This document shows positions 1 to 64,000 of a DNA stretch of 64,000 bases, piece by piece. The stretch spans positions 372,001 through 436,000 of the forward strand of contig NZ_SLWK01000001.1 in NCBI RefSeq assembly GCF_004345615.1, read 5' to 3'. A program made the position numbers and the translations under genes. Source of the DNA: Natronoflexus pectinivorans. GTDB taxonomy: Bacteria; Bacteroidota; Bacteroidia; Bacteroidales; Marinilabiliaceae. Within the stretch, counting starts at the first letter, position 1. Each line of letters begins with the position of its first letter. The notes beneath the pieces were generated by a model. The model made no database searches. It saw nothing but the letters and a program-made list of their open reading frames with translations, and had not been told where the DNA came from.

Positions 1-292
1 TATACCATCCCTTCGAAGGATCACTTAAAACATCAATTACAGAGTTATTGTAAGCCAGGGCCCCTTCAACATCGAAGTCATGCCAGCGCCATTCCCCAAC
101 ATGGCCACCGTTGAACCATGGACTAGGGGTAATTCCAACACCATGAAGATTCACAATATTACCATGTGGATCTTTTAAATATCTGCCATCAACATGAAGC
201 CCTGGAGTTGGCATTCCAACCCAAGCCAAAGCTTGATTGCCAACCATAATTAGAACAGCTAATAAAGCAATTCGAAGTAAACATTTTTTCAT
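1..292 (-). CDS. GH5-like secreted glycoside hydrolase, N-terminal part only (cut by window edge)
   Basis: The start codon is at 290-292 (minus strand) and the frame stays open to the left edge, giving about 97 residues. Residues 1-23 are a signal peptide (MKKC start, then a hydrophobic stretch ending near NQALA). The following segment has the pattern seen at the N-terminus of GH5 cellulase-family enzymes: LHVDGRYLKD, a G-N-I-V-N-LHG motif and a Trp/Gly-rich stretch (SPWFNGG). The catalytic glutamates lie beyond the window, so substrate and subfamily cannot be judged. It is the last gene of the long minus-strand CAZyme run. It is separated from its neighbour by about 580 bases and a strong terminator, so it probably has its own promoter. 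The GH5 assignment rests on the N-terminal pattern only. Confidence 0.6.
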   Translation of the reverse strand, partial: MKKCLLRIALLAVLIMVGNQALAWVGMPTPGLHVDGRYLKDPHGNIVNLHGVGITPSPWFNGGHVGEWRWHDFDVEGALAYNNSVIDVLSDPSKGWY

Positions 293-806
293 AATTGTTT
301 TTATTAATAAAACTGGCAGTGAAATTAGTCTAAAACAAAATCAACTCTTTTTGAAATTAGATAATCCATATTTACTCTCAGATAAATTCGACAAGTAAAG
401 CCTCTTATCAGCCAAGATAAAACTGTCTTTTAGTGTATTTTATGAATATATGCAATCAGTGATCGAGAAAATGAAGTCTTATTTACAGTGGGAAGATAAA
501 AGATTAAATCAATAAATAGTGAAGCATTAGTTTGAGGCTCCTTTTTATTTCATTGATTACTAAATAGATAAACCTATCTCTTTGTTTCGCAAATCCCTTA
601 AAACCTGCCAGTTGATTTTATCTTATATCTCCAATTCTAAAAGTCTAACGATCTGATATGAATGTAAGTTTGATTGAAATGATAGGTTGTTTGATTGACA
701 ACCACCCAGCAATGCGCCTGTAGAAAGAGAAAGCATATCTGACATGAACAAGTTTACTTTCAAAGCGAAGAAATTGATTTGGATGTATTAATATGTTTAA
801 TCAAAA
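293..806. other. gene-free intergenic stretch
   Basis: About 510 A/T-rich bases upstream of the GH5-like gene. No open frame of useful length, no tRNA and no clear Bacteroidetes promoter (TTTG / TAnnTTTG) was found on either strand. It must hold the promoter for the gene starting at 292, but I cannot place it. Confidence 0.5.
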
Positions 807-840
807 AAATAAGAGACAGCCGTATGGCTGTCTCTTATTT
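807..840 (-). terminator. rho-independent terminator after the DUF1080 gene
   Basis: A perfect 15-bp stem (807-821 with 826-840) closes a 4-base loop. On the minus strand it is followed by a run of T (801-809 read in reverse), as expected for transcripts arriving from the gene that ends at 871. The A/T flanks make it plausible in both directions. Confidence 0.85.
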
Positions 841-870
841 TTAACATTACAGAAAAGCTAAGATTGTCAT

Positions 871-1614
871 TCAATCATTAAACAAATCTATTTCTCTTAC
901 CCAAATATTTCTAAAGCTAACAGAATCTCCATGGTTTTGAAGCCGGATGGGCATTTTTTCATCATGCTTCTCATACTCGGGAAAACCTATGTATCTGGTG
1001 GGACCTAGCAGTTCCACATGGTTTTGCACCAAAATACCGTTATGCAATACAGTAACGTAGGCAGGAGATTTTAAAGATCCATCTTCGTTAAAGCGAGGAG
1101 CTGTAAAGAAGATATCATACGTTTGCCATTCACCGGGAGGCAAAGAGGCATTAACCAAAGGAATATGCTGTTTATATATACTTGCAGCCTGTCCATTATA
1201 ATGGGTCTCATTTTCCCATGAATCAAGCACCTGCACTTCATACCTATCCATAAGAAAAACACCACTATTTCCACGCCCCTGGCCACTACCGGTTACGACT
1301 TCCGGAGTACGCCACTCAACATGAAGTTGTACATCTCCAAAACGGGCCTTGGATAGAATATCCCCAGTTCCAGGAATAACAGTCAGTACTCCGTCTTTCA
1401 TTTCCCAACGAACAGGATCGCCATTGCGATGCTCCCATTGCACCATGTCAATTGAAGAACCCAATAAAACTTTAGCATCTGAGGGGGGCATATTGAATCG
1501 CCCCGGAATCACCGTTTCGGGTTCGCGCGACCAATCCTCGGTTTCCCTGGGATCCTGACCATAAACAACAGTCAGCATCAGTGAAACAGCGAAAAACATA
1601 AACAACTTGATCAT
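871..1614 (-). CDS. secreted DUF1080 (3-keto-disaccharide hydrolase family) protein
   Basis: 247 residues with a signal peptide (about 1-19, cleavage near VVYGQ). The rest is one DUF1080 domain with a concanavalin/LamG-like beta-sandwich pattern: DVQLHVEWRTPE, GRGNSGVFLMDRYEVQVLDS, and the C-terminal GPTRYIGFPEY followed by IRLQNHGDSVSFRNIWVRE. This family is best known for 3-keto-glycoside hydrolysis or lyase chemistry, acting on sugars first oxidised at C3 by Gfo/Idh/MocA-type enzymes; many members are uncharacterised. The gene follows a Gfo/Idh/MocA oxidoreductase by 86 bases on the same strand, a pairing that supports a shared 3-keto route (inference). Transcription ends at the terminator 807-840. 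Confidence 0.85.
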   Translation of the reverse strand: MIKLFMFFAVSLMLTVVYGQDPRETEDWSREPETVIPGRFNMPPSDAKVLLGSSIDMVQWEHRNGDPVRWEMKDGVLTVIPGTGDILSKARFGDVQLHVEWRTPEVVTGSGQGRGNSGVFLMDRYEVQVLDSWENETHYNGQAASIYKQHIPLVNASLPPGEWQTYDIFFTAPRFNEDGSLKSPAYVTVLHNGILVQNHVELLGPTRYIGFPEYEKHDEKMPIRLQNHGDSVSFRNIWVREIDLFND

Positions 1615-1650
1615 AATTTAAATAATTTAGAAATGAATATCTATATCATC

Positions 1651-1679
1651 TCTTTTCTTCGGTAAAGACGAAGAAAAGA
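1651..1679 (-). terminator. hairpin between the oxidoreductase and DUF1080 genes
   Basis: An 11-bp perfect inverted repeat (1651-1661 with 1669-1679) with a 7-base loop sits between the stop of the Gfo/Idh/MocA gene and the start of the DUF1080 gene. There is no clear U-tract, so it may be a processing or attenuation hairpin rather than a full terminator. Confidence 0.4.
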
Positions 1680-1700
1680 ACAACCTCAAAAAGAGGAGGA

Positions 1701-3113
1701 TTACAATTTGTAAAATTCTTCCCATCCTTTACGCGGTGGAGTTCCAACCAATAATTCATTACCCAGTTTACTATTGGTTATTTGTTTCGTTTCTCTGTCA
1801 AAAACCAATTTTTTATTCAGAAACTGAGCCATGACGCCTAAACTAAAAACCTGACTTAAAGGCCCTGAAATCTCGAATGGAGAACGGGCTTCTTCCTGCC
1901 CTTTTACTGCTAACAGGAAATTTGCGTAATGATCTGACGGGCTTCGCGGAACATCAGGAAGTTTGCTTTGCATTTCTCTTGCTTTCTCCTCTGGTATGAT
2001 AGACAAAGTGCTCGCATGAGTACCACCGGCAAATACCAGGTCTTTACTGTAGATCTCTTTACCGGGATTTAATGAAATAGGTTGAATAGCGCCATCGCTT
2101 GGTGGCGGAATGTCTGGATCTAATTCTACATTTCCAAGTCCATCCGGTAGAGGTGGAAAATTATCGATACCATCGTACCATGTGATATTACAAGCTGGCA
2201 TGTTACCTCTCTCTGGAAATTTGAAATCGATGGTAGATGCCTGAGGGAAGAAAAAGCTATTATGCCCATCAAGCTTTATGGGATTTATTTCATAAGGTAA
2301 TCCCAAATCAAGGAATCTGTGAGCCGTATCAATAATGTGAGCACCCCAATCTCCTAAAGCACCCAATCCAAAGTCATACCAGCAACGCCATTGACCATTT
2401 ACAAAATCACGGTGGAAATCTCTCATCTCTGCTGCAGCGACCCATCCATCCCAGTCTAAAGTTGAAGGAATAGGATCGCCTGAAGGAAATTTTGTAATAC
2501 TGGTGTCCCATCCATGCCAACGACGAGGGTTGTTCATATGGGCATTAATATGCGTAACATCCTTAATTATCCCAGCTTCCACCCAAGCTTTAAATTGGAA
2601 ATAATTGGCTCCGGAATGCCCCTGGTTTCCCATTTGTGTGACAACGCCATACCTAAGAGCAGCCTGCATCATTAGCTCCACCTCATGAAAGGTTCTGGCT
2701 AGTGGTTTTTCTACAAATACAGCCTTCCCTAATGACATTGCAAGCATGGTAATTGGGAAGTGCGAGTGATCAGGGGTGGCTATGAGGACAGCATCAATTT
2801 GGTTGGCCATTTTATCAAACATCACTCTGAAGTCCTGAAAGCGTGGAGCATTAGGAAATTGCTCCATCATACGTGTGGTATGACGGGCTCCCATATCGGT
2901 ATCGCAAAGCGCAACAATGTTACACTGTCCTGTATTGTACAAGGCCATAATGTCTGCAGCCCCTTGGTTTCCGATTCCACAGCAAGCAAGGTTTACTCTT
3001 TCGTTTGCGCTTGCACGTTTAGAAGAGATCATACCCATTAATGACCCGCTCATTGCCAAACCGGCGGCGCCTAATGAAACATTTCTTATAAAATCGCGTC
3101 TGTTAGTACCCAT
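1701..3113 (-). CDS. Gfo/Idh/MocA family oxidoreductase with Tat-type signal
   Basis: The frame is open further upstream, but I place the start at 3113: the protein then begins MGTNRRDFIRNVSLGAAGLA, a twin-arginine (RRDF) export signal typical of this family, and a promoter-like element lies within the upstream extension. The mature part opens with a Rossmann NAD(P)-binding segment (VNLACCGIGNQGAAD, then VALCDTD). It continues with the family motif AVFVEKPLARTFHE (the EKP lysine) and a C-terminal Gfo/Idh/MocA domain containing GALGDWGAHIIDTAHRF. Family members reduce or oxidise sugars and sugar derivatives using tightly bound nicotinamide cofactor; exported ones are often linked to 3-keto sugar chemistry. 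The next gene downstream is DUF1080, its usual partner. The substrate is not identifiable. Confidence 0.88.
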   Translation of the reverse strand: MGTNRRDFIRNVSLGAAGLAMSGSLMGMISSKRASANERVNLACCGIGNQGAADIMALYNTGQCNIVALCDTDMGARHTTRMMEQFPNAPRFQDFRVMFDKMANQIDAVLIATPDHSHFPITMLAMSLGKAVFVEKPLARTFHEVELMMQAALRYGVVTQMGNQGHSGANYFQFKAWVEAGIIKDVTHINAHMNNPRRWHGWDTSITKFPSGDPIPSTLDWDGWVAAAEMRDFHRDFVNGQWRCWYDFGLGALGDWGAHIIDTAHRFLDLGLPYEINPIKLDGHNSFFFPQASTIDFKFPERGNMPACNITWYDGIDNFPPLPDGLGNVELDPDIPPPSDGAIQPISLNPGKEIYSKDLVFAGGTHASTLSIIPEEKAREMQSKLPDVPRSPSDHYANFLLAVKGQEEARSPFEISGPLSQVFSLGVMAQFLNKKLVFDRETKQITNSKLGNELLVGTPPRKGWEEFYKL

Positions 3114-3214
3114 AATTATAGGATTTAAATTAATATCATCAATTTTAAAATTACCATAGAACCTAAAACACAAATTAAAAGATTCTACAAACTCTTCAAA
3201 CAGGATATTTGTAT

Positions 3215-3247
3215 CAAATTTACATGACATCTGTTTCAGAATGCAAC
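3215..3247 (-). promoter_or_regulatory. possible Bacteroidetes-type promoter of the Gfo/Idh/MocA gene
   Basis: Read on the minus strand, 3222-3215 is TAAATTTG, an exact match to the -7 consensus TAnnTTTG. About 21 bases upstream (3247-3244) lies GTTG, close to the -33 TTTG. It sits about 100 bases before the chosen start codon and inside the longer open frame, which favours the shorter protein. Pattern match only. Confidence 0.45.
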
Positions 3248-3350
3248 ATGATGAAACGAGACCTTAGGCTTCGAGACCTGTTCTCCCAAAGCATCGGGCT
3301 CTATTGAAAAACAAATTATATAGAGATAAAATCCTCATAGAATAAAAAGC

Positions 3351-3390
3351 AACAAGCTACCCCTGATAATTAAATAAGGGATAGCTTGTT
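3351..3390 (-). terminator. terminator after the GH43 lipoprotein gene
   Basis: A 14-bp stem with one mismatch pairs 3351-3364 with 3377-3390 across a 12-base loop. On the minus strand it is followed by a T-rich tract (reverse of the A-rich bases at 3342-3349). It follows the gene ending at 3447. The rest of the gap 3114-3446 shows only the promoter noted above and degenerate repeats (a doubled CGAGACCT near 3256-3279). Confidence 0.7.
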
Positions 3391-3446
3391 CTTTTAAATG
3401 AGATAATAATGGCAAAAACCTAAACATAGGTTTTTAAAAACAAATT

Positions 3447-5546
3447 CTACTCAGATTCAAACACAACGTTGTATGTTTTCACAATGCCATTGTAATCAAA
3501 ATTAACCACTGCTATTCCATCAATTGAATCAGCCTGCTTTATGTCCACTTTAACAGCAGAATTACTGGCTGACGCAGTTACATTAGGAGTATCATTTGTT
3601 CCTGCTGGGAAAGTATAGCTGGCTTGATAAAGGGTATAATCAACAATACCGTTTTCATTGGTTGATCTTACCGGCGTGGCAGGAATTTCTACCTCATTGC
3701 CATTAACTTGAATGTTGACAGTGGGAGCAATTGGGCGAACAATCTCTTTTTGGTCAGAGCTGAAACCCAGCCCGATTAAATCAAAAAGGCCTTCGTTATC
3801 CGCACCTTCTGCCACAAGGAAGATGGCATGCTTTTTCTCTAAATGATCTACAAAATCAGATACATCTATTGTGTATTTATTGGTTTCCTTTGCTGAATTG
3901 GCTGGCACTAGGATCTCTCCGATTTTTGTTCCATTCCAGGCATCGTTATCCCATGGTCCGTCTAGCCAAACATTTACTTTAAATGCCTGGTCTGTTTTTG
4001 GAGTCAGAAATAGATTAAAAGCTGTATTATTCCCAGGTTTGCTGCCTTCAAAAGCCTTTAAACCCTTTTTGTCTACATCCAAACCACCAAAACCAAAGTA
4101 TTTATACCCAATTATATCACCATTAAGAACTTCACCAATGGGCATGTTATTATCCCAAATATCCCAGCTATCCTGCTGGCTTCCCAGGTTTGACAAATAG
4201 CAAGCATAACCTGCCGAGTAATAGTTATACGGATCTAATCCGTATATATGAAAACCTTCCGAAGTTACCTCAGCTCCAGTGTATTCCATACCCCGGCTAT
4301 CCTTTGCTGTCCAAATTTTACCTTCTGCATAGGGATCGTATGCCCTGATGGTTACTTTTCCTCCATCAGCCACAGGTTTTTCATCCCACTCAATAATAAT
4401 AGGTGCAACCATTGGCTGGCGGGCATTTCCAAAACTTCTTGGAGCTCTGTGGTAAAAAGCATACCACTGGTCATTAATCAGTTCAATACTTCCATGGGTA
4501 TTGTGTCCTGAATAACTTGTTTGAAGTGCAGAACCATCTTCATTTAGTACAGGAGCACGCGAATCCACAAGAACTCCTCCGCTTCTCCATGGCCCAAGAG
4601 GTGAGTCTCCGTATGCGTAACGGAGTGTGGAGTTGGTGCTGCTCACTCCATAATCGGGGCCGGAATAACCACTAAAAACCCATACATATTTATTACCAAC
4701 CCTGCGAATTGATGCCGCTTCGAAAAAATTGAATGAGCCCAAATCTTCTCCGGGATATACATATGGATATTCGGTTCCTTCCGGATCACGAATAACCCCA
4801 TAACGGAAACTGGCTGGAATAAAACGGTCAATCACTTCAGTACCGGGCCTTACAGAGTACATTGTGTTCTGATCTAGCTCTGCTGCTAACGAACGTTGAA
4901 AACCCCAATAACCGTAGGCTCTGAAACCAATTTCATAATCGGGGTCGTTGGGATCTGTAATATATTCAATATATACAGATGGGTCAAATCCCATGACGCT
5001 GCCTGGCAGAGTGTTTCGGCCATCTTCGGTCATGTTAATGGGGGTGAATGGGCCATCAGGACGATATCCTTTTGCCACCATTGCTTCCCTACCGGGACCA
5101 CGACTGTGAGGATAAAGGTAGTACTCCTTGGTTCCATCCCTTCTAACTACTTCAACAAGATCCGGTGCATACATCACATCCCATTGATCATCGACATGAT
5201 AAGTAAAAATAGGCCCTTCGTCACGCCAGCTTGACAAATCTTCCACAGGAGCCGACCAGGCTCTTATGTCGGGTCCACAGTAGCTGGTATATCTTACATC
5301 GTGAGAACCAATGATGTAATATCTATACTTACCTGGATTATCAGGATCTTCGAATACTCGTGGCTCTCCATCCGGAAGATGTTCCCATAAAGGTAAATAA
5401 GGATTACCTGCAACCCGGAAGGTTGCTTTATCATTAGAACTTGCAATCCCCGAATCTCTTACTTGTGCACAAGAGAACATAATTAAAGGTATAAACAGCG
5501 ATAAGAGCATATACCTCATCCACATAACCATCGTTTCTTTTTTCAT
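3447..5546 (-). CDS. GH43 family glycoside hydrolase lipoprotein with C-terminal Ig-like domain
   Basis: 699 residues. A lipoprotein signal precedes the lipobox Cys at about residue 26 (LIMFSC). The five-bladed propeller of GH43 spans about 45-400. Candidate catalytic residues are Asp188 (MGFDPSV, pKa-modulating Asp) and Glu276 (FNFFEAAS, general acid); the base Asp lies near residues 60-70 (EDPDNPGKYR). Residues about 420-590 form a jelly-roll-like region. About 605-699 is a small Ig-like domain (NVTASASNSAVKVDI, then VVNFDYNGIVKTYNVVF) that resembles one in the giant GH3 protein at 31965-35771. GH43 enzymes are mostly beta-xylosidases, alpha-L-arabinofuranosidases or arabinanases; the subfamily is not certain. 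The gene is flanked by a terminator (3351-3390), so it ends its own transcript. Confidence 0.85.
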   Translation of the reverse strand: MKKETMVMWMRYMLLSLFIPLIMFSCAQVRDSGIASSNDKATFRVAGNPYLPLWEHLPDGEPRVFEDPDNPGKYRYYIIGSHDVRYTSYCGPDIRAWSAPVEDLSSWRDEGPIFTYHVDDQWDVMYAPDLVEVVRRDGTKEYYLYPHSRGPGREAMVAKGYRPDGPFTPINMTEDGRNTLPGSVMGFDPSVYIEYITDPNDPDYEIGFRAYGYWGFQRSLAAELDQNTMYSVRPGTEVIDRFIPASFRYGVIRDPEGTEYPYVYPGEDLGSFNFFEAASIRRVGNKYVWVFSGYSGPDYGVSSTNSTLRYAYGDSPLGPWRSGGVLVDSRAPVLNEDGSALQTSYSGHNTHGSIELINDQWYAFYHRAPRSFGNARQPMVAPIIIEWDEKPVADGGKVTIRAYDPYAEGKIWTAKDSRGMEYTGAEVTSEGFHIYGLDPYNYYSAGYACYLSNLGSQQDSWDIWDNNMPIGEVLNGDIIGYKYFGFGGLDVDKKGLKAFEGSKPGNNTAFNLFLTPKTDQAFKVNVWLDGPWDNDAWNGTKIGEILVPANSAKETNKYTIDVSDFVDHLEKKHAIFLVAEGADNEGLFDLIGLGFSSDQKEIVRPIAPTVNIQVNGNEVEIPATPVRSTNENGIVDYTLYQASYTFPAGTNDTPNVTASASNSAVKVDIKQADSIDGIAVVNFDYNGIVKTYNVVFESE

Positions 5547-5675
5547 AAATACTATTTTTGATAATTTAATATAATTCTGATCTCATCATAATTCTATATA
5601 AGTATTGAACCTTTATTTGGGGTATGATTTTGCGATGATCAAGAACACAGATACTTTGATTGACGCATCAAGAGC

Positions 5676-8273
5676 TTATTGATAAATCACTTTTTTCCCG
5701 TTCTTGATATAAATCACACCCTTCTGTGGATATCTTACAGGACGTCCCAATAAGTCATAATACACATTGTCGCCATCATTTTCATTCTGGAATTCAGGAA
5801 TAGCATTAATGTTTGAGACGTCATCCAGTATAAGAGGCAGATTAACAGCAGTAACAGATCCATCAAAATCAAAATAGGCACTGAACGGCATTATGTAAGT
5901 TTGTTCTCCACTCTCCACCCGATGAAAGGAGTAAATACCGCCAACGTTTTTGAGCACATAGCTGTTTTTCGGAGCCTTATGAGAAACATAAACGTTTGTC
6001 ATATCATCAACTAAGCTCTCCTGTTGCGTTGACACCAAGCCATTTCCATTGAATGTAAAAGTTCCGTTGCCAACTATCAGGACGGGTGTGTTCGCATAGA
6101 TTCCTCCATTTTCAATACGATATCCATAAATATGTCCAGATTCATATTCCAGAGAATATACCCCTATATCTTCAGGAATGCTGGCATCAAAAGGTAAAGT
6201 CATAACTCTATACCCATTAAGCTGTAAGGTATAAGATGCAGAACCTGCAGTAATATCTTCTTGAATATAAAAGCTTCCACCAACATCTGACAAGATTAAT
6301 TCCTCACAAATGTTATCAGAAATAAGATTTGCACCAATTACAGCTTGTTCCTCTTCAATATAATACACTGCATTTTTATTTACTGACATGGAATGCCAAT
6401 CTGTACCAGAAGGTATTCCCGTGACTTCTGAAAAGTCAATTGAAGTTGTTGAAATATCTTCAAGACAATCCAACAGGAACCCATCACCCGAACTATATGG
6501 CCCGGAGAACTTATACATCTTCTCATCTCCAATCATAAAGTATACATCTCCAAACGTGATGGAGAGAACTGAAGTCCAGTTTCCATTACGAAGCCCAATA
6601 ATGCCGGTAATTCCATCGGTTAAAACATCGGTAGAAATATCAAGCACCCAATTGTAATTTCCTTGCTGATTAAAACTTATGGTTCCGTAATTATGAGATT
6701 GTACTTGCCCGTTTCCATTAATGTAATACAAAGTAGTATTAGCAGAAGTATAGGTAGCAGGGGAAGATATCTCTTTGATATGAAACACAAGTTTGTTATA
6801 CCTGTCATCCAATTGCAGATAACCATTAGAGCTGTTGGTATTTGGGCTAATGAGATGATTCCCATTATCAAAAATAAAAGATTGTCCACTCATTTGGTAA
6901 TTGGTTCCAAATGAAGGATTGGTTACAAACTGGTTTTCGATTGCATTCGGGAATATCTGTGCGCCTTCCATCTCTGACTCAGGTCTATCATCACCAATAC
7001 TGAAAATAAGCGTGGTGAAGCTTGAAGCAGCAATATCTATTCTTGGTCTAAAAGTCTCCTCCGGAATATCGATGGTTGATTCTACCATATTGGCATTGAT
7101 GGTGGTAGTTATACTTGTAGCCGAATTGGTGAAAAATGGTAAGTCAATGGTTAAAGTATAAGGGTTATCAGAAGGGTTTATAACTTTTACAATTACCTCA
7201 TCACCGGAAGCAGATAAATAGGCCGACCCATCAAGAACATCAGATCCACCTCGCCATGAACTTTCAACGCGTGTGGTTCCTGTAGTATATTGGGCATAAT
7301 GGCTCAGAATATAACCGCGTTTTGTAATCACTCCATAAGGTGTTCCGTTTGTTCCATCACCCATCATGCCATAATACCGTTTTGATGCATAATGAACCCA
7401 TGCATTAATATCGCTTAGAAGTGCAGTATTAACAGCTTTTGCAAAATCAAAAGCATCAATTGACCAAGTAAAATTACGGTCCGATGGTAAGTCGGCATTC
7501 CAGTTTATCAAAAACTCAGATTGCCATACTTCCATTCCTCTTTCCTGAAGTTTTTTATGTGCAGTTTGGATAGGCCCATACTGGTGACCTGCAAAGATGC
7601 CCAGATTTTCGAATACCTCATCAGGCAACATGGCATTTGCATAATCATCAGTAATCCCAATTCCCTCTGCTGCCATGATAGGAGCGGTAATGATATGACC
7701 GTAATCCCTGATGAAATTTGCCATTTGCTCTGGGGTAAAACGGCATCCATGATAACCCGGCAAATAATCTGGTTCGTTTTGAATGGATATGGCGGTTAAC
7801 TCCACCCCATTCTCTCTCATCAATTCAACGAAATTATTTAAGTAGTTTGCATAATCTTCGTAGTGTTCTTCTTTAAGTTCCCCGATAATTCCATTATGCA
7901 CTGCATTGATGTGGTTATTGGTTTTCCATTCTGGGGGCATTGTCCATGGACTGGCAAAGAGCTTAATACCTAAGGATTGTGCTAGTTGGGCAGTGGGAAC
8001 AGCTTGATGAAAATTACTTTCTCCCACTGGGATGTAAATCCGCATGATATTATACCCCATTTGGCTATTTTCGCCCCATAATTGTTGAATCTGTGCTGTG
8101 GTCATGTGGTTGAACTGAAATTGTGGTCCATTTACAAACCCTCCAAAGCCTGTAATTTTTTGATGCTGGACACTATTATCAATCACCATTGTAGCCGTTT
8201 GTGCAGATATTCCGCCAGCCTTCAAAAACATAATGAAAACAGGCATTAAAATGAAAGTATATATCTTTTTCAT
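5676..8273 (-). CDS. GH30 endo-xylanase-type glycoside hydrolase with large C-terminal extension and sorting-like tail
   Basis: I choose the start at 8273, giving 865 residues, because MKKIYTFILM opens a clean signal peptide; the longer frame to 8336 only reads the leader repeat. The GH30 barrel (about 30-340) begins QKITGFGGF. The acid/base is Glu167 (SIQNEPDY) and the nucleophile Glu253 (VWQSEFLI). The segment YASKRYYGMM lies where the glucuronic-acid-binding Arg of subfamily 8 glucuronoxylanases sits, so Arg299 may serve that role (inference). A beta-sandwich typical of GH30 follows to about 425. The remaining 440 residues contain unrecognised beta-rich modules and a C-terminal tail (YYDLLGRPV, then KGVIYIKNGKKV) like the sorting or anchoring tails of Prevotella/Bacteroides surface proteins. 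Its leader carries palindromic repeats (8300-8510). Confidence 0.88.
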   Translation of the reverse strand: MKKIYTFILMPVFIMFLKAGGISAQTATMVIDNSVQHQKITGFGGFVNGPQFQFNHMTTAQIQQLWGENSQMGYNIMRIYIPVGESNFHQAVPTAQLAQSLGIKLFASPWTMPPEWKTNNHINAVHNGIIGELKEEHYEDYANYLNNFVELMRENGVELTAISIQNEPDYLPGYHGCRFTPEQMANFIRDYGHIITAPIMAAEGIGITDDYANAMLPDEVFENLGIFAGHQYGPIQTAHKKLQERGMEVWQSEFLINWNADLPSDRNFTWSIDAFDFAKAVNTALLSDINAWVHYASKRYYGMMGDGTNGTPYGVITKRGYILSHYAQYTTGTTRVESSWRGGSDVLDGSAYLSASGDEVIVKVINPSDNPYTLTIDLPFFTNSATSITTTINANMVESTIDIPEETFRPRIDIAASSFTTLIFSIGDDRPESEMEGAQIFPNAIENQFVTNPSFGTNYQMSGQSFIFDNGNHLISPNTNSSNGYLQLDDRYNKLVFHIKEISSPATYTSANTTLYYINGNGQVQSHNYGTISFNQQGNYNWVLDISTDVLTDGITGIIGLRNGNWTSVLSITFGDVYFMIGDEKMYKFSGPYSSGDGFLLDCLEDISTTSIDFSEVTGIPSGTDWHSMSVNKNAVYYIEEEQAVIGANLISDNICEELILSDVGGSFYIQEDITAGSASYTLQLNGYRVMTLPFDASIPEDIGVYSLEYESGHIYGYRIENGGIYANTPVLIVGNGTFTFNGNGLVSTQQESLVDDMTNVYVSHKAPKNSYVLKNVGGIYSFHRVESGEQTYIMPFSAYFDFDGSVTAVNLPLILDDVSNINAIPEFQNENDGDNVYYDLLGRPVRYPQKGVIYIKNGKKVIYQ

Positions 8274-8299
8274 ATACTCTAATAAATTACAAATTTTTA

Positions 8300-8510
8300 A
8301 GCCCGAGTACTCGGGAGAACTCGCCAATCCAGTCATTCTTACTTCGACTGGGCTCAGTACTTCGCCTGTGTGAGAAAATCTTTGACTTCGTCGATCTGAC
8401 GATTCTCATGGCTCGTTTCATCTGTCTAAAATTTGTTTTTCAGTTGCTCCCGAGTACTCGGGAGAACTCGTCCCGAAGCCTCGGGACGAGTTTGGTGTGG
8501 TTAAAATTTG
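8300..8510 (-). repeat. palindromic leader repeat upstream of GH30
   Basis: This holds copies of the leader repeat family. There are palindromes CCCGAGTACTCGGG at 8302-8315 and again at 8447-8464, and a 12-bp-stem hairpin at 8465-8492 (loop 8477-8480). A unit at 8311-8436 shares GAACTCGCCAATCCAGTCAT, a TGTGAGAA...TTCTCA hairpin and ATGGCTCGTTTCAT with the leaders of GH127, GH10 and GH43. Read as mRNA, the unit contains an AAATTTTAGACAGATGAAA box like that found directly at start codons of the family. Confidence 0.8.
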
Positions 8511-8596
8511 TTTCTAATTTACTCCAGATGCTTTAGGAGAAGAATTCCCGAAGCCTGAGGACTTTTTTCAAAGCACAATTCACTCGGTTAGTATAT

Positions 8597-8619
8597 ATAA
8601 ATTACCATAGGTAATTTAT
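8597..8619 (-). terminator. possible terminator after the first esterase gene
   Basis: A 10-bp A/T-rich perfect stem (8597-8606 with 8610-8619) with a 3-base loop, 60 bases past the stop of the esterase. The stem is weak and there is no strong U-tract. Confidence 0.4.
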
Positions 8620-8677
8620 GCTTTAACTTTTATCTTGTAGTATGTAATTTCTGAGATCACTGTAAAAACTCAATCCA

Positions 8678-9583
8678 TCAGTTCTTATACGCCTGAAGAA
8701 AAAAGTCTACCATCATATTTATATATTCCTCTTCATGAACACCCGGCCCATGACCTCCATTCTCAACAATCACTAATTCGCTATCAGCTCCAGCATCATT
8801 AAGGGCTTCATATAGGACTTCGCTCTGACAATGTGGAACAACCCTGTCGTTGTTTCCGTGGAAAATAAGAAATGGAGGTGAGTTAGGCGAGGCATAAGTA
8901 GTGGGGCTGGCAAGCAGCGTTTTAGTTTGATTCTCCTGAATAGCCCCCCCTATATAACGAGATGCAGGTGAATTAACATCATCATGAATAAAATCTGTTC
9001 CACCGCATGAATCCATTATCAACATGTTTGTAGGAGGAAACCAGGCAACCACAGCATCAACCGAACTGCAAAAATCAAGGTATTTCCCAACTTCTCCCTC
9101 CAAATCAACCTCCTGACCTTCAAGCGTGAAACTCTTGACATTTCGGGTAACTCCTGCCATAGCAGCAAGGTTACCACCTGAAGAACTGCCACTAATTCCT
9201 ATAAAAGAAGTATCCAACCTGTATTTCTCAGCATTGGCTCTGATGTACCTGATGACTGCTTTAACATCATGGATTTGAGCAGGAAACAAAGCATTCCAAC
9301 TGGCACGATGATTTGGGGTGACTACTGCAAACCCCGCATCCAGCAAAGATTTTCCTATTGTATTCATATCAGCTCCCTTAGAACTGTTTGACAACCATGC
9401 ACTCCCATAAATGTATACTATAACGGGGTAACTGCTTTTCTCCACAGATGGAAGGTAGATGTCCATATTATGATATGACAAGGTATCAGTGGCATAATTA
9501 ACATTCTCCCATTTTTTCGAATAGTCCTGAGCTATAAGTGGAATATTTAAAAGTAAAAACAAAGTAAGTATATATACCTTCAT
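8678..9583 (-). CDS. secreted alpha/beta-hydrolase, probable carbohydrate esterase
   Basis: 301 residues with an N-terminal signal peptide (cleavage near NIPLIAQ, residue 19). The fold is that of the hormone-sensitive-lipase/acetyl-esterase branch of alpha/beta-hydrolases. An oxyanion segment (VIVYIYGSAW) is followed by the nucleophile elbow GISGSSSGG, with Ser134 the likely nucleophile. The acid Asp246 lies in HGNNDRVVP and His278 in NGGHGPG. Relatives include acetyl-xylan esterases and feruloyl esterases that remove acyl groups from xylan. Its place between GH30 and GH51 supports de-esterification of arabinoxylan (inference); the acyl group cannot be read from the sequence. Position 164 bases upstream of the GH51 stop is occupied by a long hairpin that may separate transcripts. 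Confidence 0.82.
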   Translation of the reverse strand: MKVYILTLFLLLNIPLIAQDYSKKWENVNYATDTLSYHNMDIYLPSVEKSSYPVIVYIYGSAWLSNSSKGADMNTIGKSLLDAGFAVVTPNHRASWNALFPAQIHDVKAVIRYIRANAEKYRLDTSFIGISGSSSGGNLAAMAGVTRNVKSFTLEGQEVDLEGEVGKYLDFCSSVDAVVAWFPPTNMLIMDSCGGTDFIHDDVNSPASRYIGGAIQENQTKTLLASPTTYASPNSPPFLIFHGNNDRVVPHCQSEVLYEALNDAGADSELVIVENGGHGPGVHEEEYINMMVDFFLQAYKN

Positions 9584-9632
9584 AATAGATTTTCATTAGG
9601 ATTTTTACTGGCAAGACTGAAGCTGGTTGAAG

Positions 9633-9679
9633 ATTGAAGCTGCTAATTAGATACTATAATCTATATAAGCAGCTTCAAT
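9633..9679 (-). terminator. long hairpin after GH51
   Basis: A perfect 12-bp inverted repeat (9633-9644 with 9668-9679) encloses a second, inner stem (TAGAT/ATCTA). It lies directly downstream of the GH51 stop codon (9692). The U-tract is poor, so it could also be an mRNA-stabilising hairpin. Confidence 0.55.
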
Positions 9680-9691
9680 AGTATTCAAATA

Positions 9692-11290
9692 TTAATTTCT
9701 GGTTGTGATTGAAAGAACTGTCACAGATTGAGGTTGCACTGTAACTGAAACCTTGTTACGAGAAGCCTGTGCTTTAATCTCTTTAGGCTTAACGTTATTG
9801 GGGTTGTCAAAGGTATTAACTGCATCAATCGCATTTGCATAAAGTGTTTCCCCTTTAACGTTTCTGATTGAATATCCGTCCAGAGAAAGGTCAAAGGTTG
9901 CTCTATTATTAGGGTCAATATTGGTTATAGCAACATAGATCTGACCATCTTTTCCTTTTGCTGCGATGGCATCAACCTTTGGAAGGCTGATATCTCCAAC
10001 CTTATAAACTCCGGGATCGAAATTAATTGCAAGGCGTGTTGCATCCTGAAAAGGTACATACATTCTAAATACATGGTAAGTAGGTGTTAATACCATTTTT
10101 TCATTCTCGGTATGAATCACTGACTGCAAAACGTTGACCATCTGCGCAAGATTGGCTCCATGTACTCTCTCAGCATGACGTGTGAATATATTAAAATTCA
10201 AAGCAGCAATTACAGCATCACGTTGCGAATTTTGCTGAATCAGGAAACCAGGCTCTGTACCTTCAGTAGGTGCCAGCCAGCTACCCCATTCTGAAACCAG
10301 GATTGAAACTTCCGTGTCGGGATCATATTTATCCATTATAGCCCTGTTGTTGGCAATATACTGATCCATTCCAAGCGCTTCTTCAAGAACTTCAGCGTAT
10401 TGTAGTTCATTAAATCCAGTTGCAGGAATTTCCGCCGGCCAGCCACCACGAGTGTAGTTATGAATAGCAAGGCCTTGCAGATCCCAGGTCCAGGTACGGT
10501 CTGCCCATGCCGCCATAATAGCCTCAGTATAACCAAAACTATATTCGTCAAATGAATCAGGTCCAACCGCTACAAATTGAGTGTTTACGTTTGGATTGTA
10601 ATTGCTGGTAAAAGTTAAATGTCTTTTAAGTTCGGTTATATATTCCTCTGGGGTAAAGGGGCCTCCACATCCCCAAGTTTCATTACCAATTCCCCAGAAA
10701 AGAACTTCGTATGGCTCAGGATTGCCATTACGTGCTCTTTCATCTCCAAGGGCAGTCCCTGTTGCAGTTAGATATTCCAACCAATCGGATGCGTCCTTTA
10801 CAGACCCTGATCCAACATTGGCAGAAACAAATGCATCAGAGCCAATCTGAGCTAAAAAGTCAAAAAACTCGTGTGAACCAAAAGTATTTGGTTCAACAGC
10901 TCCTCCCCAGCTCACATTTATTCTTTTTCTTCTTTCCTCTGGTGTACCAATCCCTTCGCGCCAATGATACCTGTCGGCAAAGCAACCGCCCGGCCACCTT
11001 ACATTTGGCACTTTAATTTCTTTTAAAGCCTCAACCACATCATTTCTAATCCCTCTGGTATTAGGGATATCTGAATCGGGACCTACCCAAATACCTCCAT
11101 AGATACCAAATCCCAAATGTTCGGCAAAATGTCCAAAGATATTTCTATTAATTACAGGCCCTTGCTGCGAAGGTTCAATAGTAACTTTAACCGTATTCTG
11201 CCCTTGAGCAGAAGTTATTTGAGATAAAAATAACAGCGCCACAAAGCTTATGTAGGCACCTAATTTTAAATAATTAACTGAATGTTTCAT
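9692..11290 (-). CDS. GH51 alpha-L-arabinofuranosidase
   Basis: 532 residues with a signal peptide (about 1-28, SQITSAQ). Full-length GH51: the barrel begins with the family motif NIFGHFAEHLGFGIYGGIW. Then come VRWPGGCFADRYHW, the acid/base Glu204 (WGIGNETWGCGG) and the nucleophile Glu334 (LVSEWGSW), followed by a C-terminal beta-sandwich. These enzymes release terminal alpha-L-arabinofuranose from arabinoxylan and arabinan with retention. A signal peptide without lipobox suggests periplasmic location. It lies between a GH43 and an esterase gene on the same strand, consistent with removing arabinosyl side chains. The family call is very secure; the preferred substrate (xylan or arabinan) is inferred from neighbours. 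Confidence 0.95.
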   Translation of the reverse strand: MKHSVNYLKLGAYISFVALLFLSQITSAQGQNTVKVTIEPSQQGPVINRNIFGHFAEHLGFGIYGGIWVGPDSDIPNTRGIRNDVVEALKEIKVPNVRWPGGCFADRYHWREGIGTPEERRKRINVSWGGAVEPNTFGSHEFFDFLAQIGSDAFVSANVGSGSVKDASDWLEYLTATGTALGDERARNGNPEPYEVLFWGIGNETWGCGGPFTPEEYITELKRHLTFTSNYNPNVNTQFVAVGPDSFDEYSFGYTEAIMAAWADRTWTWDLQGLAIHNYTRGGWPAEIPATGFNELQYAEVLEEALGMDQYIANNRAIMDKYDPDTEVSILVSEWGSWLAPTEGTEPGFLIQQNSQRDAVIAALNFNIFTRHAERVHGANLAQMVNVLQSVIHTENEKMVLTPTYHVFRMYVPFQDATRLAINFDPGVYKVGDISLPKVDAIAAKGKDGQIYVAITNIDPNNRATFDLSLDGYSIRNVKGETLYANAIDAVNTFDNPNNVKPKEIKAQASRNKVSVTVQPQSVTVLSITTRN

Positions 11291-11377
11291 CCGTTTTCTT
11301 ATTTTATATTAAACAATTAAGACAAATTCAAAATATGGCTAAAAATCTTCCTTAAACTTAATGCTTAATGGCAACTC

Positions 11378-12958
11378 TTACCAACTAATGCTATCTGATA
11401 TTTTATAATGACCAAAATCAACATAACCTCCTGATGATTTGGTTGCATAATTAAATAAACCAAAACGATAACCCATGAAATGCTCCATCAACGTGTATTG
11501 CATATTAAGCTCATTACCTATTTGTTCCCAGTCTTTTCCATTTAGGCTGTAAAAAAATCGGGCGACATCGGCTCTGTCTCTAAAATCGCATTCAACTTTC
11601 AGATACACTGTTGATTGATCCAGCGGAAAACTTTCTATCTCTTCAAGAGTATCACCCTGGTTGCTGATCATAAAAACACTTTTAACTCCATTTTCATATT
11701 TTACACCCACTTTGCCATACATACGCTGAAATGCGGTTAACCCTGCAAAATCGCCCTCTTTCATATTATCAACTTCAATAACAGTAGAAGCTGAACTTAC
11801 AGGGCCAAAAGTACGCTGGGTAAGTGTATTTCTTGCCTTTTGCAACTCATCAACAACGGTTCCTGTCCTTAAGCGTAAAAACCCTTCACGCTCTCTTACT
11901 GACCACAATTCGTTTACCGGATTATGATTCCATTGCCATACCAGCGGCAGATCTGGGTCGTTTGCTCCCCGTTTAAAATCATCTGACGAAACGATTCCCG
12001 GCATTAAACCTCTGCTCGCAGGTAGATCAAGAGTATCAGGAACGACTCCGTCAATTCCCAATACCGGCCATCCATCTTCCCATCTCATTGGCATAAGGTA
12101 CGGTATACGCCCCACTGACCCAAAATCACGAAACATATATGCATACCAATCTCCCTCGGGTGTATCAATAACGGATCCTTGAGCAATTCCCCTATCACTT
12201 AATAACACGCGTCCTTCGTATGGCCCGGTTATCTCTTTTGCACGATGTACCAAAACAGTTCTCATACCATTTCGAGGCCACGTTATATTAAAAACGTAGT
12301 ACATTCCATCGTGCTTATAAAGCTGTGTTCCTTCAGCAGGAAGCATTAAATCTTCTGCAACAACTTTTCCGGCCTCAGCAATAATTATTTTATTAATCCC
12401 ATTTGGCTTAATCCCGGATAAATCGTCCTTAAGTTCTACAATACGAACATCGCCACCTCCATATAACATATATACTTTCCCGTTATCGAAAACCAGTGAA
12501 TGGTCATGGAGGACAGGTGAAAATGAGATCTCTTTCCATGGTTCATTCTCGGGGTCTCGCGTAGTATAAATGTGGGTTTTCCCGGATGTTGCAGAGAAAG
12601 TTGAAGCATAAAACATTCCATTATGATACCGAATACTTGGAGCCCAGGAGCCTCTTCCGTATGAACGTTGATCATTTTCAAGGTTCATCGCATCATTATC
12701 AACAAGAGAGTTATAAGCATAGCTTATAATTTCCCAATTTATTAAATCATATGATTTCATAATTGGCAAGCCCGGGTTCATGTGCATAGTAGTGCTTGCT
12801 GAGTAGTAAACATCTCCTACCCTCACCATGGCTACATCAGGCACATCCGCCCATATAACAGGGTTTGTAGCTCTTTCTTTTGCATCTCCTATACTTGTTT
12901 GGGATTTACATCCTGCTATTAGGAAGACAACCAAAAAAAGACTCAGAAAACTTTTCAT
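11378..12958 (-). CDS. GH43 (subfamily 12-like) beta-xylosidase/arabinofuranosidase lipoprotein
   Basis: The start at 12958 gives 526 residues and a clear lipoprotein signal (MKSFLSLFLVVFLIAGC, Cys17); the longer frame to 13069 would bury it. The propeller has NPVIWADVPDVAMVRVGDVYY with base Asp41, TTMHMNPGLPIMKS, GSWAPSIRYHNGMFY, Asp152 (HDHSLVF) and general acid Glu209 (LPAEGTQLYK). The stretch about 320-526 is the concanavalin-like C-terminal domain common in these GH43 enzymes. The motif set matches subfamily 12 enzymes, which act on arabinosyl or xylosyl linkages of arabinoxylan (family knowledge). The expected PDP near the base reads PDVAM here, a small deviation. A terminator-like hairpin lies upstream (13026-13065). 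Confidence 0.88.
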   Translation of the reverse strand: MKSFLSLFLVVFLIAGCKSQTSIGDAKERATNPVIWADVPDVAMVRVGDVYYSASTTMHMNPGLPIMKSYDLINWEIISYAYNSLVDNDAMNLENDQRSYGRGSWAPSIRYHNGMFYASTFSATSGKTHIYTTRDPENEPWKEISFSPVLHDHSLVFDNGKVYMLYGGGDVRIVELKDDLSGIKPNGINKIIIAEAGKVVAEDLMLPAEGTQLYKHDGMYYVFNITWPRNGMRTVLVHRAKEITGPYEGRVLLSDRGIAQGSVIDTPEGDWYAYMFRDFGSVGRIPYLMPMRWEDGWPVLGIDGVVPDTLDLPASRGLMPGIVSSDDFKRGANDPDLPLVWQWNHNPVNELWSVREREGFLRLRTGTVVDELQKARNTLTQRTFGPVSSASTVIEVDNMKEGDFAGLTAFQRMYGKVGVKYENGVKSVFMISNQGDTLEEIESFPLDQSTVYLKVECDFRDRADVARFFYSLNGKDWEQIGNELNMQYTLMEHFMGYRFGLFNYATKSSGGYVDFGHYKISDSISW

Positions 12959-13025
12959 ACTTGTAATATTTAAATAATAAAATCTATTATAATTCCATAC
13001 TAATACTAAAAGGTGAATTTCGAAC

Positions 13026-13065
13026 AAAACCTTTATCCAGCCGCTGATGCGGGGATAAAGGTTTT
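13026..13065 (-). terminator. terminator after the first GH43-CBM6 gene
   Basis: A 13-bp perfect stem (13026-13038 with 13053-13065) encloses an inner CCGC/GCGG hairpin. It lies just past the stop codon at 13116 of the GH43-CBM6 gene and ahead of the next GH43 gene, so the two are probably separate transcripts. Confidence 0.7.
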
Positions 13066-13115
13066 GCAATCATTAAAAGATTTTCGAAACAAATATCATA
13101 ATTTCTATCTCGTTT

Positions 13116-14492
13116 CTAACGACTGAACTGCCACCAATCAAAGTTGAATAAGTTTCCTTCACCGCCGGTGAATACAAAATATACATCATGAACACCTCTC
13201 ACCCTCTTAACCTTACAAGATTTAACTGCCCAATTTTTATCTCCTCCTGTATTTTCAACTTTGCATGTTCCCAATAGCTCACCATCAACACCTCCTATTC
13301 GGATTTCAATATTACCTCCTGCCCTTCCGGATGCTACAGAGGCTTTAAAATTTCTCGCTCCACGACCAAAATCAACGTCACGAACTTTAATGTAGTTCCC
13401 ATTATTGATATTGGTAACAAAAACGCCTGTTTTTTCATCTCGGTCAATGTTCAAACCTTCAGACCAGGCAATGGTTTCAGCTTCAACCCTGATAAATGGG
13501 TTTAAGTTAGCCACTCCATTAACAATTCCCTCTCTGGTTGGAATAATTTCAGGGAATGAGCCATCTGCGTTAAATTCGAACTGTTCAACACAAACAGAAC
13601 GGTTAAATCCGCCACCACCTGGCAATTCTTCGCTGTGATAAAAGAAATAGGAATTACCCTTATAATCAATAACTCCCGGATGGTTTGTAAATGCAAGTCC
13701 CGGATGACGACCCATTATTATTCCCTGATATGTCCAGGGTCCTTCTGCTGTAGGCGCTGTTGAATAGGCAATATATTCCGGAATACCAACGGCGGCAAAT
13801 ATCATGTAATAGATATCGCCTCTTTTGTAGAGCCATGGAGCCTCTTCGTAATTGGTTGTATATCTGTCACTAGGTTCAGTTCTTTCTCCAAAAGCTTCAG
13901 GCGTCATTTCCAGAGAGACCACTCCATTATTCCCAATGCTTTTATCAAAAGAGATCATGTCCTCATTAAGCTTAACATAATGCAGATCGGGATTTCCCCA
14001 ATATAAATAAGCCTGACCATCATCGTCGATAAAAACTGTAGGGTCAATATCATCCCATATATAGTCAGATGAGCGCACTAATCTGCGTCCAATTGGGTCT
14101 TTAAATGGCCCATACGGTCTGTCAGCCACCAAAACACCAATTCCGTCTCCGTGGATTGGGCAATAGAGATAAAACTTACCGTTACGTTCAATGGCTTGAG
14201 GAGCCCATGCTCCGTTTTCTACATTAGACCATTTAAAGTCTTCCAATGAAGCAACAGTTCCATAAGCAGTCCAATTCACCATATCGGTAGTTGAAAACAA
14301 CTGCCAGTCGTGCATGGTAAAGAAATTGGAAGTTGTATGCTCATCGTGTGTTGTGTAAACAAACAATGTGTCATTGTATATCATTGGAGCTGGATCCGCT
14401 GTGAACATGGTTTGCACAAAAGGGTTTTGGGCATTTGTTACGAAGAACATCAAACTGGCTATCAAAGCCACACTTAATCTTAACACTCTCAT
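13116..14492 (-). CDS. GH43 (subfamily 29-like) with C-terminal CBM6
   Basis: 458 residues with a signal peptide (about 1-21, FFVTNAQ). The GH43 propeller covers about 25-320, with base Asp33 (FTADPAPMIYND), Asp150 (DDIDPTVFIDDDGQAYLYWG) and acid Glu217 (NYEEAPWLYKR). Residues about 330-458 are a CBM6 beta-sandwich: RVEAETIAWSEG, a GNYIKVRDVDFG segment and a DVYFVFTGGEGNLFNFDWWQF ending characteristic of CBM6. Subfamily 29 enzymes are mainly alpha-L-arabinofuranosidases, and CBM6 often binds xylan. A paralogue with the same architecture lies at 42291-43649. The gene starts 13 bases after the GH97 stop, so the two are co-transcribed. Confidence 0.9.
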   Translation of the reverse strand: MRVLRLSVALIASLMFFVTNAQNPFVQTMFTADPAPMIYNDTLFVYTTHDEHTTSNFFTMHDWQLFSTTDMVNWTAYGTVASLEDFKWSNVENGAWAPQAIERNGKFYLYCPIHGDGIGVLVADRPYGPFKDPIGRRLVRSSDYIWDDIDPTVFIDDDGQAYLYWGNPDLHYVKLNEDMISFDKSIGNNGVVSLEMTPEAFGERTEPSDRYTTNYEEAPWLYKRGDIYYMIFAAVGIPEYIAYSTAPTAEGPWTYQGIIMGRHPGLAFTNHPGVIDYKGNSYFFYHSEELPGGGGFNRSVCVEQFEFNADGSFPEIIPTREGIVNGVANLNPFIRVEAETIAWSEGLNIDRDEKTGVFVTNINNGNYIKVRDVDFGRGARNFKASVASGRAGGNIEIRIGGVDGELLGTCKVENTGGDKNWAVKSCKVKRVRGVHDVYFVFTGGEGNLFNFDWWQFSR

Positions 14493-14505
14493 ATTATATT
14501 ATTTT

Positions 14506-16452
14506 TTATTTGGTTAATACAAAGCCACCGTTTGGCTGAATCGTTACGTTAAAGCGACCATTGGCAGGAACTCTGGTTGTTTCCATAAAAGGAGTCCCAT
14601 CCCTTTTGTCGTTATACATTGTTACCGTTTGACCTGCCATCATTGGCAAATCAATAGTTATCCTTTTGGCTGAAGTTTCAGCATTGACACCTGCAATATA
14701 CCAATCCTGACCATTGCGACGAGCGATTACGCTATATTTACCTGGCGTTCCGGCAATGTATCTGGTTTCGTCCCACAACACAGGAATATTTCGCATAAAT
14801 TCAATAGCAAAGTCCGGAGCATCGGTTAAATTATTTGGTGTAAGCGCAAAAAACTGAACAGGATTTTGGAATAGAATTCCTGTTGCAAGTTGGAAGATAT
14901 CAGTAGTTAATCGCTTTTGGCCTTCCTGGTTTCCACGATTTAGGTATTTATTAAGAATAACTCCACCAAATTCCATGCTGGCCACAGAGTTACGAATAAA
15001 TGGGTGTAAGGTGGCGTAGAATGCTTCCTTCTCACGGGTATCTTGTACAAAAACCAACATTTCAGAAGCCAAAACAGCTTCGCTTCCGACAAAATTAGGG
15101 TACATTCTTTCCCATCCCCGTGGCAATGTTGCGCCATGAAAATTAACCATTAAACCATAATCGTTGGCATCGGACATGATGTCTTCGTATAATCTCATAG
15201 TTTCCTGTTTGTCTCCACCCAGAAAATCTACTTTAATTCCTTTTACGCCAACCTCCTGCAACCACCTCATCTCTTTCTTTCGCTCAATTGAAGTGTTCAT
15301 CTTGTTGATTGGAGTTTGAAAAGCATCATTAAATGAGCCATTGGAGTTGTACCATAAGAAAACCCCAACATTTTTCGAACGGGCATATCTTATCAACTCT
15401 TCCATTCTGTCGTAGCCGATTCTTTCGTCCCACCATGCATCAATCAGGATAAATTCAAAATCAAGAGCTTCAGCCAAATCAATGTATTTCACCTGATCTT
15501 CGTAATTCATACTTGGATCCTGCCAAATAATCCAGCTCCACGTGCTACGTCCAAACTGATAATCAATAGAAGGCTTGTAAAGTGGCTCAACAACATCCCA
15601 CATAATGGTTGTTTCAACGATGGGTGCAAGATTTTCACCAACCGTAATTGTTCTCCAAGGAGTTACTCCAGGTAGACCCAGCTGTATACCTGAACTACCA
15701 AAACCGTTATTTTGTGCGGGATTTGGATAATCAACGGTAAATACGCCATCGGTGTATTTACTTAAATGTGCAGCGTTAGAAAGACTGCGCACCCCGGTCT
15801 CAGATAAAAGAACCCAGCCATTATCTCCAACCTGAAACAATCCAGGAAATACGTATCCTTCTGAAGATTGATTTCTTTCGATGGGATAATCCGCTTCATA
15901 CCCACTCTCATAACTTGGAGAAGTACGTGCGAATGCTTGCATTGGTCTCATCATATGAGAAAGATAGCTCCTGGTGTAGGACGGAAATCTAAACCCTGTC
16001 GATTCCATTTCCACAACACATGCTCTTGTATCTCCCCACATCGGGAGCTCATAACGAAATGCAATGTCGTTATTGCTTACCTGGAAAAGGACTGAAATCT
16101 CCTTACCATCACCATTTGTAAAGGTTGAGCGCAAAGTATTAGCATGATATTTAATGAAGGAGTGCTTAATTCTATCCTGGGTGTACTCTTTTTCCACAAC
16201 TCCTTCCTCAGAGCCAACATAGCTCATGTTCGTTCGAAAATCGCCCTCATTTGTCAATAACCCCAATGGAGATTTTTCAAGCATTGTATTGCCATTGTAT
16301 TCTACCGAATACATTGCCTGATTATTCTCGACTAGAATGGAAACCTGAAGCTTTCCGTCAGGACTGCCTACACTTGCCACTTGTTGGGCCATAATTGCTG
16401 ATGAAAACAACATCAAACAGATTGACATTAAAATAGAAAAATGAAATCTCAT
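14506..16452 (-). CDS. GH97 retaining-type glycoside hydrolase (alpha-galactosidase-like)
   Basis: 648 residues with a signal peptide (about 1-22, SSAIMAQ). The three-part GH97 layout is visible: an N-terminal beta-sandwich to about 290, the barrel (STWSWIIWQDPSM, FILIDAWWDERIG, VGVFLWYNSNG) and a C-terminal sandwich. Asp409 in GIKVDFLGGDKQ sits at the nucleophile position of retaining GH97 alpha-galactosidases; inverting SusB-type alpha-glucosidases lack it. VNFHGATLPRGWERMYPN follows as expected. The likely product is galactose released from side chains; family members also act on other alpha-linked sugars. It is the first gene of the pair with GH43-CBM6 (13-base gap). A second GH97 lies at 27353-29302. 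Confidence 0.88.
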   Translation of the reverse strand: MRFHFSILMSICLMLFSSAIMAQQVASVGSPDGKLQVSILVENNQAMYSVEYNGNTMLEKSPLGLLTNEGDFRTNMSYVGSEEGVVEKEYTQDRIKHSFIKYHANTLRSTFTNGDGKEISVLFQVSNNDIAFRYELPMWGDTRACVVEMESTGFRFPSYTRSYLSHMMRPMQAFARTSPSYESGYEADYPIERNQSSEGYVFPGLFQVGDNGWVLLSETGVRSLSNAAHLSKYTDGVFTVDYPNPAQNNGFGSSGIQLGLPGVTPWRTITVGENLAPIVETTIMWDVVEPLYKPSIDYQFGRSTWSWIIWQDPSMNYEDQVKYIDLAEALDFEFILIDAWWDERIGYDRMEELIRYARSKNVGVFLWYNSNGSFNDAFQTPINKMNTSIERKKEMRWLQEVGVKGIKVDFLGGDKQETMRLYEDIMSDANDYGLMVNFHGATLPRGWERMYPNFVGSEAVLASEMLVFVQDTREKEAFYATLHPFIRNSVASMEFGGVILNKYLNRGNQEGQKRLTTDIFQLATGILFQNPVQFFALTPNNLTDAPDFAIEFMRNIPVLWDETRYIAGTPGKYSVIARRNGQDWYIAGVNAETSAKRITIDLPMMAGQTVTMYNDKRDGTPFMETTRVPANGRFNVTIQPNGGFVLTK

Positions 16453-16830
16453 AATAAAGAACTATTTAATTTTAATATAAATTTACAAAAACTTCGCCGA
16501 TTAATAATATTAACTCTACTAGGAACTTACCATAATTTCAAATTTTAAATATAATTGAATTTAAAATACCGGATTTTTAGATTTAGATAATTAAGTTAAA
16601 ATCTCAGATATTTCGTTAATGCCTAAATTATGTAAATCAATAAATCTTTAAATCAGCATCTCTCAATTAAGAGCGAGCATGAAGTTCCAACTTAATACCG
16701 AGCAGAGCTCATCATTACTCTTAGTTATTGTTCTGCCGTTACCAATACTTAGAAAAATCCCCATTGACACTCTATTAATACAGCCATTAAAAAGTTTGTT
16801 TGAACTGCAAGAACATTCAATTACATAAAA
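16453..16830. other. gene-free intergenic stretch between GH97 and GH127/146
   Basis: About 380 A/T-rich bases. It should hold the GH97 promoter, but no clear TTTG / TAnnTTTG pair was found on the minus strand, and none of the palindromic leader repeats occur here. Confidence 0.5.
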
Positions 16831-19230
16831 TCATTTAACCATCACACACTGTTGCTTTACCAATCGGATAAAATAAACAGCCCCAGCTGTATTTCCTTGT
16901 ATTGATTGAAATTTTACCCTAATGCTTTCTTTTCCCTCAACCATTGAGTCAGGTATGGCATACTCCACATCGTGAAAAACAGATTGATTCCACCTCCCTG
17001 TATTGTCTTCACTTATTAGCTTCTCATCATCAATATAAATCTCAAATTTTCGTCCTCCCCATTCGGCACCCCAATACCTGACAATAAGACTTAAATTTGT
17101 CTCAAAATTGGTTTTCATTTGATAGCTGAAGAAGCCATTGCCTCGTGCATCTCGATAAAACTCATCAAAATGGTTCCCTGTACTTGAATTCTCAGATTTA
17201 AGAAGGTGGTCTGTTTCGGGCTGTTGCTCACCCGTCGCCACAAAATCAATTGTTCGACTTTCTAGGGCAATCCTCGCATTTTCCAAATTTGTTAATGAAT
17301 CCATGTATGCCTGATAGCCGTCACTTGTCAGGGCCAGCCAATACATCATATATCTTGCATCATGAATTTGGAAAAAAGGTTTCAACTGAATATCTATTGG
17401 ATTTATCATCTCCAAATTGAGCATAAAATTTAGGGGTTCTTCTTCAACAGGGCTCAATTTATCGACGATATTCTCAATATCGTCTTCAATCAGGATGGGT
17501 GCTTTGTTTATGGGCAATAATCTCCCTCCTGGATACTGGCTCCAACGACCATCGTCTGCTATAAGCCCCCTCAAGTCATCTGTGCCCGTTTCAGCGCCTA
17601 ACAACACAGGGCCGTGCATAAAAGCAATATAATCCGGCACATTAGGTAAATGCTCAATGGTGCTGTGCATTGGCAATCTGACCTCCACCACATCTCCCTT
17701 TTCCCATTTTCTCTCTATGCTTATATAAGATGAAGGGTGCTCAGAATACTTAACCTCATTCCCATTTACAGTAACAGTTAATTCTCCTTCTTTCACCCAT
17801 CCGGGGTAACGTACCATTAAATTAAATCTAGAGGAACCATTAGTTACAGTAAATTTTGTCCTTTCTTCAAAAGGAAATTTTGTTTCCTGCTTAATTATGA
17901 TATTCCGGTCTTTCCAATTGAGTTCTGAGGCAATAAAAAGATTTAGGAACAAAGAGTCTCCTGAATGCGTGTATATAAATTGATTATACTTTGCATGATT
18001 TTCCATCCCAGTGCCAACGCAACACCACATGGCCTCATTTGGTGCTGAATAAACTCTGTAATGACGGGGTCGCGCTGTTGTGAAATAGACATAGCCTCCG
18101 TGCTCCGGATGCTGGGTAGAAAGAATATGGTTGAAGAGAGTTCTTTCATAGTAATCGGCATAATGAGCAGAAGGTTGCTGTCTGAATAAAACTTCAGTCA
18201 ATCGTAACATATTGTATGAGTTGCACGATTCAGGGCCATCAACATCTCTGATGAAATCACTGCAAGCATTTACACTGGGAAAATGTTCTCTGCGACTATT
18301 ACCTCCAAACGCAAGCGACCGATTTTCTGTAATGGTTTCCCATGAGAATCTCCCAGCTCTATTGTATTGATCATCGCCACCTAATTCGGCAATGCGTGAA
18401 AATCCAATGAACTTAGGAATCTGGGTGTTGGCATGTTTGTTATCTAAATTATCAATTCCCTGGGATAATGGTTCCAAAAACATCCTATGCGAATATCGTT
18501 TTGCAGCATCGAGGTATTTCTTATCGCCGGAGATTTGATACGCATCTGCAAAGATTTCATTCATTCCGCCATGCTCTTCATCAAGTACATGTTGCATTTG
18601 TTGGTCATCCAGTCCTGAAGCAATTTCTATCCCCCAATTGCAAAACTCCAAAAACATTGATTTCGCCTCCTCGTAACCACAATACAACCAGGCATCTCTA
18701 AGACCGGCATACATTTTATGCAGATTATAAAAAGGTGCCCATGAAGAGTTATAGACTCTGAAATCACCCTTTTTAAACCCTGACCATAATGCTTCGCTGT
18801 TTGGGAAACCGCCTAAGTAACCAACTCCCCAGTCAGGATTATTAATGGCATTGGCCTCCTGACATTTTCTAAGTTCAGATAGCATATATTCTATTCTTCT
18901 CTTAGATTCCGGGTGACCTGTTGCCGCGTAATTCAGAGCCATGGCTGTTAAGTAGTGACCTGCAACATGGCCATCAAGCCCATCCCAATTGGGATAACTT
19001 GGAGCTTTCTCAGGCAACCCGGCTTCCTTTCGGTAGGGAGCCAATAATCGATCAACATCATACTTAAGAAGAACTTCCATATTAAGATCTCGGGCATCTT
19101 TAAACTTCCCATCCAACAGTTTAACGTCAGACAAGGGAAATGTATTATGATACATTTTTTCTTGTGCCTGAACGGTATTAAAAAAGATCAATATGATGAT
19201 ATTAATCAGAAGAAGTTCTATTTTTTTCAT
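16831..19230 (-). CDS. GH127/GH146-family (DUF1680) beta-L-arabinofuranosidase-like enzyme
   Basis: I place the start at 19230, giving 799 residues and a signal peptide (MKKIELLLINIIILIF, cleavage near TVQAQ). An open frame continues 70 codons further up, but that part is the leader repeat. The (alpha/alpha)6-barrel has LDGHVAGHYLTAMA and PFYNLHKMYAGL. The zinc site of the family is complete: Glu334 and Cys336 (GPESCNSYN), and Cys403-Cys404 (EAMWCCVGTGMENH). One of the paired Cys is the catalytic nucleophile in characterised GH127 enzymes. A C-terminal region about 620-799 includes a beta-sandwich (IVRYWGAEWGGRKFEIYID). Known members remove beta-L-arabinofuranose, so the exact target in a xylan context is open. 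Confidence 0.88.
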   Translation of the reverse strand: MKKIELLLINIIILIFFNTVQAQEKMYHNTFPLSDVKLLDGKFKDARDLNMEVLLKYDVDRLLAPYRKEAGLPEKAPSYPNWDGLDGHVAGHYLTAMALNYAATGHPESKRRIEYMLSELRKCQEANAINNPDWGVGYLGGFPNSEALWSGFKKGDFRVYNSSWAPFYNLHKMYAGLRDAWLYCGYEEAKSMFLEFCNWGIEIASGLDDQQMQHVLDEEHGGMNEIFADAYQISGDKKYLDAAKRYSHRMFLEPLSQGIDNLDNKHANTQIPKFIGFSRIAELGGDDQYNRAGRFSWETITENRSLAFGGNSRREHFPSVNACSDFIRDVDGPESCNSYNMLRLTEVLFRQQPSAHYADYYERTLFNHILSTQHPEHGGYVYFTTARPRHYRVYSAPNEAMWCCVGTGMENHAKYNQFIYTHSGDSLFLNLFIASELNWKDRNIIIKQETKFPFEERTKFTVTNGSSRFNLMVRYPGWVKEGELTVTVNGNEVKYSEHPSSYISIERKWEKGDVVEVRLPMHSTIEHLPNVPDYIAFMHGPVLLGAETGTDDLRGLIADDGRWSQYPGGRLLPINKAPILIEDDIENIVDKLSPVEEEPLNFMLNLEMINPIDIQLKPFFQIHDARYMMYWLALTSDGYQAYMDSLTNLENARIALESRTIDFVATGEQQPETDHLLKSENSSTGNHFDEFYRDARGNGFFSYQMKTNFETNLSLIVRYWGAEWGGRKFEIYIDDEKLISEDNTGRWNQSVFHDVEYAIPDSMVEGKESIRVKFQSIQGNTAGAVYFIRLVKQQCVMVK

Positions 19231-19450
19231 CTGTTTATAATTTGTTTTTATAGGCCAGATGGAACTCGCCAATAATAATCCTCCTGTGTGAGAACTTTTT
19301 CTCATGGCTCGTTTCATGTGTCTAAAATTTGTTATTCCATCCCGAGTACTCGGGATGGAACTCGCCAATCCAGTCATACTTATTTCGACTGGGCTCAGTA
19401 CATGTCTATGTGAGAAGTACTTGCTCATGGCTCGTTTCATCTGTTAATAA
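19231..19450 (-). repeat. two tandem leader-repeat units upstream of GH127/146
   Basis: Two units run from 19258 to 19325 and 19354 to 19440. Each has GATGGAACTCGCCAAT, a GTGAGAA hairpin and CTCATGGCTCGTTTCAT. They are separated by a perfect 26-base palindrome at 19335-19360 with CCCGAGTACTCGGG as core. On the mRNA strand each unit opens with ATGAAACGAGCCATGAG and is preceded by an AAATTTTAGACA or AAATTATAAACAG box; the last box ends at the true start codon. The frame is open through both units. Confidence 0.85.
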
Positions 19451-19627
19451 TTTCATTTATTTCTAATTGTCTGAGCCTTATGTTTCTTATGAAAAACATT
19501 TCGTTTAAATTAGGGGCGTTAGCCCAGATATCTTCGTAGCATCGAAGCATGAAACCAATTCCCCAAGGGGGCTATGATTTGAAAACATTTTAATCATCAG
19601 TTCTGAAGAAACAGCAATCTGTAGAAA

Positions 19628-19664
19628 AAAGATAGTAAGGAATGTCAAATTCCTTACTGTCTTT
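19628..19664 (-). terminator. strong terminator after GH10
   Basis: A 15-bp stem with one G.U pair (19628-19642 with 19650-19664) and a 7-base loop. On the minus strand it is followed by TCTTTTTTCTAC. It sits 13 bases after the GH10 stop (19677) and ends the transcript arriving from GH3/GH10. The rest of the gap 19450-19627 shows nothing recognisable. Confidence 0.85.
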
Positions 19665-19676
19665 CTAAATTTAGTA

Positions 19677-21983
19677 TTACTTCAACAAGAACTTCTCAAC
19701 TCTTATTTGGTTATTTTGATCAGTTAACTGAATAACGTACATTCCTCTTGCAAAGCTACCTACATCTAAACTATATGACTCATTTGCAGAATTACCAGAA
19801 TAAACAAGTACGCCCATGCTATTAAAAATGCTGATTCTAAATGGAGACGACTCGTATGCTATGTTAAGATTGTTTGTTGCCGGATTGGGATAAATTCGAA
19901 CCCTACTTTGCTCGATGATGGTCGTTCCAACGGATGCATTATTAGCAATCTCCTCAGGCCCAAATGCATTGGCAACACTCCCATCCAAAGCCTTTAACGA
20001 ACCTGGGAAATAAGATACAGAGATATATTGCCCCGTAGGGACATTTGAACTTAAAGAGAGAATGACTGCATTCTCGTTATCAGGATCAACATTCGCCGCT
20101 TCAACACCAATGTTCCCTGGTGAGAAAAATCTGTAATTACTGCGTCGCAATGAATTACCATCAATAGGCTTATCGAATAAAAGCCTCACAGAATTTCTTC
20201 CAACAAGCTCTGTTTCCAAAATCTGCGGCCCCTTAACTACTGCGTCTTCCTCATTTAATACAAAAACCGCATCGGCATTTGCTTTCAGCAAAGGAACTTC
20301 AAAGACTTTAACTACTCCGTCAAATTCTGCTTCTACTGTATAATTACCATGGAATGCATTAAAAGTTAAAGGTTCATTGGCCGGCATTACTGCATCGAAA
20401 TTTGTTGCCCACTTGGTTTTTGTATAATAAAGTAAGGTATCAGCAGCTAGTTTAGGCCTTCCATCTTCATCAAAGAAACCAGACCTATCACGCCATGCCC
20501 ATCCATCTCTAAGCGACCAGTGATATAACCCTACAATAGATGGGTGTGAAAAAGCGATGGTAAGAACCATGATATAGTCAGCAGCTTGTTCAGCCTGTGT
20601 GAGATTTCCGCCGAAGTCATACTCAGTCAGTTTGATTGGCAAGCCGGGTTCAGCAACAATATTAATGTTACGTACCAGCTCATTAATCCCTGGCCTGCAA
20701 CAGTCCCAGAAATGAGCCTGCATCCCTACACCTGTTACAGGGGCACCCTCCTCCAGCATCTGAAATATTAAATCCCGGTATTCTTCAGCCTGACCCCAAT
20801 TATACTCCACATTATAATCATTTATATAAAGTTCGGCATCAGGATCTACTGAACGTGCCCATTTAAAACTGTCCCAGATAATTCGGTCACCCACTTCATT
20901 TCTTAACCAATCAGCATGACCGGTAAGCGGTTCATTTACCACATCATACTCTTTAATAATCCCTCTATATCGCTCAACATCCCGAAGAACTCTCTCTCTA
21001 CATGCTTCATATATATCTTCAGGAGTTGGCAGGCTTCTTACCCAATTTGGAGTTGAGTGATTATCATTACCGCCCCATATCAAAGCATGCCCTCTTAACT
21101 CCCAACCAACTTTTTGAGTCCATCTAACAGCATTCTCAAATACGGTATAATTGGGTGGACCGGGTTGTGACTGAACACCACTCCATTTAAAAGAGTTTTC
21201 GGTAACACCGGCGTTAAAATATTTATACATCGTGGCCTTTCTCCAATCATCGTTGGATGCAACTGTATTTGCATCAGGATCGAAGAATCCTGCCTCTACA
21301 ACATACTCATTGCCATCACCTGTTGTTAATGCAGATCCTCCGCAATTAATCCTTAAAGCAAAATCACCATCAACTTCTTCAATAACAATCCCTTTTATAG
21401 CTACATTATCCACTAAAGCTTCAAGTTCAATTAGAATTTGATTCCCGGAAGATGTAACCACCAGACTCCTATCTACAGCAATATCTCTTCCTCCGGCCAC
21501 TGCATGGGTATCAAAATTTTCCAAAAAGAGTTCCCCATCAATCCGTACATTAAAAATACGGGCATTGTTTCCTCCATGAAATATTTCAGCGAACTTAAGG
21601 GTGACTTCATAATCTTTTCCAGCTTCAACCGGGATGGCATAAGCTAAATAGCCACCCCATCGTTCAGTCCGGTAGATTTCGGCATCTTTTTCGGCCTGTA
21701 CAACATTGTTTGTGGAAAAAACATTTCCCATGCTTTGAGCTCCTTGGGAGAAATCAAAGGCAATGCCAAATGGAAATTCATGTTTCTGCATTCGAATAGC
21801 GACTTCGCCCGTGTAGGGCTCCCCGTTTTTATCGAATATTTGTATGCCATAGGAGTCCATGCGTAGCTCCTCTATACGCTCTTGGGCATTGTTATACCAA
21901 TTGGTATAGTTTTGAGCTTGTATGCTTATTGGAAAAATAAATATTCCAATAAGCATACATAGCAGTAAATTAATTGATTTCAT
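19677..21983 (-). CDS. GH10 endo-xylanase with nested malectin-like domain and type IX sorting domain
   Basis: 768 residues, signal peptide to about residue 24 (SIQAQ). The GH10 entry strand FPFGIAFDFS (71-80) is interrupted by about 165 residues and resumes at KYFNAGVTENSFKW (254-267). The acid/base is Glu351 (YDVVNEPL) and the nucleophile Glu454 (IKLTEYDFGG). The insert (about 85-243) is malectin-like: IYRTERWGGYLAYAIPV, VTLKFAEIF, IFNVRIDG, then AIKGIVIEEV and finally LRINCGGS. The last motif normally opens a malectin domain, so the order looks permuted. After the barrel come an Ig-like domain (about 585-690) and a type A Por/type IX sorting domain (695-768: RIYPNPATNNLNI, ending KFLLK). 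The protein is probably exported to the surface to cut xylan backbones. Confidence 0.92.
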   Translation of the reverse strand: MKSINLLLCMLIGIFIFPISIQAQNYTNWYNNAQERIEELRMDSYGIQIFDKNGEPYTGEVAIRMQKHEFPFGIAFDFSQGAQSMGNVFSTNNVVQAEKDAEIYRTERWGGYLAYAIPVEAGKDYEVTLKFAEIFHGGNNARIFNVRIDGELFLENFDTHAVAGGRDIAVDRSLVVTSSGNQILIELEALVDNVAIKGIVIEEVDGDFALRINCGGSALTTGDGNEYVVEAGFFDPDANTVASNDDWRKATMYKYFNAGVTENSFKWSGVQSQPGPPNYTVFENAVRWTQKVGWELRGHALIWGGNDNHSTPNWVRSLPTPEDIYEACRERVLRDVERYRGIIKEYDVVNEPLTGHADWLRNEVGDRIIWDSFKWARSVDPDAELYINDYNVEYNWGQAEEYRDLIFQMLEEGAPVTGVGMQAHFWDCCRPGINELVRNINIVAEPGLPIKLTEYDFGGNLTQAEQAADYIMVLTIAFSHPSIVGLYHWSLRDGWAWRDRSGFFDEDGRPKLAADTLLYYTKTKWATNFDAVMPANEPLTFNAFHGNYTVEAEFDGVVKVFEVPLLKANADAVFVLNEEDAVVKGPQILETELVGRNSVRLLFDKPIDGNSLRRSNYRFFSPGNIGVEAANVDPDNENAVILSLSSNVPTGQYISVSYFPGSLKALDGSVANAFGPEEIANNASVGTTIIEQSRVRIYPNPATNNLNIAYESSPFRISIFNSMGVLVYSGNSANESYSLDVGSFARGMYVIQLTDQNNQIRVEKFLLK

Positions 21984-22120
21984 GTGTCTATAATTTGTAT
22001 TTTAAGGTCACATGGAACTCGCCAATCCAGTCATTAGCTGCGCTGATCTTCGATTCCCCTGTGTGAGAATATCTTTGACTTCGTCGATTTTACGATTCTC
22101 ATGGCTCATATCATAGAATT
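21984..22120 (-). repeat. leader repeat upstream of GH10
   Basis: One leader-repeat unit. The box next to the start codon reads, on the mRNA strand, ACAAATTATAGACACATGAAA. Further up lie CACATGGAACTCGCC, the CCAGTCAT segment, a GTGTGAGAA...TTCTCA hairpin and ATGGCTCATATCAT. Unlike the GH127 copy, the frame upstream of the start codon contains a stop. Confidence 0.8.
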
Positions 22121-22150
22121 ATTTGGATGGATAAAAATTAGGCTGAATAA

Positions 22151-24748
22151 TTATCTAATGGTAACGGTTGCTTTTTTCAAATCTGATTCATGTGAACTAT
22201 TCCCGTAATAAACCACATATTCACCGGGAGTCACTGTTATTTTTTGTTGCTCCCAATCGTAAAATTCAAATGAGGAAGGCGACAGTTCTATTTTTGCCTG
22301 ACGCTTTTTCCCTGCCGGAACATCAACTCTCTGGTAACCCCTCAACGTTTTCAATGGGCCGTTTACGTCACCAACTTTCCGAATATATACCTGTACTATT
22401 TCAGTGCCATCGCGGTCTCCGGCATTTGTAACCGGTATGGTAATTGTAGTGGTTTGATCTCCGCTTAATTTAGATCTGCTAAGTTTCGCTTTTCCAATTT
22501 CGAAATTGGTATAGCTAAGGCCAAATCCAAATGGGAATAGCGCCTCTGTGGTATATCGGTAGGTACGTCCCTGCATGGAGTAGTCTTCAATATCACCCAG
22601 ATTATCAGAATTTGCATAAAATGTTACAGGAAGTTTACCCGATGGATTAAAGTCTCCAAATAAGACATCGGCCACAGCCAAACCTCCTTTTTCGCCACCA
22701 TACCATGCCTGAAGAATTGCTTCAGTTGTTTCAAGTTCGGGCTCAAAAGCAATTGCAGAACCAGAACAGTTCACAAAGATCACAGTTTTACCTGCATCTT
22801 TTAATGCTCGCAAACAGTTGCGTTGAACAGCAGGAAGTTCAATATCGGTACGATCACCCCCTTTAAATCCAGGATAAGAAACCGGCATCTCTTCTCCCTC
22901 AAGATGACCGGAAAGCCCTCCCACGAAAATGACAGTATCGAATCCTTCAAGCCTCTTAACCAGAGCTGCGTAATCCACATCTTCTTCCCTACCAAATTCA
23001 AATTCAATATTGGCTTGCCAGTTTTCTCTGTGAGCATACCTTATCTTTATGTGGTAGGTTTGGCCGGCTTCTACCTTGAATGGAATTCTGGTTGATAAAG
23101 TTCTCCAATTGGTGTAGCTTTCCAGTACTTCGTCATTTACACTCAGCTCAAAAAATCCGGTTGCTCCACCCTTAAATACAATCTCTTCTGAAACCGTTGG
23201 GGTGAATGTTGTTTCATATATTGCTGAGAAATCTTCAAGCCAAACGCCGGGTGCAAATTCATGTTGTCCAGCTGCAGTTTGTCTGATGGAATTAGCCATT
23301 TGCTGAACAGCTACAGACTCTCCCTCAAAATTTGGATGATTCCAATAGGTTGCTCTAAACCCTGTGCGACCATTGATAGAGGTTTGAGGAAAATAACTAA
23401 TTGTTACCTGATCATCAACCAGATCCACACCTTTCTCGTAATAAACTTCAGCGTTAGGAAGTTTAGATTTAATACCATCAAGAATTGTGATCGTATTTAT
23501 GGGTGTTCCATTATAGTTTCCCCAAAGCATCTCTTCATCATCAGCATTGGGGCCAATAACTGCAATTCTTTGAATGGTTGTTTTGTCCAAAGGCAAAACA
23601 CCGTTAGGATTGTAAAGCAACGTCATGGTTTGTTGAGCCATCTCATACGTAAGACGGCGATGGCGTTCATTATTCAGGACCGACTCCGGGATTTGAGCCC
23701 AGGGCACAATTGAATCATCATCCATATCACCCAGATCAAAACGTCCAATTAACACGCGCATCAAACTAATGTCTATGTCTTCCTCTGTAATCAAATCCAT
23801 TTCCAAAGCCTTGGGCAAATCTTTGTAGTGATAGTTGTCCCAAATACATTCCAGATCGGTTCCCCCTAACAGGGCTCTTGCAGCTGCATGTTCACGGCTT
23901 GATGAAACATTGTGTGTTGTGTAAAAATCTGTTATGGCACCGCAATCAGCCACTACCAAATGTTCAAACCCCCATTCTTCACGAAGAATTCGTTGCAAAA
24001 GTCTTGTATTGCTACAACAAGGCTCATCTTCAAGGCGCTGATAAGCACACATCACTTGTCGCACATCGGCATCCTGCACCAATGCTTTAAAAGCAGGCAT
24101 GTAGGTTTCGTAAAACTCTCGCGGACAAACATGGGTAACATTTAATTCATGACGACTCCACTCCGGTCCTGAGTGTACTGCATAGTGCTTGGCACATGCT
24201 AAAAGCTTGCGGTAGCGGGCATCTTCGGGACCCTGTAGTCCTTTTACTACCTGTACCCCCATATTTGACATCAGAAATGGGTCTTCTCCATAAGTCTCCT
24301 GGCCACGTCCCCAGCGGGGATCGCGGAAGATATTCACATTTGGGGTCCATACAGAAAGGCTTAGGAATCTGCGATTCTCTTCACCGCGGCGCATGGCCTG
24401 ATGGTATTTAGCTCGCGCTTCGTCCGATGTAGCATCAAAAATCTGAAACACCAATTCATCATTAAATGATGCGGCCATCCCTATGGGCTGGGGGAAAACC
24501 GTAACACTATCGTTGCTGGCATAACCGTGTAATGCTTCGCTCCACCAGTTAAAGCGTTTAATTCCTAATCGGGGGATAGGATCAGACTGGTCGCAGAGCA
24601 AAGCAGCCTTCTCTTCAACGGTTAAACGGGATATTAAATCCCGTGCTCGTTCCTCCGAACTTAAACTTGGATCTTGAAACGGATACTGCTGTGCCGAAAT
24701 TCCTATAGCACAAAACAGGCAAAATGTAAATAAAACTAAGTTTTTCAT
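22151..24748 (-). CDS. GH3 beta-xylosidase/beta-glucosidase with PA14 insert
   Basis: 865 residues from ATG at 24748, with a signal peptide (about 1-19, IGISAQ). GH3 N-terminal barrel (about 25-340): PIPRLGIKRFNWWSEALHG, DPRWGRGQETYGEDP, KHYAVHSGPE, and nucleophile Asp268 (LVVADCGAITDF). The second GH3 domain (from about 375, RIAVIGPNADDEE) is interrupted at about 460-600 by a PA14 module (GFRATYWNHPNFEG, then YHIKIRYAHRENW) and resumes with FVGGLSGHLEGEEM. It ends with a fibronectin-III-like domain. The NWWSEALHG motif is typical of the xylosidase branch. It probably removes non-reducing xylose from xylo-oligosaccharides in the periplasm. Its start lies 13 bases downstream of the GH31 stop, so the two are co-transcribed. 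Confidence 0.9.
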   Translation of the reverse strand: MKNLVLFTFCLFCAIGISAQQYPFQDPSLSSEERARDLISRLTVEEKAALLCDQSDPIPRLGIKRFNWWSEALHGYASNDSVTVFPQPIGMAASFNDELVFQIFDATSDEARAKYHQAMRRGEENRRFLSLSVWTPNVNIFRDPRWGRGQETYGEDPFLMSNMGVQVVKGLQGPEDARYRKLLACAKHYAVHSGPEWSRHELNVTHVCPREFYETYMPAFKALVQDADVRQVMCAYQRLEDEPCCSNTRLLQRILREEWGFEHLVVADCGAITDFYTTHNVSSSREHAAARALLGGTDLECIWDNYHYKDLPKALEMDLITEEDIDISLMRVLIGRFDLGDMDDDSIVPWAQIPESVLNNERHRRLTYEMAQQTMTLLYNPNGVLPLDKTTIQRIAVIGPNADDEEMLWGNYNGTPINTITILDGIKSKLPNAEVYYEKGVDLVDDQVTISYFPQTSINGRTGFRATYWNHPNFEGESVAVQQMANSIRQTAAGQHEFAPGVWLEDFSAIYETTFTPTVSEEIVFKGGATGFFELSVNDEVLESYTNWRTLSTRIPFKVEAGQTYHIKIRYAHRENWQANIEFEFGREEDVDYAALVKRLEGFDTVIFVGGLSGHLEGEEMPVSYPGFKGGDRTDIELPAVQRNCLRALKDAGKTVIFVNCSGSAIAFEPELETTEAILQAWYGGEKGGLAVADVLFGDFNPSGKLPVTFYANSDNLGDIEDYSMQGRTYRYTTEALFPFGFGLSYTNFEIGKAKLSRSKLSGDQTTTITIPVTNAGDRDGTEIVQVYIRKVGDVNGPLKTLRGYQRVDVPAGKKRQAKIELSPSSFEFYDWEQQKITVTPGEYVVYYGNSSHESDLKKATVTIR

Positions 24749-24761
24749 CACTTGTGTTATA

Positions 24762-27152
24762 TTAAAGTTTAATTTCTAGTTTTCCTCCTTTATAAACCAC
24801 CTTTTTATCAATATCAATCGAATCCATTCCAATTGCTTTGTCTTTTTCGACCTTCACGACATTAAAATGTCGCTCGGTAAGCATTCCAGGAAATGAGCCC
24901 TTTCTATTATCTATGGTTAATTTGCGATTTGCATCATCCCAATAAAAAGTGATTGTTGAATACTGTCCATCCTCGTAGTTATAGTTATCATTCTCATCTT
25001 CATAAAGGGTAAATTTACCGTCGGCTCCGGGATAAATGCGGATTTCTAGATTGTCCCACTTCTTCTCAGTTGCATATTGCACTTTTGGGCCTACCGGTAA
25101 AATGGAGCCCGCTTTTAAAAACAGCGGCATGATATCAATCGGGCTTTGCTTTTTAATGGTTTGACCACCCCTATGTTTTTCTCCAGTCCAGAAATCAATC
25201 CAATCTGTTCCTTTAGGAAGATATACTTGGGAAGATTTCACCGTGCTAAAATCTTCTCTGCCATTTGTGGTGTACATTGATTCAGTGACCGGGCATACAA
25301 GAATAGATTTTCCAAACATATATTGATTATCAATATCAAGAGCTTTAGGATCGCTTGCAAAATCCATCACCAGTGCCCGCATAAAACTAGATTGGTTAGC
25401 AGTCACCTCCCATGATGTAGAATATATGTAAGGCAGTAAAAGATATCGCAAATTAATAAATTTTTCAATGGCATCATAAACAGGCTCCCCTTTGCTTCCA
25501 AACTGAAAGATCTCTCTTGGGGCTTCGGCCCCATGAGAGCGCATCATAGGGCAAAACGCACCAAACTGAATCCACCGTGCGTACAATTCTCTGTAGTCAG
25601 GGTCATCAAGTCTGGCAGGATATTCCCATAAGAAAAATCCACCTATGTCACTGTTCCAATGTGGGATACCGGAAAGAGAAAAATTAAGTCCTGCTGAGAT
25701 TTGATTTCGTAGAGCATTCCAGGATGCAACAACGTCGCCTGTCCATGTATTTGCTCCATATCGTTGCTGGCCTGCAAAAGCTGAACGAGTAAGGATGAAT
25801 ACCCTCTTATCTGAAGTTACAGCTCGTTGATTCTTATAAACTCCACCTACGGTCATTAATGGATAAGCATTTCGAACCCTCCTGAATGAGCCAAGATAAG
25901 TTTGGAAATCAAAATCCTCAGGTTGCCAGTTAAAATGATCTGGTTCAGTTGAATCCATCCACCAGCCATCAATTCCAAGAGAAAAAAGCCCTTCGTTCAG
26001 GTATTTCCAATAAATATCACGAGCTTCAGGATGGTATGCGTCATATACCCTGACTCCGGATGGATAATCAAGTCTAGGAGGCCATAACTGTGAACCGGAT
26101 TCTGGCCAGGTTGATATATTCATCAACATTCCACCGGCGTCAAGTTCTCTGTACTGTTTGGTTTTGGGGCCAAATGATGACCATATGGTAATGATCATAT
26201 GAGCATTGAGCTCATGTACTTCATTTACAAATCTTTGTGGATCAGGAAATTCAACATCAAGAAACTCCATTGCATTCCAAAGATAATTGCTTCCCCAGTA
26301 CTGCCAATCCTGGATGATTCCATCCAACGGAACCCCCAGGTCTCTGTATTTCCTGACAATACCCACCGTTTCGTTCTGACTTTTGTATCGCTCCTTACTC
26401 TGCCAGTAACCATATGTCCATAGAGGAAACATTGGAACCTGACCGGTTAGTTCACGCATTTCAGCAACTACACCATCGGCATTGCCACCATACATGAAAT
26501 AGTAGTCTATACAATCTCCAACTTCGGAATTAAACGAGGTCGCTTCTGAGGAGTCAGAAAAAACGGTTGGGGAATAGTTATCCCAAAAGAGACCATAACC
26601 TTTAACAGACTGAAAGAATGGAACAAAAGACTCAGTATTATTCTGAATCATATTCATTTCTAAATTTCTTTGAATCATCCTTCCCTGTTGCTGAAAACCT
26701 AAACCATAAATCGCTTCACCGGTTTCCAAACCAAAGGTTTGAGAAACGTTAAAGGATTTTACTCCAGCGTCATCGATTTCGACGAATACCGCGCCATCGT
26801 TCTTCTCTTTTAACAAAGCTTTGCCGTTGTTCTTATAAAAAGATACTTGTCCGTTGTTTGTATTCAAATTAACCGTTAATTCATCGCTCTGCAATGAGAT
26901 TAAGTCATTGTCCGAAGAGATATTCAGAGAGATTGATTCCGGCGATTTAACAACTGAAAGACTCTCTTTTTTGAAACTTGTTCCTTCCGGCCATTTAATA
27001 ACCCTGACAATAGAGTTGCTGAAGAACTGAATTTCAACTTGTATCGAGTTACAATTGACAACAGCCCCCGTTTCTGTTTCCTGGTAAGATTGAGATACAG
27101 CAGAGGAACTTATGAAGAACAAGAATAAATACAGAAACATCAATCGCATCAT
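24762..27152 (-). CDS. GH31 alpha-xylosidase/alpha-glucosidase
   Basis: About 796 residues from the ATG pair at 27147-27152, which opens a signal peptide (MMRLMFLYLFLFFISSSAVSQ). The open frame continues 34 codons upstream, but that part lacks signal character. Domain order: GH31 N-terminal sandwich (to about 230), catalytic barrel with nucleophile Asp400 (WWMDSTEPDH) and acid/base Asp473 (NTWTGDVVASW), and C-terminal sandwiches. DGIIQDWQYWG and TRSAFAGQQRYG are strongly GH31. The resemblance is to the bacterial alpha-xylosidase branch, though no single residue here proves it. It is the first of two GH31 genes; both sit next to GH97 or GH3 genes, suggesting combined removal of alpha-linked xylose and galactose. 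Confidence 0.88.
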   Translation of the reverse strand: MMRLMFLYLFLFFISSSAVSQSYQETETGAVVNCNSIQVEIQFFSNSIVRVIKWPEGTSFKKESLSVVKSPESISLNISSDNDLISLQSDELTVNLNTNNGQVSFYKNNGKALLKEKNDGAVFVEIDDAGVKSFNVSQTFGLETGEAIYGLGFQQQGRMIQRNLEMNMIQNNTESFVPFFQSVKGYGLFWDNYSPTVFSDSSEATSFNSEVGDCIDYYFMYGGNADGVVAEMRELTGQVPMFPLWTYGYWQSKERYKSQNETVGIVRKYRDLGVPLDGIIQDWQYWGSNYLWNAMEFLDVEFPDPQRFVNEVHELNAHMIITIWSSFGPKTKQYRELDAGGMLMNISTWPESGSQLWPPRLDYPSGVRVYDAYHPEARDIYWKYLNEGLFSLGIDGWWMDSTEPDHFNWQPEDFDFQTYLGSFRRVRNAYPLMTVGGVYKNQRAVTSDKRVFILTRSAFAGQQRYGANTWTGDVVASWNALRNQISAGLNFSLSGIPHWNSDIGGFFLWEYPARLDDPDYRELYARWIQFGAFCPMMRSHGAEAPREIFQFGSKGEPVYDAIEKFINLRYLLLPYIYSTSWEVTANQSSFMRALVMDFASDPKALDIDNQYMFGKSILVCPVTESMYTTNGREDFSTVKSSQVYLPKGTDWIDFWTGEKHRGGQTIKKQSPIDIMPLFLKAGSILPVGPKVQYATEKKWDNLEIRIYPGADGKFTLYEDENDNYNYEDGQYSTITFYWDDANRKLTIDNRKGSFPGMLTERHFNVVKVEKDKAIGMDSIDIDKKVVYKGGKLEIKL

Positions 27153-27352
27153 TAAAAAATAAAAAAAGTTTCTGCCTTCATTGCGAGGACTCCCTGTTCG
27201 CATATCAATTGCGCTCAGATTTTTTTTTGTGGTGATTACAAATGAATGTTTCATATAGTTGGATTATTAGTCTTGTAAACCTGCCTGAGAGAATCAATCC
27301 CATATTAGAAACTAATTCTTCCAGGCCATGTATCACAGTTAATAGTTAATAA

Positions 27353-29302
27353 TTAGTTGTCCATTGGTTGAAGTTTAGCAGCAAATCCGCCTCTACGTAA
27401 CATTTTCACATCAATTGTGCTTGATTTATTCACCACAGAGTAATAAGTGGAGAAATCCTTATCATGATTTCCATCGGAAATCAACACAATTCTATAATCA
27501 ACACCATCATCCAGAAAATTAAAACTTAAGGTATAATTCTTCTCTACATTTTCAGAATTTATTCCACCAACATACCATAACTTATCATTTCTACGAGCCA
27601 TAACAACATCACGTCCCGGATAGCCATCCAATAGCTTAGTGTCATCCCACGCCGCCGGCACATCTTTTAAAAATGATTTGGGGGCATCTGGCAAATTATA
27701 ATAACCTTCAGGACGATCGGCCATGTGCTGAAGAGCAGATTCATAGAGCACACTTAAGGCCAGTTCATGTCCATAAGAGGTAAGGGACGGATATTGAGAA
27801 TTGGTGAATGTAACAGGTGTGTAATCCATGGAGCCAACTACGTTTCGGGTGAATGCCATAACACTGTTGTGTTCCGGCGCTGTAGTAGTAAACTCAGGCC
27901 CATTATTGTACCACTCCGCACCGCGTACTCCTTCCAAAGTCATAAGGTGCGGGTATGTTCTTGCCCATCCTCTTGGAACCACCGAGCCATGGAAATTTAC
28001 CATCATTTCAAATTTGGCTGCATCTTCCAGAATGTCGAGATAATACTCAATCATAAATTGCTTTTCGCTGAGGAAAAAGTCAACTTTTACTCCAACAAAC
28101 CCCAAACTCTTTAGCCAGGCAAATTCTTCCATCCGGTTTTCATGAGTCTTCATCCGATCTATTGGAGTAGCTGTAATCCATTGAAACATACCAGAGTTAT
28201 ACCAAATAAAAGGTTTCACACCTTTTGATAGAGCATATCTTGCTGCATCCTCAACATTTCCACCATTTGACATTACGTCCCATTCCCAATCGAAAAGGGT
28301 ATATGGCCAACCCATTGCAGCAGCTAAATCAGTAAAGGCAGCAACAGTTTGAAAACATCTTGTACCATGATTGTCAGACCAGTAGTTCCAGGAAACTAAT
28401 CCGGGCTTTATCCAGTCGGTGTTTTCAAGAACAGAAGGTTTGGAAACATCATCAACCAAAGTTGACTCAACAATGTCAGACAACTCCCCCATGATTACAA
28501 CGCGCCAAGGCGATTTCCATGGTAAATTGATGGTTGGCAATGCCTCACCTTTCCCTTCATGGGGATAAGGAAGTGTTACTTTATATGCAGGCACATTATC
28601 GGCGTTATTTAGTTTTGTTGCACAATATGTTCTATCCAATCCTGCTTCATGGATGAGATACCAGCAGCTGTTATCAGGCGTATTGAATAAGGCCGGATAT
28701 CCCCAATCCCCACCGGTTTGTGCATCCTTCATTTTGGCATAAAGATGTTCATTGGACAAATCAAAGTCCTGTAGCCATCTCGTAGTACTATCGGGTATAT
28801 GATAAGATGTTAACTCATCCTCAATGGTATATGTTCCGCTACCCCTTGGAAATTCATAGCGGAATACAATTCCATCGTTATAAGCTCGAACCACAACGTT
28901 CATTCTTGAACGCTCTGAATTTTCAAATTCCATGACAACTTCATTGGCAACATTGCTGCGTTCACTGCGCTTTCCATGTATCGAGGTGTATTGTTCTACC
29001 ACTCTTTTGGGTCGGCTTGCCTTTAAAAATCTTAGATTATCTGAGAAACTCTGATCGTTACGAATAAGACCCAAATCAATACGTGGAATAACTTCAGATT
29101 TTTCGTCATCACTGATATAATTTACCTGTAAATACCAACTTCCGGTATTACCATCCTGTTGGCTTAACAGCATTACTTCATTTTTGCTATTGGGTGATAG
29201 AACAACGGCTTTTTGTGACATTAAAGGGAACGCCAAAAAAGCGAAAACAAAGGGAATAACCCCCCTAAACAAATTCGGTTTTAACATTAAATTATTCATC
29301 AT
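27353..29302 (-). CDS. GH97 retaining-type glycoside hydrolase (second copy)
   Basis: 649 residues. The start is one of two adjacent ATGs at 29297-29302, followed by a signal peptide (FAFLAFPLMSQ). GH97 layout as in the copy at 14506-16452: N-terminal sandwich, barrel with GLVSWNYWSDNHGT, YTLFDWEWDVMSNGG and FIWYNSGMF, and nucleophile Asp408 in VGVKVDFFLSEKQ, again the retaining pattern. VNFHGSVVPRGWARTYPH and TLEGVRGAEWYNNGPEF follow. The two copies are diverged, so they may differ in linkage or sugar. The gene begins 14 bases after the stop of the PA14-containing GH31 gene, indicating one operon with GH31 and the giant GH3. Confidence 0.88.
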   Translation of the reverse strand: MMNNLMLKPNLFRGVIPFVFAFLAFPLMSQKAVVLSPNSKNEVMLLSQQDGNTGSWYLQVNYISDDEKSEVIPRIDLGLIRNDQSFSDNLRFLKASRPKRVVEQYTSIHGKRSERSNVANEVVMEFENSERSRMNVVVRAYNDGIVFRYEFPRGSGTYTIEDELTSYHIPDSTTRWLQDFDLSNEHLYAKMKDAQTGGDWGYPALFNTPDNSCWYLIHEAGLDRTYCATKLNNADNVPAYKVTLPYPHEGKGEALPTINLPWKSPWRVVIMGELSDIVESTLVDDVSKPSVLENTDWIKPGLVSWNYWSDNHGTRCFQTVAAFTDLAAAMGWPYTLFDWEWDVMSNGGNVEDAARYALSKGVKPFIWYNSGMFQWITATPIDRMKTHENRMEEFAWLKSLGFVGVKVDFFLSEKQFMIEYYLDILEDAAKFEMMVNFHGSVVPRGWARTYPHLMTLEGVRGAEWYNNGPEFTTTAPEHNSVMAFTRNVVGSMDYTPVTFTNSQYPSLTSYGHELALSVLYESALQHMADRPEGYYNLPDAPKSFLKDVPAAWDDTKLLDGYPGRDVVMARRNDKLWYVGGINSENVEKNYTLSFNFLDDGVDYRIVLISDGNHDKDFSTYYSVVNKSSTIDVKMLRRGGFAAKLQPMDN

Positions 29303-29316
29303 TATAGCTTTAAGAT

Positions 29317-31932
29317 TTACATATTAATTACTACTTGCGTTCCGGTATAAACAACTGTTTCTTTATATAAGCCGGAAGAGTCAATTCCGAATCCGGAATT
29401 GCTATTTACACTTACAATATTGAATTTTCGCTCTGATAACATGCCGGGGAAACTCCCGTTTCTATCGCTGATGGTTAATGTTCTGTTGCCATCATCCCAA
29501 TTAAATGTGATGGTGGCAAAAACTCCGTCTTCGTAATTGTAATTGTTGTTTTCATCCTCATACAAAACAAACTCTCCATCCGCTCCCTCATATATTCGAA
29601 TTTCCAGTTCATCAGCTGGCTTCTCAGTTGAGAATTGCATGATGGGACCCATTGGTATAATAGAACCGGCCTGAACAAAAAGAGGAATCATATCAAGCGG
29701 GGCGTCGGTTTTAATGGTTTGATTACCATTAAAACGCTCACCTGTCCAGAAATTATACCAGCCTTTTGATTTTGGCAAATAAACTTCCCATTTGTCAACA
29801 CCCGGCTCAGTAATAGGAGCCACCATCATACCATTTCCAAACATATATTGATATGGTTGTTTGAGAGCCATCTCATCTTCTCTAAAATCCATCACCAAAG
29901 CCCTCATCATGGTTGAACCGTTGCTGGTTACCTGCCAGGCTTCTGAATAAATATAAGGGAGTAACCGATATCTCAAATTCAGCATTTTTCGCATATTGCT
30001 CTCTACTGTTTCACCATATTTCCATGGCTCTGTTTCGCTCATATAACCATGGTTCCGGAAAATCGGCTTAAAAGCACCCCACTGAAACCATCGAGTTAGC
30101 AATTCACGATAATTTTCATCGGTGTATTGAGAATGCCCGGGTCGGAAAAAGCCTCCAATGTCAGTAGTCCAATAGGGCAAACCTGTGATTGTGAAGTTCA
30201 GCCCGGCAACAATTTGACGTCTGTATTCGTCCCAGGTACCACCAACATCACCAGACCAATTAATGACACCATATCTTTGCTGTCCGGCAAAAGCGGAACG
30301 GGTTAAAATACAAACCCTTTTATCAGAAGTGACTTCACGTTGACCTTCATAAACAGACTGACTAACCAGAAGGGGATAGATTAATCGATAAAAGTCGCCC
30401 GGCCCAATATGGGTCATCTCTCCGGTAAGGGCGTCATTTTCCGGCTCAACAGCATCCATCCACCAGGAATCAACGCCGTGAACAAACATATTCTCGTACA
30501 ATGTATTCCAGTATTCTTTCCGGGTTTTGGGATTGAAATAGTCCAACCAGTTGGTGTTTGGTATGAAGTGGTTGTTACGTTGATACTCTCTGCCCAATTC
30601 AGAGTTGATGTCCGGATTTGACCAAATTGAGATGCAGAAATGTGCATTCAGGTCATGAATCTCACCAATAAACCCGGTGGGATTTGGATAATATCTTTCG
30701 TCAAATTGAGGAACACCCCATCCTTTATTTCCCCAATATTGCCAATCCTGTACAATTACATCCATTGGCAAATTTCGTTTACGAAATTCCTTTACAGTCT
30801 CTATCAATTGGTTAGATGAAGCATAGCGCTCTCTGCACTGCCAAAAACCATAGGCCCATTTAGGCAACATAGGAGCAGCACCAGTCAAATTACGGTAAGA
30901 AGAAATCACCTCATCGGCCGAAGGCCCATAAAACACAATGTAGTCAATCATTTGAGCATGTGGAGAACGATAGGTTGTGACATCCTCCTTTAAATTCCAT
31001 GATAGGGTTGGCTCATTATCTGATTTACATATCAGCTGAACATCATGTTTTCCAGCCTCGAGATTTACAAGGACTCCTGCAGTGGGCGGAAGCCACATAT
31101 TGGTTTGGTCAATAACGGGAACGCCATTTATAACTACATAATGACGATTGCCCATATCGCCCAAGTCTAAAAATATAGAATATTCTCCACTTCTGGGCAC
31201 AGTAAAACTCCCGGTATACAGAGATTGATCCTGCGCTACCCTCTGTGTTCCTGCAGTTGTTGTAACTTCTGCAATTCGCCCCTCTCCCAAATCTGCATCT
31301 TCCTGTTTTTCGAGTTGGACAAAATTGTCTGTTGGGTTAAAATCGGTTAATCCATACTGATGCCAAAGCAATCCATAGCCCTTGTTTGAATATACAAATG
31401 GGATCACAATCTGGCTGTTAACCTGGGTTAACCGACGGGTAACACCTTTAAGATTGAAATTCCCATCCTGAAACTGCCCCAACCCAAAAATGGCCTCATC
31501 GGCAGGTGATTCGAATTTCTGCTCAACAAAAAAACATGGTTCACCCATAACAGAATCCGGTTTCACTAATCGGGAACCGGGCTTTTCCTTTAGAAAAGCC
31601 TCTCCTTGACTATTTAAATATGAAACCTGACCCGTTCTCTTATTGACCTCAACAGTCATCTTTTTAAGAGAGATTTTAACAAGGCTCCCTTCTTCAGTGA
31701 CCACGAAATTTGGCACTTCAATTTCATTATACAACACAAACTCGGGAAGAGCCGTCTTGCTATCCACATAAAACTGCACCCGAACGGTGTTGTCAGTGAG
31801 TGGATAAACAGCCAAAGTTCCTTTGTCAGTTTGAAAAGTAACCCGATTACTTTCTTTTAAATAGCTCTTTACAAATTGGTTTTGACAACTTATAAAGAAA
31901 AGAGCAACACTTAACAGAAAAATAGCTTTCAT
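29317..31932 (-). CDS. GH31 alpha-xylosidase lipoprotein with PA14 insert
   Basis: 871 residues with a short lipoprotein signal (MKAIFLLSVALFFISC, Cys16). The N-terminal sandwich is split by a PA14 module at about 205-320 (SLYTGSFTVPRSGEYSIFLD, VVINGVPVIDQ, EAGKHDVQLICKSD). This architecture is known from bacterial GH31 alpha-xylosidases that act on xyloglucan oligosaccharides. Nucleophile Asp493 (SWWMDAVEPEND), acid/base Asp562 (INWSGDVGGTW). GH31 C-terminal sandwiches follow, ending in a DUF5110-like part (FVLYEDENNNYNYEDG). The PA14 insert supports alpha-xylosidase better than for the other GH31 gene. It starts 32 bases after the giant GH3 gene, so it is in the same operon. Confidence 0.92.
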   Translation of the reverse strand: MKAIFLLSVALFFISCQNQFVKSYLKESNRVTFQTDKGTLAVYPLTDNTVRVQFYVDSKTALPEFVLYNEIEVPNFVVTEEGSLVKISLKKMTVEVNKRTGQVSYLNSQGEAFLKEKPGSRLVKPDSVMGEPCFFVEQKFESPADEAIFGLGQFQDGNFNLKGVTRRLTQVNSQIVIPFVYSNKGYGLLWHQYGLTDFNPTDNFVQLEKQEDADLGEGRIAEVTTTAGTQRVAQDQSLYTGSFTVPRSGEYSIFLDLGDMGNRHYVVINGVPVIDQTNMWLPPTAGVLVNLEAGKHDVQLICKSDNEPTLSWNLKEDVTTYRSPHAQMIDYIVFYGPSADEVISSYRNLTGAAPMLPKWAYGFWQCRERYASSNQLIETVKEFRKRNLPMDVIVQDWQYWGNKGWGVPQFDERYYPNPTGFIGEIHDLNAHFCISIWSNPDINSELGREYQRNNHFIPNTNWLDYFNPKTRKEYWNTLYENMFVHGVDSWWMDAVEPENDALTGEMTHIGPGDFYRLIYPLLVSQSVYEGQREVTSDKRVCILTRSAFAGQQRYGVINWSGDVGGTWDEYRRQIVAGLNFTITGLPYWTTDIGGFFRPGHSQYTDENYRELLTRWFQWGAFKPIFRNHGYMSETEPWKYGETVESNMRKMLNLRYRLLPYIYSEAWQVTSNGSTMMRALVMDFREDEMALKQPYQYMFGNGMMVAPITEPGVDKWEVYLPKSKGWYNFWTGERFNGNQTIKTDAPLDMIPLFVQAGSIIPMGPIMQFSTEKPADELEIRIYEGADGEFVLYEDENNNYNYEDGVFATITFNWDDGNRTLTISDRNGSFPGMLSERKFNIVSVNSNSGFGIDSSGLYKETVVYTGTQVVINM

Positions 31933-31964
31933 AATGATTTAATTATAATCTCATTTATATGCAA

Positions 31965-34900
31965 TCACTTAAGCCCCCTGTTTTGAATCCGAAAATAATC
32001 GAACGAAACATCAAAAGGGCTGTCAGGCTTCGTGGTGGATGAATCAAACCAAAACGTACTTGTCATACTTTGGGTTATAACGCCGTCGCACACCAGAAGA
32101 CCTGCATGAATATCTTTCAACAGGATATCCGACTCTCCAAGCTTCTCAAAAGTTTTTCCATCCACAGAATAATAAGCCGAATATCTGCTTCCTTCTTTCG
32201 AAAGTCGCAATAATAGATGATTGTCACCTATAACTTCTTCTTTAAGGTTTATGGATGCCACTGATTTCGCAATTCCGTTCTCTTCAAAAAGCAAATCGAT
32301 GGTGCCGGGTTGCACTCCTGTTTGTCTTGACGTTTTGATGACTGCTCTAAACATAAGCTTAACGAAGTTGTCGTCGTCCTGGTAAGCAACAATGCCGGCA
32401 TTTTCAGGTTGAGATGGTGTTCTGGAAGCGACTAGTTTTGTCTCAATTGTCCAATCGTTATTGGCACTTTGCAGCAACAGATTTCGGGCATTATTACTGC
32501 CTTCAGAAATATCTCCCTCCTCGGCAGTAATGGTAAGAGCCCCCGGAGCGGATGTAAAACTATGGTTGTTTGGATTCTCCCTTACCCAATTCCATTGACT
32601 ACCGGGCTGACCATTATTAAATTCATCACTTACAGATGCGACATCAAAATTTATATAGTAGGTGTTTTTCTCATAGGTGTTATAGTCCACAAAACTAATG
32701 ATGGCTGTTCCGGGAATACCTTTTGCCTGCTGAATTTCCACAGTTACATCCTTGCTCTCAGCTGAAGCGTTCACACGAGGGACTCTGGATGATCTGTTCA
32801 TGAGATAACTATACGCCTTTTTATCGGCATTAAAGCCTTTCAAAGTTCTCCCATTGATGGTAATTGAGGCGGGAGTTAGATTTGGCATTACCTTAATGGG
32901 GAAATCATCTGAAACAGTTACTCCATTGTGAGTAACATGAACAAATACAGTGGCCACTCCAGGCTTAAGCGCCGATATCACACCCGATTCATTCACCGTT
33001 ATCACAGAAGGATTATTGCTTACATACTCCACATTTGTATGTCTTACATCAATAAAACTATCATCAGTAAGGCACGCCGTAAAACTGGTGCCTGACTTGT
33101 CACCGGGTTGAAGTACTATTTTATCAGAAGTAGCCACCACAGTTTTTAATTCTGCCTTAAATTTTCCAGCCATGACTGCTTCCACTGTACCTTTTATGTC
33201 GCGCGAAGATGCTCCTATTTCAAAAACATACCTGCCATTATCAAAAGCCAATTTGTTATCATCTTCATTCCAGAACCATAAATCGAAACAATTGATGTCT
33301 ATTGACACGGTTTTTATCTGACCTGCCGGTATGGTTACCCGTTTAAAACCCTTTAAACGTTTAATAGGACGTTGCAGTGAAACAGGACTATCAGGTGTTG
33401 TCACATAAACCTGAACAACTTCATCTCCATCTACATTTCCTGAGTTTTTAACGTCCACACTAACGGTAATCATATCGTTAGGGGTCATTTCACTTTTACT
33501 GATTTTAAAATTACTGTACTCAAAGGTTGTGTATGAAAGACCAAATCCAAACTCATAAGAGACATCCTTATCAAAGTACATATAGGTACGTCCATTCTTT
33601 TCATCATCGCCGCGCAAAGTGTAATCATTAAAATCGGGCAGATCATCGACCGATTTATACCAGGTAACGGTGGTTTTTCCACCCGGATTTATTTCTCCGA
33701 ATAGCACTTTTGCTATGGCGGCTCCTTGTGCCTGCCCGTTATAACCTACATAGAAAATCCCCGGGATGTTTGGATTATGCTTAATCTCTTCAACTTCAAC
33801 CATTCCCATGGTTTGCATTACAACTATTGTGTTTGGGTTAACTTCTGCAACAGCCTGGATAAGATTCATCTGATTACCTGGCAAAGCGAGAGAGAACCTG
33901 TCTGACTCTTCTCTCCCGGTGGTCTGGTCGGTTCCTACAAAAATAATTGCCACATCGGACGAAGCGGCTAAATCTAACGTGGCCTGATCGGTTGATTCAG
34001 GCTGCGGTTCACGATATATAAAGTAAATATTTCGTGGGCCGGTAATTCCTAACGTATTAACCTTTGCAGCCACAGTAACCCTACTACCAAAAAATCCTCC
34101 GGTTGATGAACTTTCGACCATCTCCGATGCAAGAATGTTGCCGGTGGGCGAATCTACTCTAACCTCTATTGCTCCTCCGCTAAGTGCCACATTCATGTTA
34201 AACATTATAGAATCTAACCGGGTCACATCAATGTTGTAATATGCCGTCCAGTCACCATCCTTTATTCCACGCAAGGATTTTGTACCAAACCTTTCGGATG
34301 CAATAATCCCACTTGCCGACTCGTCAAAAATTGTCGCATCATACTGATGCTTCTCTCCACTATTACTTACAGTAGTAAAGGTTGACAGCGTAAAAAAATC
34401 ATTTCGACGATCAATGTTGCCACCATCTCCATGTACCACTTCGATACCCAAATTATTCCTTTTAACATAGCTTTTTATGCCTTGAAGAGGAGTGCTTACA
34501 TAATGATCTTCCACCGGCCCTGAATAATCACCCAACTCAATTTTGTTTGCATGAGGTCCCAAAACGGCAATTTTTTGAATATTCTGAGGTCGAAGAGGTA
34601 AAGCTTTTTCTCCGATTGCCGAAACCACTTCATTCTTTAAAAGGACAGGTGTCTTTGTAGCAATCTCAAGTGCCAGTTCGTTATGAGAAGGGTCATTAAT
34701 GATTCCCGGTTTAATTCCTGCGTATGGAACCATACGCGCAGGATCAAACTCTCCTAAACGCATACGAATGGTAAACATATTTATTAAAGCTCTGTCGATA
34801 TCAGCCTCGGTTATTAACCCCCGTTCCAAAGCAGTAATGACGTGGCTTTGATACTCACCTCCACAATCTGAATCGACTCCCGCAATTAAACCCATTGCAG

Positions 34901-35771
34901 TTGCTTCCGGTCCATCCTTTGCATAATGATGACCAACAATAAGGTCAGTAATTGCGCCGCAGTCACCTGTTACATAACCTTTCATCCCGTATGTTCTGCG
35001 GGCAATGGTATCCACCAAAAATTTGCTTGCTGAAACAGGCACTCCGTTTACGGCATTATAAGCAGTCATAATGGATGGCATATCATCTTCCTCAATAAGA
35101 ACTTTGTAGGGTCGCAAATAGAACTCACGCATGTCTCGATTGTCCATATCGGAGCTGCCGGTATGCCTGTTAAATTCAGTATTATTTGCAAGGTAGTGCT
35201 TTCCGCATGGAACGGTTTTAAGATATCTTTCATCATTACCCATCATGCCCCTAATAAAACCGCTACCAATTTGAGACACCAGAAAAGGATCCTCACCAAA
35301 AGTTTCGGCGGTACGTCCCCAACGAGGGTCACGTGCCGGCTCAATCACCGGCGACCAATAGGTCAAGGTAAAGATAAGGTCATGGTTAAAGCCCCGGGCT
35401 TCAGCCGCAATAACAGATGCCTCACGCCTAATTAGTTCCGGATCCCAAGTACAGCCAATGGCATTACTATTTGGGAACGACGTTGCGGTCATTCCACTGT
35501 TGTTATTTCTGCCCATAACGCCATGTAGAGCTTCTCCCCAAACATCATATTTATTAACTCCCAACCGTGGGATTGGGGCCATGGTATTTCCCAGTAAACT
35601 CTGCTTTTCCTCAAGAGTCATCCGTGACACTAAGTCAACAGCCCGCTCTTCGAATGAATATGCAGTATTCAAATAAATTGGCTTATTTAAATCATGAGAG
35701 TTTTGCACAAAAGCAATAGAACCCATGGCAAAAAAGACACAAAAGGAAATTTTAATTATTCGATGTTTCAT
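31965..35771 (-). CDS. giant multidomain GH3 with CBM6-like insert and three C-terminal domains
   Basis: 1268 residues, signal peptide to about residue 22. GH3 barrel (30-330): PIPRLGVNKYDVWGEALHG, DPRWGRTAETFGEDP, nucleophile Asp270 (YVTGDCGAITD). The second GH3 domain starts at about 395 (KIAVLGPHANKIEL), is interrupted by a CBM6-like module at about 475-615 (GDWTAYYNIDV, then IEVRVDSPTGNILA), and resumes with IFVGTDQTTGREESDR. After it come a fibronectin-III-like domain (about 775-870), a BIG2-like domain (about 875-970, VSNNPSVITVNESGVI), a small Ig-like domain (about 975-1048) shared with the GH43 lipoprotein at 3447, and a concanavalin-like domain (about 1050-1265, VSDEFNNGQPGSQWNW) of the type fused to GH43 enzymes. 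A typical GH3 has 700-870 residues. Probably a beta-xylosidase; the added domains suggest polymer binding. Confidence 0.9.
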   Translation of the reverse strand: MKHRIIKISFCVFFAMGSIAFVQNSHDLNKPIYLNTAYSFEERAVDLVSRMTLEEKQSLLGNTMAPIPRLGVNKYDVWGEALHGVMGRNNNSGMTATSFPNSNAIGCTWDPELIRREASVIAAEARGFNHDLIFTLTYWSPVIEPARDPRWGRTAETFGEDPFLVSQIGSGFIRGMMGNDERYLKTVPCGKHYLANNTEFNRHTGSSDMDNRDMREFYLRPYKVLIEEDDMPSIMTAYNAVNGVPVSASKFLVDTIARRTYGMKGYVTGDCGAITDLIVGHHYAKDGPEATAMGLIAGVDSDCGGEYQSHVITALERGLITEADIDRALINMFTIRMRLGEFDPARMVPYAGIKPGIINDPSHNELALEIATKTPVLLKNEVVSAIGEKALPLRPQNIQKIAVLGPHANKIELGDYSGPVEDHYVSTPLQGIKSYVKRNNLGIEVVHGDGGNIDRRNDFFTLSTFTTVSNSGEKHQYDATIFDESASGIIASERFGTKSLRGIKDGDWTAYYNIDVTRLDSIMFNMNVALSGGAIEVRVDSPTGNILASEMVESSSTGGFFGSRVTVAAKVNTLGITGPRNIYFIYREPQPESTDQATLDLAASSDVAIIFVGTDQTTGREESDRFSLALPGNQMNLIQAVAEVNPNTIVVMQTMGMVEVEEIKHNPNIPGIFYVGYNGQAQGAAIAKVLFGEINPGGKTTVTWYKSVDDLPDFNDYTLRGDDEKNGRTYMYFDKDVSYEFGFGLSYTTFEYSNFKISKSEMTPNDMITVSVDVKNSGNVDGDEVVQVYVTTPDSPVSLQRPIKRLKGFKRVTIPAGQIKTVSIDINCFDLWFWNEDDNKLAFDNGRYVFEIGASSRDIKGTVEAVMAGKFKAELKTVVATSDKIVLQPGDKSGTSFTACLTDDSFIDVRHTNVEYVSNNPSVITVNESGVISALKPGVATVFVHVTHNGVTVSDDFPIKVMPNLTPASITINGRTLKGFNADKKAYSYLMNRSSRVPRVNASAESKDVTVEIQQAKGIPGTAIISFVDYNTYEKNTYYINFDVASVSDEFNNGQPGSQWNWVRENPNNHSFTSAPGALTITAEEGDISEGSNNARNLLLQSANNDWTIETKLVASRTPSQPENAGIVAYQDDDNFVKLMFRAVIKTSRQTGVQPGTIDLLFEENGIAKSVASINLKEEVIGDNHLLLRLSKEGSRYSAYYSVDGKTFEKLGESDILLKDIHAGLLVCDGVITQSMTSTFWFDSSTTKPDSPFDVSFDYFRIQNRGLK

Positions 35772-35959
35772 TTTTCTACAATTTGTTTGTTAAGGTTATA
35801 TTGTTTGGGTGGAAAACGTACTTTATGCTTGCTTCCTTAATTTCCGAATCCCTTTTCTATTTACTTGTCTAAAATTTGACTATTTTTTATGACTGCTTGC
35901 CACTCCAAAAGCCAACCTCTCATTGATATAAATTCAATTTCCAATAAAACTAATCTCGT

Positions 35960-37816
35960 TTAAAAACTTCTGATAGTCGCATACACGCCATAAACTTCAT
36001 CCTCAATCTCAAATAATGGTTTTAAGGTGTAAGTTGACCCATTGTTATTAAGATAAAACATGTCATTTTCAGAAACCAGATTAGCCAGAATTGACTCATG
36101 ATCTCCTTTCAAGATCAATTCATTACCACTTTTAAATGCCAATAAGATAGGGCCATAAAACAAGGCGATCACACTCTCATCGTCGGGCATGGTTTTAATA
36201 TGAAAGTCATAATCAAAGGATAAACTGACTTTGTCTCCATCGTTCCATTCTCGATTAAAACTGAGGAATGATTCCGGCTTAATTTCAATATTCTGAATTT
36301 CATCATTAATAGAGACGGTAAGATTGTTTGCCCAGGAGGGAATAAAAAAACGGAGGTCTAACTCTCTCTCTTCAGGTGTTGAAACACTAAACTCCACCGA
36401 TGGGCTTAGAGGGAAATCTCCTGTTTGTTCAATTTCTACCCCCATTTCAGTCCAATTCAATTTCGAAGGGATATACATATTTATCCATAATGTTGAGTTG
36501 TGGTGAAAATATATCCCTGAATTAAGCTGGGCAAAAGCCTCAATTGACGAACCATTACAACAATGAAAGTCATTTTCTGCTAAGAACTTCTTTTGCCTGG
36601 GCGAGCCCAATGGCAAATGGTAAACACATTTGCCTGTGCGGGCACTTTGTAATGCCATCACTGAATTGTAAAAAGTATTCATAAAGGCATCTGCATATTT
36701 TGGCTCAGCTGTCCAGGAGAACAATGATTTTGAGATCTTCTGGGTATTATGCGAAACGCAAGTTTCAGCAATTTCCTTTGTCATAGTATTGCTCAACACC
36801 CCCGGCACACCCCAGTGTTCAGCACTCAATGAAGTAGGGGTTATAACGTTTGGTCGGGGACCACTGCTCGAACCGTTAGCATATACATGATAATTGATTA
36901 ACATATCCCAAAAATTTATCACGGCGTTGCGATACTTCGCATTCTTGTTTATAGGATATGCCTCTGCAAAACCATTAACCAACACAATATGTGTATTGGA
37001 ATGAAGACCCGACAGAATGTTTTCATTATTTGCCATTGGTTTAAGGAACCAATCACGGTCGAAGAGTTGAGCCAATTCCAAGTGAACAGAATCGTTTGTC
37101 ACTGCATACAATTTGTACAGCACTTCATTCATTGCCCCCGCTTCATTCATTGGATTAGCTCCAACACTGTAGAGAACTTTTTCAATGGTCTCCTCATCAA
37201 GTTTCGACATGCGCATTTTTACATATGCAGCCATTTGTTTCACCATATCCAGAGCTCTTTGGTTGCCTGCAAAAATGTATGCATCCAGCAAACCCTGCAT
37301 GATTTTGTTATAAGTATAATAAGGAGCCCAAACCCCACCAAACTGAGATTCTAACACATCGAAATCTCTTTCAGGAAATGCACTCAGATAGCCATTCCCA
37401 AATACCATCTGACATTTATAAAGCTCATCCACCATGTAATTTATTCTTTCCAAAAAATCGGAATCCCCATACCTTGCGACTAAAAAAGAAGCAGCAGAGA
37501 GGTAATGCCCGGTAAAGTGACCCTTAAGGCCAACCCACGGAGCTTCCCACCCATCAAGGGGTTTCGCATTGGTTGGCAACCCTGCATTTTCTCTGAAGTT
37601 ATGCAGCAGCCTGTCGCTGTCAAGAGATCTCAAATATTCAGTATTTAGCTCTTCACGCTCTTTTACCCAGGAATCATTTAACGTTACCAAATGCCCGGGA
37701 AAAGGCAAAGCTACGTCTATAGAAAAGTCAGAAATTGATTTATCCTGAACCTTTGAAGAGCTGCATGAGTAAATCAAAACAGACAACAATACCGTTAGTA
37801 CTTTAAAATTTTTCAT
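35960..37816 (-). CDS. GH127/GH146-like (DUF1680) lipoprotein
   Basis: I place the start at 37816 (618 residues), which gives a lipoprotein signal MKNFKVLTVLLSVLIYSC (Cys18). The frame is open 27 codons further through the leader hairpins, but that part is repeat. The barrel shows VGLKGHFTGHYLSAASF and APYYTYNKIMQGL. The family zinc ligands are conserved: Glu351-x-Cys353 (IAETCVSHN) and Cys419-Cys420 (FHCCNGSSIEAF). The gene is shorter than the paralogue at 16831-19230 and lacks its C-terminal sandwich. The two differ clearly in sequence, so they likely act on different linkages. Substrate unknown; known GH127/GH146 activity is beta-L-arabinofuranosidase. Its start lies 77 bases past the GH2 stop. 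Confidence 0.85.
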   Translation of the reverse strand: MKNFKVLTVLLSVLIYSCSSSKVQDKSISDFSIDVALPFPGHLVTLNDSWVKEREELNTEYLRSLDSDRLLHNFRENAGLPTNAKPLDGWEAPWVGLKGHFTGHYLSAASFLVARYGDSDFLERINYMVDELYKCQMVFGNGYLSAFPERDFDVLESQFGGVWAPYYTYNKIMQGLLDAYIFAGNQRALDMVKQMAAYVKMRMSKLDEETIEKVLYSVGANPMNEAGAMNEVLYKLYAVTNDSVHLELAQLFDRDWFLKPMANNENILSGLHSNTHIVLVNGFAEAYPINKNAKYRNAVINFWDMLINYHVYANGSSSGPRPNVITPTSLSAEHWGVPGVLSNTMTKEIAETCVSHNTQKISKSLFSWTAEPKYADAFMNTFYNSVMALQSARTGKCVYHLPLGSPRQKKFLAENDFHCCNGSSIEAFAQLNSGIYFHHNSTLWINMYIPSKLNWTEMGVEIEQTGDFPLSPSVEFSVSTPEERELDLRFFIPSWANNLTVSINDEIQNIEIKPESFLSFNREWNDGDKVSLSFDYDFHIKTMPDDESVIALFYGPILLAFKSGNELILKGDHESILANLVSENDMFYLNNNGSTYTLKPLFEIEDEVYGVYATIRSF

Positions 37817-37886
37817 GCGTCTATAATTTGTTATTTCATCCCGAGTACTCGGGATGGAACGCGTCCCGAAGCCTCGGGACGCGTTT
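37817..37886 (-). repeat. leader repeat with two tandem hairpins upstream of GH127/146
   Basis: The start-codon box (mRNA strand AACAAATTATAGACGCATGAAA) is followed upstream by a perfect 20-base palindrome at 37837-37856 (core CCCGAGTACTCGGG). Directly next to it is a 12-bp-stem hairpin at 37858-37885 (loop 37870-37873). The two hairpins occupy nearly the whole gap to the GH2 stop codon and may also act on GH2 transcript termination. Confidence 0.8.
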
Positions 37887-37893
37887 AATAAAA

Positions 37894-41082
<3,189 letters not shown>

Positions 41083-41128
41083 TTATTTAAAATTCTTTAT
41101 TCTGGTGCAACTCACCCATCCCCAAAGG

Positions 41129-41157
41129 TTTGAAACATGCTGTGGGCATGTTTCAAA
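41129..41157 (-). terminator. hairpin between the second esterase and GH2
   Basis: A perfect 12-bp stem (41129-41140 with 41146-41157) and a 5-base loop, past the esterase stop codon (41189) and ahead of the GH2 start (41076). No clear U-tract on the minus strand. Confidence 0.5.
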
Positions 41158-41188
41158 AACACCTGAATATCAAACATTTTCTGCAAAA

Positions 41189-42106
41189 CTATGGCAGATT
41201 CTTTTTATCAACAGTCCAAACTTCCGATTTTGATAGTTGGCATGGATTTCCGGTGAACATTTTCCCGGCCTCTTCGTCGCCTTTTAGTTGCCACTTGTAC
41301 CATGCGGTTGCAACAATGGCAAATTCTCCGCCATGTGGTTGACGATAGGTTCCACCGTGCCCAACGTCCATATTGGCTACAAAAACAGGCACATGATTGA
41401 TGCGATTAAAATCGTCCATCCCGTTATTATAGGCAATATCCGACTCACCACCCAGTAAATAAAGTGTTGGAGTGTGTAGTTTTTCCAGGTGATCTTTTGA
41501 CAATGCCGGCATCCCCGGCATTCCTCCACCCGGATTAGGCAAAATTCCACTATTACAAATGATTGCGGTAGTTACTCTTGGATCGGGAGCAACCTCAAGA
41601 GCTTGTAATCCACCACAGGACATTCCGCTGACTGAGATTTTAGATACATCAATTTTATTGTAGAATACGCTTTCACTGTTACTGTTTTGAGCAATGGCCC
41701 AATCTATGGCATCAGTAAGCTGGGAGGAAACAGACCTACCTCCTCCGTGCTCCTGCCCTTCATGAGGCATTGGCCCTATGGCAATCACCAAAAAGCCGTG
41801 CGAAGCCACTTCCGAGAGAAAATTAACATGCTCCCAGGGAGAGTTGGCACATGCGCCGTTACCCCAAACAATGATTGGTAATTGATATTGATCTCCAAAA
41901 ACATCAAGATTCTTTGGTCGAAAAATGGTATGAGTAATTAAAGAACCATCCGTGTACATAATAGCGCTATAATCACCTGTTCCCCCATCTTCAACAACTC
42001 TGGGCTCATTAACTTTTAAGGTGTTATCCTGTTGGGCATACAAACCGAAACTGAAAAACACCAGAAACAATAAGAGAAATCGAAAAAACTTGCCATTGAA
42101 CTTCAT
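41189..42106 (-). CDS. secreted alpha/beta-hydrolase (dienelactone-hydrolase/esterase type)
   Basis: 305 residues from ATG at 42106, with a signal peptide (about 1-24, FSFGLYAQ). The fold pattern is LPIIVWGNGACANSPWEHVNFLSEVASHGF, the nucleophile elbow SVSGMSCGG with Ser163, acid Asp223 (GGESDIAY) and His250 (DVGHGGTY). It resembles the branch of alpha/beta-hydrolases that includes acyl-sugar esterases, cutinase/PET-hydrolase-like enzymes and dienelactone hydrolases. The substrate is not readable; removal of acyl groups from hemicellulose is suggested only by its neighbours. It differs from the esterase at 8678-9583. The GH43-CBM6 stop lies 184 bases upstream, and a repeated intergenic element fills that gap. 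Confidence 0.78.
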   Translation of the reverse strand: MKFNGKFFRFLLLFLVFFSFGLYAQQDNTLKVNEPRVVEDGGTGDYSAIMYTDGSLITHTIFRPKNLDVFGDQYQLPIIVWGNGACANSPWEHVNFLSEVASHGFLVIAIGPMPHEGQEHGGGRSVSSQLTDAIDWAIAQNSNSESVFYNKIDVSKISVSGMSCGGLQALEVAPDPRVTTAIICNSGILPNPGGGMPGMPALSKDHLEKLHTPTLYLLGGESDIAYNNGMDDFNRINHVPVFVANMDVGHGGTYRQPHGGEFAIVATAWYKWQLKGDEEAGKMFTGNPCQLSKSEVWTVDKKNLP

Positions 42107-42143
42107 AATCAATAATTTTTTGAGTTAGATATTTAAGCGTTTA

Positions 42144-42299
42144 ATTGAATAATAGTTCGTAAATCTTTTTTTATTTACCTAATAATCAAACATTTATAAA
42201 TATACTGCGATGATATTTAATCAACTGATAATAAAAAGCTTATTTGTGTCTTATATCTAATCCCGAATGTCTCGGGAAAAGTATAACGATCTATTGATT
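42144..42299. repeat. 150-bp intergenic repeat, copy A
   Basis: Aligns along its length with 50263-50413. Shared blocks include AATAGTTCGT(A/T)AATC, AACTGATAATAAAAA, TATCTAAT, a CCCGA(5 bases)TCGGG hairpin (42261-42277) and TAACGATCTATTGATT. The last block overlaps the stop codon of the GH43-CBM6 gene. Confidence 0.7.
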
Positions 42300-43649
42300 G
42301 AACTTCCACCAGTCAAAATCGAACAGGTCTTTTTCTCCTCTGAAAACAAAATAGAGATCCCGAACACCTTTTGCATTTTCGTTTACGGGTGCTGAAAAAG
42401 TTCTCCAAATACCACCTTCCCGGGAAGTGTTTACATCAACTGTGGCTATAATGGGGCCATCGAGTCTATCGACTCTTATTTCAATTTTTCCTCCATAAAG
42501 CGACGCAACACTTACATCAACCGACTTTGCACCAGTTGAAAAATCAGCCCCTTTTACCATGATGTAATCACCATGATTTATAGAGGTAACGAATTTACGA
42601 TCGGCAATTCTCTCTCCTCTTGCCCAATCAAAATCGCCTTCCCATTCCGTTTCAGATCTGGTTTTAACGCCTTCGCTCCAAGCCATCGTTTCTGCTTCTA
42701 CTCTTTCAAAAGGATTCAGAGTTCCCACTTGTTGCGGACCTTCTACCGTCCAGTAAGGACGGTTTTGTATGGTTCCGTCAGAGTTATAGACCATCTCATC
42801 GAGCATCACTGAGCGGCGCTCGTAAAATTTCGTGGTTGTTAGTTTAAGCAGATCATAACTGTGGCCAAAGCAGTACCACTTCCCTTTAAATTCAATAATT
42901 CCGGGATGGTTTCCCCTGCTTAGTTCTGTTGCATCCATAATCATACCCTTATACTCCCATGGACCCGTAGGTGAGCTGCTCATGGCATAACCAATCCCTT
43001 CGGGACAACAAGTAGATGCATAAGCCATATAATAATGCTCATTGCGTTTCCAAACCCAAGGACCCTCCTGATAATTTGCAGGTGTTGTTTCCTCCACCAT
43101 AATCTCTCCGGAATATGAAATCATATCCTCATTAAGCTTCACATAGTAAACTTTAGGATTTCCCCAATACAAATATGCCTGCCCGTCATCGTCAATAAAA
43201 ACAGCCGGGTCAATATCATGATGACTGTTCTGAATCAATGGTTTTCCAAGCGGATCCTCAAAAGGGCCATAGGGACTATCGGCCACCAAAACACCTATCC
43301 CAATTCCATTTGGAATGGGGCAATAGAAATAAAACTTCCCATTGCGTTCGATACAATGTGGAGCCCATGCTCCATTGTCGTATGGGACCCAATCAAAATT
43401 ATCTAACGATGCAACCACACCATGATCTGTCCAGTTCACCATATCGGTTGAAGTATATAACAACCAATTAAACATTTTAAAGCCCATGGCATCATCGGCA
43501 TCATGCCCCGTGTACAAAAACACTGTATCATTATAAACCATGGGCGCCGGATCGGCGGTGTATTTGGTTTGGATGATGGCTCTTTGAGCAAGGACTGTTT
43601 GACTCATCAAAAAAGAGATTATCAAAAATAGTGAGAATCGACTTTTCAT
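42291..43649 (-). CDS. GH43 (subfamily 29-like) with C-terminal CBM6, second copy
   Basis: 452 residues with a signal peptide (about 1-22, MSQTVLAQ). Same layout as the protein at 13116-14492: base Asp33 (YTADPAPMVYND), Asp147 (HHDIDPAVFIDDDGQAYLYWG) and acid Glu195 (NYQEGPWVWKR). A C-terminal CBM6 (about 325-452) contains RVEAETMAWSEG and the DLFDFDWWKF ending. The active-site region NGAWAPHCIERNGKFYFYCPI is close to its paralogue. Probably an alpha-L-arabinofuranosidase acting on arabinoxylan; two copies may prefer different positions of arabinose. Its start codon is preceded by a leader repeat (43650-43750), which separates it from the sugar-metabolism genes. Confidence 0.9.
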   Translation of the reverse strand: MKSRFSLFLIISFLMSQTVLAQRAIIQTKYTADPAPMVYNDTVFLYTGHDADDAMGFKMFNWLLYTSTDMVNWTDHGVVASLDNFDWVPYDNGAWAPHCIERNGKFYFYCPIPNGIGIGVLVADSPYGPFEDPLGKPLIQNSHHDIDPAVFIDDDGQAYLYWGNPKVYYVKLNEDMISYSGEIMVEETTPANYQEGPWVWKRNEHYYMAYASTCCPEGIGYAMSSSPTGPWEYKGMIMDATELSRGNHPGIIEFKGKWYCFGHSYDLLKLTTTKFYERRSVMLDEMVYNSDGTIQNRPYWTVEGPQQVGTLNPFERVEAETMAWSEGVKTRSETEWEGDFDWARGERIADRKFVTSINHGDYIMVKGADFSTGAKSVDVSVASLYGGKIEIRVDRLDGPIIATVDVNTSREGGIWRTFSAPVNENAKGVRDLYFVFRGEKDLFDFDWWKFNQ

Positions 43650-43750
43650 GTGTCTATAGTTTAATTTTCAGTTACCACATGGAACTCGCCAATCCAGTCA
43701 TTTCCCTGTGTGAGAAAAGCTTTCTCATGGCTCGTTTCATAGTTTCATAT
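43650..43750 (-). repeat. leader repeat upstream of the second GH43-CBM6 gene
   Basis: A short leader-repeat unit. The start-codon box on the mRNA strand is AAACTATAGACACATGAAA. It is followed upstream by CACATGGAACTCGCCAATC, CCAGTCAT, a compact GTGAGAAAAGCTTTCTCA hairpin and ATGGCTCGTTTCAT. Confidence 0.8.
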
Positions 43751-43851
43751 TTATTTGGTGTTATTCAAAATTCATAGTGTGATTGCATGCTTTATGGATC
43801 CTACATGAGTCTCACTGAGGTATAGTTAACCTTCCTTCGGCTAGGTCATTC

Positions 43852-44919
43852 TTAACCTTTTAATTCTTCATCAAAAACGATGGCCACTTTTCCGCACTTA
43901 CCTTCATTCATAAGTTCATAGGCCTTGTCTGCCTCATCAAGCGAAAACCGATGCGTTACCAAATCTTCAGGGTGAATGCCCCATCTGACCAGACGCTCGA
44001 CTAGTTCCTCCATTCGCCAGATGTTGGTCACCCATGAGCCATGAATAGAAACTTGATCATGAATGATGTCGGGACTTGGATTAAATTCAACCGTACCTCC
44101 TTCGCCAATCATGACCATTTTGCCCCACTTACGGGTGGCTCTTATACATAGCTGTCGTCCATGGGTATTACCGGAACAATCAACGGTTTTTTCAAAACCC
44201 TGCTTTTGATATGTTGTATTCAAAACCTCCTGAAGAGTATCCGCTCCGGCAACAAACGTTTGATTGGCCAAACCGAGATTTTTTGCAATGTCACATCTTT
44301 CTTTAACCGTATCGACTCCAACCAGATGGTTTGCTCCCATTGCTTTGGCAAGCATCAGGGCAGCCAGCCCTACAGGCCCTAAACCAACCACCAAAACAGC
44401 ATCATTTCCAGATACTCCTATTCTTTCAAGGCCTTCGTAAACCGTACCAAACCCGCATGCAATCTGAGCACCATCCACATAAGTCAATTCGTCAGGCAGT
44501 AATACACAATCCTTCTCCTCGGCCACAATGTAAGGAGCCATTCCACCATCCCGTTGCCATCCATATGCAGCACGTGACGGGCTGGTACATGAGATCATAT
44601 AACCCCGACGACAATCGTTGCACACTCCACATCCGGAAATATGATAAATTACAACCCTGTCACCCTCTTTAAAGCGCTTAGTATTTGATCCGCATTTAAC
44701 GATTTGTCCACAAGGCTCATGTCCTGCAATTTTATTCTGATATGCTTCCGGCCCTTTTCCCAGGTGTTCACGGTAAATGGCTCTTATATCACTCCCACAT
44801 ATTGTAGAAGCTTTCATTCTAATGAGAACTTCTCCCGGTCCGGGCTGAGGAATTGTAACTTCTCTGAAATCCACGGTACTGTTACCCGGGAGATACGCAG
44901 CTTTCATATTTGTTTCCAT
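43852..44919 (-). CDS. zinc-dependent medium-chain alcohol/polyol dehydrogenase
   Basis: 355 residues, cytoplasmic (no signal). The catalytic zinc ligands are Cys41 (ICGSDIRA) and His67-Glu68 (IAGHEPCG); the structural zinc site is Cys97, Cys100, Cys103 and Cys111. The Rossmann motif is VVGLGPVGLAALMLAKAMGA, followed by VGVDTVKERC with an Asp that favours NAD+. The family covers sorbitol, L-threonine, L-galactonate and related dehydrogenases. Its position, 14 bases after an aldo/keto reductase and downstream of a FucP-like permease and GH95, suggests oxidation of an imported deoxy- or L-sugar or its polyol/aldonate. The exact substrate is unknown. An alternative ATG lies at 44907. Confidence 0.85.
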   Translation of the reverse strand: METNMKAAYLPGNSTVDFREVTIPQPGPGEVLIRMKASTICGSDIRAIYREHLGKGPEAYQNKIAGHEPCGQIVKCGSNTKRFKEGDRVVIYHISGCGVCNDCRRGYMISCTSPSRAAYGWQRDGGMAPYIVAEEKDCVLLPDELTYVDGAQIACGFGTVYEGLERIGVSGNDAVLVVGLGPVGLAALMLAKAMGANHLVGVDTVKERCDIAKNLGLANQTFVAGADTLQEVLNTTYQKQGFEKTVDCSGNTHGRQLCIRATRKWGKMVMIGEGGTVEFNPSPDIIHDQVSIHGSWVTNIWRMEELVERLVRWGIHPEDLVTHRFSLDEADKAYELMNEGKCGKVAIVFDEELKG

Positions 44920-44933
44920 ATATTCTTACTCAA

Positions 44934-45953
44934 TTAATTTGTTATTTTACCATCTAAATCCCATAAATCTTCCCAACCTTTTGCACCTTCCCACAAAAAC
45001 ACCTGTCCTTTAATTAAACGACAATTCTTATCTATTCCGGCAATTTGCTTCATCTCCTCACTGGAGATAGGCTCTCCCGAAACAGCTTTAAGGTTATTGA
45101 CAATTTTCACCGGTGATACCGAAAAAGGTATCACCACTTCACCTCTTTGAACGCCCCATTTGATGCACACCTCAGCAGGATGTAATTTCAACCTTTCGGC
45201 GATTTTCACAATTACCGGGTCTTCAATATCTACCGTATCATCTTCTGTCCTATCGCGCTCCGGTCGTTTAGGCGAACCAATTGGCGAATAGCCAATTGGT
45301 TGAATATTCTTTCCAACCAAATAATTAAATAACTCCGGTTGCTGAAAATGGGGATGTATTTCCATTTCATTTACAACAGGCTTAATTTTGGCATCTTTTA
45401 ATAATAATTCCATTTTTGGAATGGTCATATTAGAGGTTCCAATTGATTTGACCAACCCCATCTCCACCAACTGCTCCATCTGCCGCCATGTTTCCATATA
45501 AGCATCATGATTATATGGCCGTGAATCGGGATTGCGAGCATCGCCGTCACAACCGGGAGCATGATAATTCGGGAAAGGCCAATGAACAAGATAAAGGTCC
45601 AGATAATCGAGTTGTAAATCTTTCAAACTCTTCTTACAAGATTCAATGACCTTATCATGGGCATCATTCCACACTTTGGAAGTAATCCAAAGATCCTGAC
45701 GATTTACAACCCCCTCGATAATCAATTCTGAAATTGTATTACCAATTTCAGATTCATTCATATATACCGAAGCACAGTCTATATGTCTGTACCCGTTTCT
45801 GACAGCAAAATCAACAGCCCCGGCAATCTGATTTGCATTGTAATTATCGGATCCAAAAGTCCCTAACCCAACAACCGGAATCTTTTCACCATTACTAAGC
45901 GCGATGCGGGGAATATCCTCCCCGATTCTGTTATTTTCGATATCTGATTCCAT
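44934..45953 (-). CDS. aldo/keto reductase
   Basis: 339 residues, cytoplasmic. The N-terminal motif IALSNGEKIPVVGLGTFG and the catalytic tetrad Asp59 (RHIDCASVY), Tyr64, Lys93 (WITSKVW) and His124 (LYLVHWPFP) are intact. VIPFSVSPVKIVNNL is the usual NADP-binding region. It belongs to the aldose-reductase-like branch. Reasonable roles are reducing an aldehyde made from the imported sugar (for example lactaldehyde) or oxidising L-fucose/L-galactose at C1; known sugar dehydrogenases exist in this superfamily. It is translated in one unit with the permease (10-base gap) and the dehydrogenase (14-base gap). Confidence 0.85.
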   Translation of the reverse strand: MESDIENNRIGEDIPRIALSNGEKIPVVGLGTFGSDNYNANQIAGAVDFAVRNGYRHIDCASVYMNESEIGNTISELIIEGVVNRQDLWITSKVWNDAHDKVIESCKKSLKDLQLDYLDLYLVHWPFPNYHAPGCDGDARNPDSRPYNHDAYMETWRQMEQLVEMGLVKSIGTSNMTIPKMELLLKDAKIKPVVNEMEIHPHFQQPELFNYLVGKNIQPIGYSPIGSPKRPERDRTEDDTVDIEDPVIVKIAERLKLHPAEVCIKWGVQRGEVVIPFSVSPVKIVNNLKAVSGEPISSEEMKQIAGIDKNCRLIKGQVFLWEGAKGWEDLWDLDGKITN

Positions 45954-45963
45954 ATATATCTAT

Positions 45964-47253
45964 CTAATTTTTATATTCTTTTGATGTCACAAATCCAAAC
46001 CTTGCAATGACGATAAAGCATATCAGCGGCAGGATAAACGATAAATTTACCGCCGGAAAGCCAAACACATACTCCAAATCCATAATCATGCCCTGTAACG
46101 GGGGCATGAGGGCTCCTCCCACAATGGCCATCACCAACCCTGCAGCACCAAGGGTGGTATCTTCTCCAATGCCTTCGAGGGAAATTCCATAAATGGTGGG
46201 AAACATAAGCGACATAAATGCAGAAGTTGCAATAAGGCAATACAAACCTCCCATTCCCTGAATCAATATGGTTCCTGAGATGGAGATAATCCCGCCAATT
46301 GCGAAAACCATCAATAGCTTTCGCGAATTGAAGTATCGCATCAGGAAAGTGCTTATAAACCTAAAAGATATAAACAGAGCCATGGCTACCATATTATACC
46401 TCTGAGCGGTAGCTTTTGATAGTCCAAGATCTTCGGCATAGTGTATAATAAATGTCCAGCACATGATTTGCACACCCACATAAAACACCTGGGCAATAAC
46501 CCCTTGTCGATATATCGCATTCTTAAACAATCGTTTAAAAGAGGCTCTAACCGACGACCCCGGATTCTCATCGCTTGTATGTGGCATTTTTGCAACCAGA
46601 AAAACCACGATCATGCCAATAACGAACAAACCTAAAGCCACATAGGGATCGCGAATCACGGCCAAATCGTGGGTACGAATGGCAGCGCGTTCTGCAAAAT
46701 CCAACGTCTCAAAAATTAAATTGCCTGAACTATCACGCAAGTCTGACTGTAATGAAGCCAATATGACATTTGAAGCCACAAACATCCCAAGTATTGAGCC
46801 CAGGGGATTAAACGACTGTGCCAGGTTCAACCGACGGGTAGATGTTCTTTCATCACCCATGGAAAGAATGTATGGATTGGCCGTTGTTTCCAAAAAGGCC
46901 AATCCAAAAGTCAGAATGTAAAGCGATGCAAGGAAAAAACCAAACATTTCGAACTGTGCTGCAGGAATAAAAAGCAAAGCACCGGTTGCATAGAGAGCCA
47001 ATCCAAGAATAATTCCCTTTTTATAGCTAAACCTACGTACAAACAATGCTGCCGGTATGGCCATGGTTGCATACCCCCCGTAAAAAGCAAACTGTATCAT
47101 AGCTGCTTTTGCATTGGGAATCTCCATGATGGTTCTAAAAGCTGCCACTAAAGGATTTGTAATATCATTGGCAAATCCCCACAACGCAAACAAGCTTGTT
47201 ACGATGATAAATGGGAAGAGATATTTCTTTTCAACAAGTTTTGGTTTTGACAT
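45964..47253 (-). CDS. fucP: FucP-like MFS sugar:H+ symporter
   Basis: 429 residues, about 12 transmembrane segments, no signal peptide. The N-terminal motif FIIVTSLFALWGFANDITNPLV, AMIQFAFYGGYATMAIPAALF and LETTANPYILSMGDE with RRLNLAQSFNPLGSILG are hallmarks of the L-fucose permease family. E. coli FucP takes L-fucose and also L-galactose and D-arabinose (family knowledge). The neighbouring GH95 releases one of the first two sugars and the neighbouring mutarotase acts on the same class, so inner-membrane uptake of L-fucose or L-galactose is the most coherent role. Symbol assigned by family resemblance, not proven specificity. Confidence 0.82.
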   Translation of the reverse strand: MSKPKLVEKKYLFPFIIVTSLFALWGFANDITNPLVAAFRTIMEIPNAKAAMIQFAFYGGYATMAIPAALFVRRFSYKKGIILGLALYATGALLFIPAAQFEMFGFFLASLYILTFGLAFLETTANPYILSMGDERTSTRRLNLAQSFNPLGSILGMFVASNVILASLQSDLRDSSGNLIFETLDFAERAAIRTHDLAVIRDPYVALGLFVIGMIVVFLVAKMPHTSDENPGSSVRASFKRLFKNAIYRQGVIAQVFYVGVQIMCWTFIIHYAEDLGLSKATAQRYNMVAMALFISFRFISTFLMRYFNSRKLLMVFAIGGIISISGTILIQGMGGLYCLIATSAFMSLMFPTIYGISLEGIGEDTTLGAAGLVMAIVGGALMPPLQGMIMDLEYVFGFPAVNLSFILPLICFIVIARFGFVTSKEYKN

Positions 47254-47272
47254 AAATCTATGTTTTTATCCG

Positions 47273-49750
47273 CTATCGTTTTACAATGGTATATTCTCTT
47301 CCTTTTTCTGTATTGATATCGTACATATAAACCTCTGGTAATTCAAACTCATTCAGGTTGGCTGATGTAGAAATCAGAGGTTTTTTAATTTCAGGCAACT
47401 GATAAAAAGGATTGCTGTTATTGCCTTGAGCAATCGATATCTCACCTTGTCCTTTAAGGCCTATTTCATTAGCGACTCTAATCCTTAAGTTCCCTCCCAG
47501 AGTGGATCTGATAACAGCTTTTGTGACTTCATGATTCTTCCATTCCAACTCAACAATTTCGAAGCCTCCACGTGTTCTCAAACCGGTTACCCGTCCATTT
47601 GGCCACACATCGGGCAAGGCAGGAATCAGATGAATCGCACCATCGTGGCTTTGCACAAGCATCTCAGTTAGGCCGGATGTAAATCCAAAATTTCCGTCAA
47701 TCTGGAATGGAGGATGAGCATCAAACATATTTGGATAAGTTCCACCCATTTCGGAATGAGCCCTGGCATTCTCTTCGCGTCCAACAAGTTTGATTTGCTC
47801 CCTCATAAGGTTATAAGCATGATTTCCGTCAAGGAGTCTGGCCCATAGGTTAATTTTCCAATTGATTGACCACCCTGTTGATGGGTCGCCCCGATGAATC
47901 AAAGTGGTTCTGGATGCGTCGGCCAATTCAGGGTTTTGAAACGGAGATATTTGATTTGAAGGGAACAACCCATATAAATGTGAAATATGCCTGTGTTTAT
48001 CATCGGGACTATCCCAGTCGTGCATCCACTCCTGGAGCTGTCCATGCTGTCCGATCTGCATAGGAGGCAGCAATTCAAGTATTCTTTCCATTTCAGGAAT
48101 TAAATCCTCCTCAATTCCCAAAATCTCAGCTGCCCTGATGGTTTTTGTAAACAAATCAAAAACCAACTGATTGTCGATGGTTGTTCCGGCTGCAATTGAT
48201 GACTGGTAATGTATGGTGGGTGAGTTCTCAGGAGAATTTGAAGGTACAATAACCATCCATCCATTCTCAGGCTCTTCAACCATAAATTCAACGCAGAATT
48301 CTGCTGCACCTCTTAAAACATCGTATACTGAGCGCAGATACTCAACATCACCGCTGTATTCGAACTTATCAAACAAATGCTGGCTAAGCCACACACCACC
48401 CATGGGCCACATGCCCCAATAGGATCCATCCACAGCACCAGTTATTCGCCAAATATCGGTATTATGGTGGGTTACCCACCCATTGACTCCATACATTGTT
48501 TTGGCAGTTTCCCGACCAGCTTCAGAAAGCTCACGTATCATTTGAATAAATGGCTCATGCAATTCAGTTAAATTGGTTGGTTCAGCCGGCCAGTAATTCA
48601 TTTCGGCATTAATGTTCAGAGTGTATTTACTGTCCCATGCCGGGAAAAGTTGATCGTTCCAAATTCCCTGTAGGTTTGCCGGCTGCGTACCAGGTTGAGA
48701 TGAAGTGATTAACAGGTAACGGCCAAACTGAAAATACATGGCGGCCAAAGAAGGATCATATCCCCTACTAAACTGTTCGATTCGAACATCAGTCGGGTTC
48801 TTTATGGAATCTGTTTGTCCAAGGTCCAATGAAACGCGATTGAAATATTCCTGATAAAAAGCGACATGAGAATTACGCATCTGATTGTAATCTATACCTA
48901 TTGCATCATTAAGATATTGCTCAGCTACTTGCTGTGCATCACCACTAATATCAGTATAGTTGATGAAGTTTGTTCCTATGGATACCAATATGGTTACACT
49001 ATTCGCATTCTCAACGCTAATTTCATTATTTGATGCAGTTATTGTACCTCCATCGTTAAAAAACTTACTCAATACCACGAATTCCACCTTACCTTCAACC
49101 GTTTCATGGCTGCTGGTGACTCCACTCATTCTAATCATATCGTTGCCAACGGTGCTGACTTCTACATGCCCGGGGCGATCCATTGACGATGTAAAAGTGA
49201 TTGACCCGGGTTTATCGGCAGTTAAGCGAACCACTGTAACCTCATCTGTAAACGATGAGAATACTTCACGCTTAAACTCAGTTCCTCCAACTGAGTAGCG
49301 GGTTGTGGCAATCGCTTTTTCTATATCTAAATCTCTGTAGAAAGAAGAGTAATCTTCGTGTCCCTGAAAATTAAGCCTTAAATTACCCGCTGTTTGATAT
49401 GGCATTCCATGAGACCTCTTAGAAATGATGTTTTCATTGGCCATATCTTGTGCTTCAATAAACTTTCCATCAAAAATCAGCTGCCGAATTGTAGGCAGTA
49501 TTTCTAATGCACCAGGGTTATCATTTCTGTTAGGGCTTCCTGCCCAAATGGTATTCTCATTTAATTGAATCAGTTCTTCATGAGGAATTCCGAATACCAT
49601 TGCGCCCAAACGACCATTGCCTGTGGGCAATGCCTCCTCCCACATGGTAGCAGGTTCAGAATACCAAAGTTTCAGATCCGAACTAGCTTGTTCATGACTA
49701 CATGAACTAATAAGAATCATCAAAAAAAGAAAACTAACAAATTGTTTCAT
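47273..49750 (-). CDS. GH95 alpha-L-fucosidase/alpha-L-galactosidase lipoprotein
   Basis: 825 residues with a lipoprotein signal (MKQFVSFLFLMILISSC, Cys17). Complete GH95: N-terminal sandwich (LWYSEPATMWEEALPTGNGR, IQLNENTIWAG), (alpha/alpha)6-barrel and C-terminal sandwich. Catalytic residues match the family: Asn379 and Asn381 (TLNINAEMNYWPAE) that activate water, acid Glu508 (PSNSPENSPT) and base Asp685 (FQIDGNFGF). GH95 contains both alpha-1,2-L-fucosidases (xyloglucan) and alpha-L-galactosidases (complex arabinoxylan); I cannot separate these by eye. It lies 19 bases upstream of fucP, so enzyme and permease are co-expressed. The lipid anchor places it in the periplasm or at the surface. 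Confidence 0.9.
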   Translation of the reverse strand: MKQFVSFLFLMILISSCSHEQASSDLKLWYSEPATMWEEALPTGNGRLGAMVFGIPHEELIQLNENTIWAGSPNRNDNPGALEILPTIRQLIFDGKFIEAQDMANENIISKRSHGMPYQTAGNLRLNFQGHEDYSSFYRDLDIEKAIATTRYSVGGTEFKREVFSSFTDEVTVVRLTADKPGSITFTSSMDRPGHVEVSTVGNDMIRMSGVTSSHETVEGKVEFVVLSKFFNDGGTITASNNEISVENANSVTILVSIGTNFINYTDISGDAQQVAEQYLNDAIGIDYNQMRNSHVAFYQEYFNRVSLDLGQTDSIKNPTDVRIEQFSRGYDPSLAAMYFQFGRYLLITSSQPGTQPANLQGIWNDQLFPAWDSKYTLNINAEMNYWPAEPTNLTELHEPFIQMIRELSEAGRETAKTMYGVNGWVTHHNTDIWRITGAVDGSYWGMWPMGGVWLSQHLFDKFEYSGDVEYLRSVYDVLRGAAEFCVEFMVEEPENGWMVIVPSNSPENSPTIHYQSSIAAGTTIDNQLVFDLFTKTIRAAEILGIEEDLIPEMERILELLPPMQIGQHGQLQEWMHDWDSPDDKHRHISHLYGLFPSNQISPFQNPELADASRTTLIHRGDPSTGWSINWKINLWARLLDGNHAYNLMREQIKLVGREENARAHSEMGGTYPNMFDAHPPFQIDGNFGFTSGLTEMLVQSHDGAIHLIPALPDVWPNGRVTGLRTRGGFEIVELEWKNHEVTKAVIRSTLGGNLRIRVANEIGLKGQGEISIAQGNNSNPFYQLPEIKKPLISTSANLNEFELPEVYMYDINTEKGREYTIVKR

Positions 49751-49816
49751 ATCTATATCATTTTAATATTTTTATCACTATAACATCATGGCTGGCATTA
49801 AGCAAAAAGGTGATCC

Positions 49817-50251
49817 TTAACTCAAAGGAGTCACTCCTTTTTTCAGAATGATATTCCCATATTTGGCAGTTTCACCTGTCATAACTACTGCAAAGGCCTC
49901 TTTGGAGCGTTCATAAAAAGCAAAACGTTCGATGCGCTTAACACCATTAATATGCGGATTGGATTTTTGTACCGCTTTTATATATTGTTCCTCCACGCTT
50001 GGATCCAGCACATCACCATCAACGGCTGCCATCATAATTAATGGATGGGGGACATAACTGTCCAGTTCAAACAGAGGCAATACAGCTTCGAGTATATCGG
50101 GAATTCGAAGCCCATCTGCCCGAATTACTCTATTATTAAATGATTCACCCGGAAAATGTGAATCGGCCAACACTATTTCATCGCCATGCCCCATACGGGC
50201 AAGAACATTCAGTAATTCAGGGCTGATAAGTGGTGATATACCTTTTAGCAT
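49817..50251 (-). CDS. fucU: FucU/RbsD-family L-fucose mutarotase
   Basis: 144 residues, cytoplasmic. Matches the FucU branch: [37 protein letters not shown] with His22, Asp30 and His32 in the active-site region, [14 protein letters not shown] and the C-terminal [20 protein letters not shown] with its Tyr. These enzymes interconvert alpha and beta anomers of L-fucose (and related sugars), needed after GH release of a single anomer. The gene lies between lacI and GH95 on the same strand. No fucose isomerase, kinase or aldolase is adjacent. Confidence 0.9.
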
Positions 50252-50262
50252 GATTTCTATTT

Positions 50263-50413
50263 TATAATAGTTCGTTAATCTTTTCTATTTGCTTAATTAT
50301 TATATGTTTATGAATTCATCGTCGTGTTATTCAATTAACTGATAATAAAAAACTTGCTCCTATCTAATATCTAATAATCTATCCCGAGTGAGTCGGGACT
50401 AACGATCTATTGA
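50263..50413. repeat. 150-bp intergenic repeat, copy B
   Basis: Imperfect copy of 42144-42299, between the fucU start and the lacI stop. It carries the hairpin CCCGA/TCGGG at 50382-50398 and ends in TAACGATCTATTGATT, which contains the last codons and the stop codon of lacI. A shorter relic of the hairpin part (TCTAATCCCGAATGTCTCGGGA) lies at 53872-53892. Confidence 0.7.
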
Positions 50414-51415
50414 TTTTATATTGTTATCAATAATTTCTGCGTGAAATTCCATTGTTTTAATATCATGACCATCCGGATGACTGATGGCTTCCATTAAAAG
50501 AGTAAATGCCGTTTCTGCCATTTCTTGTTCCGGCTGCTTTATAATTAATGTTTTGACGGACGAAACAGGCGAAAAAGTATCAGCTCCAAAGCTGGCAATG
50601 CCTATTGTATTGAGTCTATCCGGCTCGCTCTCCTTTAAATAATTCAATGCACCAAGGGCTAAAAAATGGGAATCGAAAATAACAGCATCAGGCTTTTCTC
50701 TAATCCGAAATAGTTCCATGGCTATCTCTTTCCCTTTCTGCACACTGAAAGCACCCGGTATGTTAATGCAGTTTATATAGGTGGATTTAATCTCCTTAAC
50801 GCCCAATGAATATCCTCTTTGCCTATCCTTGAATAATTGAATGGAAGAAGAGCCTGACAAGTAGGCTATTTTAGAATAACCATCCTTCCCCAGCCTCATA
50901 ACCACTGATTTAAGAGCAGACTTGTTATTAAGCACCACCGATGATTTTTTCAGCGATGAATTAACCCGGTCAAAACAAACCAAAGGAATTTTATATTTTT
51001 CCAGGAGATTAAAGTGGCTAGTATCCTGAGTTTCCATCGAATGAGATGAGACAACACCTGCAAGATTTTGCTGAATGATTGAGTGAATAATCTCAACTTC
51101 TTGTTTTAGAGATTCTTCCGATTGAAAAACAGCAACAATATAGCCGGATTCAAACGCCTTTCTTGTGATATTACTTACAAAATTTGAAAAGAAGTTATGA
51201 TGAATATTTGGAACGATTACTCCAATAATATTGCTTCCTAAGCCCCTCAACTGTAAAGCACTTCGATTCACCTGGTACCCCTTGCTTTCTGCATAATTAA
51301 TAACTCTGTCTCGTGTTGCAGGATTTATTACCGAGCTAAATCTCAATGCTCTTGATACAGTAGAATGGTGTAAACCAAGCTCTTTGGCTATGTCTTTAAT
51401 GGTTATTCGTTTCAT
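50399..51415 (-). CDS. LacI/GalR-family transcriptional regulator
   Basis: 338 residues from the start at 51415, where MKRITIKDIAKELGLHHST opens the LacI helix-turn-helix. The longer frame adds 18 codons that cross the palindrome. The HTH (about 3-24) is followed by the hinge helix (about 50-60, SALQLRGLGSN) and a periplasmic-binding-protein-like sugar domain (NIIGVIVPNIHHNFFS, VCFDRVN, DAVIFDSHFLALGALNYL). Most LacI regulators repress until a sugar or sugar phosphate binds. As first gene of the run lacI-fucU-GH95-fucP-AKR-MDR, it probably controls this cassette. The 18-bp palindrome 8 bases before its start is the best operator candidate, suggesting autoregulation. Confidence 0.93.
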   Translation of the reverse strand: MKRITIKDIAKELGLHHSTVSRALRFSSVINPATRDRVINYAESKGYQVNRSALQLRGLGSNIIGVIVPNIHHNFFSNFVSNITRKAFESGYIVAVFQSEESLKQEVEIIHSIIQQNLAGVVSSHSMETQDTSHFNLLEKYKIPLVCFDRVNSSLKKSSVVLNNKSALKSVVMRLGKDGYSKIAYLSGSSSIQLFKDRQRGYSLGVKEIKSTYINCINIPGAFSVQKGKEIAMELFRIREKPDAVIFDSHFLALGALNYLKESEPDRLNTIGIASFGADTFSPVSSVKTLIIKQPEQEMAETAFTLLMEAISHPDGHDIKTMEFHAEIIDNNIKSIDR

Positions 51416-51422
51416 AAAATCG

Positions 51423-51440
51423 AATGCACACGTGTGCATT
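51423..51440. promoter_or_regulatory. perfect 18-bp palindrome, candidate LacI-type operator
   Basis: AATGCACACGTGTGCATT is fully symmetric around a central CG, the usual form of LacI/GalR operators. It lies 8 bases upstream of the regulator's start codon. I found no second copy elsewhere in the window by eye. Confidence 0.65.
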
Positions 51441-51514
51441 TGTTTGTAAAATAAAAGTGAAATCCACACAGCATTGTATAAACCTCACGCATCAGACATT
51501 ATTCTTCCATGGAA

Positions 51515-51539
51515 ATTTGTGTTGTATCAAAACACAAAT
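51515..51539. promoter_or_regulatory. 9-bp inverted repeat upstream of lacI
   Basis: ATTTGTGTT and AACACAAAT flank a 7-base spacer in the divergent region between lacI and the next plus-strand gene. It may be a second regulator site. Apart from this, the palindrome and the promoter at 51915, I see nothing in 51416-51960, which is strongly A/T-rich. Confidence 0.3.
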
Positions 51540-51914
51540 AAAAATACACATTACTTAAATAATATTCACAAATATACAACAGAATCATAAATATCCATTT
51601 ATAAATTTGAATAATTAGTATTTAAAAATAAGATAAAAAAATTTCATACATAGAAAATTCATGCAGTATTGCAGCATGCAAAGCTAAGGTTCCAGAACCA
51701 TTAGAGATTATTAACTCAACCCCTTCAACTCTCAAGTTGACAACAACTAACAAGCTAAAACGCAGACTAAAAAGTTAAAATAGAATGTCAGCCGTTTATG
51801 TTTTGGAGTAATCCACCAAATCGTTAAAGCATCTCAAAGTCCATCAAATTCAACCGATACAGAACAGAATGCACTTTTCTCACTTTTTTTTCTCAATTAA
51901 TACATTTTTTTACT

Positions 51915-51922
51915 TAAATTTG
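51915..51922 (+). promoter_or_regulatory. -7 promoter element of the binding-module protein
   Basis: TAAATTTG matches the Bacteroidetes -7 consensus TAnnTTTG and lies 38 bases before the ATG at 51961. The -33 region is only a T-run (about 51886-51891), so the match is partial. Confidence 0.45.
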
Positions 51923-51960
51923 TTACTGCATAAAAATTAACATCTTAAACAACAAAAATT

Positions 51961-53259
51961 ATGAAAAAAATTTACCATTTAATTGTAGCACTATTCGTGT
52001 GCTCTGTTTTAGTGAGCGCAGAAGAACCTGCCTACACCAACATCCTTCCTAATGGAAATTTTGAAGGAATCACAGAATTATCCGAACCAGGAGAAGCATT
52101 AAGATGGCATGTATGGAATGCCGCATCGTTTGAATTGGTAGCAAGCAATAATGACCTTGATACCGAAAGCACTCAGGCTTTAAAAGTCGTTGTGAAAGAT
52201 GAGGTAGAGAATGTTTGGGACACACAAGTTGTATCACCCACGGTGGATGTTGTGGCTGGAGAAGAGTACACCCTGAAGTTCCAATTCCGTACTGACGTCC
52301 CATCTGAGTTCAGAATATCAACTGCAGAAACATCAGCTCAATATTCTGGAAGTTTTGTAACATCAGAAAATTGGACAGAGGGATCTTTTGTATTTAATGC
52401 AACCGGAGACGACATAAGCATACGTTTTGATATTGCACATGCTGCTGATGTTGAATTCTATTTTGATAATATAAGATTATACACCGCTGCTAGTGGTGAT
52501 GACAATGGTGACGACAACGGGAATGACAATGGAGACGACAATGGAGATGACAATGGAGATGACAATGGAGATGACAATGATGTAAACATCCTCTCTTCAG
52601 GAGATTTTGAAGGTATCACAGAATTATCTCAAGCAGAATGGCAAGTATGGAATGCCGCGTCATTTGAATTGGTAGCAAGCAATAATGACCTTGATATCGA
52701 AAGCACTCAGGCTTTAAAAGTCGTTGTGAAAGATGAGGTAGAGAATGTTTGGGACACACAAGTTGTATCACCCACGGTGGATGTTGTGGCTGGAGAAGAG
52801 TACACCCTGAAGTTCCAATTCCGTACTGACGTCCCATCTGAGTTCAGAATATCAACTGCAGAAACATCAGCTCAATATTCTGGAAGTTTTGTAACATCAG
52901 AAAATTGGACAGAGGGATCTTTTGTATTTAATGCAACTGGAGACGACATAAGCATACGTTTTGATATTGCACATGCTGCTGATGTTGAATTCTATTTTGA
53001 TAACGTAAGACTTTTGGGAGCGGTTGCAACCACTTCAATTGCATCTCCGACATTCGAAAAAGAAGACAATCTTGTTTACACTTCGAATGGCAATGTTATC
53101 ATTGATGACGCATTTGGAAAGAACATTGAAATATATGCTATTACAGGAGTTCGGGTATTTGGTGTTTCTGCTACCGCAGACAGTGTAACAGTACCTCTTT
53201 CAAATGGTATCTATATTGTAGTAGTAAACAATGTAGCAACTAAAGTTCTGGTTAAATAG
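51961..53259 (+). CDS. secreted two-module carbohydrate-binding-like protein with acidic linker and sorting tail
   Basis: 432 residues, signal peptide about 1-20 (VLVSAEE). No catalytic domain seen. Two nearly identical beta-sandwich modules (about 30-175 and 218-352) carry NGNFEGITEL or SGDFEGITEL, WNAASFELVASNNDLD, YTLKFQFRTD, FVFNATGDDISIRFDI and VEFYFDNIRL/VRL, the pattern of CBM4/9-like or related carbohydrate-binding folds. They are joined by a linker of repeated Gly-Asp-Asp-Asn units (about 178-208). Residues about 365-432 look like a type A Por/type IX sorting domain (IEIYAITGVRVFGV, then SNGIYIVVVNN, ending KVLVK). It is the only binding-only protein here and reads away from lacI. 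A role in holding substrate at the surface is inference. Confidence 0.8.
   Translation: MKKIYHLIVALFVCSVLVSAEEPAYTNILPNGNFEGITELSEPGEALRWHVWNAASFELVASNNDLDTESTQALKVVVKDEVENVWDTQVVSPTVDVVAGEEYTLKFQFRTDVPSEFRISTAETSAQYSGSFVTSENWTEGSFVFNATGDDISIRFDIAHAADVEFYFDNIRLYTAASGDDNGDDNGNDNGDDNGDDNGDDNGDDNDVNILSSGDFEGITELSQAEWQVWNAASFELVASNNDLDIESTQALKVVVKDEVENVWDTQVVSPTVDVVAGEEYTLKFQFRTDVPSEFRISTAETSAQYSGSFVTSENWTEGSFVFNATGDDISIRFDIAHAADVEFYFDNVRLLGAVATTSIASPTFEKEDNLVYTSNGNVIIDDAFGKNIEIYAITGVRVFGVSATADSVTVPLSNGIYIVVVNNVATKVLVK
52111..52478 (+). repeat. direct repeat copy 1 (binding module)
   Basis: Matches 52645-53012 without gaps at a fixed offset of 534 bases. I count about 6 differences in about 365 bases, several of them silent. 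The coding duplication is therefore recent or kept uniform by gene conversion. Confidence 0.9.
52497..52582 (+). repeat. 12-base tandem repeat encoding the acidic linker
   Basis: Repeats of GATGACAATGGA and variants encode Asp-Asp-Asn-Gly units. The last four are nearly identical, typical of slippage-prone repeats whose number may vary between strains. Confidence 0.85.
52645..53012 (+). repeat. direct repeat copy 2 (binding module)
   Basis: Second copy of 52111-52478; see that entry for the comparison. Confidence 0.9.
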
Positions 53260-53308
53260 GTGACCAATCAAGTTATTATTCTCACAATGTGAGAAAGATT
53301 TAATAAAT

Positions 53309-53343
53309 AAATGGTTGTAAACCAATATGGTTTACAACCATTT
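53309..53343 (+). terminator. terminator after the binding-module protein
   Basis: A perfect 15-bp stem (53309-53323 with 53329-53343) with a 5-base loop ending in TTT, 50 bases past the stop codon. Confidence 0.85.
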
Positions 53344-54231
53344 AACTCTCTCTTCAGAGGTACAATTAACACTTAGCACCTTCCTAAAGAACATTCATTC
53401 TGACTATATTATATTTCAAAAGCTTAAATACCTAAACCTCGTGGTATAATCTTTATTGAATACCTCAGAATCTATAAACATATTAGCCTTAGGAAGATAA
53501 ATATCAACTGAATTATTCTAAATAGTAAAGTGACATCATTCAGGGGTAAACAGATAAAACTCTAAACTGGTTAACTCTCAACACTTCGTATCGCAACGCC
53601 CTTACATTTTGTATATAGGAAATAAATATCCAAAATTAAAACCCATATGTCTATAACCAAAATTGACTTAGCTTAAAAATTTAATATTTTTATACATTTC
53701 AAAGTGTTTAATAATCTACACTCAAAGCCAGCTTTAAAAGTAATGCATAATCTTAGAGACTGATTGAATTTATATCGAATAGATTAAAGAGATTTTTAGA
53801 TTTTAGACCGATAGACAAAACAAAATAGAAAACCAGTTGTGTTAATCATCTTTCTGAACTATTCTATCTGTCTAATCCCGAATGTCTCGGGATAAAGATC
53901 TATCATCTACTTTTTTAAAGAATTAAAATTTAACAGATACATAAAATTCTTTAGGGAGTGATCTGGCATAGTAGATCTGTTATTAACCAACACAAGCACC
54001 GCCTTACACCTAATCTTTTCAATTAATTATTTGAATGCAGTCTTGATTTTTGTGATAGAATTAATGCATTCGACTGAAGATTTTACTATATAGCTAAATT
54101 GTCATTTTTTTGAGATTAATTGCTTTCAAAGAATCAACATGCAATAGTTATATGAAACGTGTCCCGAAGCTTCGGAAACCATAGAAAAAAAATTTTAGAC
54201 AGATGAACATTAACTAAATAAACTTACTACC
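53344..54231. other. gene-free intergenic stretch with repeat relics
   Basis: Nearly 900 A/T-rich bases with no convincing gene on either strand. It contains a CCCGA/TCGGG hairpin at 53876-53892, the leader repeat at 54150-54205 and presumably the promoter of the GH43 gene at 54232, which I cannot place. Confidence 0.5.
54150..54205 (+). repeat. leader repeat, plus-strand copy, upstream of GH43
   Basis: This copy faces the opposite way to the others and again points at the gene it precedes. It reads ATGAAACGTGTCCCGAAGC, a CCGAAGCTTCGG palindrome (54164-54175) and AAAATTTTAGACAGATGAAC. The ATG in the box is not the gene start; the GH43 start follows about 28 bases later. Confidence 0.65.
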
Positions 54232-55923
54232 ATGAGAAAAAAATTCATTTTACCTTTTTTTGTGCTGGCATTTGCTGTATTATATTCCTGCACTGAAAGA
54301 AGCAATGACATTGCTGTTTTTGAACACTTTCGGTACAAAGGAAATGATGCCCTGTTCGACAGAGAGTTTGACCCACAGAATCAGTATCTCAATCCCGTGT
54401 TGGCTGGTTTCTATCCCGACCCATCCATATGCAAAAAAGGAGATACTTACTATGTTGTACACTCCTCGTTCAGTCTTTATCCTGGTGTGCCAATTTTCAA
54501 AAGCAACGACCTTGTTAATTGGGAACAAATAGGACATGTTTTGGATCGTCCATCACAATTGGAACTAGAGGGTCTGCAAATTTCCAATGGAATTTTTGCT
54601 CCTGCTATTGAATACAATCCATACAATGAAACATTTTACATGATAACAACCAGTACCTGGGGTATTGGAAACTTTTATGTAAAAACCAAAGATCCGGAAC
54701 AAGGATGGAGCGATCCGATTGTATTTCCACAAGTTAGAGGCATAGACCCATCGGTATTTTTTGATGATGATGGTAAAGGATATATTCTGGAATGTGCTGA
54801 ACCAATGGGTGGAGCCGATTATGGCGGTCAGAGGGCAATTCACATGCATCTGTTGGATGTAGAAAATGATGTTATAATAGGAGAACCTAAGGAGATAGTA
54901 AGAGGAGGAGCCAGACCTGAAGACAGACCCATATGGATTGAAGCACCTCATATCATTAAGAAATTTGGATACTATTATCTGATTTGTGCCGAAGGAGGAA
55001 CCGGATTAAATCATTCACAAGTTGTGTTTAGGAGTAAGGATGTTTGGGGACCATACATTCCTTATGAGAACAACCCGATTTTAACTCAACGTGACTTGCC
55101 AGAAGAAAGAGATGATAAGATTACCACAGCTGGGCATGCTGATTTTGTTCAAGACGAGAACGGTAAGTGGTGGGCAGTATTTTTAGGTGTTCGTCCTTAC
55201 GATTTTGACATGACCAATGTTGGAAGAGACACCTATTTATTGCCGGTTGAATGGCCAGAAGGGGGTTGGCCTACAATATTACCGCAAGGGGAACAAATTC
55301 CTATTGTAAATGACAAGCCTGGTTTAAATCCAGACCCCAACATTCCGCCTACTACCGGAAATTTTGAATTCGTGGACAATTTTGACTCAGAAGATCTTGG
55401 CTTTACCTGGATGCACATACGTACACCTCGTGAGAAATATTATACTGTAGGAAGTGGCAAGTTGGAATTACGCCCGCGTGATGTGACCACCGAAGAGATT
55501 GGCAATCCATCAGCTATTTTGCGGAGACAACAACATACCACTTTTGAGGCTGAGACCAAACTTGAATTTTATCCCGAAACCGAAGCTGATTTTGCAGGCT
55601 TCACTCTTTTCCAGAATGAAGAATATCAATTCTTATTTGGAAAAACCATGGTTGATGGAAAAACTTCATTAGTTGTAAACAGACTTGAGAAGGATAAGGA
55701 GACATTGGCCACTGTTGAATTAACAGGAAGAGATAGAAACCGTCCGGTTTATCTTAAAGTTACCGGAGATGCAGCCGACTATAGCTTCTTGTACAGTTTC
55801 GACGGAAATAATTGGGAAACTTTGGTTGAAAATGCAGATGGCAGAAACCTGAGTTCAAGAGTTGCCGGAGGTTTTATTGGTGCACTTATAGGGCTTTACA
55901 CCACCAACAACTTCGAACTATAA
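54232..55923 (+). CDS. GH43 beta-xylosidase/arabinofuranosidase lipoprotein with concanavalin-like C-terminal domain
   Basis: 563 residues with a lipoprotein signal (LAFAVLYSC, Cys20). Propeller motifs: base Asp63 (NPVLAGFYPDPSICKKGDTYY), SLYPGVPIFKSNDLVNWEQIGHVL, Asp172 (RGIDPSVFFDDDGKGY) and acid Glu237 (PIWIEAPHIIKK). Residues about 380-563 form the concanavalin-like domain that usually completes the active site of these beta-xylosidases (DNFDSEDLGFTWMHIR, ending GGFIGALIGLYTTNN). It differs from the four minus-strand GH43 proteins. Probably releases xylose or arabinose from arabinoxylo-oligosaccharides at the periplasmic side. Single-gene transcript: leader repeat before, terminator after. 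Confidence 0.92.
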   Translation: MRKKFILPFFVLAFAVLYSCTERSNDIAVFEHFRYKGNDALFDREFDPQNQYLNPVLAGFYPDPSICKKGDTYYVVHSSFSLYPGVPIFKSNDLVNWEQIGHVLDRPSQLELEGLQISNGIFAPAIEYNPYNETFYMITTSTWGIGNFYVKTKDPEQGWSDPIVFPQVRGIDPSVFFDDDGKGYILECAEPMGGADYGGQRAIHMHLLDVENDVIIGEPKEIVRGGARPEDRPIWIEAPHIIKKFGYYYLICAEGGTGLNHSQVVFRSKDVWGPYIPYENNPILTQRDLPEERDDKITTAGHADFVQDENGKWWAVFLGVRPYDFDMTNVGRDTYLLPVEWPEGGWPTILPQGEQIPIVNDKPGLNPDPNIPPTTGNFEFVDNFDSEDLGFTWMHIRTPREKYYTVGSGKLELRPRDVTTEEIGNPSAILRRQQHTTFEAETKLEFYPETEADFAGFTLFQNEEYQFLFGKTMVDGKTSLVVNRLEKDKETLATVELTGRDRNRPVYLKVTGDAADYSFLYSFDGNNWETLVENADGRNLSSRVAGGFIGALIGLYTTNNFEL

Positions 55924-55966
55924 CATGAACTCAATGGCGTAAAGCATTTAAATGTCTATACAAGAA

Positions 55967-56009
55967 AAACTCCGAATAAGGGAATGCAAAACTCTCTTGT
56001 TCGGAGTTT
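55967..56009. terminator. bidirectional terminator between convergent genes
   Basis: A 10-bp stem (55967-55976 with 56000-56009) with A-rich and T-rich flanks lies between the plus-strand GH43 gene and the minus-strand FGE-like gene, so it can serve both. Confidence 0.75.
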
Positions 56010-56029
56010 ATCTTTTGAAAATTATATTA

Positions 56030-56863
56030 TCACGGAGCATTTCGAGCAACCCGAAATCCTTGGTCTGGCCCGGCTCCATTTGCTTCAAACATTCCGCGGT
56101 AGGATATCGCGCATGCATGTTCTCCACCAATCCAGCCTCCGCCACGCCAAACTCTCCTGTGACCACTTTCAAGTTCGTCATCTTCATACCAATCCCAACA
56201 CCATTCTCTCACATTTCCTGACATATCATAAAGACCAAGTTCATTTGGCCTTTTTTCTCCTACAGGACGGGTTCTTGATTGATTATTCTCAATATTAATC
56301 CAACTCCATTTCCCATCTAAATATTGATTCCCGGAATTTCTCCAATACCATGCAACATCATCCAGGTTATTAGAACCACTATATATATAATTATTGCTTT
56401 TTATGCCTCCACTGGCAGCAAAATCCCATTCAATCTCGGTGGGCAACCGATAACCATCAGCTGATTCATTAATTCTTACACTCCATTTTAAATCATCAAA
56501 TTCGCTGAAGTTATTCAAATCAATTTTCAATGTATCCACAATATAATAGGGCGTAAATCCTTCTAATTCACTACGCCGATTGCAATATATGATGCATTCA
56601 TACCAGCTCACCATATCAACAGGCAGGTTGTCCCCGGAAAATTGTGATGGGTTATATCCCATCACCTCTATCCATTCCTTCTGTGTTATTTCGTATTTAC
56701 TCAGAAAAAAGTCTTTAACAACAATGCCTTTCCCAAAAAAATATGAATATTCATTTTTAAACTCACCTCCATTTATTAATATCAACTCATTGGAAGCATC
56801 TTTTTTGCACCCCGATAAAATCAATACAGGCATCAGCGCCAAATAAAAAAAGTTATTCTTCAT
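56030..56863 (-). CDS. FGE/SUMF1-like domain lipoprotein, probably non-catalytic
   Basis: 277 residues with a lipoprotein signal (LMPVLILSGC, Cys19). A single formylglycine-generating-enzyme-sulfatase domain covers most of the protein: ELILINGGEF, FFLSKYEITQKEW, PVDMVSWYECIIYCNRRS, YRLPTEIEWDFAASGG, NELGLYDMSGNVREWCWDWY and RVWRGGGWIGG near the end. True formylglycine-generating enzymes use two close Cys near the C-terminus. Here only one Cys (EHACAISYR) is seen in that area, so sulfatase activation is unlikely. No sulfatase gene is in the window. In Bacteroidetes such domains also occur in envelope proteins of unknown role. It is next to the GH11 gene but separated by 276 bases. Confidence 0.85.
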   Translation of the reverse strand: MKNNFFYLALMPVLILSGCKKDASNELILINGGEFKNEYSYFFGKGIVVKDFFLSKYEITQKEWIEVMGYNPSQFSGDNLPVDMVSWYECIIYCNRRSELEGFTPYYIVDTLKIDLNNFSEFDDLKWSVRINESADGYRLPTEIEWDFAASGGIKSNNYIYSGSNNLDDVAWYWRNSGNQYLDGKWSWINIENNQSRTRPVGEKRPNELGLYDMSGNVREWCWDWYEDDELESGHRRVWRGGGWIGGEHACAISYRGMFEANGAGPDQGFRVARNAP

Positions 56864-57058
56864 TAGTAAAATATTAATAAGTTAATTTCTAAAAACCAGT
56901 CAATTGAAAACAATCCTGTTATGCATTATAAAATTAATAAAATAGACTAGTAACACATCTATAGTAATTAGATTTATCTATACAACTATCAAAAAATTAA
57001 TAAGATCTATAATCAAAGTAAGGGTTGTGAAGCATTTTATATGATCATATTTTAAAAC

Positions 57059-57087
57059 TCTGCCCGACAAAAAAATTGTCGGGCAGA
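57059..57087 (-). terminator. terminator after GH11
   Basis: A perfect 12-bp G/C-containing stem (57059-57070 with 57076-57087) with a 5-base loop, 50 bases past the GH11 stop. On the minus strand it is followed by a short T-run. The rest of 56864-57139 shows nothing recognisable. Confidence 0.8.
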
Positions 57088-57139
57088 ATATAAATAAATG
57101 CTTTTATGCCATTTATGCTTTAAATGTTAAACTTAAGAA

Positions 57140-58300
57140 TTATTGAACTGGTACAAACCTCCAATGCGAATTATTATGATTGGTATTTGCCCATTGTCCT
57201 ACATTAGATCCGTCAGAAGTTCTTCCCATACCATCAAGGTATAATCCGGTTCCTCTGTTTCTTAAACGGTAATAACCATTGCCGGCAGACTCCAGGCTCC
57301 ATTGAGCATTGTTGTGATTTGTGTTTGCCCATTGCCCAACATTCGCACCATTTTCAGTTCTTCCCATTCCATCAATATATAAACCTGTACCTCTGTTTCT
57401 AAATCTCTCAAAACCTCCGGAAGCTTCTCTTGTCCATTGTGCGTTTTGGTGATTGGTGTTGGCATATTGTCCAAGATCAGATCCATCAGAAGTTCTACCC
57501 ATTCCATCTAAAAACAACCCGGTTGCCCGGTTTTGTATCCTGTAATAAGTAGCTCCACCGCCGTCGGTGTTGCCGCCATCGCCACTTCCTTCACCAGCGC
57601 TCCATACTGTTGCATTCACCGAGCCCTGGCTATTACCGCCATATGCTTCTGTAAGTAGAATCGCATATGGAGACATATCATTTAAATGATATCCTAGATT
57701 CGCCCATGCATTCACATGATTTGCGAAAGTAATTGTACGATTTTGACCAACAGGCACCTTAGATCTTCTTGTACTGTAAATTTGAGTAAAAGTCTGGGTT
57801 CCTTCAATAGATGGTGCATTTACCCTAATATCCTCATAGATATCATATGTTGAACCATCGCTGTTAACCGTTCCAAGGAATCTGCCATAAGTAGGCCTTT
57901 GAGTACCCCAGCTTTCATTTACATAGTACTCTATCATTGGACTTCTGGACCAACCATAATACCCAAAAACTCCACCACCACTATGGTTATGTACCCCTAT
58001 ATTATACCCAATAATTCTTGTTTTCGAACCGGAACTCCATCCTTTTCCACATGTAAAATTACCATTGTAATCCCACGAAACACTGTAATTTCCTCCTGGT
58101 CCGTTTTGGTAATCTATCCAGCCACTGTGGTCATCAGTCCAAAGTTGCCAAAAATAACCATCATGTGTACCCGAATCGTATGACTTAAGGGTGGCGTCAG
58201 ACATTACATCATCAATCATTAAATCATCGTCAATGATATCTTCTGAGCACCCAGCAAACATAAAAACTAATGCAGTTGCAATAAAAAAAACTTTTTTCAT
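57140..58300 (-). CDS. GH11 endo-beta-1,4-xylanase surface lipoprotein with ricin-type trefoil
   Basis: 386 residues from the start at 58300, which gives a lipoprotein signal (LVFMFAGC, Cys18). Asp/Glu-rich residues follow the Cys (SEDIIDDD), the pattern of the Bacteroidetes surface lipoprotein export signal. GH11 jelly roll (about 45-232): GYFWQLWTDD, nucleophile Glu124 (SRSPMIEYYVNE) and acid/base Glu218 (AILLTEAYGGNSQG). After a short Gly/Asp linker comes a ricin-type beta-trefoil (252-386) of three nearly equal repeats, each with TGL(F/Y)(L/I)DGMGRT and Gln-(Tyr/Trp)-ANTNH; such modules (CBM13-like) often bind xylan. GH11 enzymes cut unsubstituted xylan backbone. It is divergent from susC, so both may share regulation. 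Confidence 0.93.
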   Translation of the reverse strand: MKKVFFIATALVFMFAGCSEDIIDDDLMIDDVMSDATLKSYDSGTHDGYFWQLWTDDHSGWIDYQNGPGGNYSVSWDYNGNFTCGKGWSSGSKTRIIGYNIGVHNHSGGGVFGYYGWSRSPMIEYYVNESWGTQRPTYGRFLGTVNSDGSTYDIYEDIRVNAPSIEGTQTFTQIYSTRRSKVPVGQNRTITFANHVNAWANLGYHLNDMSPYAILLTEAYGGNSQGSVNATVWSAGEGSGDGGNTDGGGATYYRIQNRATGLFLDGMGRTSDGSDLGQYANTNHQNAQWTREASGGFERFRNRGTGLYIDGMGRTENGANVGQWANTNHNNAQWSLESAGNGYYRLRNRGTGLYLDGMGRTSDGSNVGQWANTNHNNSHWRFVPVQ

Positions 58301-59059
58301 AATTTTTGTTGGATTTTTAATAGTGTAAGGCATAAAAACATTCAAGTTGAATTGTAAAAAAAGTAAAGGGACCAACTGTGGTCACCCTTTGGTTTCATTA
58401 AAGAAATAAAATTCACTTTTTTTAGCGTTTAAATATACATTTTTTTATTTAACTTATGATTTTATTTTGATTCTTTTGTTTATAATTATCTACACTTACA
58501 TCCCTTAATCAATAAATCGATCTTTCTTTAAGTTTCATTACTTGCTATTTTTATGATCGTTACACACATTATCAATTACTATAAAACAAAAGGAAAATAG
58601 CTTTTATTTATCTTAATATTTTTTCTGCCAGTGACGTTGATTTTTCTATCATTACATAGAATTATAAGTTATTCTGCTGCATTTACGTTATTTATATTCT
58701 TCTTTTCCTGAAATATTTTGAGATAAATTAAAATGCATACGAAATTATTACATGTTTTTGTTTATTTGAGAGGCATTTACAAACTTTAGTGGCGATAATT
58801 CATTGCAAATATTAAATAAGACGAACGATTATTTGGTCATTTTTGTTTATTTTTTATAATTTTATCAATCCAAATTGCACATTGCACATTTATTATCTAT
58901 TCAAAATTTTAGATAATATCTCTGGCATAATATCGAAACTCTCTTATCGCAATCGCGACTTTTTCACTACAAGAATCAGCACTATCATTTGGTACATGGT
59001 ACCATATGCCAACATGTATTCTATATAATCACTAATTGTTTCATTCAAAAAAAAGAATT
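58301..59059. other. divergent control region between GH11 and susC
   Basis: About 760 very A/T-rich bases that must hold both promoters. TATAATTTTA at about 58855 is a weak -7-like candidate for susC. An imperfect palindrome around 58375-58391 (AAAGGGACCA / TGGTCACCCTTT) lies upstream of GH11. Neither is convincing, and no gene was found. Confidence 0.4.
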
Positions 59060-62000
59060 ATGAAAAAAATCAATTGTAAATTGGCATGTCTGTTCCTTTT
59101 GCCATTACTATTACTAACGGTAAACCTGAATGCGCAGCAAGGCCAAATTCAAGGCCGTGTTGTCGATGAAGCTGGTTTTCCCATTGCGGGAGTGAATGTA
59201 ATAATTCAGGGTACAACTACCGGAGTCATTACAGACTCAGAGGGAAATTATCGCATCAATGCAGCCCCTGATGCAATACTCTCATTTTCTTTTATAGGTT
59301 ACTCATCTGAAACCATTCCAGTTGATGGAAGAACTCAGATAGATCTTACATTAACTCCAGATGTTTTACAACTTTCTGACATTGTAGTTGTTGGATATGG
59401 AACTCAAAGAAGAGAAAGCCTCACAGGTTCAGTGGCGAGCATTTCTTCAGATCGATTGGAACGAAAACCTGTTAGCAGTATCGAATCTGCATTACAAGGA
59501 GAGATGTCCGGTGTTTCTGTTGTTAGCAGTGGTGGCCCGGGAGAAGCACCATCAGTAAGAATTAGAGGTATTGGCTCAGTAAATTTCTCTGCCGACCCTC
59601 TTTATGTAATTGATGGAATTCCTGTTGGCAACTTAAATAATTTCGATGTTAATGATATAGAGTCTGTATCCGTTCTTAAAGATGCAGCAGCTTCGGCAAT
59701 ATATGGATCCAGAGCTGCAAACGGAGTTGTACTGATTACGACTAAACGAGGCTCACGCGACGGACGAGTTTCCATTAATGTTGACGCATCTACAGGATTT
59801 CAACAAGCATGGAACAAATTAGATCTCTTAAATAGAGATGAGTACATGGCATTTGCAACAGATTTATTGACAAATGCAGGTCTTGCTTTACCTACCAGGT
59901 TTTCAAACATGAATGCTCCAATCTATGAAGGAGCAACCCAAACTTTTGCTCAAACCGATACTGATTGGCAGGATGAAATGTTCAGAACGGCTGGAATTTC
60001 TCGTGTAAATATAGATCTTTCAGGGGGAAATGAGCAATACAGGTTTTATACCTCTTATGGTAGATTCCAACAAGATGGTATCATGGTAGGTTCCGATTTT
60101 GACCGTCATAGCTTTAGAATAAACTCTGAATATAAAGTAAATAATTTCTTGACAGTCGGAGAATCAATCAAAGCTTCATATAGTACACAATCAAGAGAGA
60201 TTGAACAAGGAGGACGTACCATTATTAAGCATATGGTAAATCAGGTTCCTTATATACCAGTCTATAACCCAACAAACCTTGGAGGCTTTGGTGGACCAGA
60301 ACCAGTTGATGGTAGTGATGCCGAGAATCCTGTTCAAGTTGCCACCCATAATAACATCTCAAACAGAGTGGTAAATTTGGTTGGTAATGCTTATGCCAGA
60401 ATAGCATTTACAGATTGGTTAAGTTTCCGCTCAGCTGTTGGTATAGAATATTCCGGAACCAGAATTACGGAACAAAGACCAATGTATAATAATGGATATA
60501 ACCAAAGAAATTACAACGAGTTAAGTGATGACAGATCCAGGTATTACTCCAGAATCTTCACCAATCAATTAAATTTCGACAGAATAATTGATAGACATGA
60601 AATCAATGCGGTAGCAATTGTTGAAGAACAAATCACCAGCAACGATTTTCTGATAGGAAGAGGACAGCACACAACCAACAGTCTGGATCAGCTTCAAGGA
60701 ACATCTTCCCAAACAGTGAGCGGAGGCCTAAATGAAACAGCATTGATTTCGTATGCAGGAAGACTCAATTATGCGTTTGATGACAAATACTTATTGAGTG
60801 CCTCATTTCGTCGGGATGGGTCATCGGTTTTTGCACCTGGTAAAAAATGGGGAAACTTCCCGGGAGCATCTCTTGGATGGGTCATGAGTCGCGAAGATTT
60901 TATGCAAGACTTTGACTTCCTGTCTGAGTTAAAATTCAGAGCCAGTTATGGAACACTCGGTTTTAATGCAGTGGGAGCTTATCCATGGCAATCAACAATT
61001 GCTTTTAACACTTGGGCAGTACTCAACGACAATGCATCGAACAACCAGGGAGCATATTTCAGCGTTCTTCCTAACCAGGATCTTGAATGGGAGATAACAA
61101 CCATGTCGAATTTTGGTTTTGACCTGTCCCTATTCCATCATGCAGTAACTTTTTCTGCAGAATACTATATGAGAAGAGTTGACAACCTGATTGTAGAAAA
61201 TCCTTTGGCTCCATCTATGGGCTATTCTTCAGATCCATTAACAAACATTGGAGAAATGAAGAACTGGGGATACGATTTCAATCTTGGTTACAACAAACGC
61301 GATGGAGAGTTCCGATTTGGAATCTCAGCAAACCTGAGCACCGTTAATAATGAAGTGGTCCGATTAAGTACAGGTGCACCATTTATTGACATCGGCGCAA
61401 CGACAGAAGACTATGGTGGTGGCTCAATTACAAGAACACAAGCAGGGCATCCGATTCAAGGCTTCTATGGATATGTAGTGGATGGAATCTTCCAAACGCA
61501 AGCAGAAATTGACGCGCTTAATAATATAGCTGCTCAACAATATGCTGCAGGAATTGTGGATCAACAATACTATCAAAGTGAATTTACAGCCCCTGGAGAT
61601 ATCAGGTTCAGGGATTTAACCGGAAATGGAATTGTTGACGAGAATGATCGTCAGATCATTGGAAACTTTTTACCTGATTTCTCATATGGTATTAACTTCA
61701 ATGCTGAATACAGAAATTTCGATCTATCTCTATTAATTCAGGGAGTATATGGCAATGACATCTATAATGGAACGGCAGTATTAACTCAAGGTATGATGAG
61801 ACTATTTAATATGGATAAAGCTGTTTTAGATGCCTGGACGCCAAACAATACAAATACAGATATGCCAAGAGCAATAAGTGGAGATCCAAACAGAAATGCC
61901 AGGGTTTCTGACAGATTTGTTGAAGACGGCTCATACATGAGATTAAAAAATCTAACCTTGGGTTATAACATATCCGACGAAGTTCTGGCATCCACCTTCA

Positions 62001-62182
62001 GAAATTCTATAAGAGGTGTACGTCTGTATGTTACAGCTCAAAACTTACTTACGATTACAAATTATTCAGGATATGATCCGGAAATTGCCTCATATGGCAA
62101 TAACACCCTTCGACATGGGGTTGACCTAGGGCAATATCCACAACCCAGAACATTCATTTTTGGAGTTCGTGCATCATTCTAA
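59060..62182 (+). CDS. susC: SusC/RagA-type TonB-dependent outer-membrane transporter
   Basis: 1040 residues from the ATG at 59060 (the upstream TTG adds nothing), with a signal peptide ending LNAQQGQ. A carboxypeptidase-D-like regulatory domain (about 25-105: IQGRVVDEAGFPIAGVNVII, GYSSETIPVDG) is followed by the TonB-box region (DIVVVGYGTQRRESLTGSV) and plug (about 125-240: VRIRGIGSVNFSADPLYVIDGIPV, AASAIYGSRAANGVVLITTKRG). The beta-barrel runs to the end, which finishes with the aromatic FGVRASF. It imports oligosaccharides too large for porins, with SusD as lid. Substrate cannot be read; the nearby GH11 suggests xylo-oligosaccharides. No sigma/anti-sigma or HTCS regulator lies next to it. 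Confidence 0.95.
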   Translation: MKKINCKLACLFLLPLLLLTVNLNAQQGQIQGRVVDEAGFPIAGVNVIIQGTTTGVITDSEGNYRINAAPDAILSFSFIGYSSETIPVDGRTQIDLTLTPDVLQLSDIVVVGYGTQRRESLTGSVASISSDRLERKPVSSIESALQGEMSGVSVVSSGGPGEAPSVRIRGIGSVNFSADPLYVIDGIPVGNLNNFDVNDIESVSVLKDAAASAIYGSRAANGVVLITTKRGSRDGRVSINVDASTGFQQAWNKLDLLNRDEYMAFATDLLTNAGLALPTRFSNMNAPIYEGATQTFAQTDTDWQDEMFRTAGISRVNIDLSGGNEQYRFYTSYGRFQQDGIMVGSDFDRHSFRINSEYKVNNFLTVGESIKASYSTQSREIEQGGRTIIKHMVNQVPYIPVYNPTNLGGFGGPEPVDGSDAENPVQVATHNNISNRVVNLVGNAYARIAFTDWLSFRSAVGIEYSGTRITEQRPMYNNGYNQRNYNELSDDRSRYYSRIFTNQLNFDRIIDRHEINAVAIVEEQITSNDFLIGRGQHTTNSLDQLQGTSSQTVSGGLNETALISYAGRLNYAFDDKYLLSASFRRDGSSVFAPGKKWGNFPGASLGWVMSREDFMQDFDFLSELKFRASYGTLGFNAVGAYPWQSTIAFNTWAVLNDNASNNQGAYFSVLPNQDLEWEITTMSNFGFDLSLFHHAVTFSAEYYMRRVDNLIVENPLAPSMGYSSDPLTNIGEMKNWGYDFNLGYNKRDGEFRFGISANLSTVNNEVVRLSTGAPFIDIGATTEDYGGGSITRTQAGHPIQGFYGYVVDGIFQTQAEIDALNNIAAQQYAAGIVDQQYYQSEFTAPGDIRFRDLTGNGIVDENDRQIIGNFLPDFSYGINFNAEYRNFDLSLLIQGVYGNDIYNGTAVLTQGMMRLFNMDKAVLDAWTPNNTNTDMPRAISGDPNRNARVSDRFVEDGSYMRLKNLTLGYNISDEVLASTFRNSIRGVRLYVTAQNLLTITNYSGYDPEIASYGNNTLRHGVDLGQYPQPRTFIFGVRASF

Positions 62183-62192
62183 ATCATAAAAA

Positions 62193-63737
62193 ATGAAAAC
62201 GATGAAAAATAAACTGATAATAGCATTACTTGGAATACTTTTCTTTTCCCAGGCATGCGACGATTCAATATTGGATAAAACAAATCCAAACCAGCTGACA
62301 GTTGACCAGTATTACACAAATGCTGATGAATTAACCGCAGCCACCAATGCCATTTATGGACAATTTACAGGCTCAGATTTATGGGGACGGATGATGCAAT
62401 ACTTCTCCGACACAAGGGCAGATGAGCATTCTACAGGAGGGCCTCAGCTTGAAACAAGAAACGCGCAATTACTTACCGGTACTTATGACAATTCAAACTA
62501 CACAATAATTGCAGCGTACAGGGGATTGTACAGATTGATTCACAGAGCCAATGCTGTAATCGAATTTGGGCCTAATATTGAAGATATTGATTCAGACCTT
62601 CGAGCTCATAGAATAGCGGAAGCAAAATTTTTAAGAGCCTGGGCCTATTATTATCTGACTGTTAATTGGGGAAGAGTTCCAATTTATACGGAAACAGTTA
62701 AATCTCCGGATGGTTATCAGCCGTTGGCTGAAGAATCTGAGATTTTTAACTTATTAGAGACCGATCTCACCGACATCCAATCTGTACTCAAAGTCACCCA
62801 TTCATCTGAAGACCGAGGCAGGGCAACAAAGGGTGCGGCTCAGCTGCTATTAGCTCGTGTACTTATGCATCAAGGGAAGTATTCTGAAGCGAGAACAGTG
62901 CTGCTCGATATTTACGAAAATGGCCCATACAGATTGATGGATAACTATTCAGACAACTTTAGAGAGGAAACATCCTATAATGATGAGTCAATATTTGAGA
63001 TAGGCTTTACAGGTACAGGATTCAACTGGTGGGAAGATGGCAATGGAGATGGGCCAAATGACAAACAAAATGTGATGTTCCAGGACTACAGTCCTGTAGC
63101 CTGGCGCAATATGATTCCATCAGATAAATTGATCAATGCGTTTGAACACCCGGAGAATGGAGATGATAAAGAAGACCCAAGATTACGGGAGTCAGTTATT
63201 TTTGTGGGTGACATGTTTGGACCCCCAGAAAACCCCATAGAGCTCACTGCTGAAAGGGTTGGAGGATATACATCTAATTTCCATGGAGAAGATGTTCTAC
63301 TTGGCTGGTTTAAATATTCGCCTATGTATAAAATTGATCCGGGAGAATACTACACTTCCAGCATAAATTACAGAAACATGCGTTTTGCTGAGGTACTTAT
63401 CAAACTTGCTGAGTGCGAAAACGAACTGGACAACATACCTGAGGCATTGGGATATCTAAATGAAATCCGCAGTCGACCAAGCGTGGATATGCCAGATTAT
63501 CCAACTGCACGGTTCCCAAGTAACACAAAAGTGGAAGTACGACGAACCATTATGCATGAGTCGCTGGTAGAATTCTCAAACGAAAAACTCAGACCTTTAG
63601 AATTGGCAAGATGGAGAAGAAATGGTCATTTTGATGAAACAAATCCCGATCCGGTGGCATACATCAGAAATAACCCTGCAAGAGCATTACTACCATTGCC
63701 GGACACTGAAGTTAGTCGTAACAATTTGATCAACTAA
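62193..63737 (+). CDS. susD: SusD/RagB-type surface glycan-binding lipoprotein
   Basis: 514 residues, starting 11 bases after susC, so the two are co-translated. Lipoprotein signal with Cys22 (GILFFSQAC) followed by DDSILDKT, acidic enough for surface export. The SusD fold is visible: QLTVDQYYTNADELTAATNAIYGQF, RIAEAKFLRAWAYYYLTVNWGRVP, RATKGAAQLLLARVLMHQGKY, NYRNMRFAEVLIKLAECENEL and a C-terminal LLPLPDTEV. TPR-like helices carry the binding face; aromatic residues there cannot be assigned without a structure. It forms the lid of the SusC channel. Confidence 0.95.
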   Translation: MKTMKNKLIIALLGILFFSQACDDSILDKTNPNQLTVDQYYTNADELTAATNAIYGQFTGSDLWGRMMQYFSDTRADEHSTGGPQLETRNAQLLTGTYDNSNYTIIAAYRGLYRLIHRANAVIEFGPNIEDIDSDLRAHRIAEAKFLRAWAYYYLTVNWGRVPIYTETVKSPDGYQPLAEESEIFNLLETDLTDIQSVLKVTHSSEDRGRATKGAAQLLLARVLMHQGKYSEARTVLLDIYENGPYRLMDNYSDNFREETSYNDESIFEIGFTGTGFNWWEDGNGDGPNDKQNVMFQDYSPVAWRNMIPSDKLINAFEHPENGDDKEDPRLRESVIFVGDMFGPPENPIELTAERVGGYTSNFHGEDVLLGWFKYSPMYKIDPGEYYTSSINYRNMRFAEVLIKLAECENELDNIPEALGYLNEIRSRPSVDMPDYPTARFPSNTKVEVRRTIMHESLVEFSNEKLRPLELARWRRNGHFDETNPDPVAYIRNNPARALLPLPDTEVSRNNLIN

Positions 63738-63789
63738 TCTCTTCAATAACTGATTGTTAAAGCATAACAATCTAAGAATATTCTTGTGA

Positions 63790-63826
63790 GAAAGACGTAA
63801 AGAGCGAAAGACTCTTTACGTCTTTC
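63790..63826 (+). terminator. terminator after susD
   Basis: A perfect 15-bp stem (63790-63804 with 63812-63826) with a 7-base loop followed by GTATTTTAAG, 53 bases past susD. It implies that susCD is a two-gene unit, with the next gene starting afresh or by read-through. Confidence 0.85.
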
Positions 63827-63950
63827 GTATTTTAAGACACAGCTTAATGCAACATAATTATTTCATTAATAAACACTCCAAATATCTCACAATAATGCCC
63901 TTAATCCCTTTTTATTCAATTCTTATATTATTTAATTTTAACTTCTAATT

Positions 63951-64000
63951 ATGAAATTATTTCGACTTTTAATTCTGATTCTAACCTTAAACCTATTGCC
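63951..64000 (+). CDS. start of an exported protein, cut by window edge
   Basis: ATG at 63951 opens a frame MKLFRLLILILTLNLLP that looks like a signal peptide and runs off the window. In SusCD loci the next gene is often a surface glycan-binding protein or a glycoside hydrolase, but nothing here shows which. Confidence 0.55.
   Translation, partial: MKLFRLLILILTLNLL

Follow-up and report, generated by a model that had tools for sequence, protein, structure and literature searches.

The repeated leaders in the 64-kb window (the whole stretch of DNA that we analyzed, C1:372001-436000 of the N. pectinivorans assembly) are probably copies of a tiny mobile DNA element that folds into hairpins, is common across Bacteroidia, and has ATGAAA as its target. 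A covariance model trained on 35 diverse units detected at least 72 copies in the 4.47-Mb N. pectinivorans genome (E <= 0.01; best E 1.1e-16). The same genome yielded 107 matches to a tail pattern, AACAAATTWTAGACRSATGAA, at up to 3 mismatches, versus 2 for a reversed-pattern control, and 69 matches to a head pattern, ATGAAACGAGCCATGAGNA, at up to 2 mismatches, versus 0 for the control. The original prediction of a repeat family was right in that the family is real and not a product of chance, but the parts that it listed are not common to every copy.

The element is widely but patchily distributed. The tail pattern was present in 52 of 71 genomes of the family, representing 18 of 21 genera, while in one genus it was found in none of 15 genomes. 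Among 119 genomes sampled class-wide, 29 had matches to model R1 (N. pectinivorans itself and 28 other Bacteroidia), and two other families gave at least 34 and at least 35 model R1 matches. Carriers were found in Labilibacter, Carboxylicivirga, Saccharicrinis, Marinifilum, Labilibaculum, Geofilum, Prolixibacteraceae, and Paludibacter, with some of the records being metagenome bins, and copy number is very uneven from genome to genome. No Rfam family reached its gathering score in the window. The unit family was undescribed in the literature that we searched, where coverage of subscription papers was incomplete, so an earlier description is possible. One unit (185-227) was also seen at the extreme edge of a viral contig, IMGVR_UViG_3300033562_001108, where it possibly lies in the host flank of a provirus.

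Units are about 55-160 nt long, typically 90-97 nt, with the consensus ATGAA[AC-GA-GCC...GGC-GA-GTT-C-CATNNG...AACAAATTATAGA-CNN]ATGAA. Read in the direction of the gene, the parts are ATGAA, AC-GA-GCC, ATGAGAA with a loop and TTCTCA, CACAGG..ATGACT.., GGC-GA-GTT, C, CATNNG, an A/T-rich loop that includes AACAAATTATAGA, CNN, and the final ATGAA. This corrects the order first proposed: ATGAAACGAGCCATGAG forms the 5' end, whereas the AAATTNTAGAC box forms the 3' end and lies immediately ahead of the ATG of the gene. Long forms have additional hairpins, and short forms consist of a single hairpin plus the tail. The right-hand ATGAA is present in 79 of 81 units and the left-hand ATGAA in 63 of 70, the latter figure varying with the head patterns used. 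The two ends of the unit, ATGAAACGAG and CACATGAA, do not form terminal inverted repeats, and no parent insertion sequence was found. The palindrome CCCGAGTACTCGGG, originally thought to be a shared part, is an optional insert and does not define the unit. It occurs inside many units where hairpin 2 begins (e.g., window positions 8302-8315, 19341-19354, and 37840-37853), reads CCCGAT..ATCGGG in other genera, and may be a separate tiny insert.

A two-hairpin structure is supported because both hairpins covary. In hairpin 1, positions 6 and 8 are Watson-Crick paired in 68 and 71 of 85 units (40.5 and 38.5 when shuffled), and its base changes from AAC/GTT to AAT/ATT in distant Bacteroidia. This hairpin also includes a conserved tandem G.A step, which is GA/GA in 73 of the 85 units and AT/AT in 4; by general nucleic-acid chemistry, such a step is stable only when the sense strand folds. 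In hairpin 2, CATNNG pairs with CNNATG, which places the new start codon within the 3' arm, and the predicted fold agrees. The NNN/N'N'N' triplets of hairpin 2, which include GTG/CAC, CTG/CAG, ATG/CAT, and CCG/CGG, show perfect complementarity in 183 of 208 copies, compared with 75 on average, and 95 at most, after shuffling. Over alignment A1, 12 pairs are 97.3% paired, with covariation of 0.196 versus 0.048 for shuffled and 0.004-0.027 for slid alignments. Several longer types have a 5' arm that, by eye, is apparently complementary to both a near and a far segment. Fold energies differ little between the strands, and wobble asymmetry and mismatch counts favor neither strand as the folded one. 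A pairing between GTTCCAT and the left ATGAAAC was set aside as main evidence, as an invariant C stands where a perfect match needs T.

Within the window, covariance model matches with E < 1e-8 were obtained at 19226-19317, 43645-43740, and 21979-22114, and the other leaders are weak (E 0.03 to 1.2). The region 19231-19450 consists of two head-to-tail minus-strand units with a common ATGAA at 19317-19313. The first is a full unit (19226..19317; E 1.2e-17 plus sequence) that adjoins a GH127 gene, and its right ATGAA (19230-19226) is likely the GH127 start codon (MKKIELLLINI). The second, upstream in tandem, carries a palindrome insert (19313..19440) and was identified by its sequence and by the genome model match C1:391313-391440. 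Two more minus-strand units, found by the covariance model beside genes assigned with Pfam, lie on the start codons of GH10 (21979..22114, ATG 21983, E 4.2e-9, left end decayed to ATGATATG) and GH43-CBM6 (43645..43740, ATG 43649, E 4.3e-16). On the same strand, a unit with loop and palindrome inserts and the variant tail GAGTATATGAA (8269..8421; identified by sequence, with a weak model match at 8296-8421, E 0.55) is followed upstream, in tandem, by an older short hairpin-type unit with a decayed left end (8417..8495; sequence). The called ORF starts at 8336 and 19440 both fall within units, and the true starts of the GH30-like and GH127 genes are more likely 8273 and 19230.

Most of the remaining window copies depart from the uniform, gene-directed leaders that were originally described. 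Two short hairpin-type units identified by sequence have neither the GGAACTCGCCAATCC segment, the TGAGAA hairpin, nor ATGAAACGAGCCATGAG: one with a palindrome on the minus strand, at the start codon of a second GH127 gene (37812..37889, ATG 37816; weak model match, E 0.08), and one on the plus strand (54152..54207; weak model match, E 1.2). The plus-strand leader does not end at the start codon of its gene, since the ATG at 54203 opens only a 4-codon ORF, and the GH43 start at 54232 is 29 nt downstream. Nor does every copy point to its gene; a decayed plus-strand unit (3251..3330; weak model match, E 0.03, and the ORF list) sits between two minus-strand genes, off any gene start. A possible decayed minus-strand unit on a GH2 start codon (41072..41156, ATG 41076; weak model match, E 0.085, and sequence) is uncertain. 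By Pfam, the window genes with units are GH30-like, GH127, GH10, GH127, GH43, GH43, and possibly GH2.

Clean empty sites in a second species of the genus (genome G041) are the reason we interpret the units as having inserted precisely at ATGAA(A) without disturbing the reading frame. Of 18 unit-started N. pectinivorans genes sought in G041, 17 were found, at 80-98% identity. Five are clear empty/filled sites (C7:107391, C11:51562, C6:78967, C1:464222, and C17:42317), and C2:189822 is a sixth with a diverged flank. At C7:107391, for example, the upstream sequence is common to both species up to GGATTT; G041 then reads ATGAAAAGGAC, and N. pectinivorans has ATGAA and the rest of the unit, followed by ATGAAAAGGAC. 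At the empty sites in G041, an ATGAAA gene start comes directly after the same upstream flank without a unit, and ATGAA is thus present once at the empty site and at both unit ends at the filled site. C1:464222 has two tandem units in N. pectinivorans and zero in G041. Other genes (miaA, fhs) have units in both species, sometimes of different types, and for this reason the same start codons appear to be targeted repeatedly. Mobility is read here from comparison, and if the sister species had lost a unit precisely, the outcome would be indistinguishable from insertion.

Copies within the N. pectinivorans genome add to this picture. Units that differ by one base precede unrelated genes (C1:153933 and C1:363654), which points to recent copying, and tandem units overlap by exactly ATGAA in five pairs, with no opposite-strand neighbors. 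Altogether, the sister-species empty sites, the near-identical units before unrelated genes, the tandem self-insertion, and the enrichment at starts described below support the earlier suggestion of a mobile element that targets translation starts. Further support comes from a second repeat family of ~170 bp, with ~50 BLAST matches in the genome, in which four copies hold a unit at the same fixed position and many others are empty. The letters at that insertion point, however, count against the explanation: all of the empty copies read ATGATT, ATAATT, or similar, and all four filled copies read ATGAAT, a pattern that fits strict targeting only if the filled copies mutated first.

Placement was assessed for 112 loci with 114 units from named genomes, which were picked by internal sequence and an ATGAA end and not by gene position. 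Classes were assigned with a simple ORF-based gene model, and the remaining ATGAA sites of that DNA served as background. The units fall on a start codon in 76 cases, in intergenic DNA in 35, and in genic DNA in 3, compared with 258 start, 671 intergenic, and 2775 genic background sites. Units are enriched at starts relative to intergenic sites (odds ratio 5.6, p = 1e-16). Placement is thus strongly nonrandom, and the random genome-wide scatter that would have made this an ordinary REP-like repeat was not seen. The sixth base is A in 33 of the 35 intergenic copies (94%) versus 313 of the 671 background sites (47%). Because intergenic copies, which are free of coding constraint, so strongly prefer A at this base, the target recognized is ATGAAA and not the start codon as such. 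Selection would account for the small number of genic copies. The surplus at start codons over intergenic sites requires either a preference for such targets or better survival of the copies there, the two being inseparable here; it probably arises from the abundance of ATGAAA at gene starts, the loss of genic copies, and tolerance of, or benefit from, the new leader.

With many short copies, no gene of its own, precise empty sites, and a target repeated at both ends, the family is probably a nonautonomous (MITE-like) mobile element, defined by its conserved two-hairpin fold. Insertion at an initiation region displaces the old ATGAA upstream and replaces it with the 3' ATGAA of the unit, so that the gene keeps its frame and gains a structured leader. 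Since each insertion re-creates the ATGAA target, units stack head to tail. The resulting mRNA would have a folded leader with the start codon held in the last hairpin and an A/T-rich segment just upstream. Since the 3' arm of hairpin 2 contains the start codon, translation may plausibly be affected. A further ATG (MKRAM...), sometimes in frame, is left upstream after insertion. If this is right, gene leaders in much of Bacteroidia are rebuilt time and again by a very short mobile unit, without gene breakage because the unit restores the start codon on which it lands. Such a unit could readily generate expression differences among close strains, it would account for misassigned start codons and false N-terminal extensions, and it raises the question of which enzyme mobilizes a geneless 90-nt unit.

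Mobilization would occur in trans, by an enzyme that recognizes the folded strand. The mover could be a Y1 (HUH) tyrosine transposase from the IS200/IS605-RAYT superfamily, though we put this forward tentatively and as a first candidate only. A single 151-aa Y1 transposase with motifs DHIH, WQ, and YINNQKEHH is encoded in the N. pectinivorans genome (C1:12562-12906), and its resemblance to TnpA subclass 1.2 makes it an appealing candidate. Subclass 1.2 is a Bacteroidetes/Cyanobacteria group with low copy number, generally without typical IS200 terminal structures (PMC6006769). Y1 transposases were found in 10 of 12 carriers searched, in addition to N. pectinivorans, and were absent from two, G034 and G005; of these, G034 is a 98%-complete genome with 31 tail matches. 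These absences count against any Y1 enzyme as the sole mover. No unit was found at Y1/RAYT gene ends in 33 loci (one unit lies >1 kb away), and the N. pectinivorans Y1/RAYT proteins had no tblastn match in 832 kb around 112 copies. Head-to-tail distances in all of the DNA examined, measured with patterns that miss some variants, gave no convincing autonomous or enzyme-carrying version above about 220 nt. A group II intron or other retroelement/reverse transcriptase was rejected as the mover, as RVT_1 is absent from both N. pectinivorans and G041. A few hundred bases downstream of the 151-aa Y1 gene is an ORF that, by eye, resembles Cas9.

The units share several features with IS200/IS605 ends and their nonautonomous derivatives, which are moved by Y1 TnpA: short hairpins, a short fixed target beside one end, the lack of terminal inverted repeats, a hairpin-foot segment able to pair with the ends, and possible movement in trans (PMC6006769). 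They differ in that no transposase-bearing copy of the family was found, ATGAA is at both unit ends, and the carrier G034 is without Y1. When set against the guide arrangement of IS200/IS605 and REP (PMC6006769), the hairpin foot, pairing segment, and end motif of the unit fit the antisense strand only, whereas its conserved G.A step fits the sense strand instead.

An RNA-based alternative, close to the control element across an enzyme regulon raised in the original prediction, is a cis-acting regulatory RNA with an sRNA, protein, or ligand site under selection at start codons. Consistent with this, units are in sense orientation in leaders, 68% of them at gene starts, the covarying, RNA-like fold includes the start codon, and the longer types look, by eye, able to form two alternative pairings. 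However, the downstream genes share no function. The CAZyme association in the window arises because the window is a plant-polysaccharide locus; outside it, units precede miaA, aroQ, formate-tetrahydrofolate ligase (fhs), lolA, and pspC as well as genes for a pyridine nucleotide-disulphide oxidoreductase, an FMN reductase, and a radical SAM protein, and no common function was found among these eight unrelated genes. In addition, orthologous genes in the sister species often have no unit, about one-third of the copies are off genes, copies occur in tandem, and copy number varies greatly among genomes. A regulon-wide control element is thus quite unlikely, and a local effect of the unit on the translation of each gene is possible. 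We also regard as unlikely a mobile unit that acts at the RNA level, in which the leader RNA folds, recognizes ATGAAA, and returns to DNA by copying or splicing. Such a unit would suit the conserved tandem G.A step and the sense orientation of copies in leaders, but neither N. pectinivorans nor G041 has an RVT_1 reverse transcriptase, the fold energies of the two strands are nearly alike, there is no match to ribozyme or intron families, and intergenic copies exist. The chances are slim for a class-wide RNA-based unit in which the sense RNA moves and hairpin 2 gates the start codon that it installs, making mobility and translational control one device.

A DNA-based alternative to an ATGAAA-targeting element is that the units are ordinary REP sequences of the RAYT transposases of the genome. 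REP/RAYT repeats, including the GTAG and CGTC repeats, are likewise small, folded, many-copy sequences, mostly outside genes and with species-specific variants (PMC3733652, PMC6006769), and the units are short palindromic repeats in a genome with two RAYT-like genes. We nevertheless consider this reading very unlikely. Other palindromes (GGCACGAGTT..AACTCGCGCC) flank these RAYT genes, no unit was found beside a RAYT gene, and the target and the landing on start codons are foreign to REPs. Units also differ from REPs in their length of 55-160 nt, two different hairpins, insertion at ATGAAA, and preference for start codons, and there is no GTAG or CGTC tag in the aligned units. HEARO (RF02033) reportedly integrates at ATGAA or GTGAA; it is longer than the units and is tied to an HNH nuclease gene. 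RF02033 had no match in 13 carrier genomes, in a search without a positive control (no control genome matched). The TAACTGA direct repeats of Beggiatoaceae and some Bacteroidetes (PMC4679880) are likewise located beside start codons, patchy across taxa, and without a common gene function, but those are tandem heptamers a few bases upstream, while the unit is folded, covarying, and inserted precisely at the ATG.

The RAYT-like Y1 genes are adjacent to each other (C4:110329-111326), have their own palindromes, and encode the motif YIHNNP, as in subclass 2.6 (PMC6006769). The window also has repeats of other kinds. A 300-nt stretch is duplicated with 99% identity at 52039-52937, within ORF 51961-53259, and between the two copies are 12-nt repeats encoding an acidic run (52482-52589). 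At 57159-57550, within ORF 57140-58375, a 119-nt repeat occurs three times in tandem, the copies being 71-76% alike.

Follow-up and report, generated by a model that had tools for sequence, protein, structure and literature searches.

In the window analysed here, a stretch of 64,000 nucleotides from Natronoflexus pectinivorans, a xylanase gene raises the question of where the first strand of a malectin domain has gone. Profile annotation shows the domain, which interrupts a GH10 catalytic barrel, merely as a truncated malectin, and the RINxGG segment that stands N-terminally in native malectins is found at the C-terminal end of the insert.

The interrupted barrel

The gene and its parts are as follows.

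19677-21983 (-): secreted GH10 xylanase gene with nested malectin, 768 residues (ORF and Pfam)
21915-21983 (-): putative signal sequence at the N-terminus, residues 1-23 (judged by eye from a hydrophobic stretch of the translation)
21753-21914 (-): GH10 N-terminal part, residues 24-77, whose last element is barrel strand beta1, FGIAF (alignment to residues 37-93 of the solved GH10 7d88; strand at model residues 51-55)
21258-21752 (-): insert within the beta1/alpha1 loop, residues 78-242 (absent from relatives L057 and L079; low-confidence linkers at the joints)
21369-21728 (-): main part of the malectin, residues 86-205, in native order the second to the last segments (PF11721 positions 40-145; VIA-align to residues 41-173 of human malectin, Z 11.2)
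21276-21362 (-): permuted segment, residues 208-236 (FALRINCGGSALTTGDGNEYVVEAGFFDP), very probably the normal malectin start (rotation and duplicated-profile tests, insert model, Xenopus malectin alignment)
20349-21257 (-): C-terminal part of GH10, residues 243-545, starting with helix alpha1 (DDWRKATMYKYF) and reaching past beta8 (Pfam 246-516; model strands beta2-beta8)
20931-20933 (-): putative acid/base Glu351, VVNEPL (GH10 motif position in alignment)
20622-20624 (-): putative nucleophile Glu454, LTEYD (GH10 motif position in alignment)
19914-20348 (-): beta-rich linker region, residues 546-690 (weak SWM_repeat match alone)
19689-19895 (-): type IX secretion sorting domain, residues 697-765 (PF18962, 50 bits; TIGR04183)

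Pfam matches on the 768-residue protein were GH10 (PF00331, 164 bits against a cut-off of 22.1), Malectin (PF11721, CBM57; 82.7 bits against 23) and Por_Secre_tail (50 bits). The catalytic glutamates lie on beta4 and beta7, with Glu351 of the NEP motif and Glu454 of TEYD aligned in every full-length inserted GH10 row. The protein was modelled with AlphaFold over residues 22-545, using window and locus proteins as the input alignment (pLDDT 88, pTM 0.68); the whole model superposes on 7d88 with Z 41.5 across 342 residues, and among the matches listed its structural alignment returned GH10 only. Judged by its sequence, the ORF product would be a type-IX-secreted endo-xylanase of GH10.

The motifs of the interrupted region follow one another as FPFGIAFDFS (residues 70-79), IYRTERWGG (103-111), GIVIEEV (198-204), LRINCGG (210-216) and GDGNEY (222-227), after which GH10 sequence picks up again at YKYFNAGVTENSFKW (253-267). 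The original prediction, that the barrel is opened after FPFGIAFDFS by about 165 residues, is borne out: the insert comprises residues 78-242, and the motifs quoted for it lie where they were placed. The range it had assigned to the feature, 20600-21760, contains the insert and was too broad, as the insert proper occupies 21258-21752 and the remainder is most of the GH10 C-terminal part. In model numbering the insert lies between beta1 (51-55) and alpha1 (223-234), and low-confidence linkers at 61-64 and 218-221 coincide with both of its joints; the only two short stretches of the full model with pLDDT below 50 are found at these joints. While the typical site in nested-CBM GH10 enzymes of the Xyn10C type is the beta3/alpha3 loop, the site here is beta1/alpha1. 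A position of the insert at the catalytic face of the barrel, where the beta/alpha loops lie, is supported. At its pTM of 0.68, the full model does not fix how the insert is oriented relative to the barrel.

GH10 relatives with an empty site were found in L057 (G149) and in L079 (G855); L055 (G774), which carries the insert, comes from the genus group of L057. In both empty-site proteins, the chain runs from beta1 directly into alpha1, e.g. FGVVMDPETSPGSLSWDRATMYRYY, and therefore about 165 residues have been placed into the beta1/alpha1 loop. The insert itself occurs in the same place and order in about nine Bacteroidota species, with insert identities of 37-96% and nearly constant length, so that the search for homologues of the same order proposed with the original prediction finds a conserved arrangement. 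The inserted relatives are Alkalitalea saponilacus, Draconibacterium sediminis, D. mangrovi and genomes G778, G774, G835, G853 and G849 (the last with its copy split across two contig ends), a spread that takes in Draconibacterium and Alkalitalea saponilacus besides three family groups of the order; the A. saponilacus sequence is apparently that of the same-genus genome G334. INCGG and the residues of TT-x-x-G-x-x-Y are among the invariant insert columns.

At a separate position in the barrel, the Glu of TEN, the -2 subsite motif (GVTENSFKW, residues 259-267, 21183-21209), is present in the window genus, and in the alignment both L057 and the remaining inserted relatives have Gly instead. Gly at this position is likewise reported for the Xyn10C/Pm25 cluster in the available text of PMC7848910.

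Segment order within the inserted domain

The Pfam Malectin match covers residues 89-193 and profile positions 40-145 only, and the GH10 match begins at 246. When residues 208-235 were placed before residues 80-207, the score against PF11721 rose from 80.9 bits for the main part alone to 95.9 bits, and the rotated insert matched profile positions 2-145, with positions 2-41 gained. A circular test compared a profile built from 13 native-order malectins with a head-to-tail duplicate of that profile. The GH10 inserts run along the duplicated profile in one piece, from about position 23 to 146 and then into the second copy from 1 to about 23, so that the circle is closed at a single point and no part of the domain is lost or repeated. 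Start and end fall at the same position, 22-24 in most GH10 inserts, and the most diverged insert row, L056, starts at profile position 27.

The gain from the circular profile was 8.4-13.1 bits for the eight complete GH10 inserts and about -0.5 for native controls. Among 113 aligned malectin stretches the largest gains were those of the eight GH10 inserts, apart from three true tandem pairs, and the permuted order was common to all GH10 inserts tested. At the family level, the HHalign score rose from 196.2 to 224.8 with the duplicated profile, a gain of 28.6. When the columns that follow the last strand were shuffled 400 times, no shuffle reached this gain (mean -0.2, maximum 8.9). For the window sequence alone, the gain in the circular test was reached by 8 of 1500 shuffles and by 2 of 1501 random segments (p about 0.001-0.005); as this signal is weaker, the evidence for permutation lies mainly in the family. 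After rotation, the alignment of the GH10-insert profile to solved Xenopus malectin begins at chain residue 10 and pairs INCGG with VNAGG (VNAGGE...HGIHY); without rotation it begins at residue 51.

Modelled by itself, the insert reached a pTM of 0.84, with a pLDDT of about 97 for the RINCGG strand (residues 130-134 of the insert model), and it is thus predicted to fold autonomously. Its best structural matches were malectin-like domains, those of ANXUR1 (Z 12.2, 121 residues, 2.4 A), a Bacteroides beta-glucuronidase (Z 11.9, 110 residues, 1.9 A) and human malectin (Z 11.2, 116 residues, 1.7 A). The sequence-ordered alignment to human malectin pairs model residues 10-126 with chain residues 41-173. 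What it leaves unpaired is, in the model, the permuted segment and, in malectin, the part ahead of residue 41; such leftover segments on both sides of a sequential alignment are as expected for a permutation.

An ordinary-order malectin that has degenerated or hides its first strand somewhere ahead of residue 100, with RINCGG as an unrelated GH10 segment, is what the N-terminally truncated Pfam match would suggest by itself, and it is highly improbable: only about nine residues separate barrel strand beta1 from the first malectin residue, insert-free GH10 relatives have nothing resembling RINCGG in the alignment, and in the insert modelled alone RINCGG forms a strand with high confidence, in columns that match the malectin start, so that on prediction this reading is refuted. 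Two outcomes had been set beforehand as counting against a permuted malectin, and the models speak to both: all eight GH10 barrel strands form without the RINCGG segment in the full model, and an ordinary malectin first strand before residue 100 was found in neither the full nor the insert-alone model. Taken together, the rotation, the HHalign gain and the predicted structures argue that the insert is, as first proposed and now with very high confidence, a complete malectin (CBM57-type) domain in circularly permuted order, nested in GH10.

A putative sugar pocket and a possible role for the permutation

Xenopus malectin binds nigerose via Tyr67, Tyr89, Tyr116, Phe117 and Asp186. Tyr89, Tyr116 and Phe117 are spaced as in the solved malectin sequence, at a constant offset, and in the alignment to Xenopus malectin the Tyr89 position is W110 in the window protein and W or Y in its relatives, while the Tyr116-Phe117 positions are F135-H136 in the window protein and Y-F in most relatives. 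The equivalent of Asp186 is probably the invariant D192, in a region outside the alignment to the solved malectin. Tyr67 would presumably fall in the loop opened by the permutation, where the chain now enters and leaves.

The insert likely binds sugar, and the ligand would be xylan or its side chains. It is less probable, at rather less than one chance in two, that the permuted domain is real and serves as a spacer or stability element with no sugar binding. In plant malectin-like domains the animal pocket is lost, and oligosaccharides are not bound as animal malectin binds them (PMC6038381), and the window protein carries F-H where most relatives have the aromatic Y-F pair. Against this, the Y-F pair, the Asp in the loop of the last strand and an aromatic residue at the end of TERW/TERY are retained in most relatives; the gene belongs to a xylan cluster; and in other GH10 enzymes nested CBMs contribute to the binding of xylan, according to the available text of PMC7848910.

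The native malectin ends would have been joined via about five residues (VIEEV-DGDFA-LRIN) and new ends opened in the loop after the first hairpin. This loop would border the sugar pocket of animal malectin and, if Tyr67 falls in it, the native ends would lie opposite the pocket; a native-order insert would therefore hold its pocket away from the barrel, and a permuted one would turn it toward the catalytic face. With the new ends beside the pocket, the permutation could thus tie the pocket side to the catalytic face of the barrel and extend the substrate cleft, a proposal that we consider plausible and place slightly below even likelihood. The original prediction had instead suggested that permutation was favoured for bringing the termini together, and this part does not hold, because a joint of only five residues needs native termini that were already adjacent. 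The available text of PMC7848910 also describes CBM4 inserts in GH10 and makes no mention of permutation. More probably, the cut shifted the point of attachment to the pocket side.

Origin, other permuted malectins and known systems

Because adjacent malectins occur in the same phylum, the permuted malectin likely arose from a tandem pair: loss of the outer segments of such a pair would leave a single domain in the order seen here. Directly adjacent tandem malectins, about 158 residues apart, are seen in L121 (G744), L123 (G483) and L029 (G613).

A GH2-like family (L022, L023, L027 and L125), in which the malectin start comes after the malectin end, showed circular-profile gains of 4.7-7.2 bits, and the HHalign score of the family rose by 7.5, where 300 shuffles gave at most 6.0. 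By this sequence comparison the family appears to have the same permuted order, with weaker support than in GH10. In these four proteins the permuted malectin precedes an unclassified C-terminal region. A Malectin is also found in L019 (G323, from the same bacterial family as the window), in a GH67/GH115-like protein (by eye), where it is followed by RRINCGAG, at residues ~480-640 of a 978-residue frame. This may be a third permuted case; L019 showed no gain from the circular profile, and rotation added only 3.1 bits. Tandem-array BLAST matches in L021, L026 and L031 were rejected as permuted candidates, since their alignments overran the domain end and the copies are in native order with another domain between them.

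The permuted malectins of GH10 and of the GH2-like proteins may go back to a single permuted ancestor, an insertable module passed ready-made from one enzyme to another; we give this reading about one chance in three. The cut loop is identical in the two groups, INCGG stands at +102/103 after the TER motif in both, and a single clade of the permuted malectins is not rejected (p-AU 0.57). In the free tree, on the other hand, they form separate well-supported clades on an unresolved backbone, and the circular signal is smaller in the GH2 group. Slightly less likely is the fuller version, in which this lineage would be a plug-in module, opened on its pocket side and set into loops of unrelated glycosidases (GH10, GH2-like) with the pocket facing the host active site.

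Nested carbohydrate-binding domains and their circular permutation are each known. GH10 enzymes with a nested CBM4 are well described, with CBM4/CBM22-type inserts in the beta3/alpha3 loop (available text of PMC7848910). The Xyn10C-type enzymes (PbXyn10C, BACOVA_04390, Pm25) share with the window enzyme an interrupted GH10 barrel, a carbohydrate-binding-type domain, occurrence in Bacteroidota and xylan gene clusters, and differ in that the latter carries a permuted malectin in beta1/alpha1. With Malectin/CBM57 (PF11721; Xenopus and human malectin, PDB 2k46, 9ikp) the insert shares sequence family and beta-sandwich (Z 9.4-11.2), whereas its first segment has moved to the end and it is nested inside a catalytic barrel. 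GH2 beta-glucuronidases (PDB 5uj6, 6d50; Z about 11-12) likewise have a malectin on a bacterial glycosidase, with the difference that their malectin-like match is at the C-terminal end of the chain. CBM36 and CBM60 are related by circular permutation (Montanier et al. 2010, as cited in the available text of PMC4444583). They resemble the insert as a circular permutation of a bacterial carbohydrate-binding module, in other CBM families. To our knowledge, nesting in a catalytic barrel is no part of that case.

A search of the available literature on malectin, permutation and GH10 inserts returned no report of a permuted malectin or of a malectin nested in GH10, and thus no description of the combination. 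The inserted and empty GH10 relatives form a natural series for measuring what changes when a binding domain is permuted and nested next to an active site, and the case suggests that the chain order of a domain can evolve to suit its insertion site.

The neighbouring genes in the window encode a GH30, a BD-FAE type esterase, an arabinofuranosidase (Alpha-L-AF_C), three GH43 and two GH97, and further two GH127, two GH3, two GH31, a GH2 and a GH95, a cluster that would fit degradation of highly decorated arabinoxylan. GH97-like, GH3 and GH43-like genes, named by resemblance, neighbour L050 as they do the window gene. One 1268-residue protein encoded in the window (31965-35771, -) has a GH3 C-terminal domain match at residues 376-747 with a CBM6 match inside it at 496-585, and a C-terminal GH43_C2 domain. 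The neighbouring GH3 (22151-24751) has PA14 where this protein has CBM6, and it is possible that in the two GH3 genes one nested domain was swapped for another.
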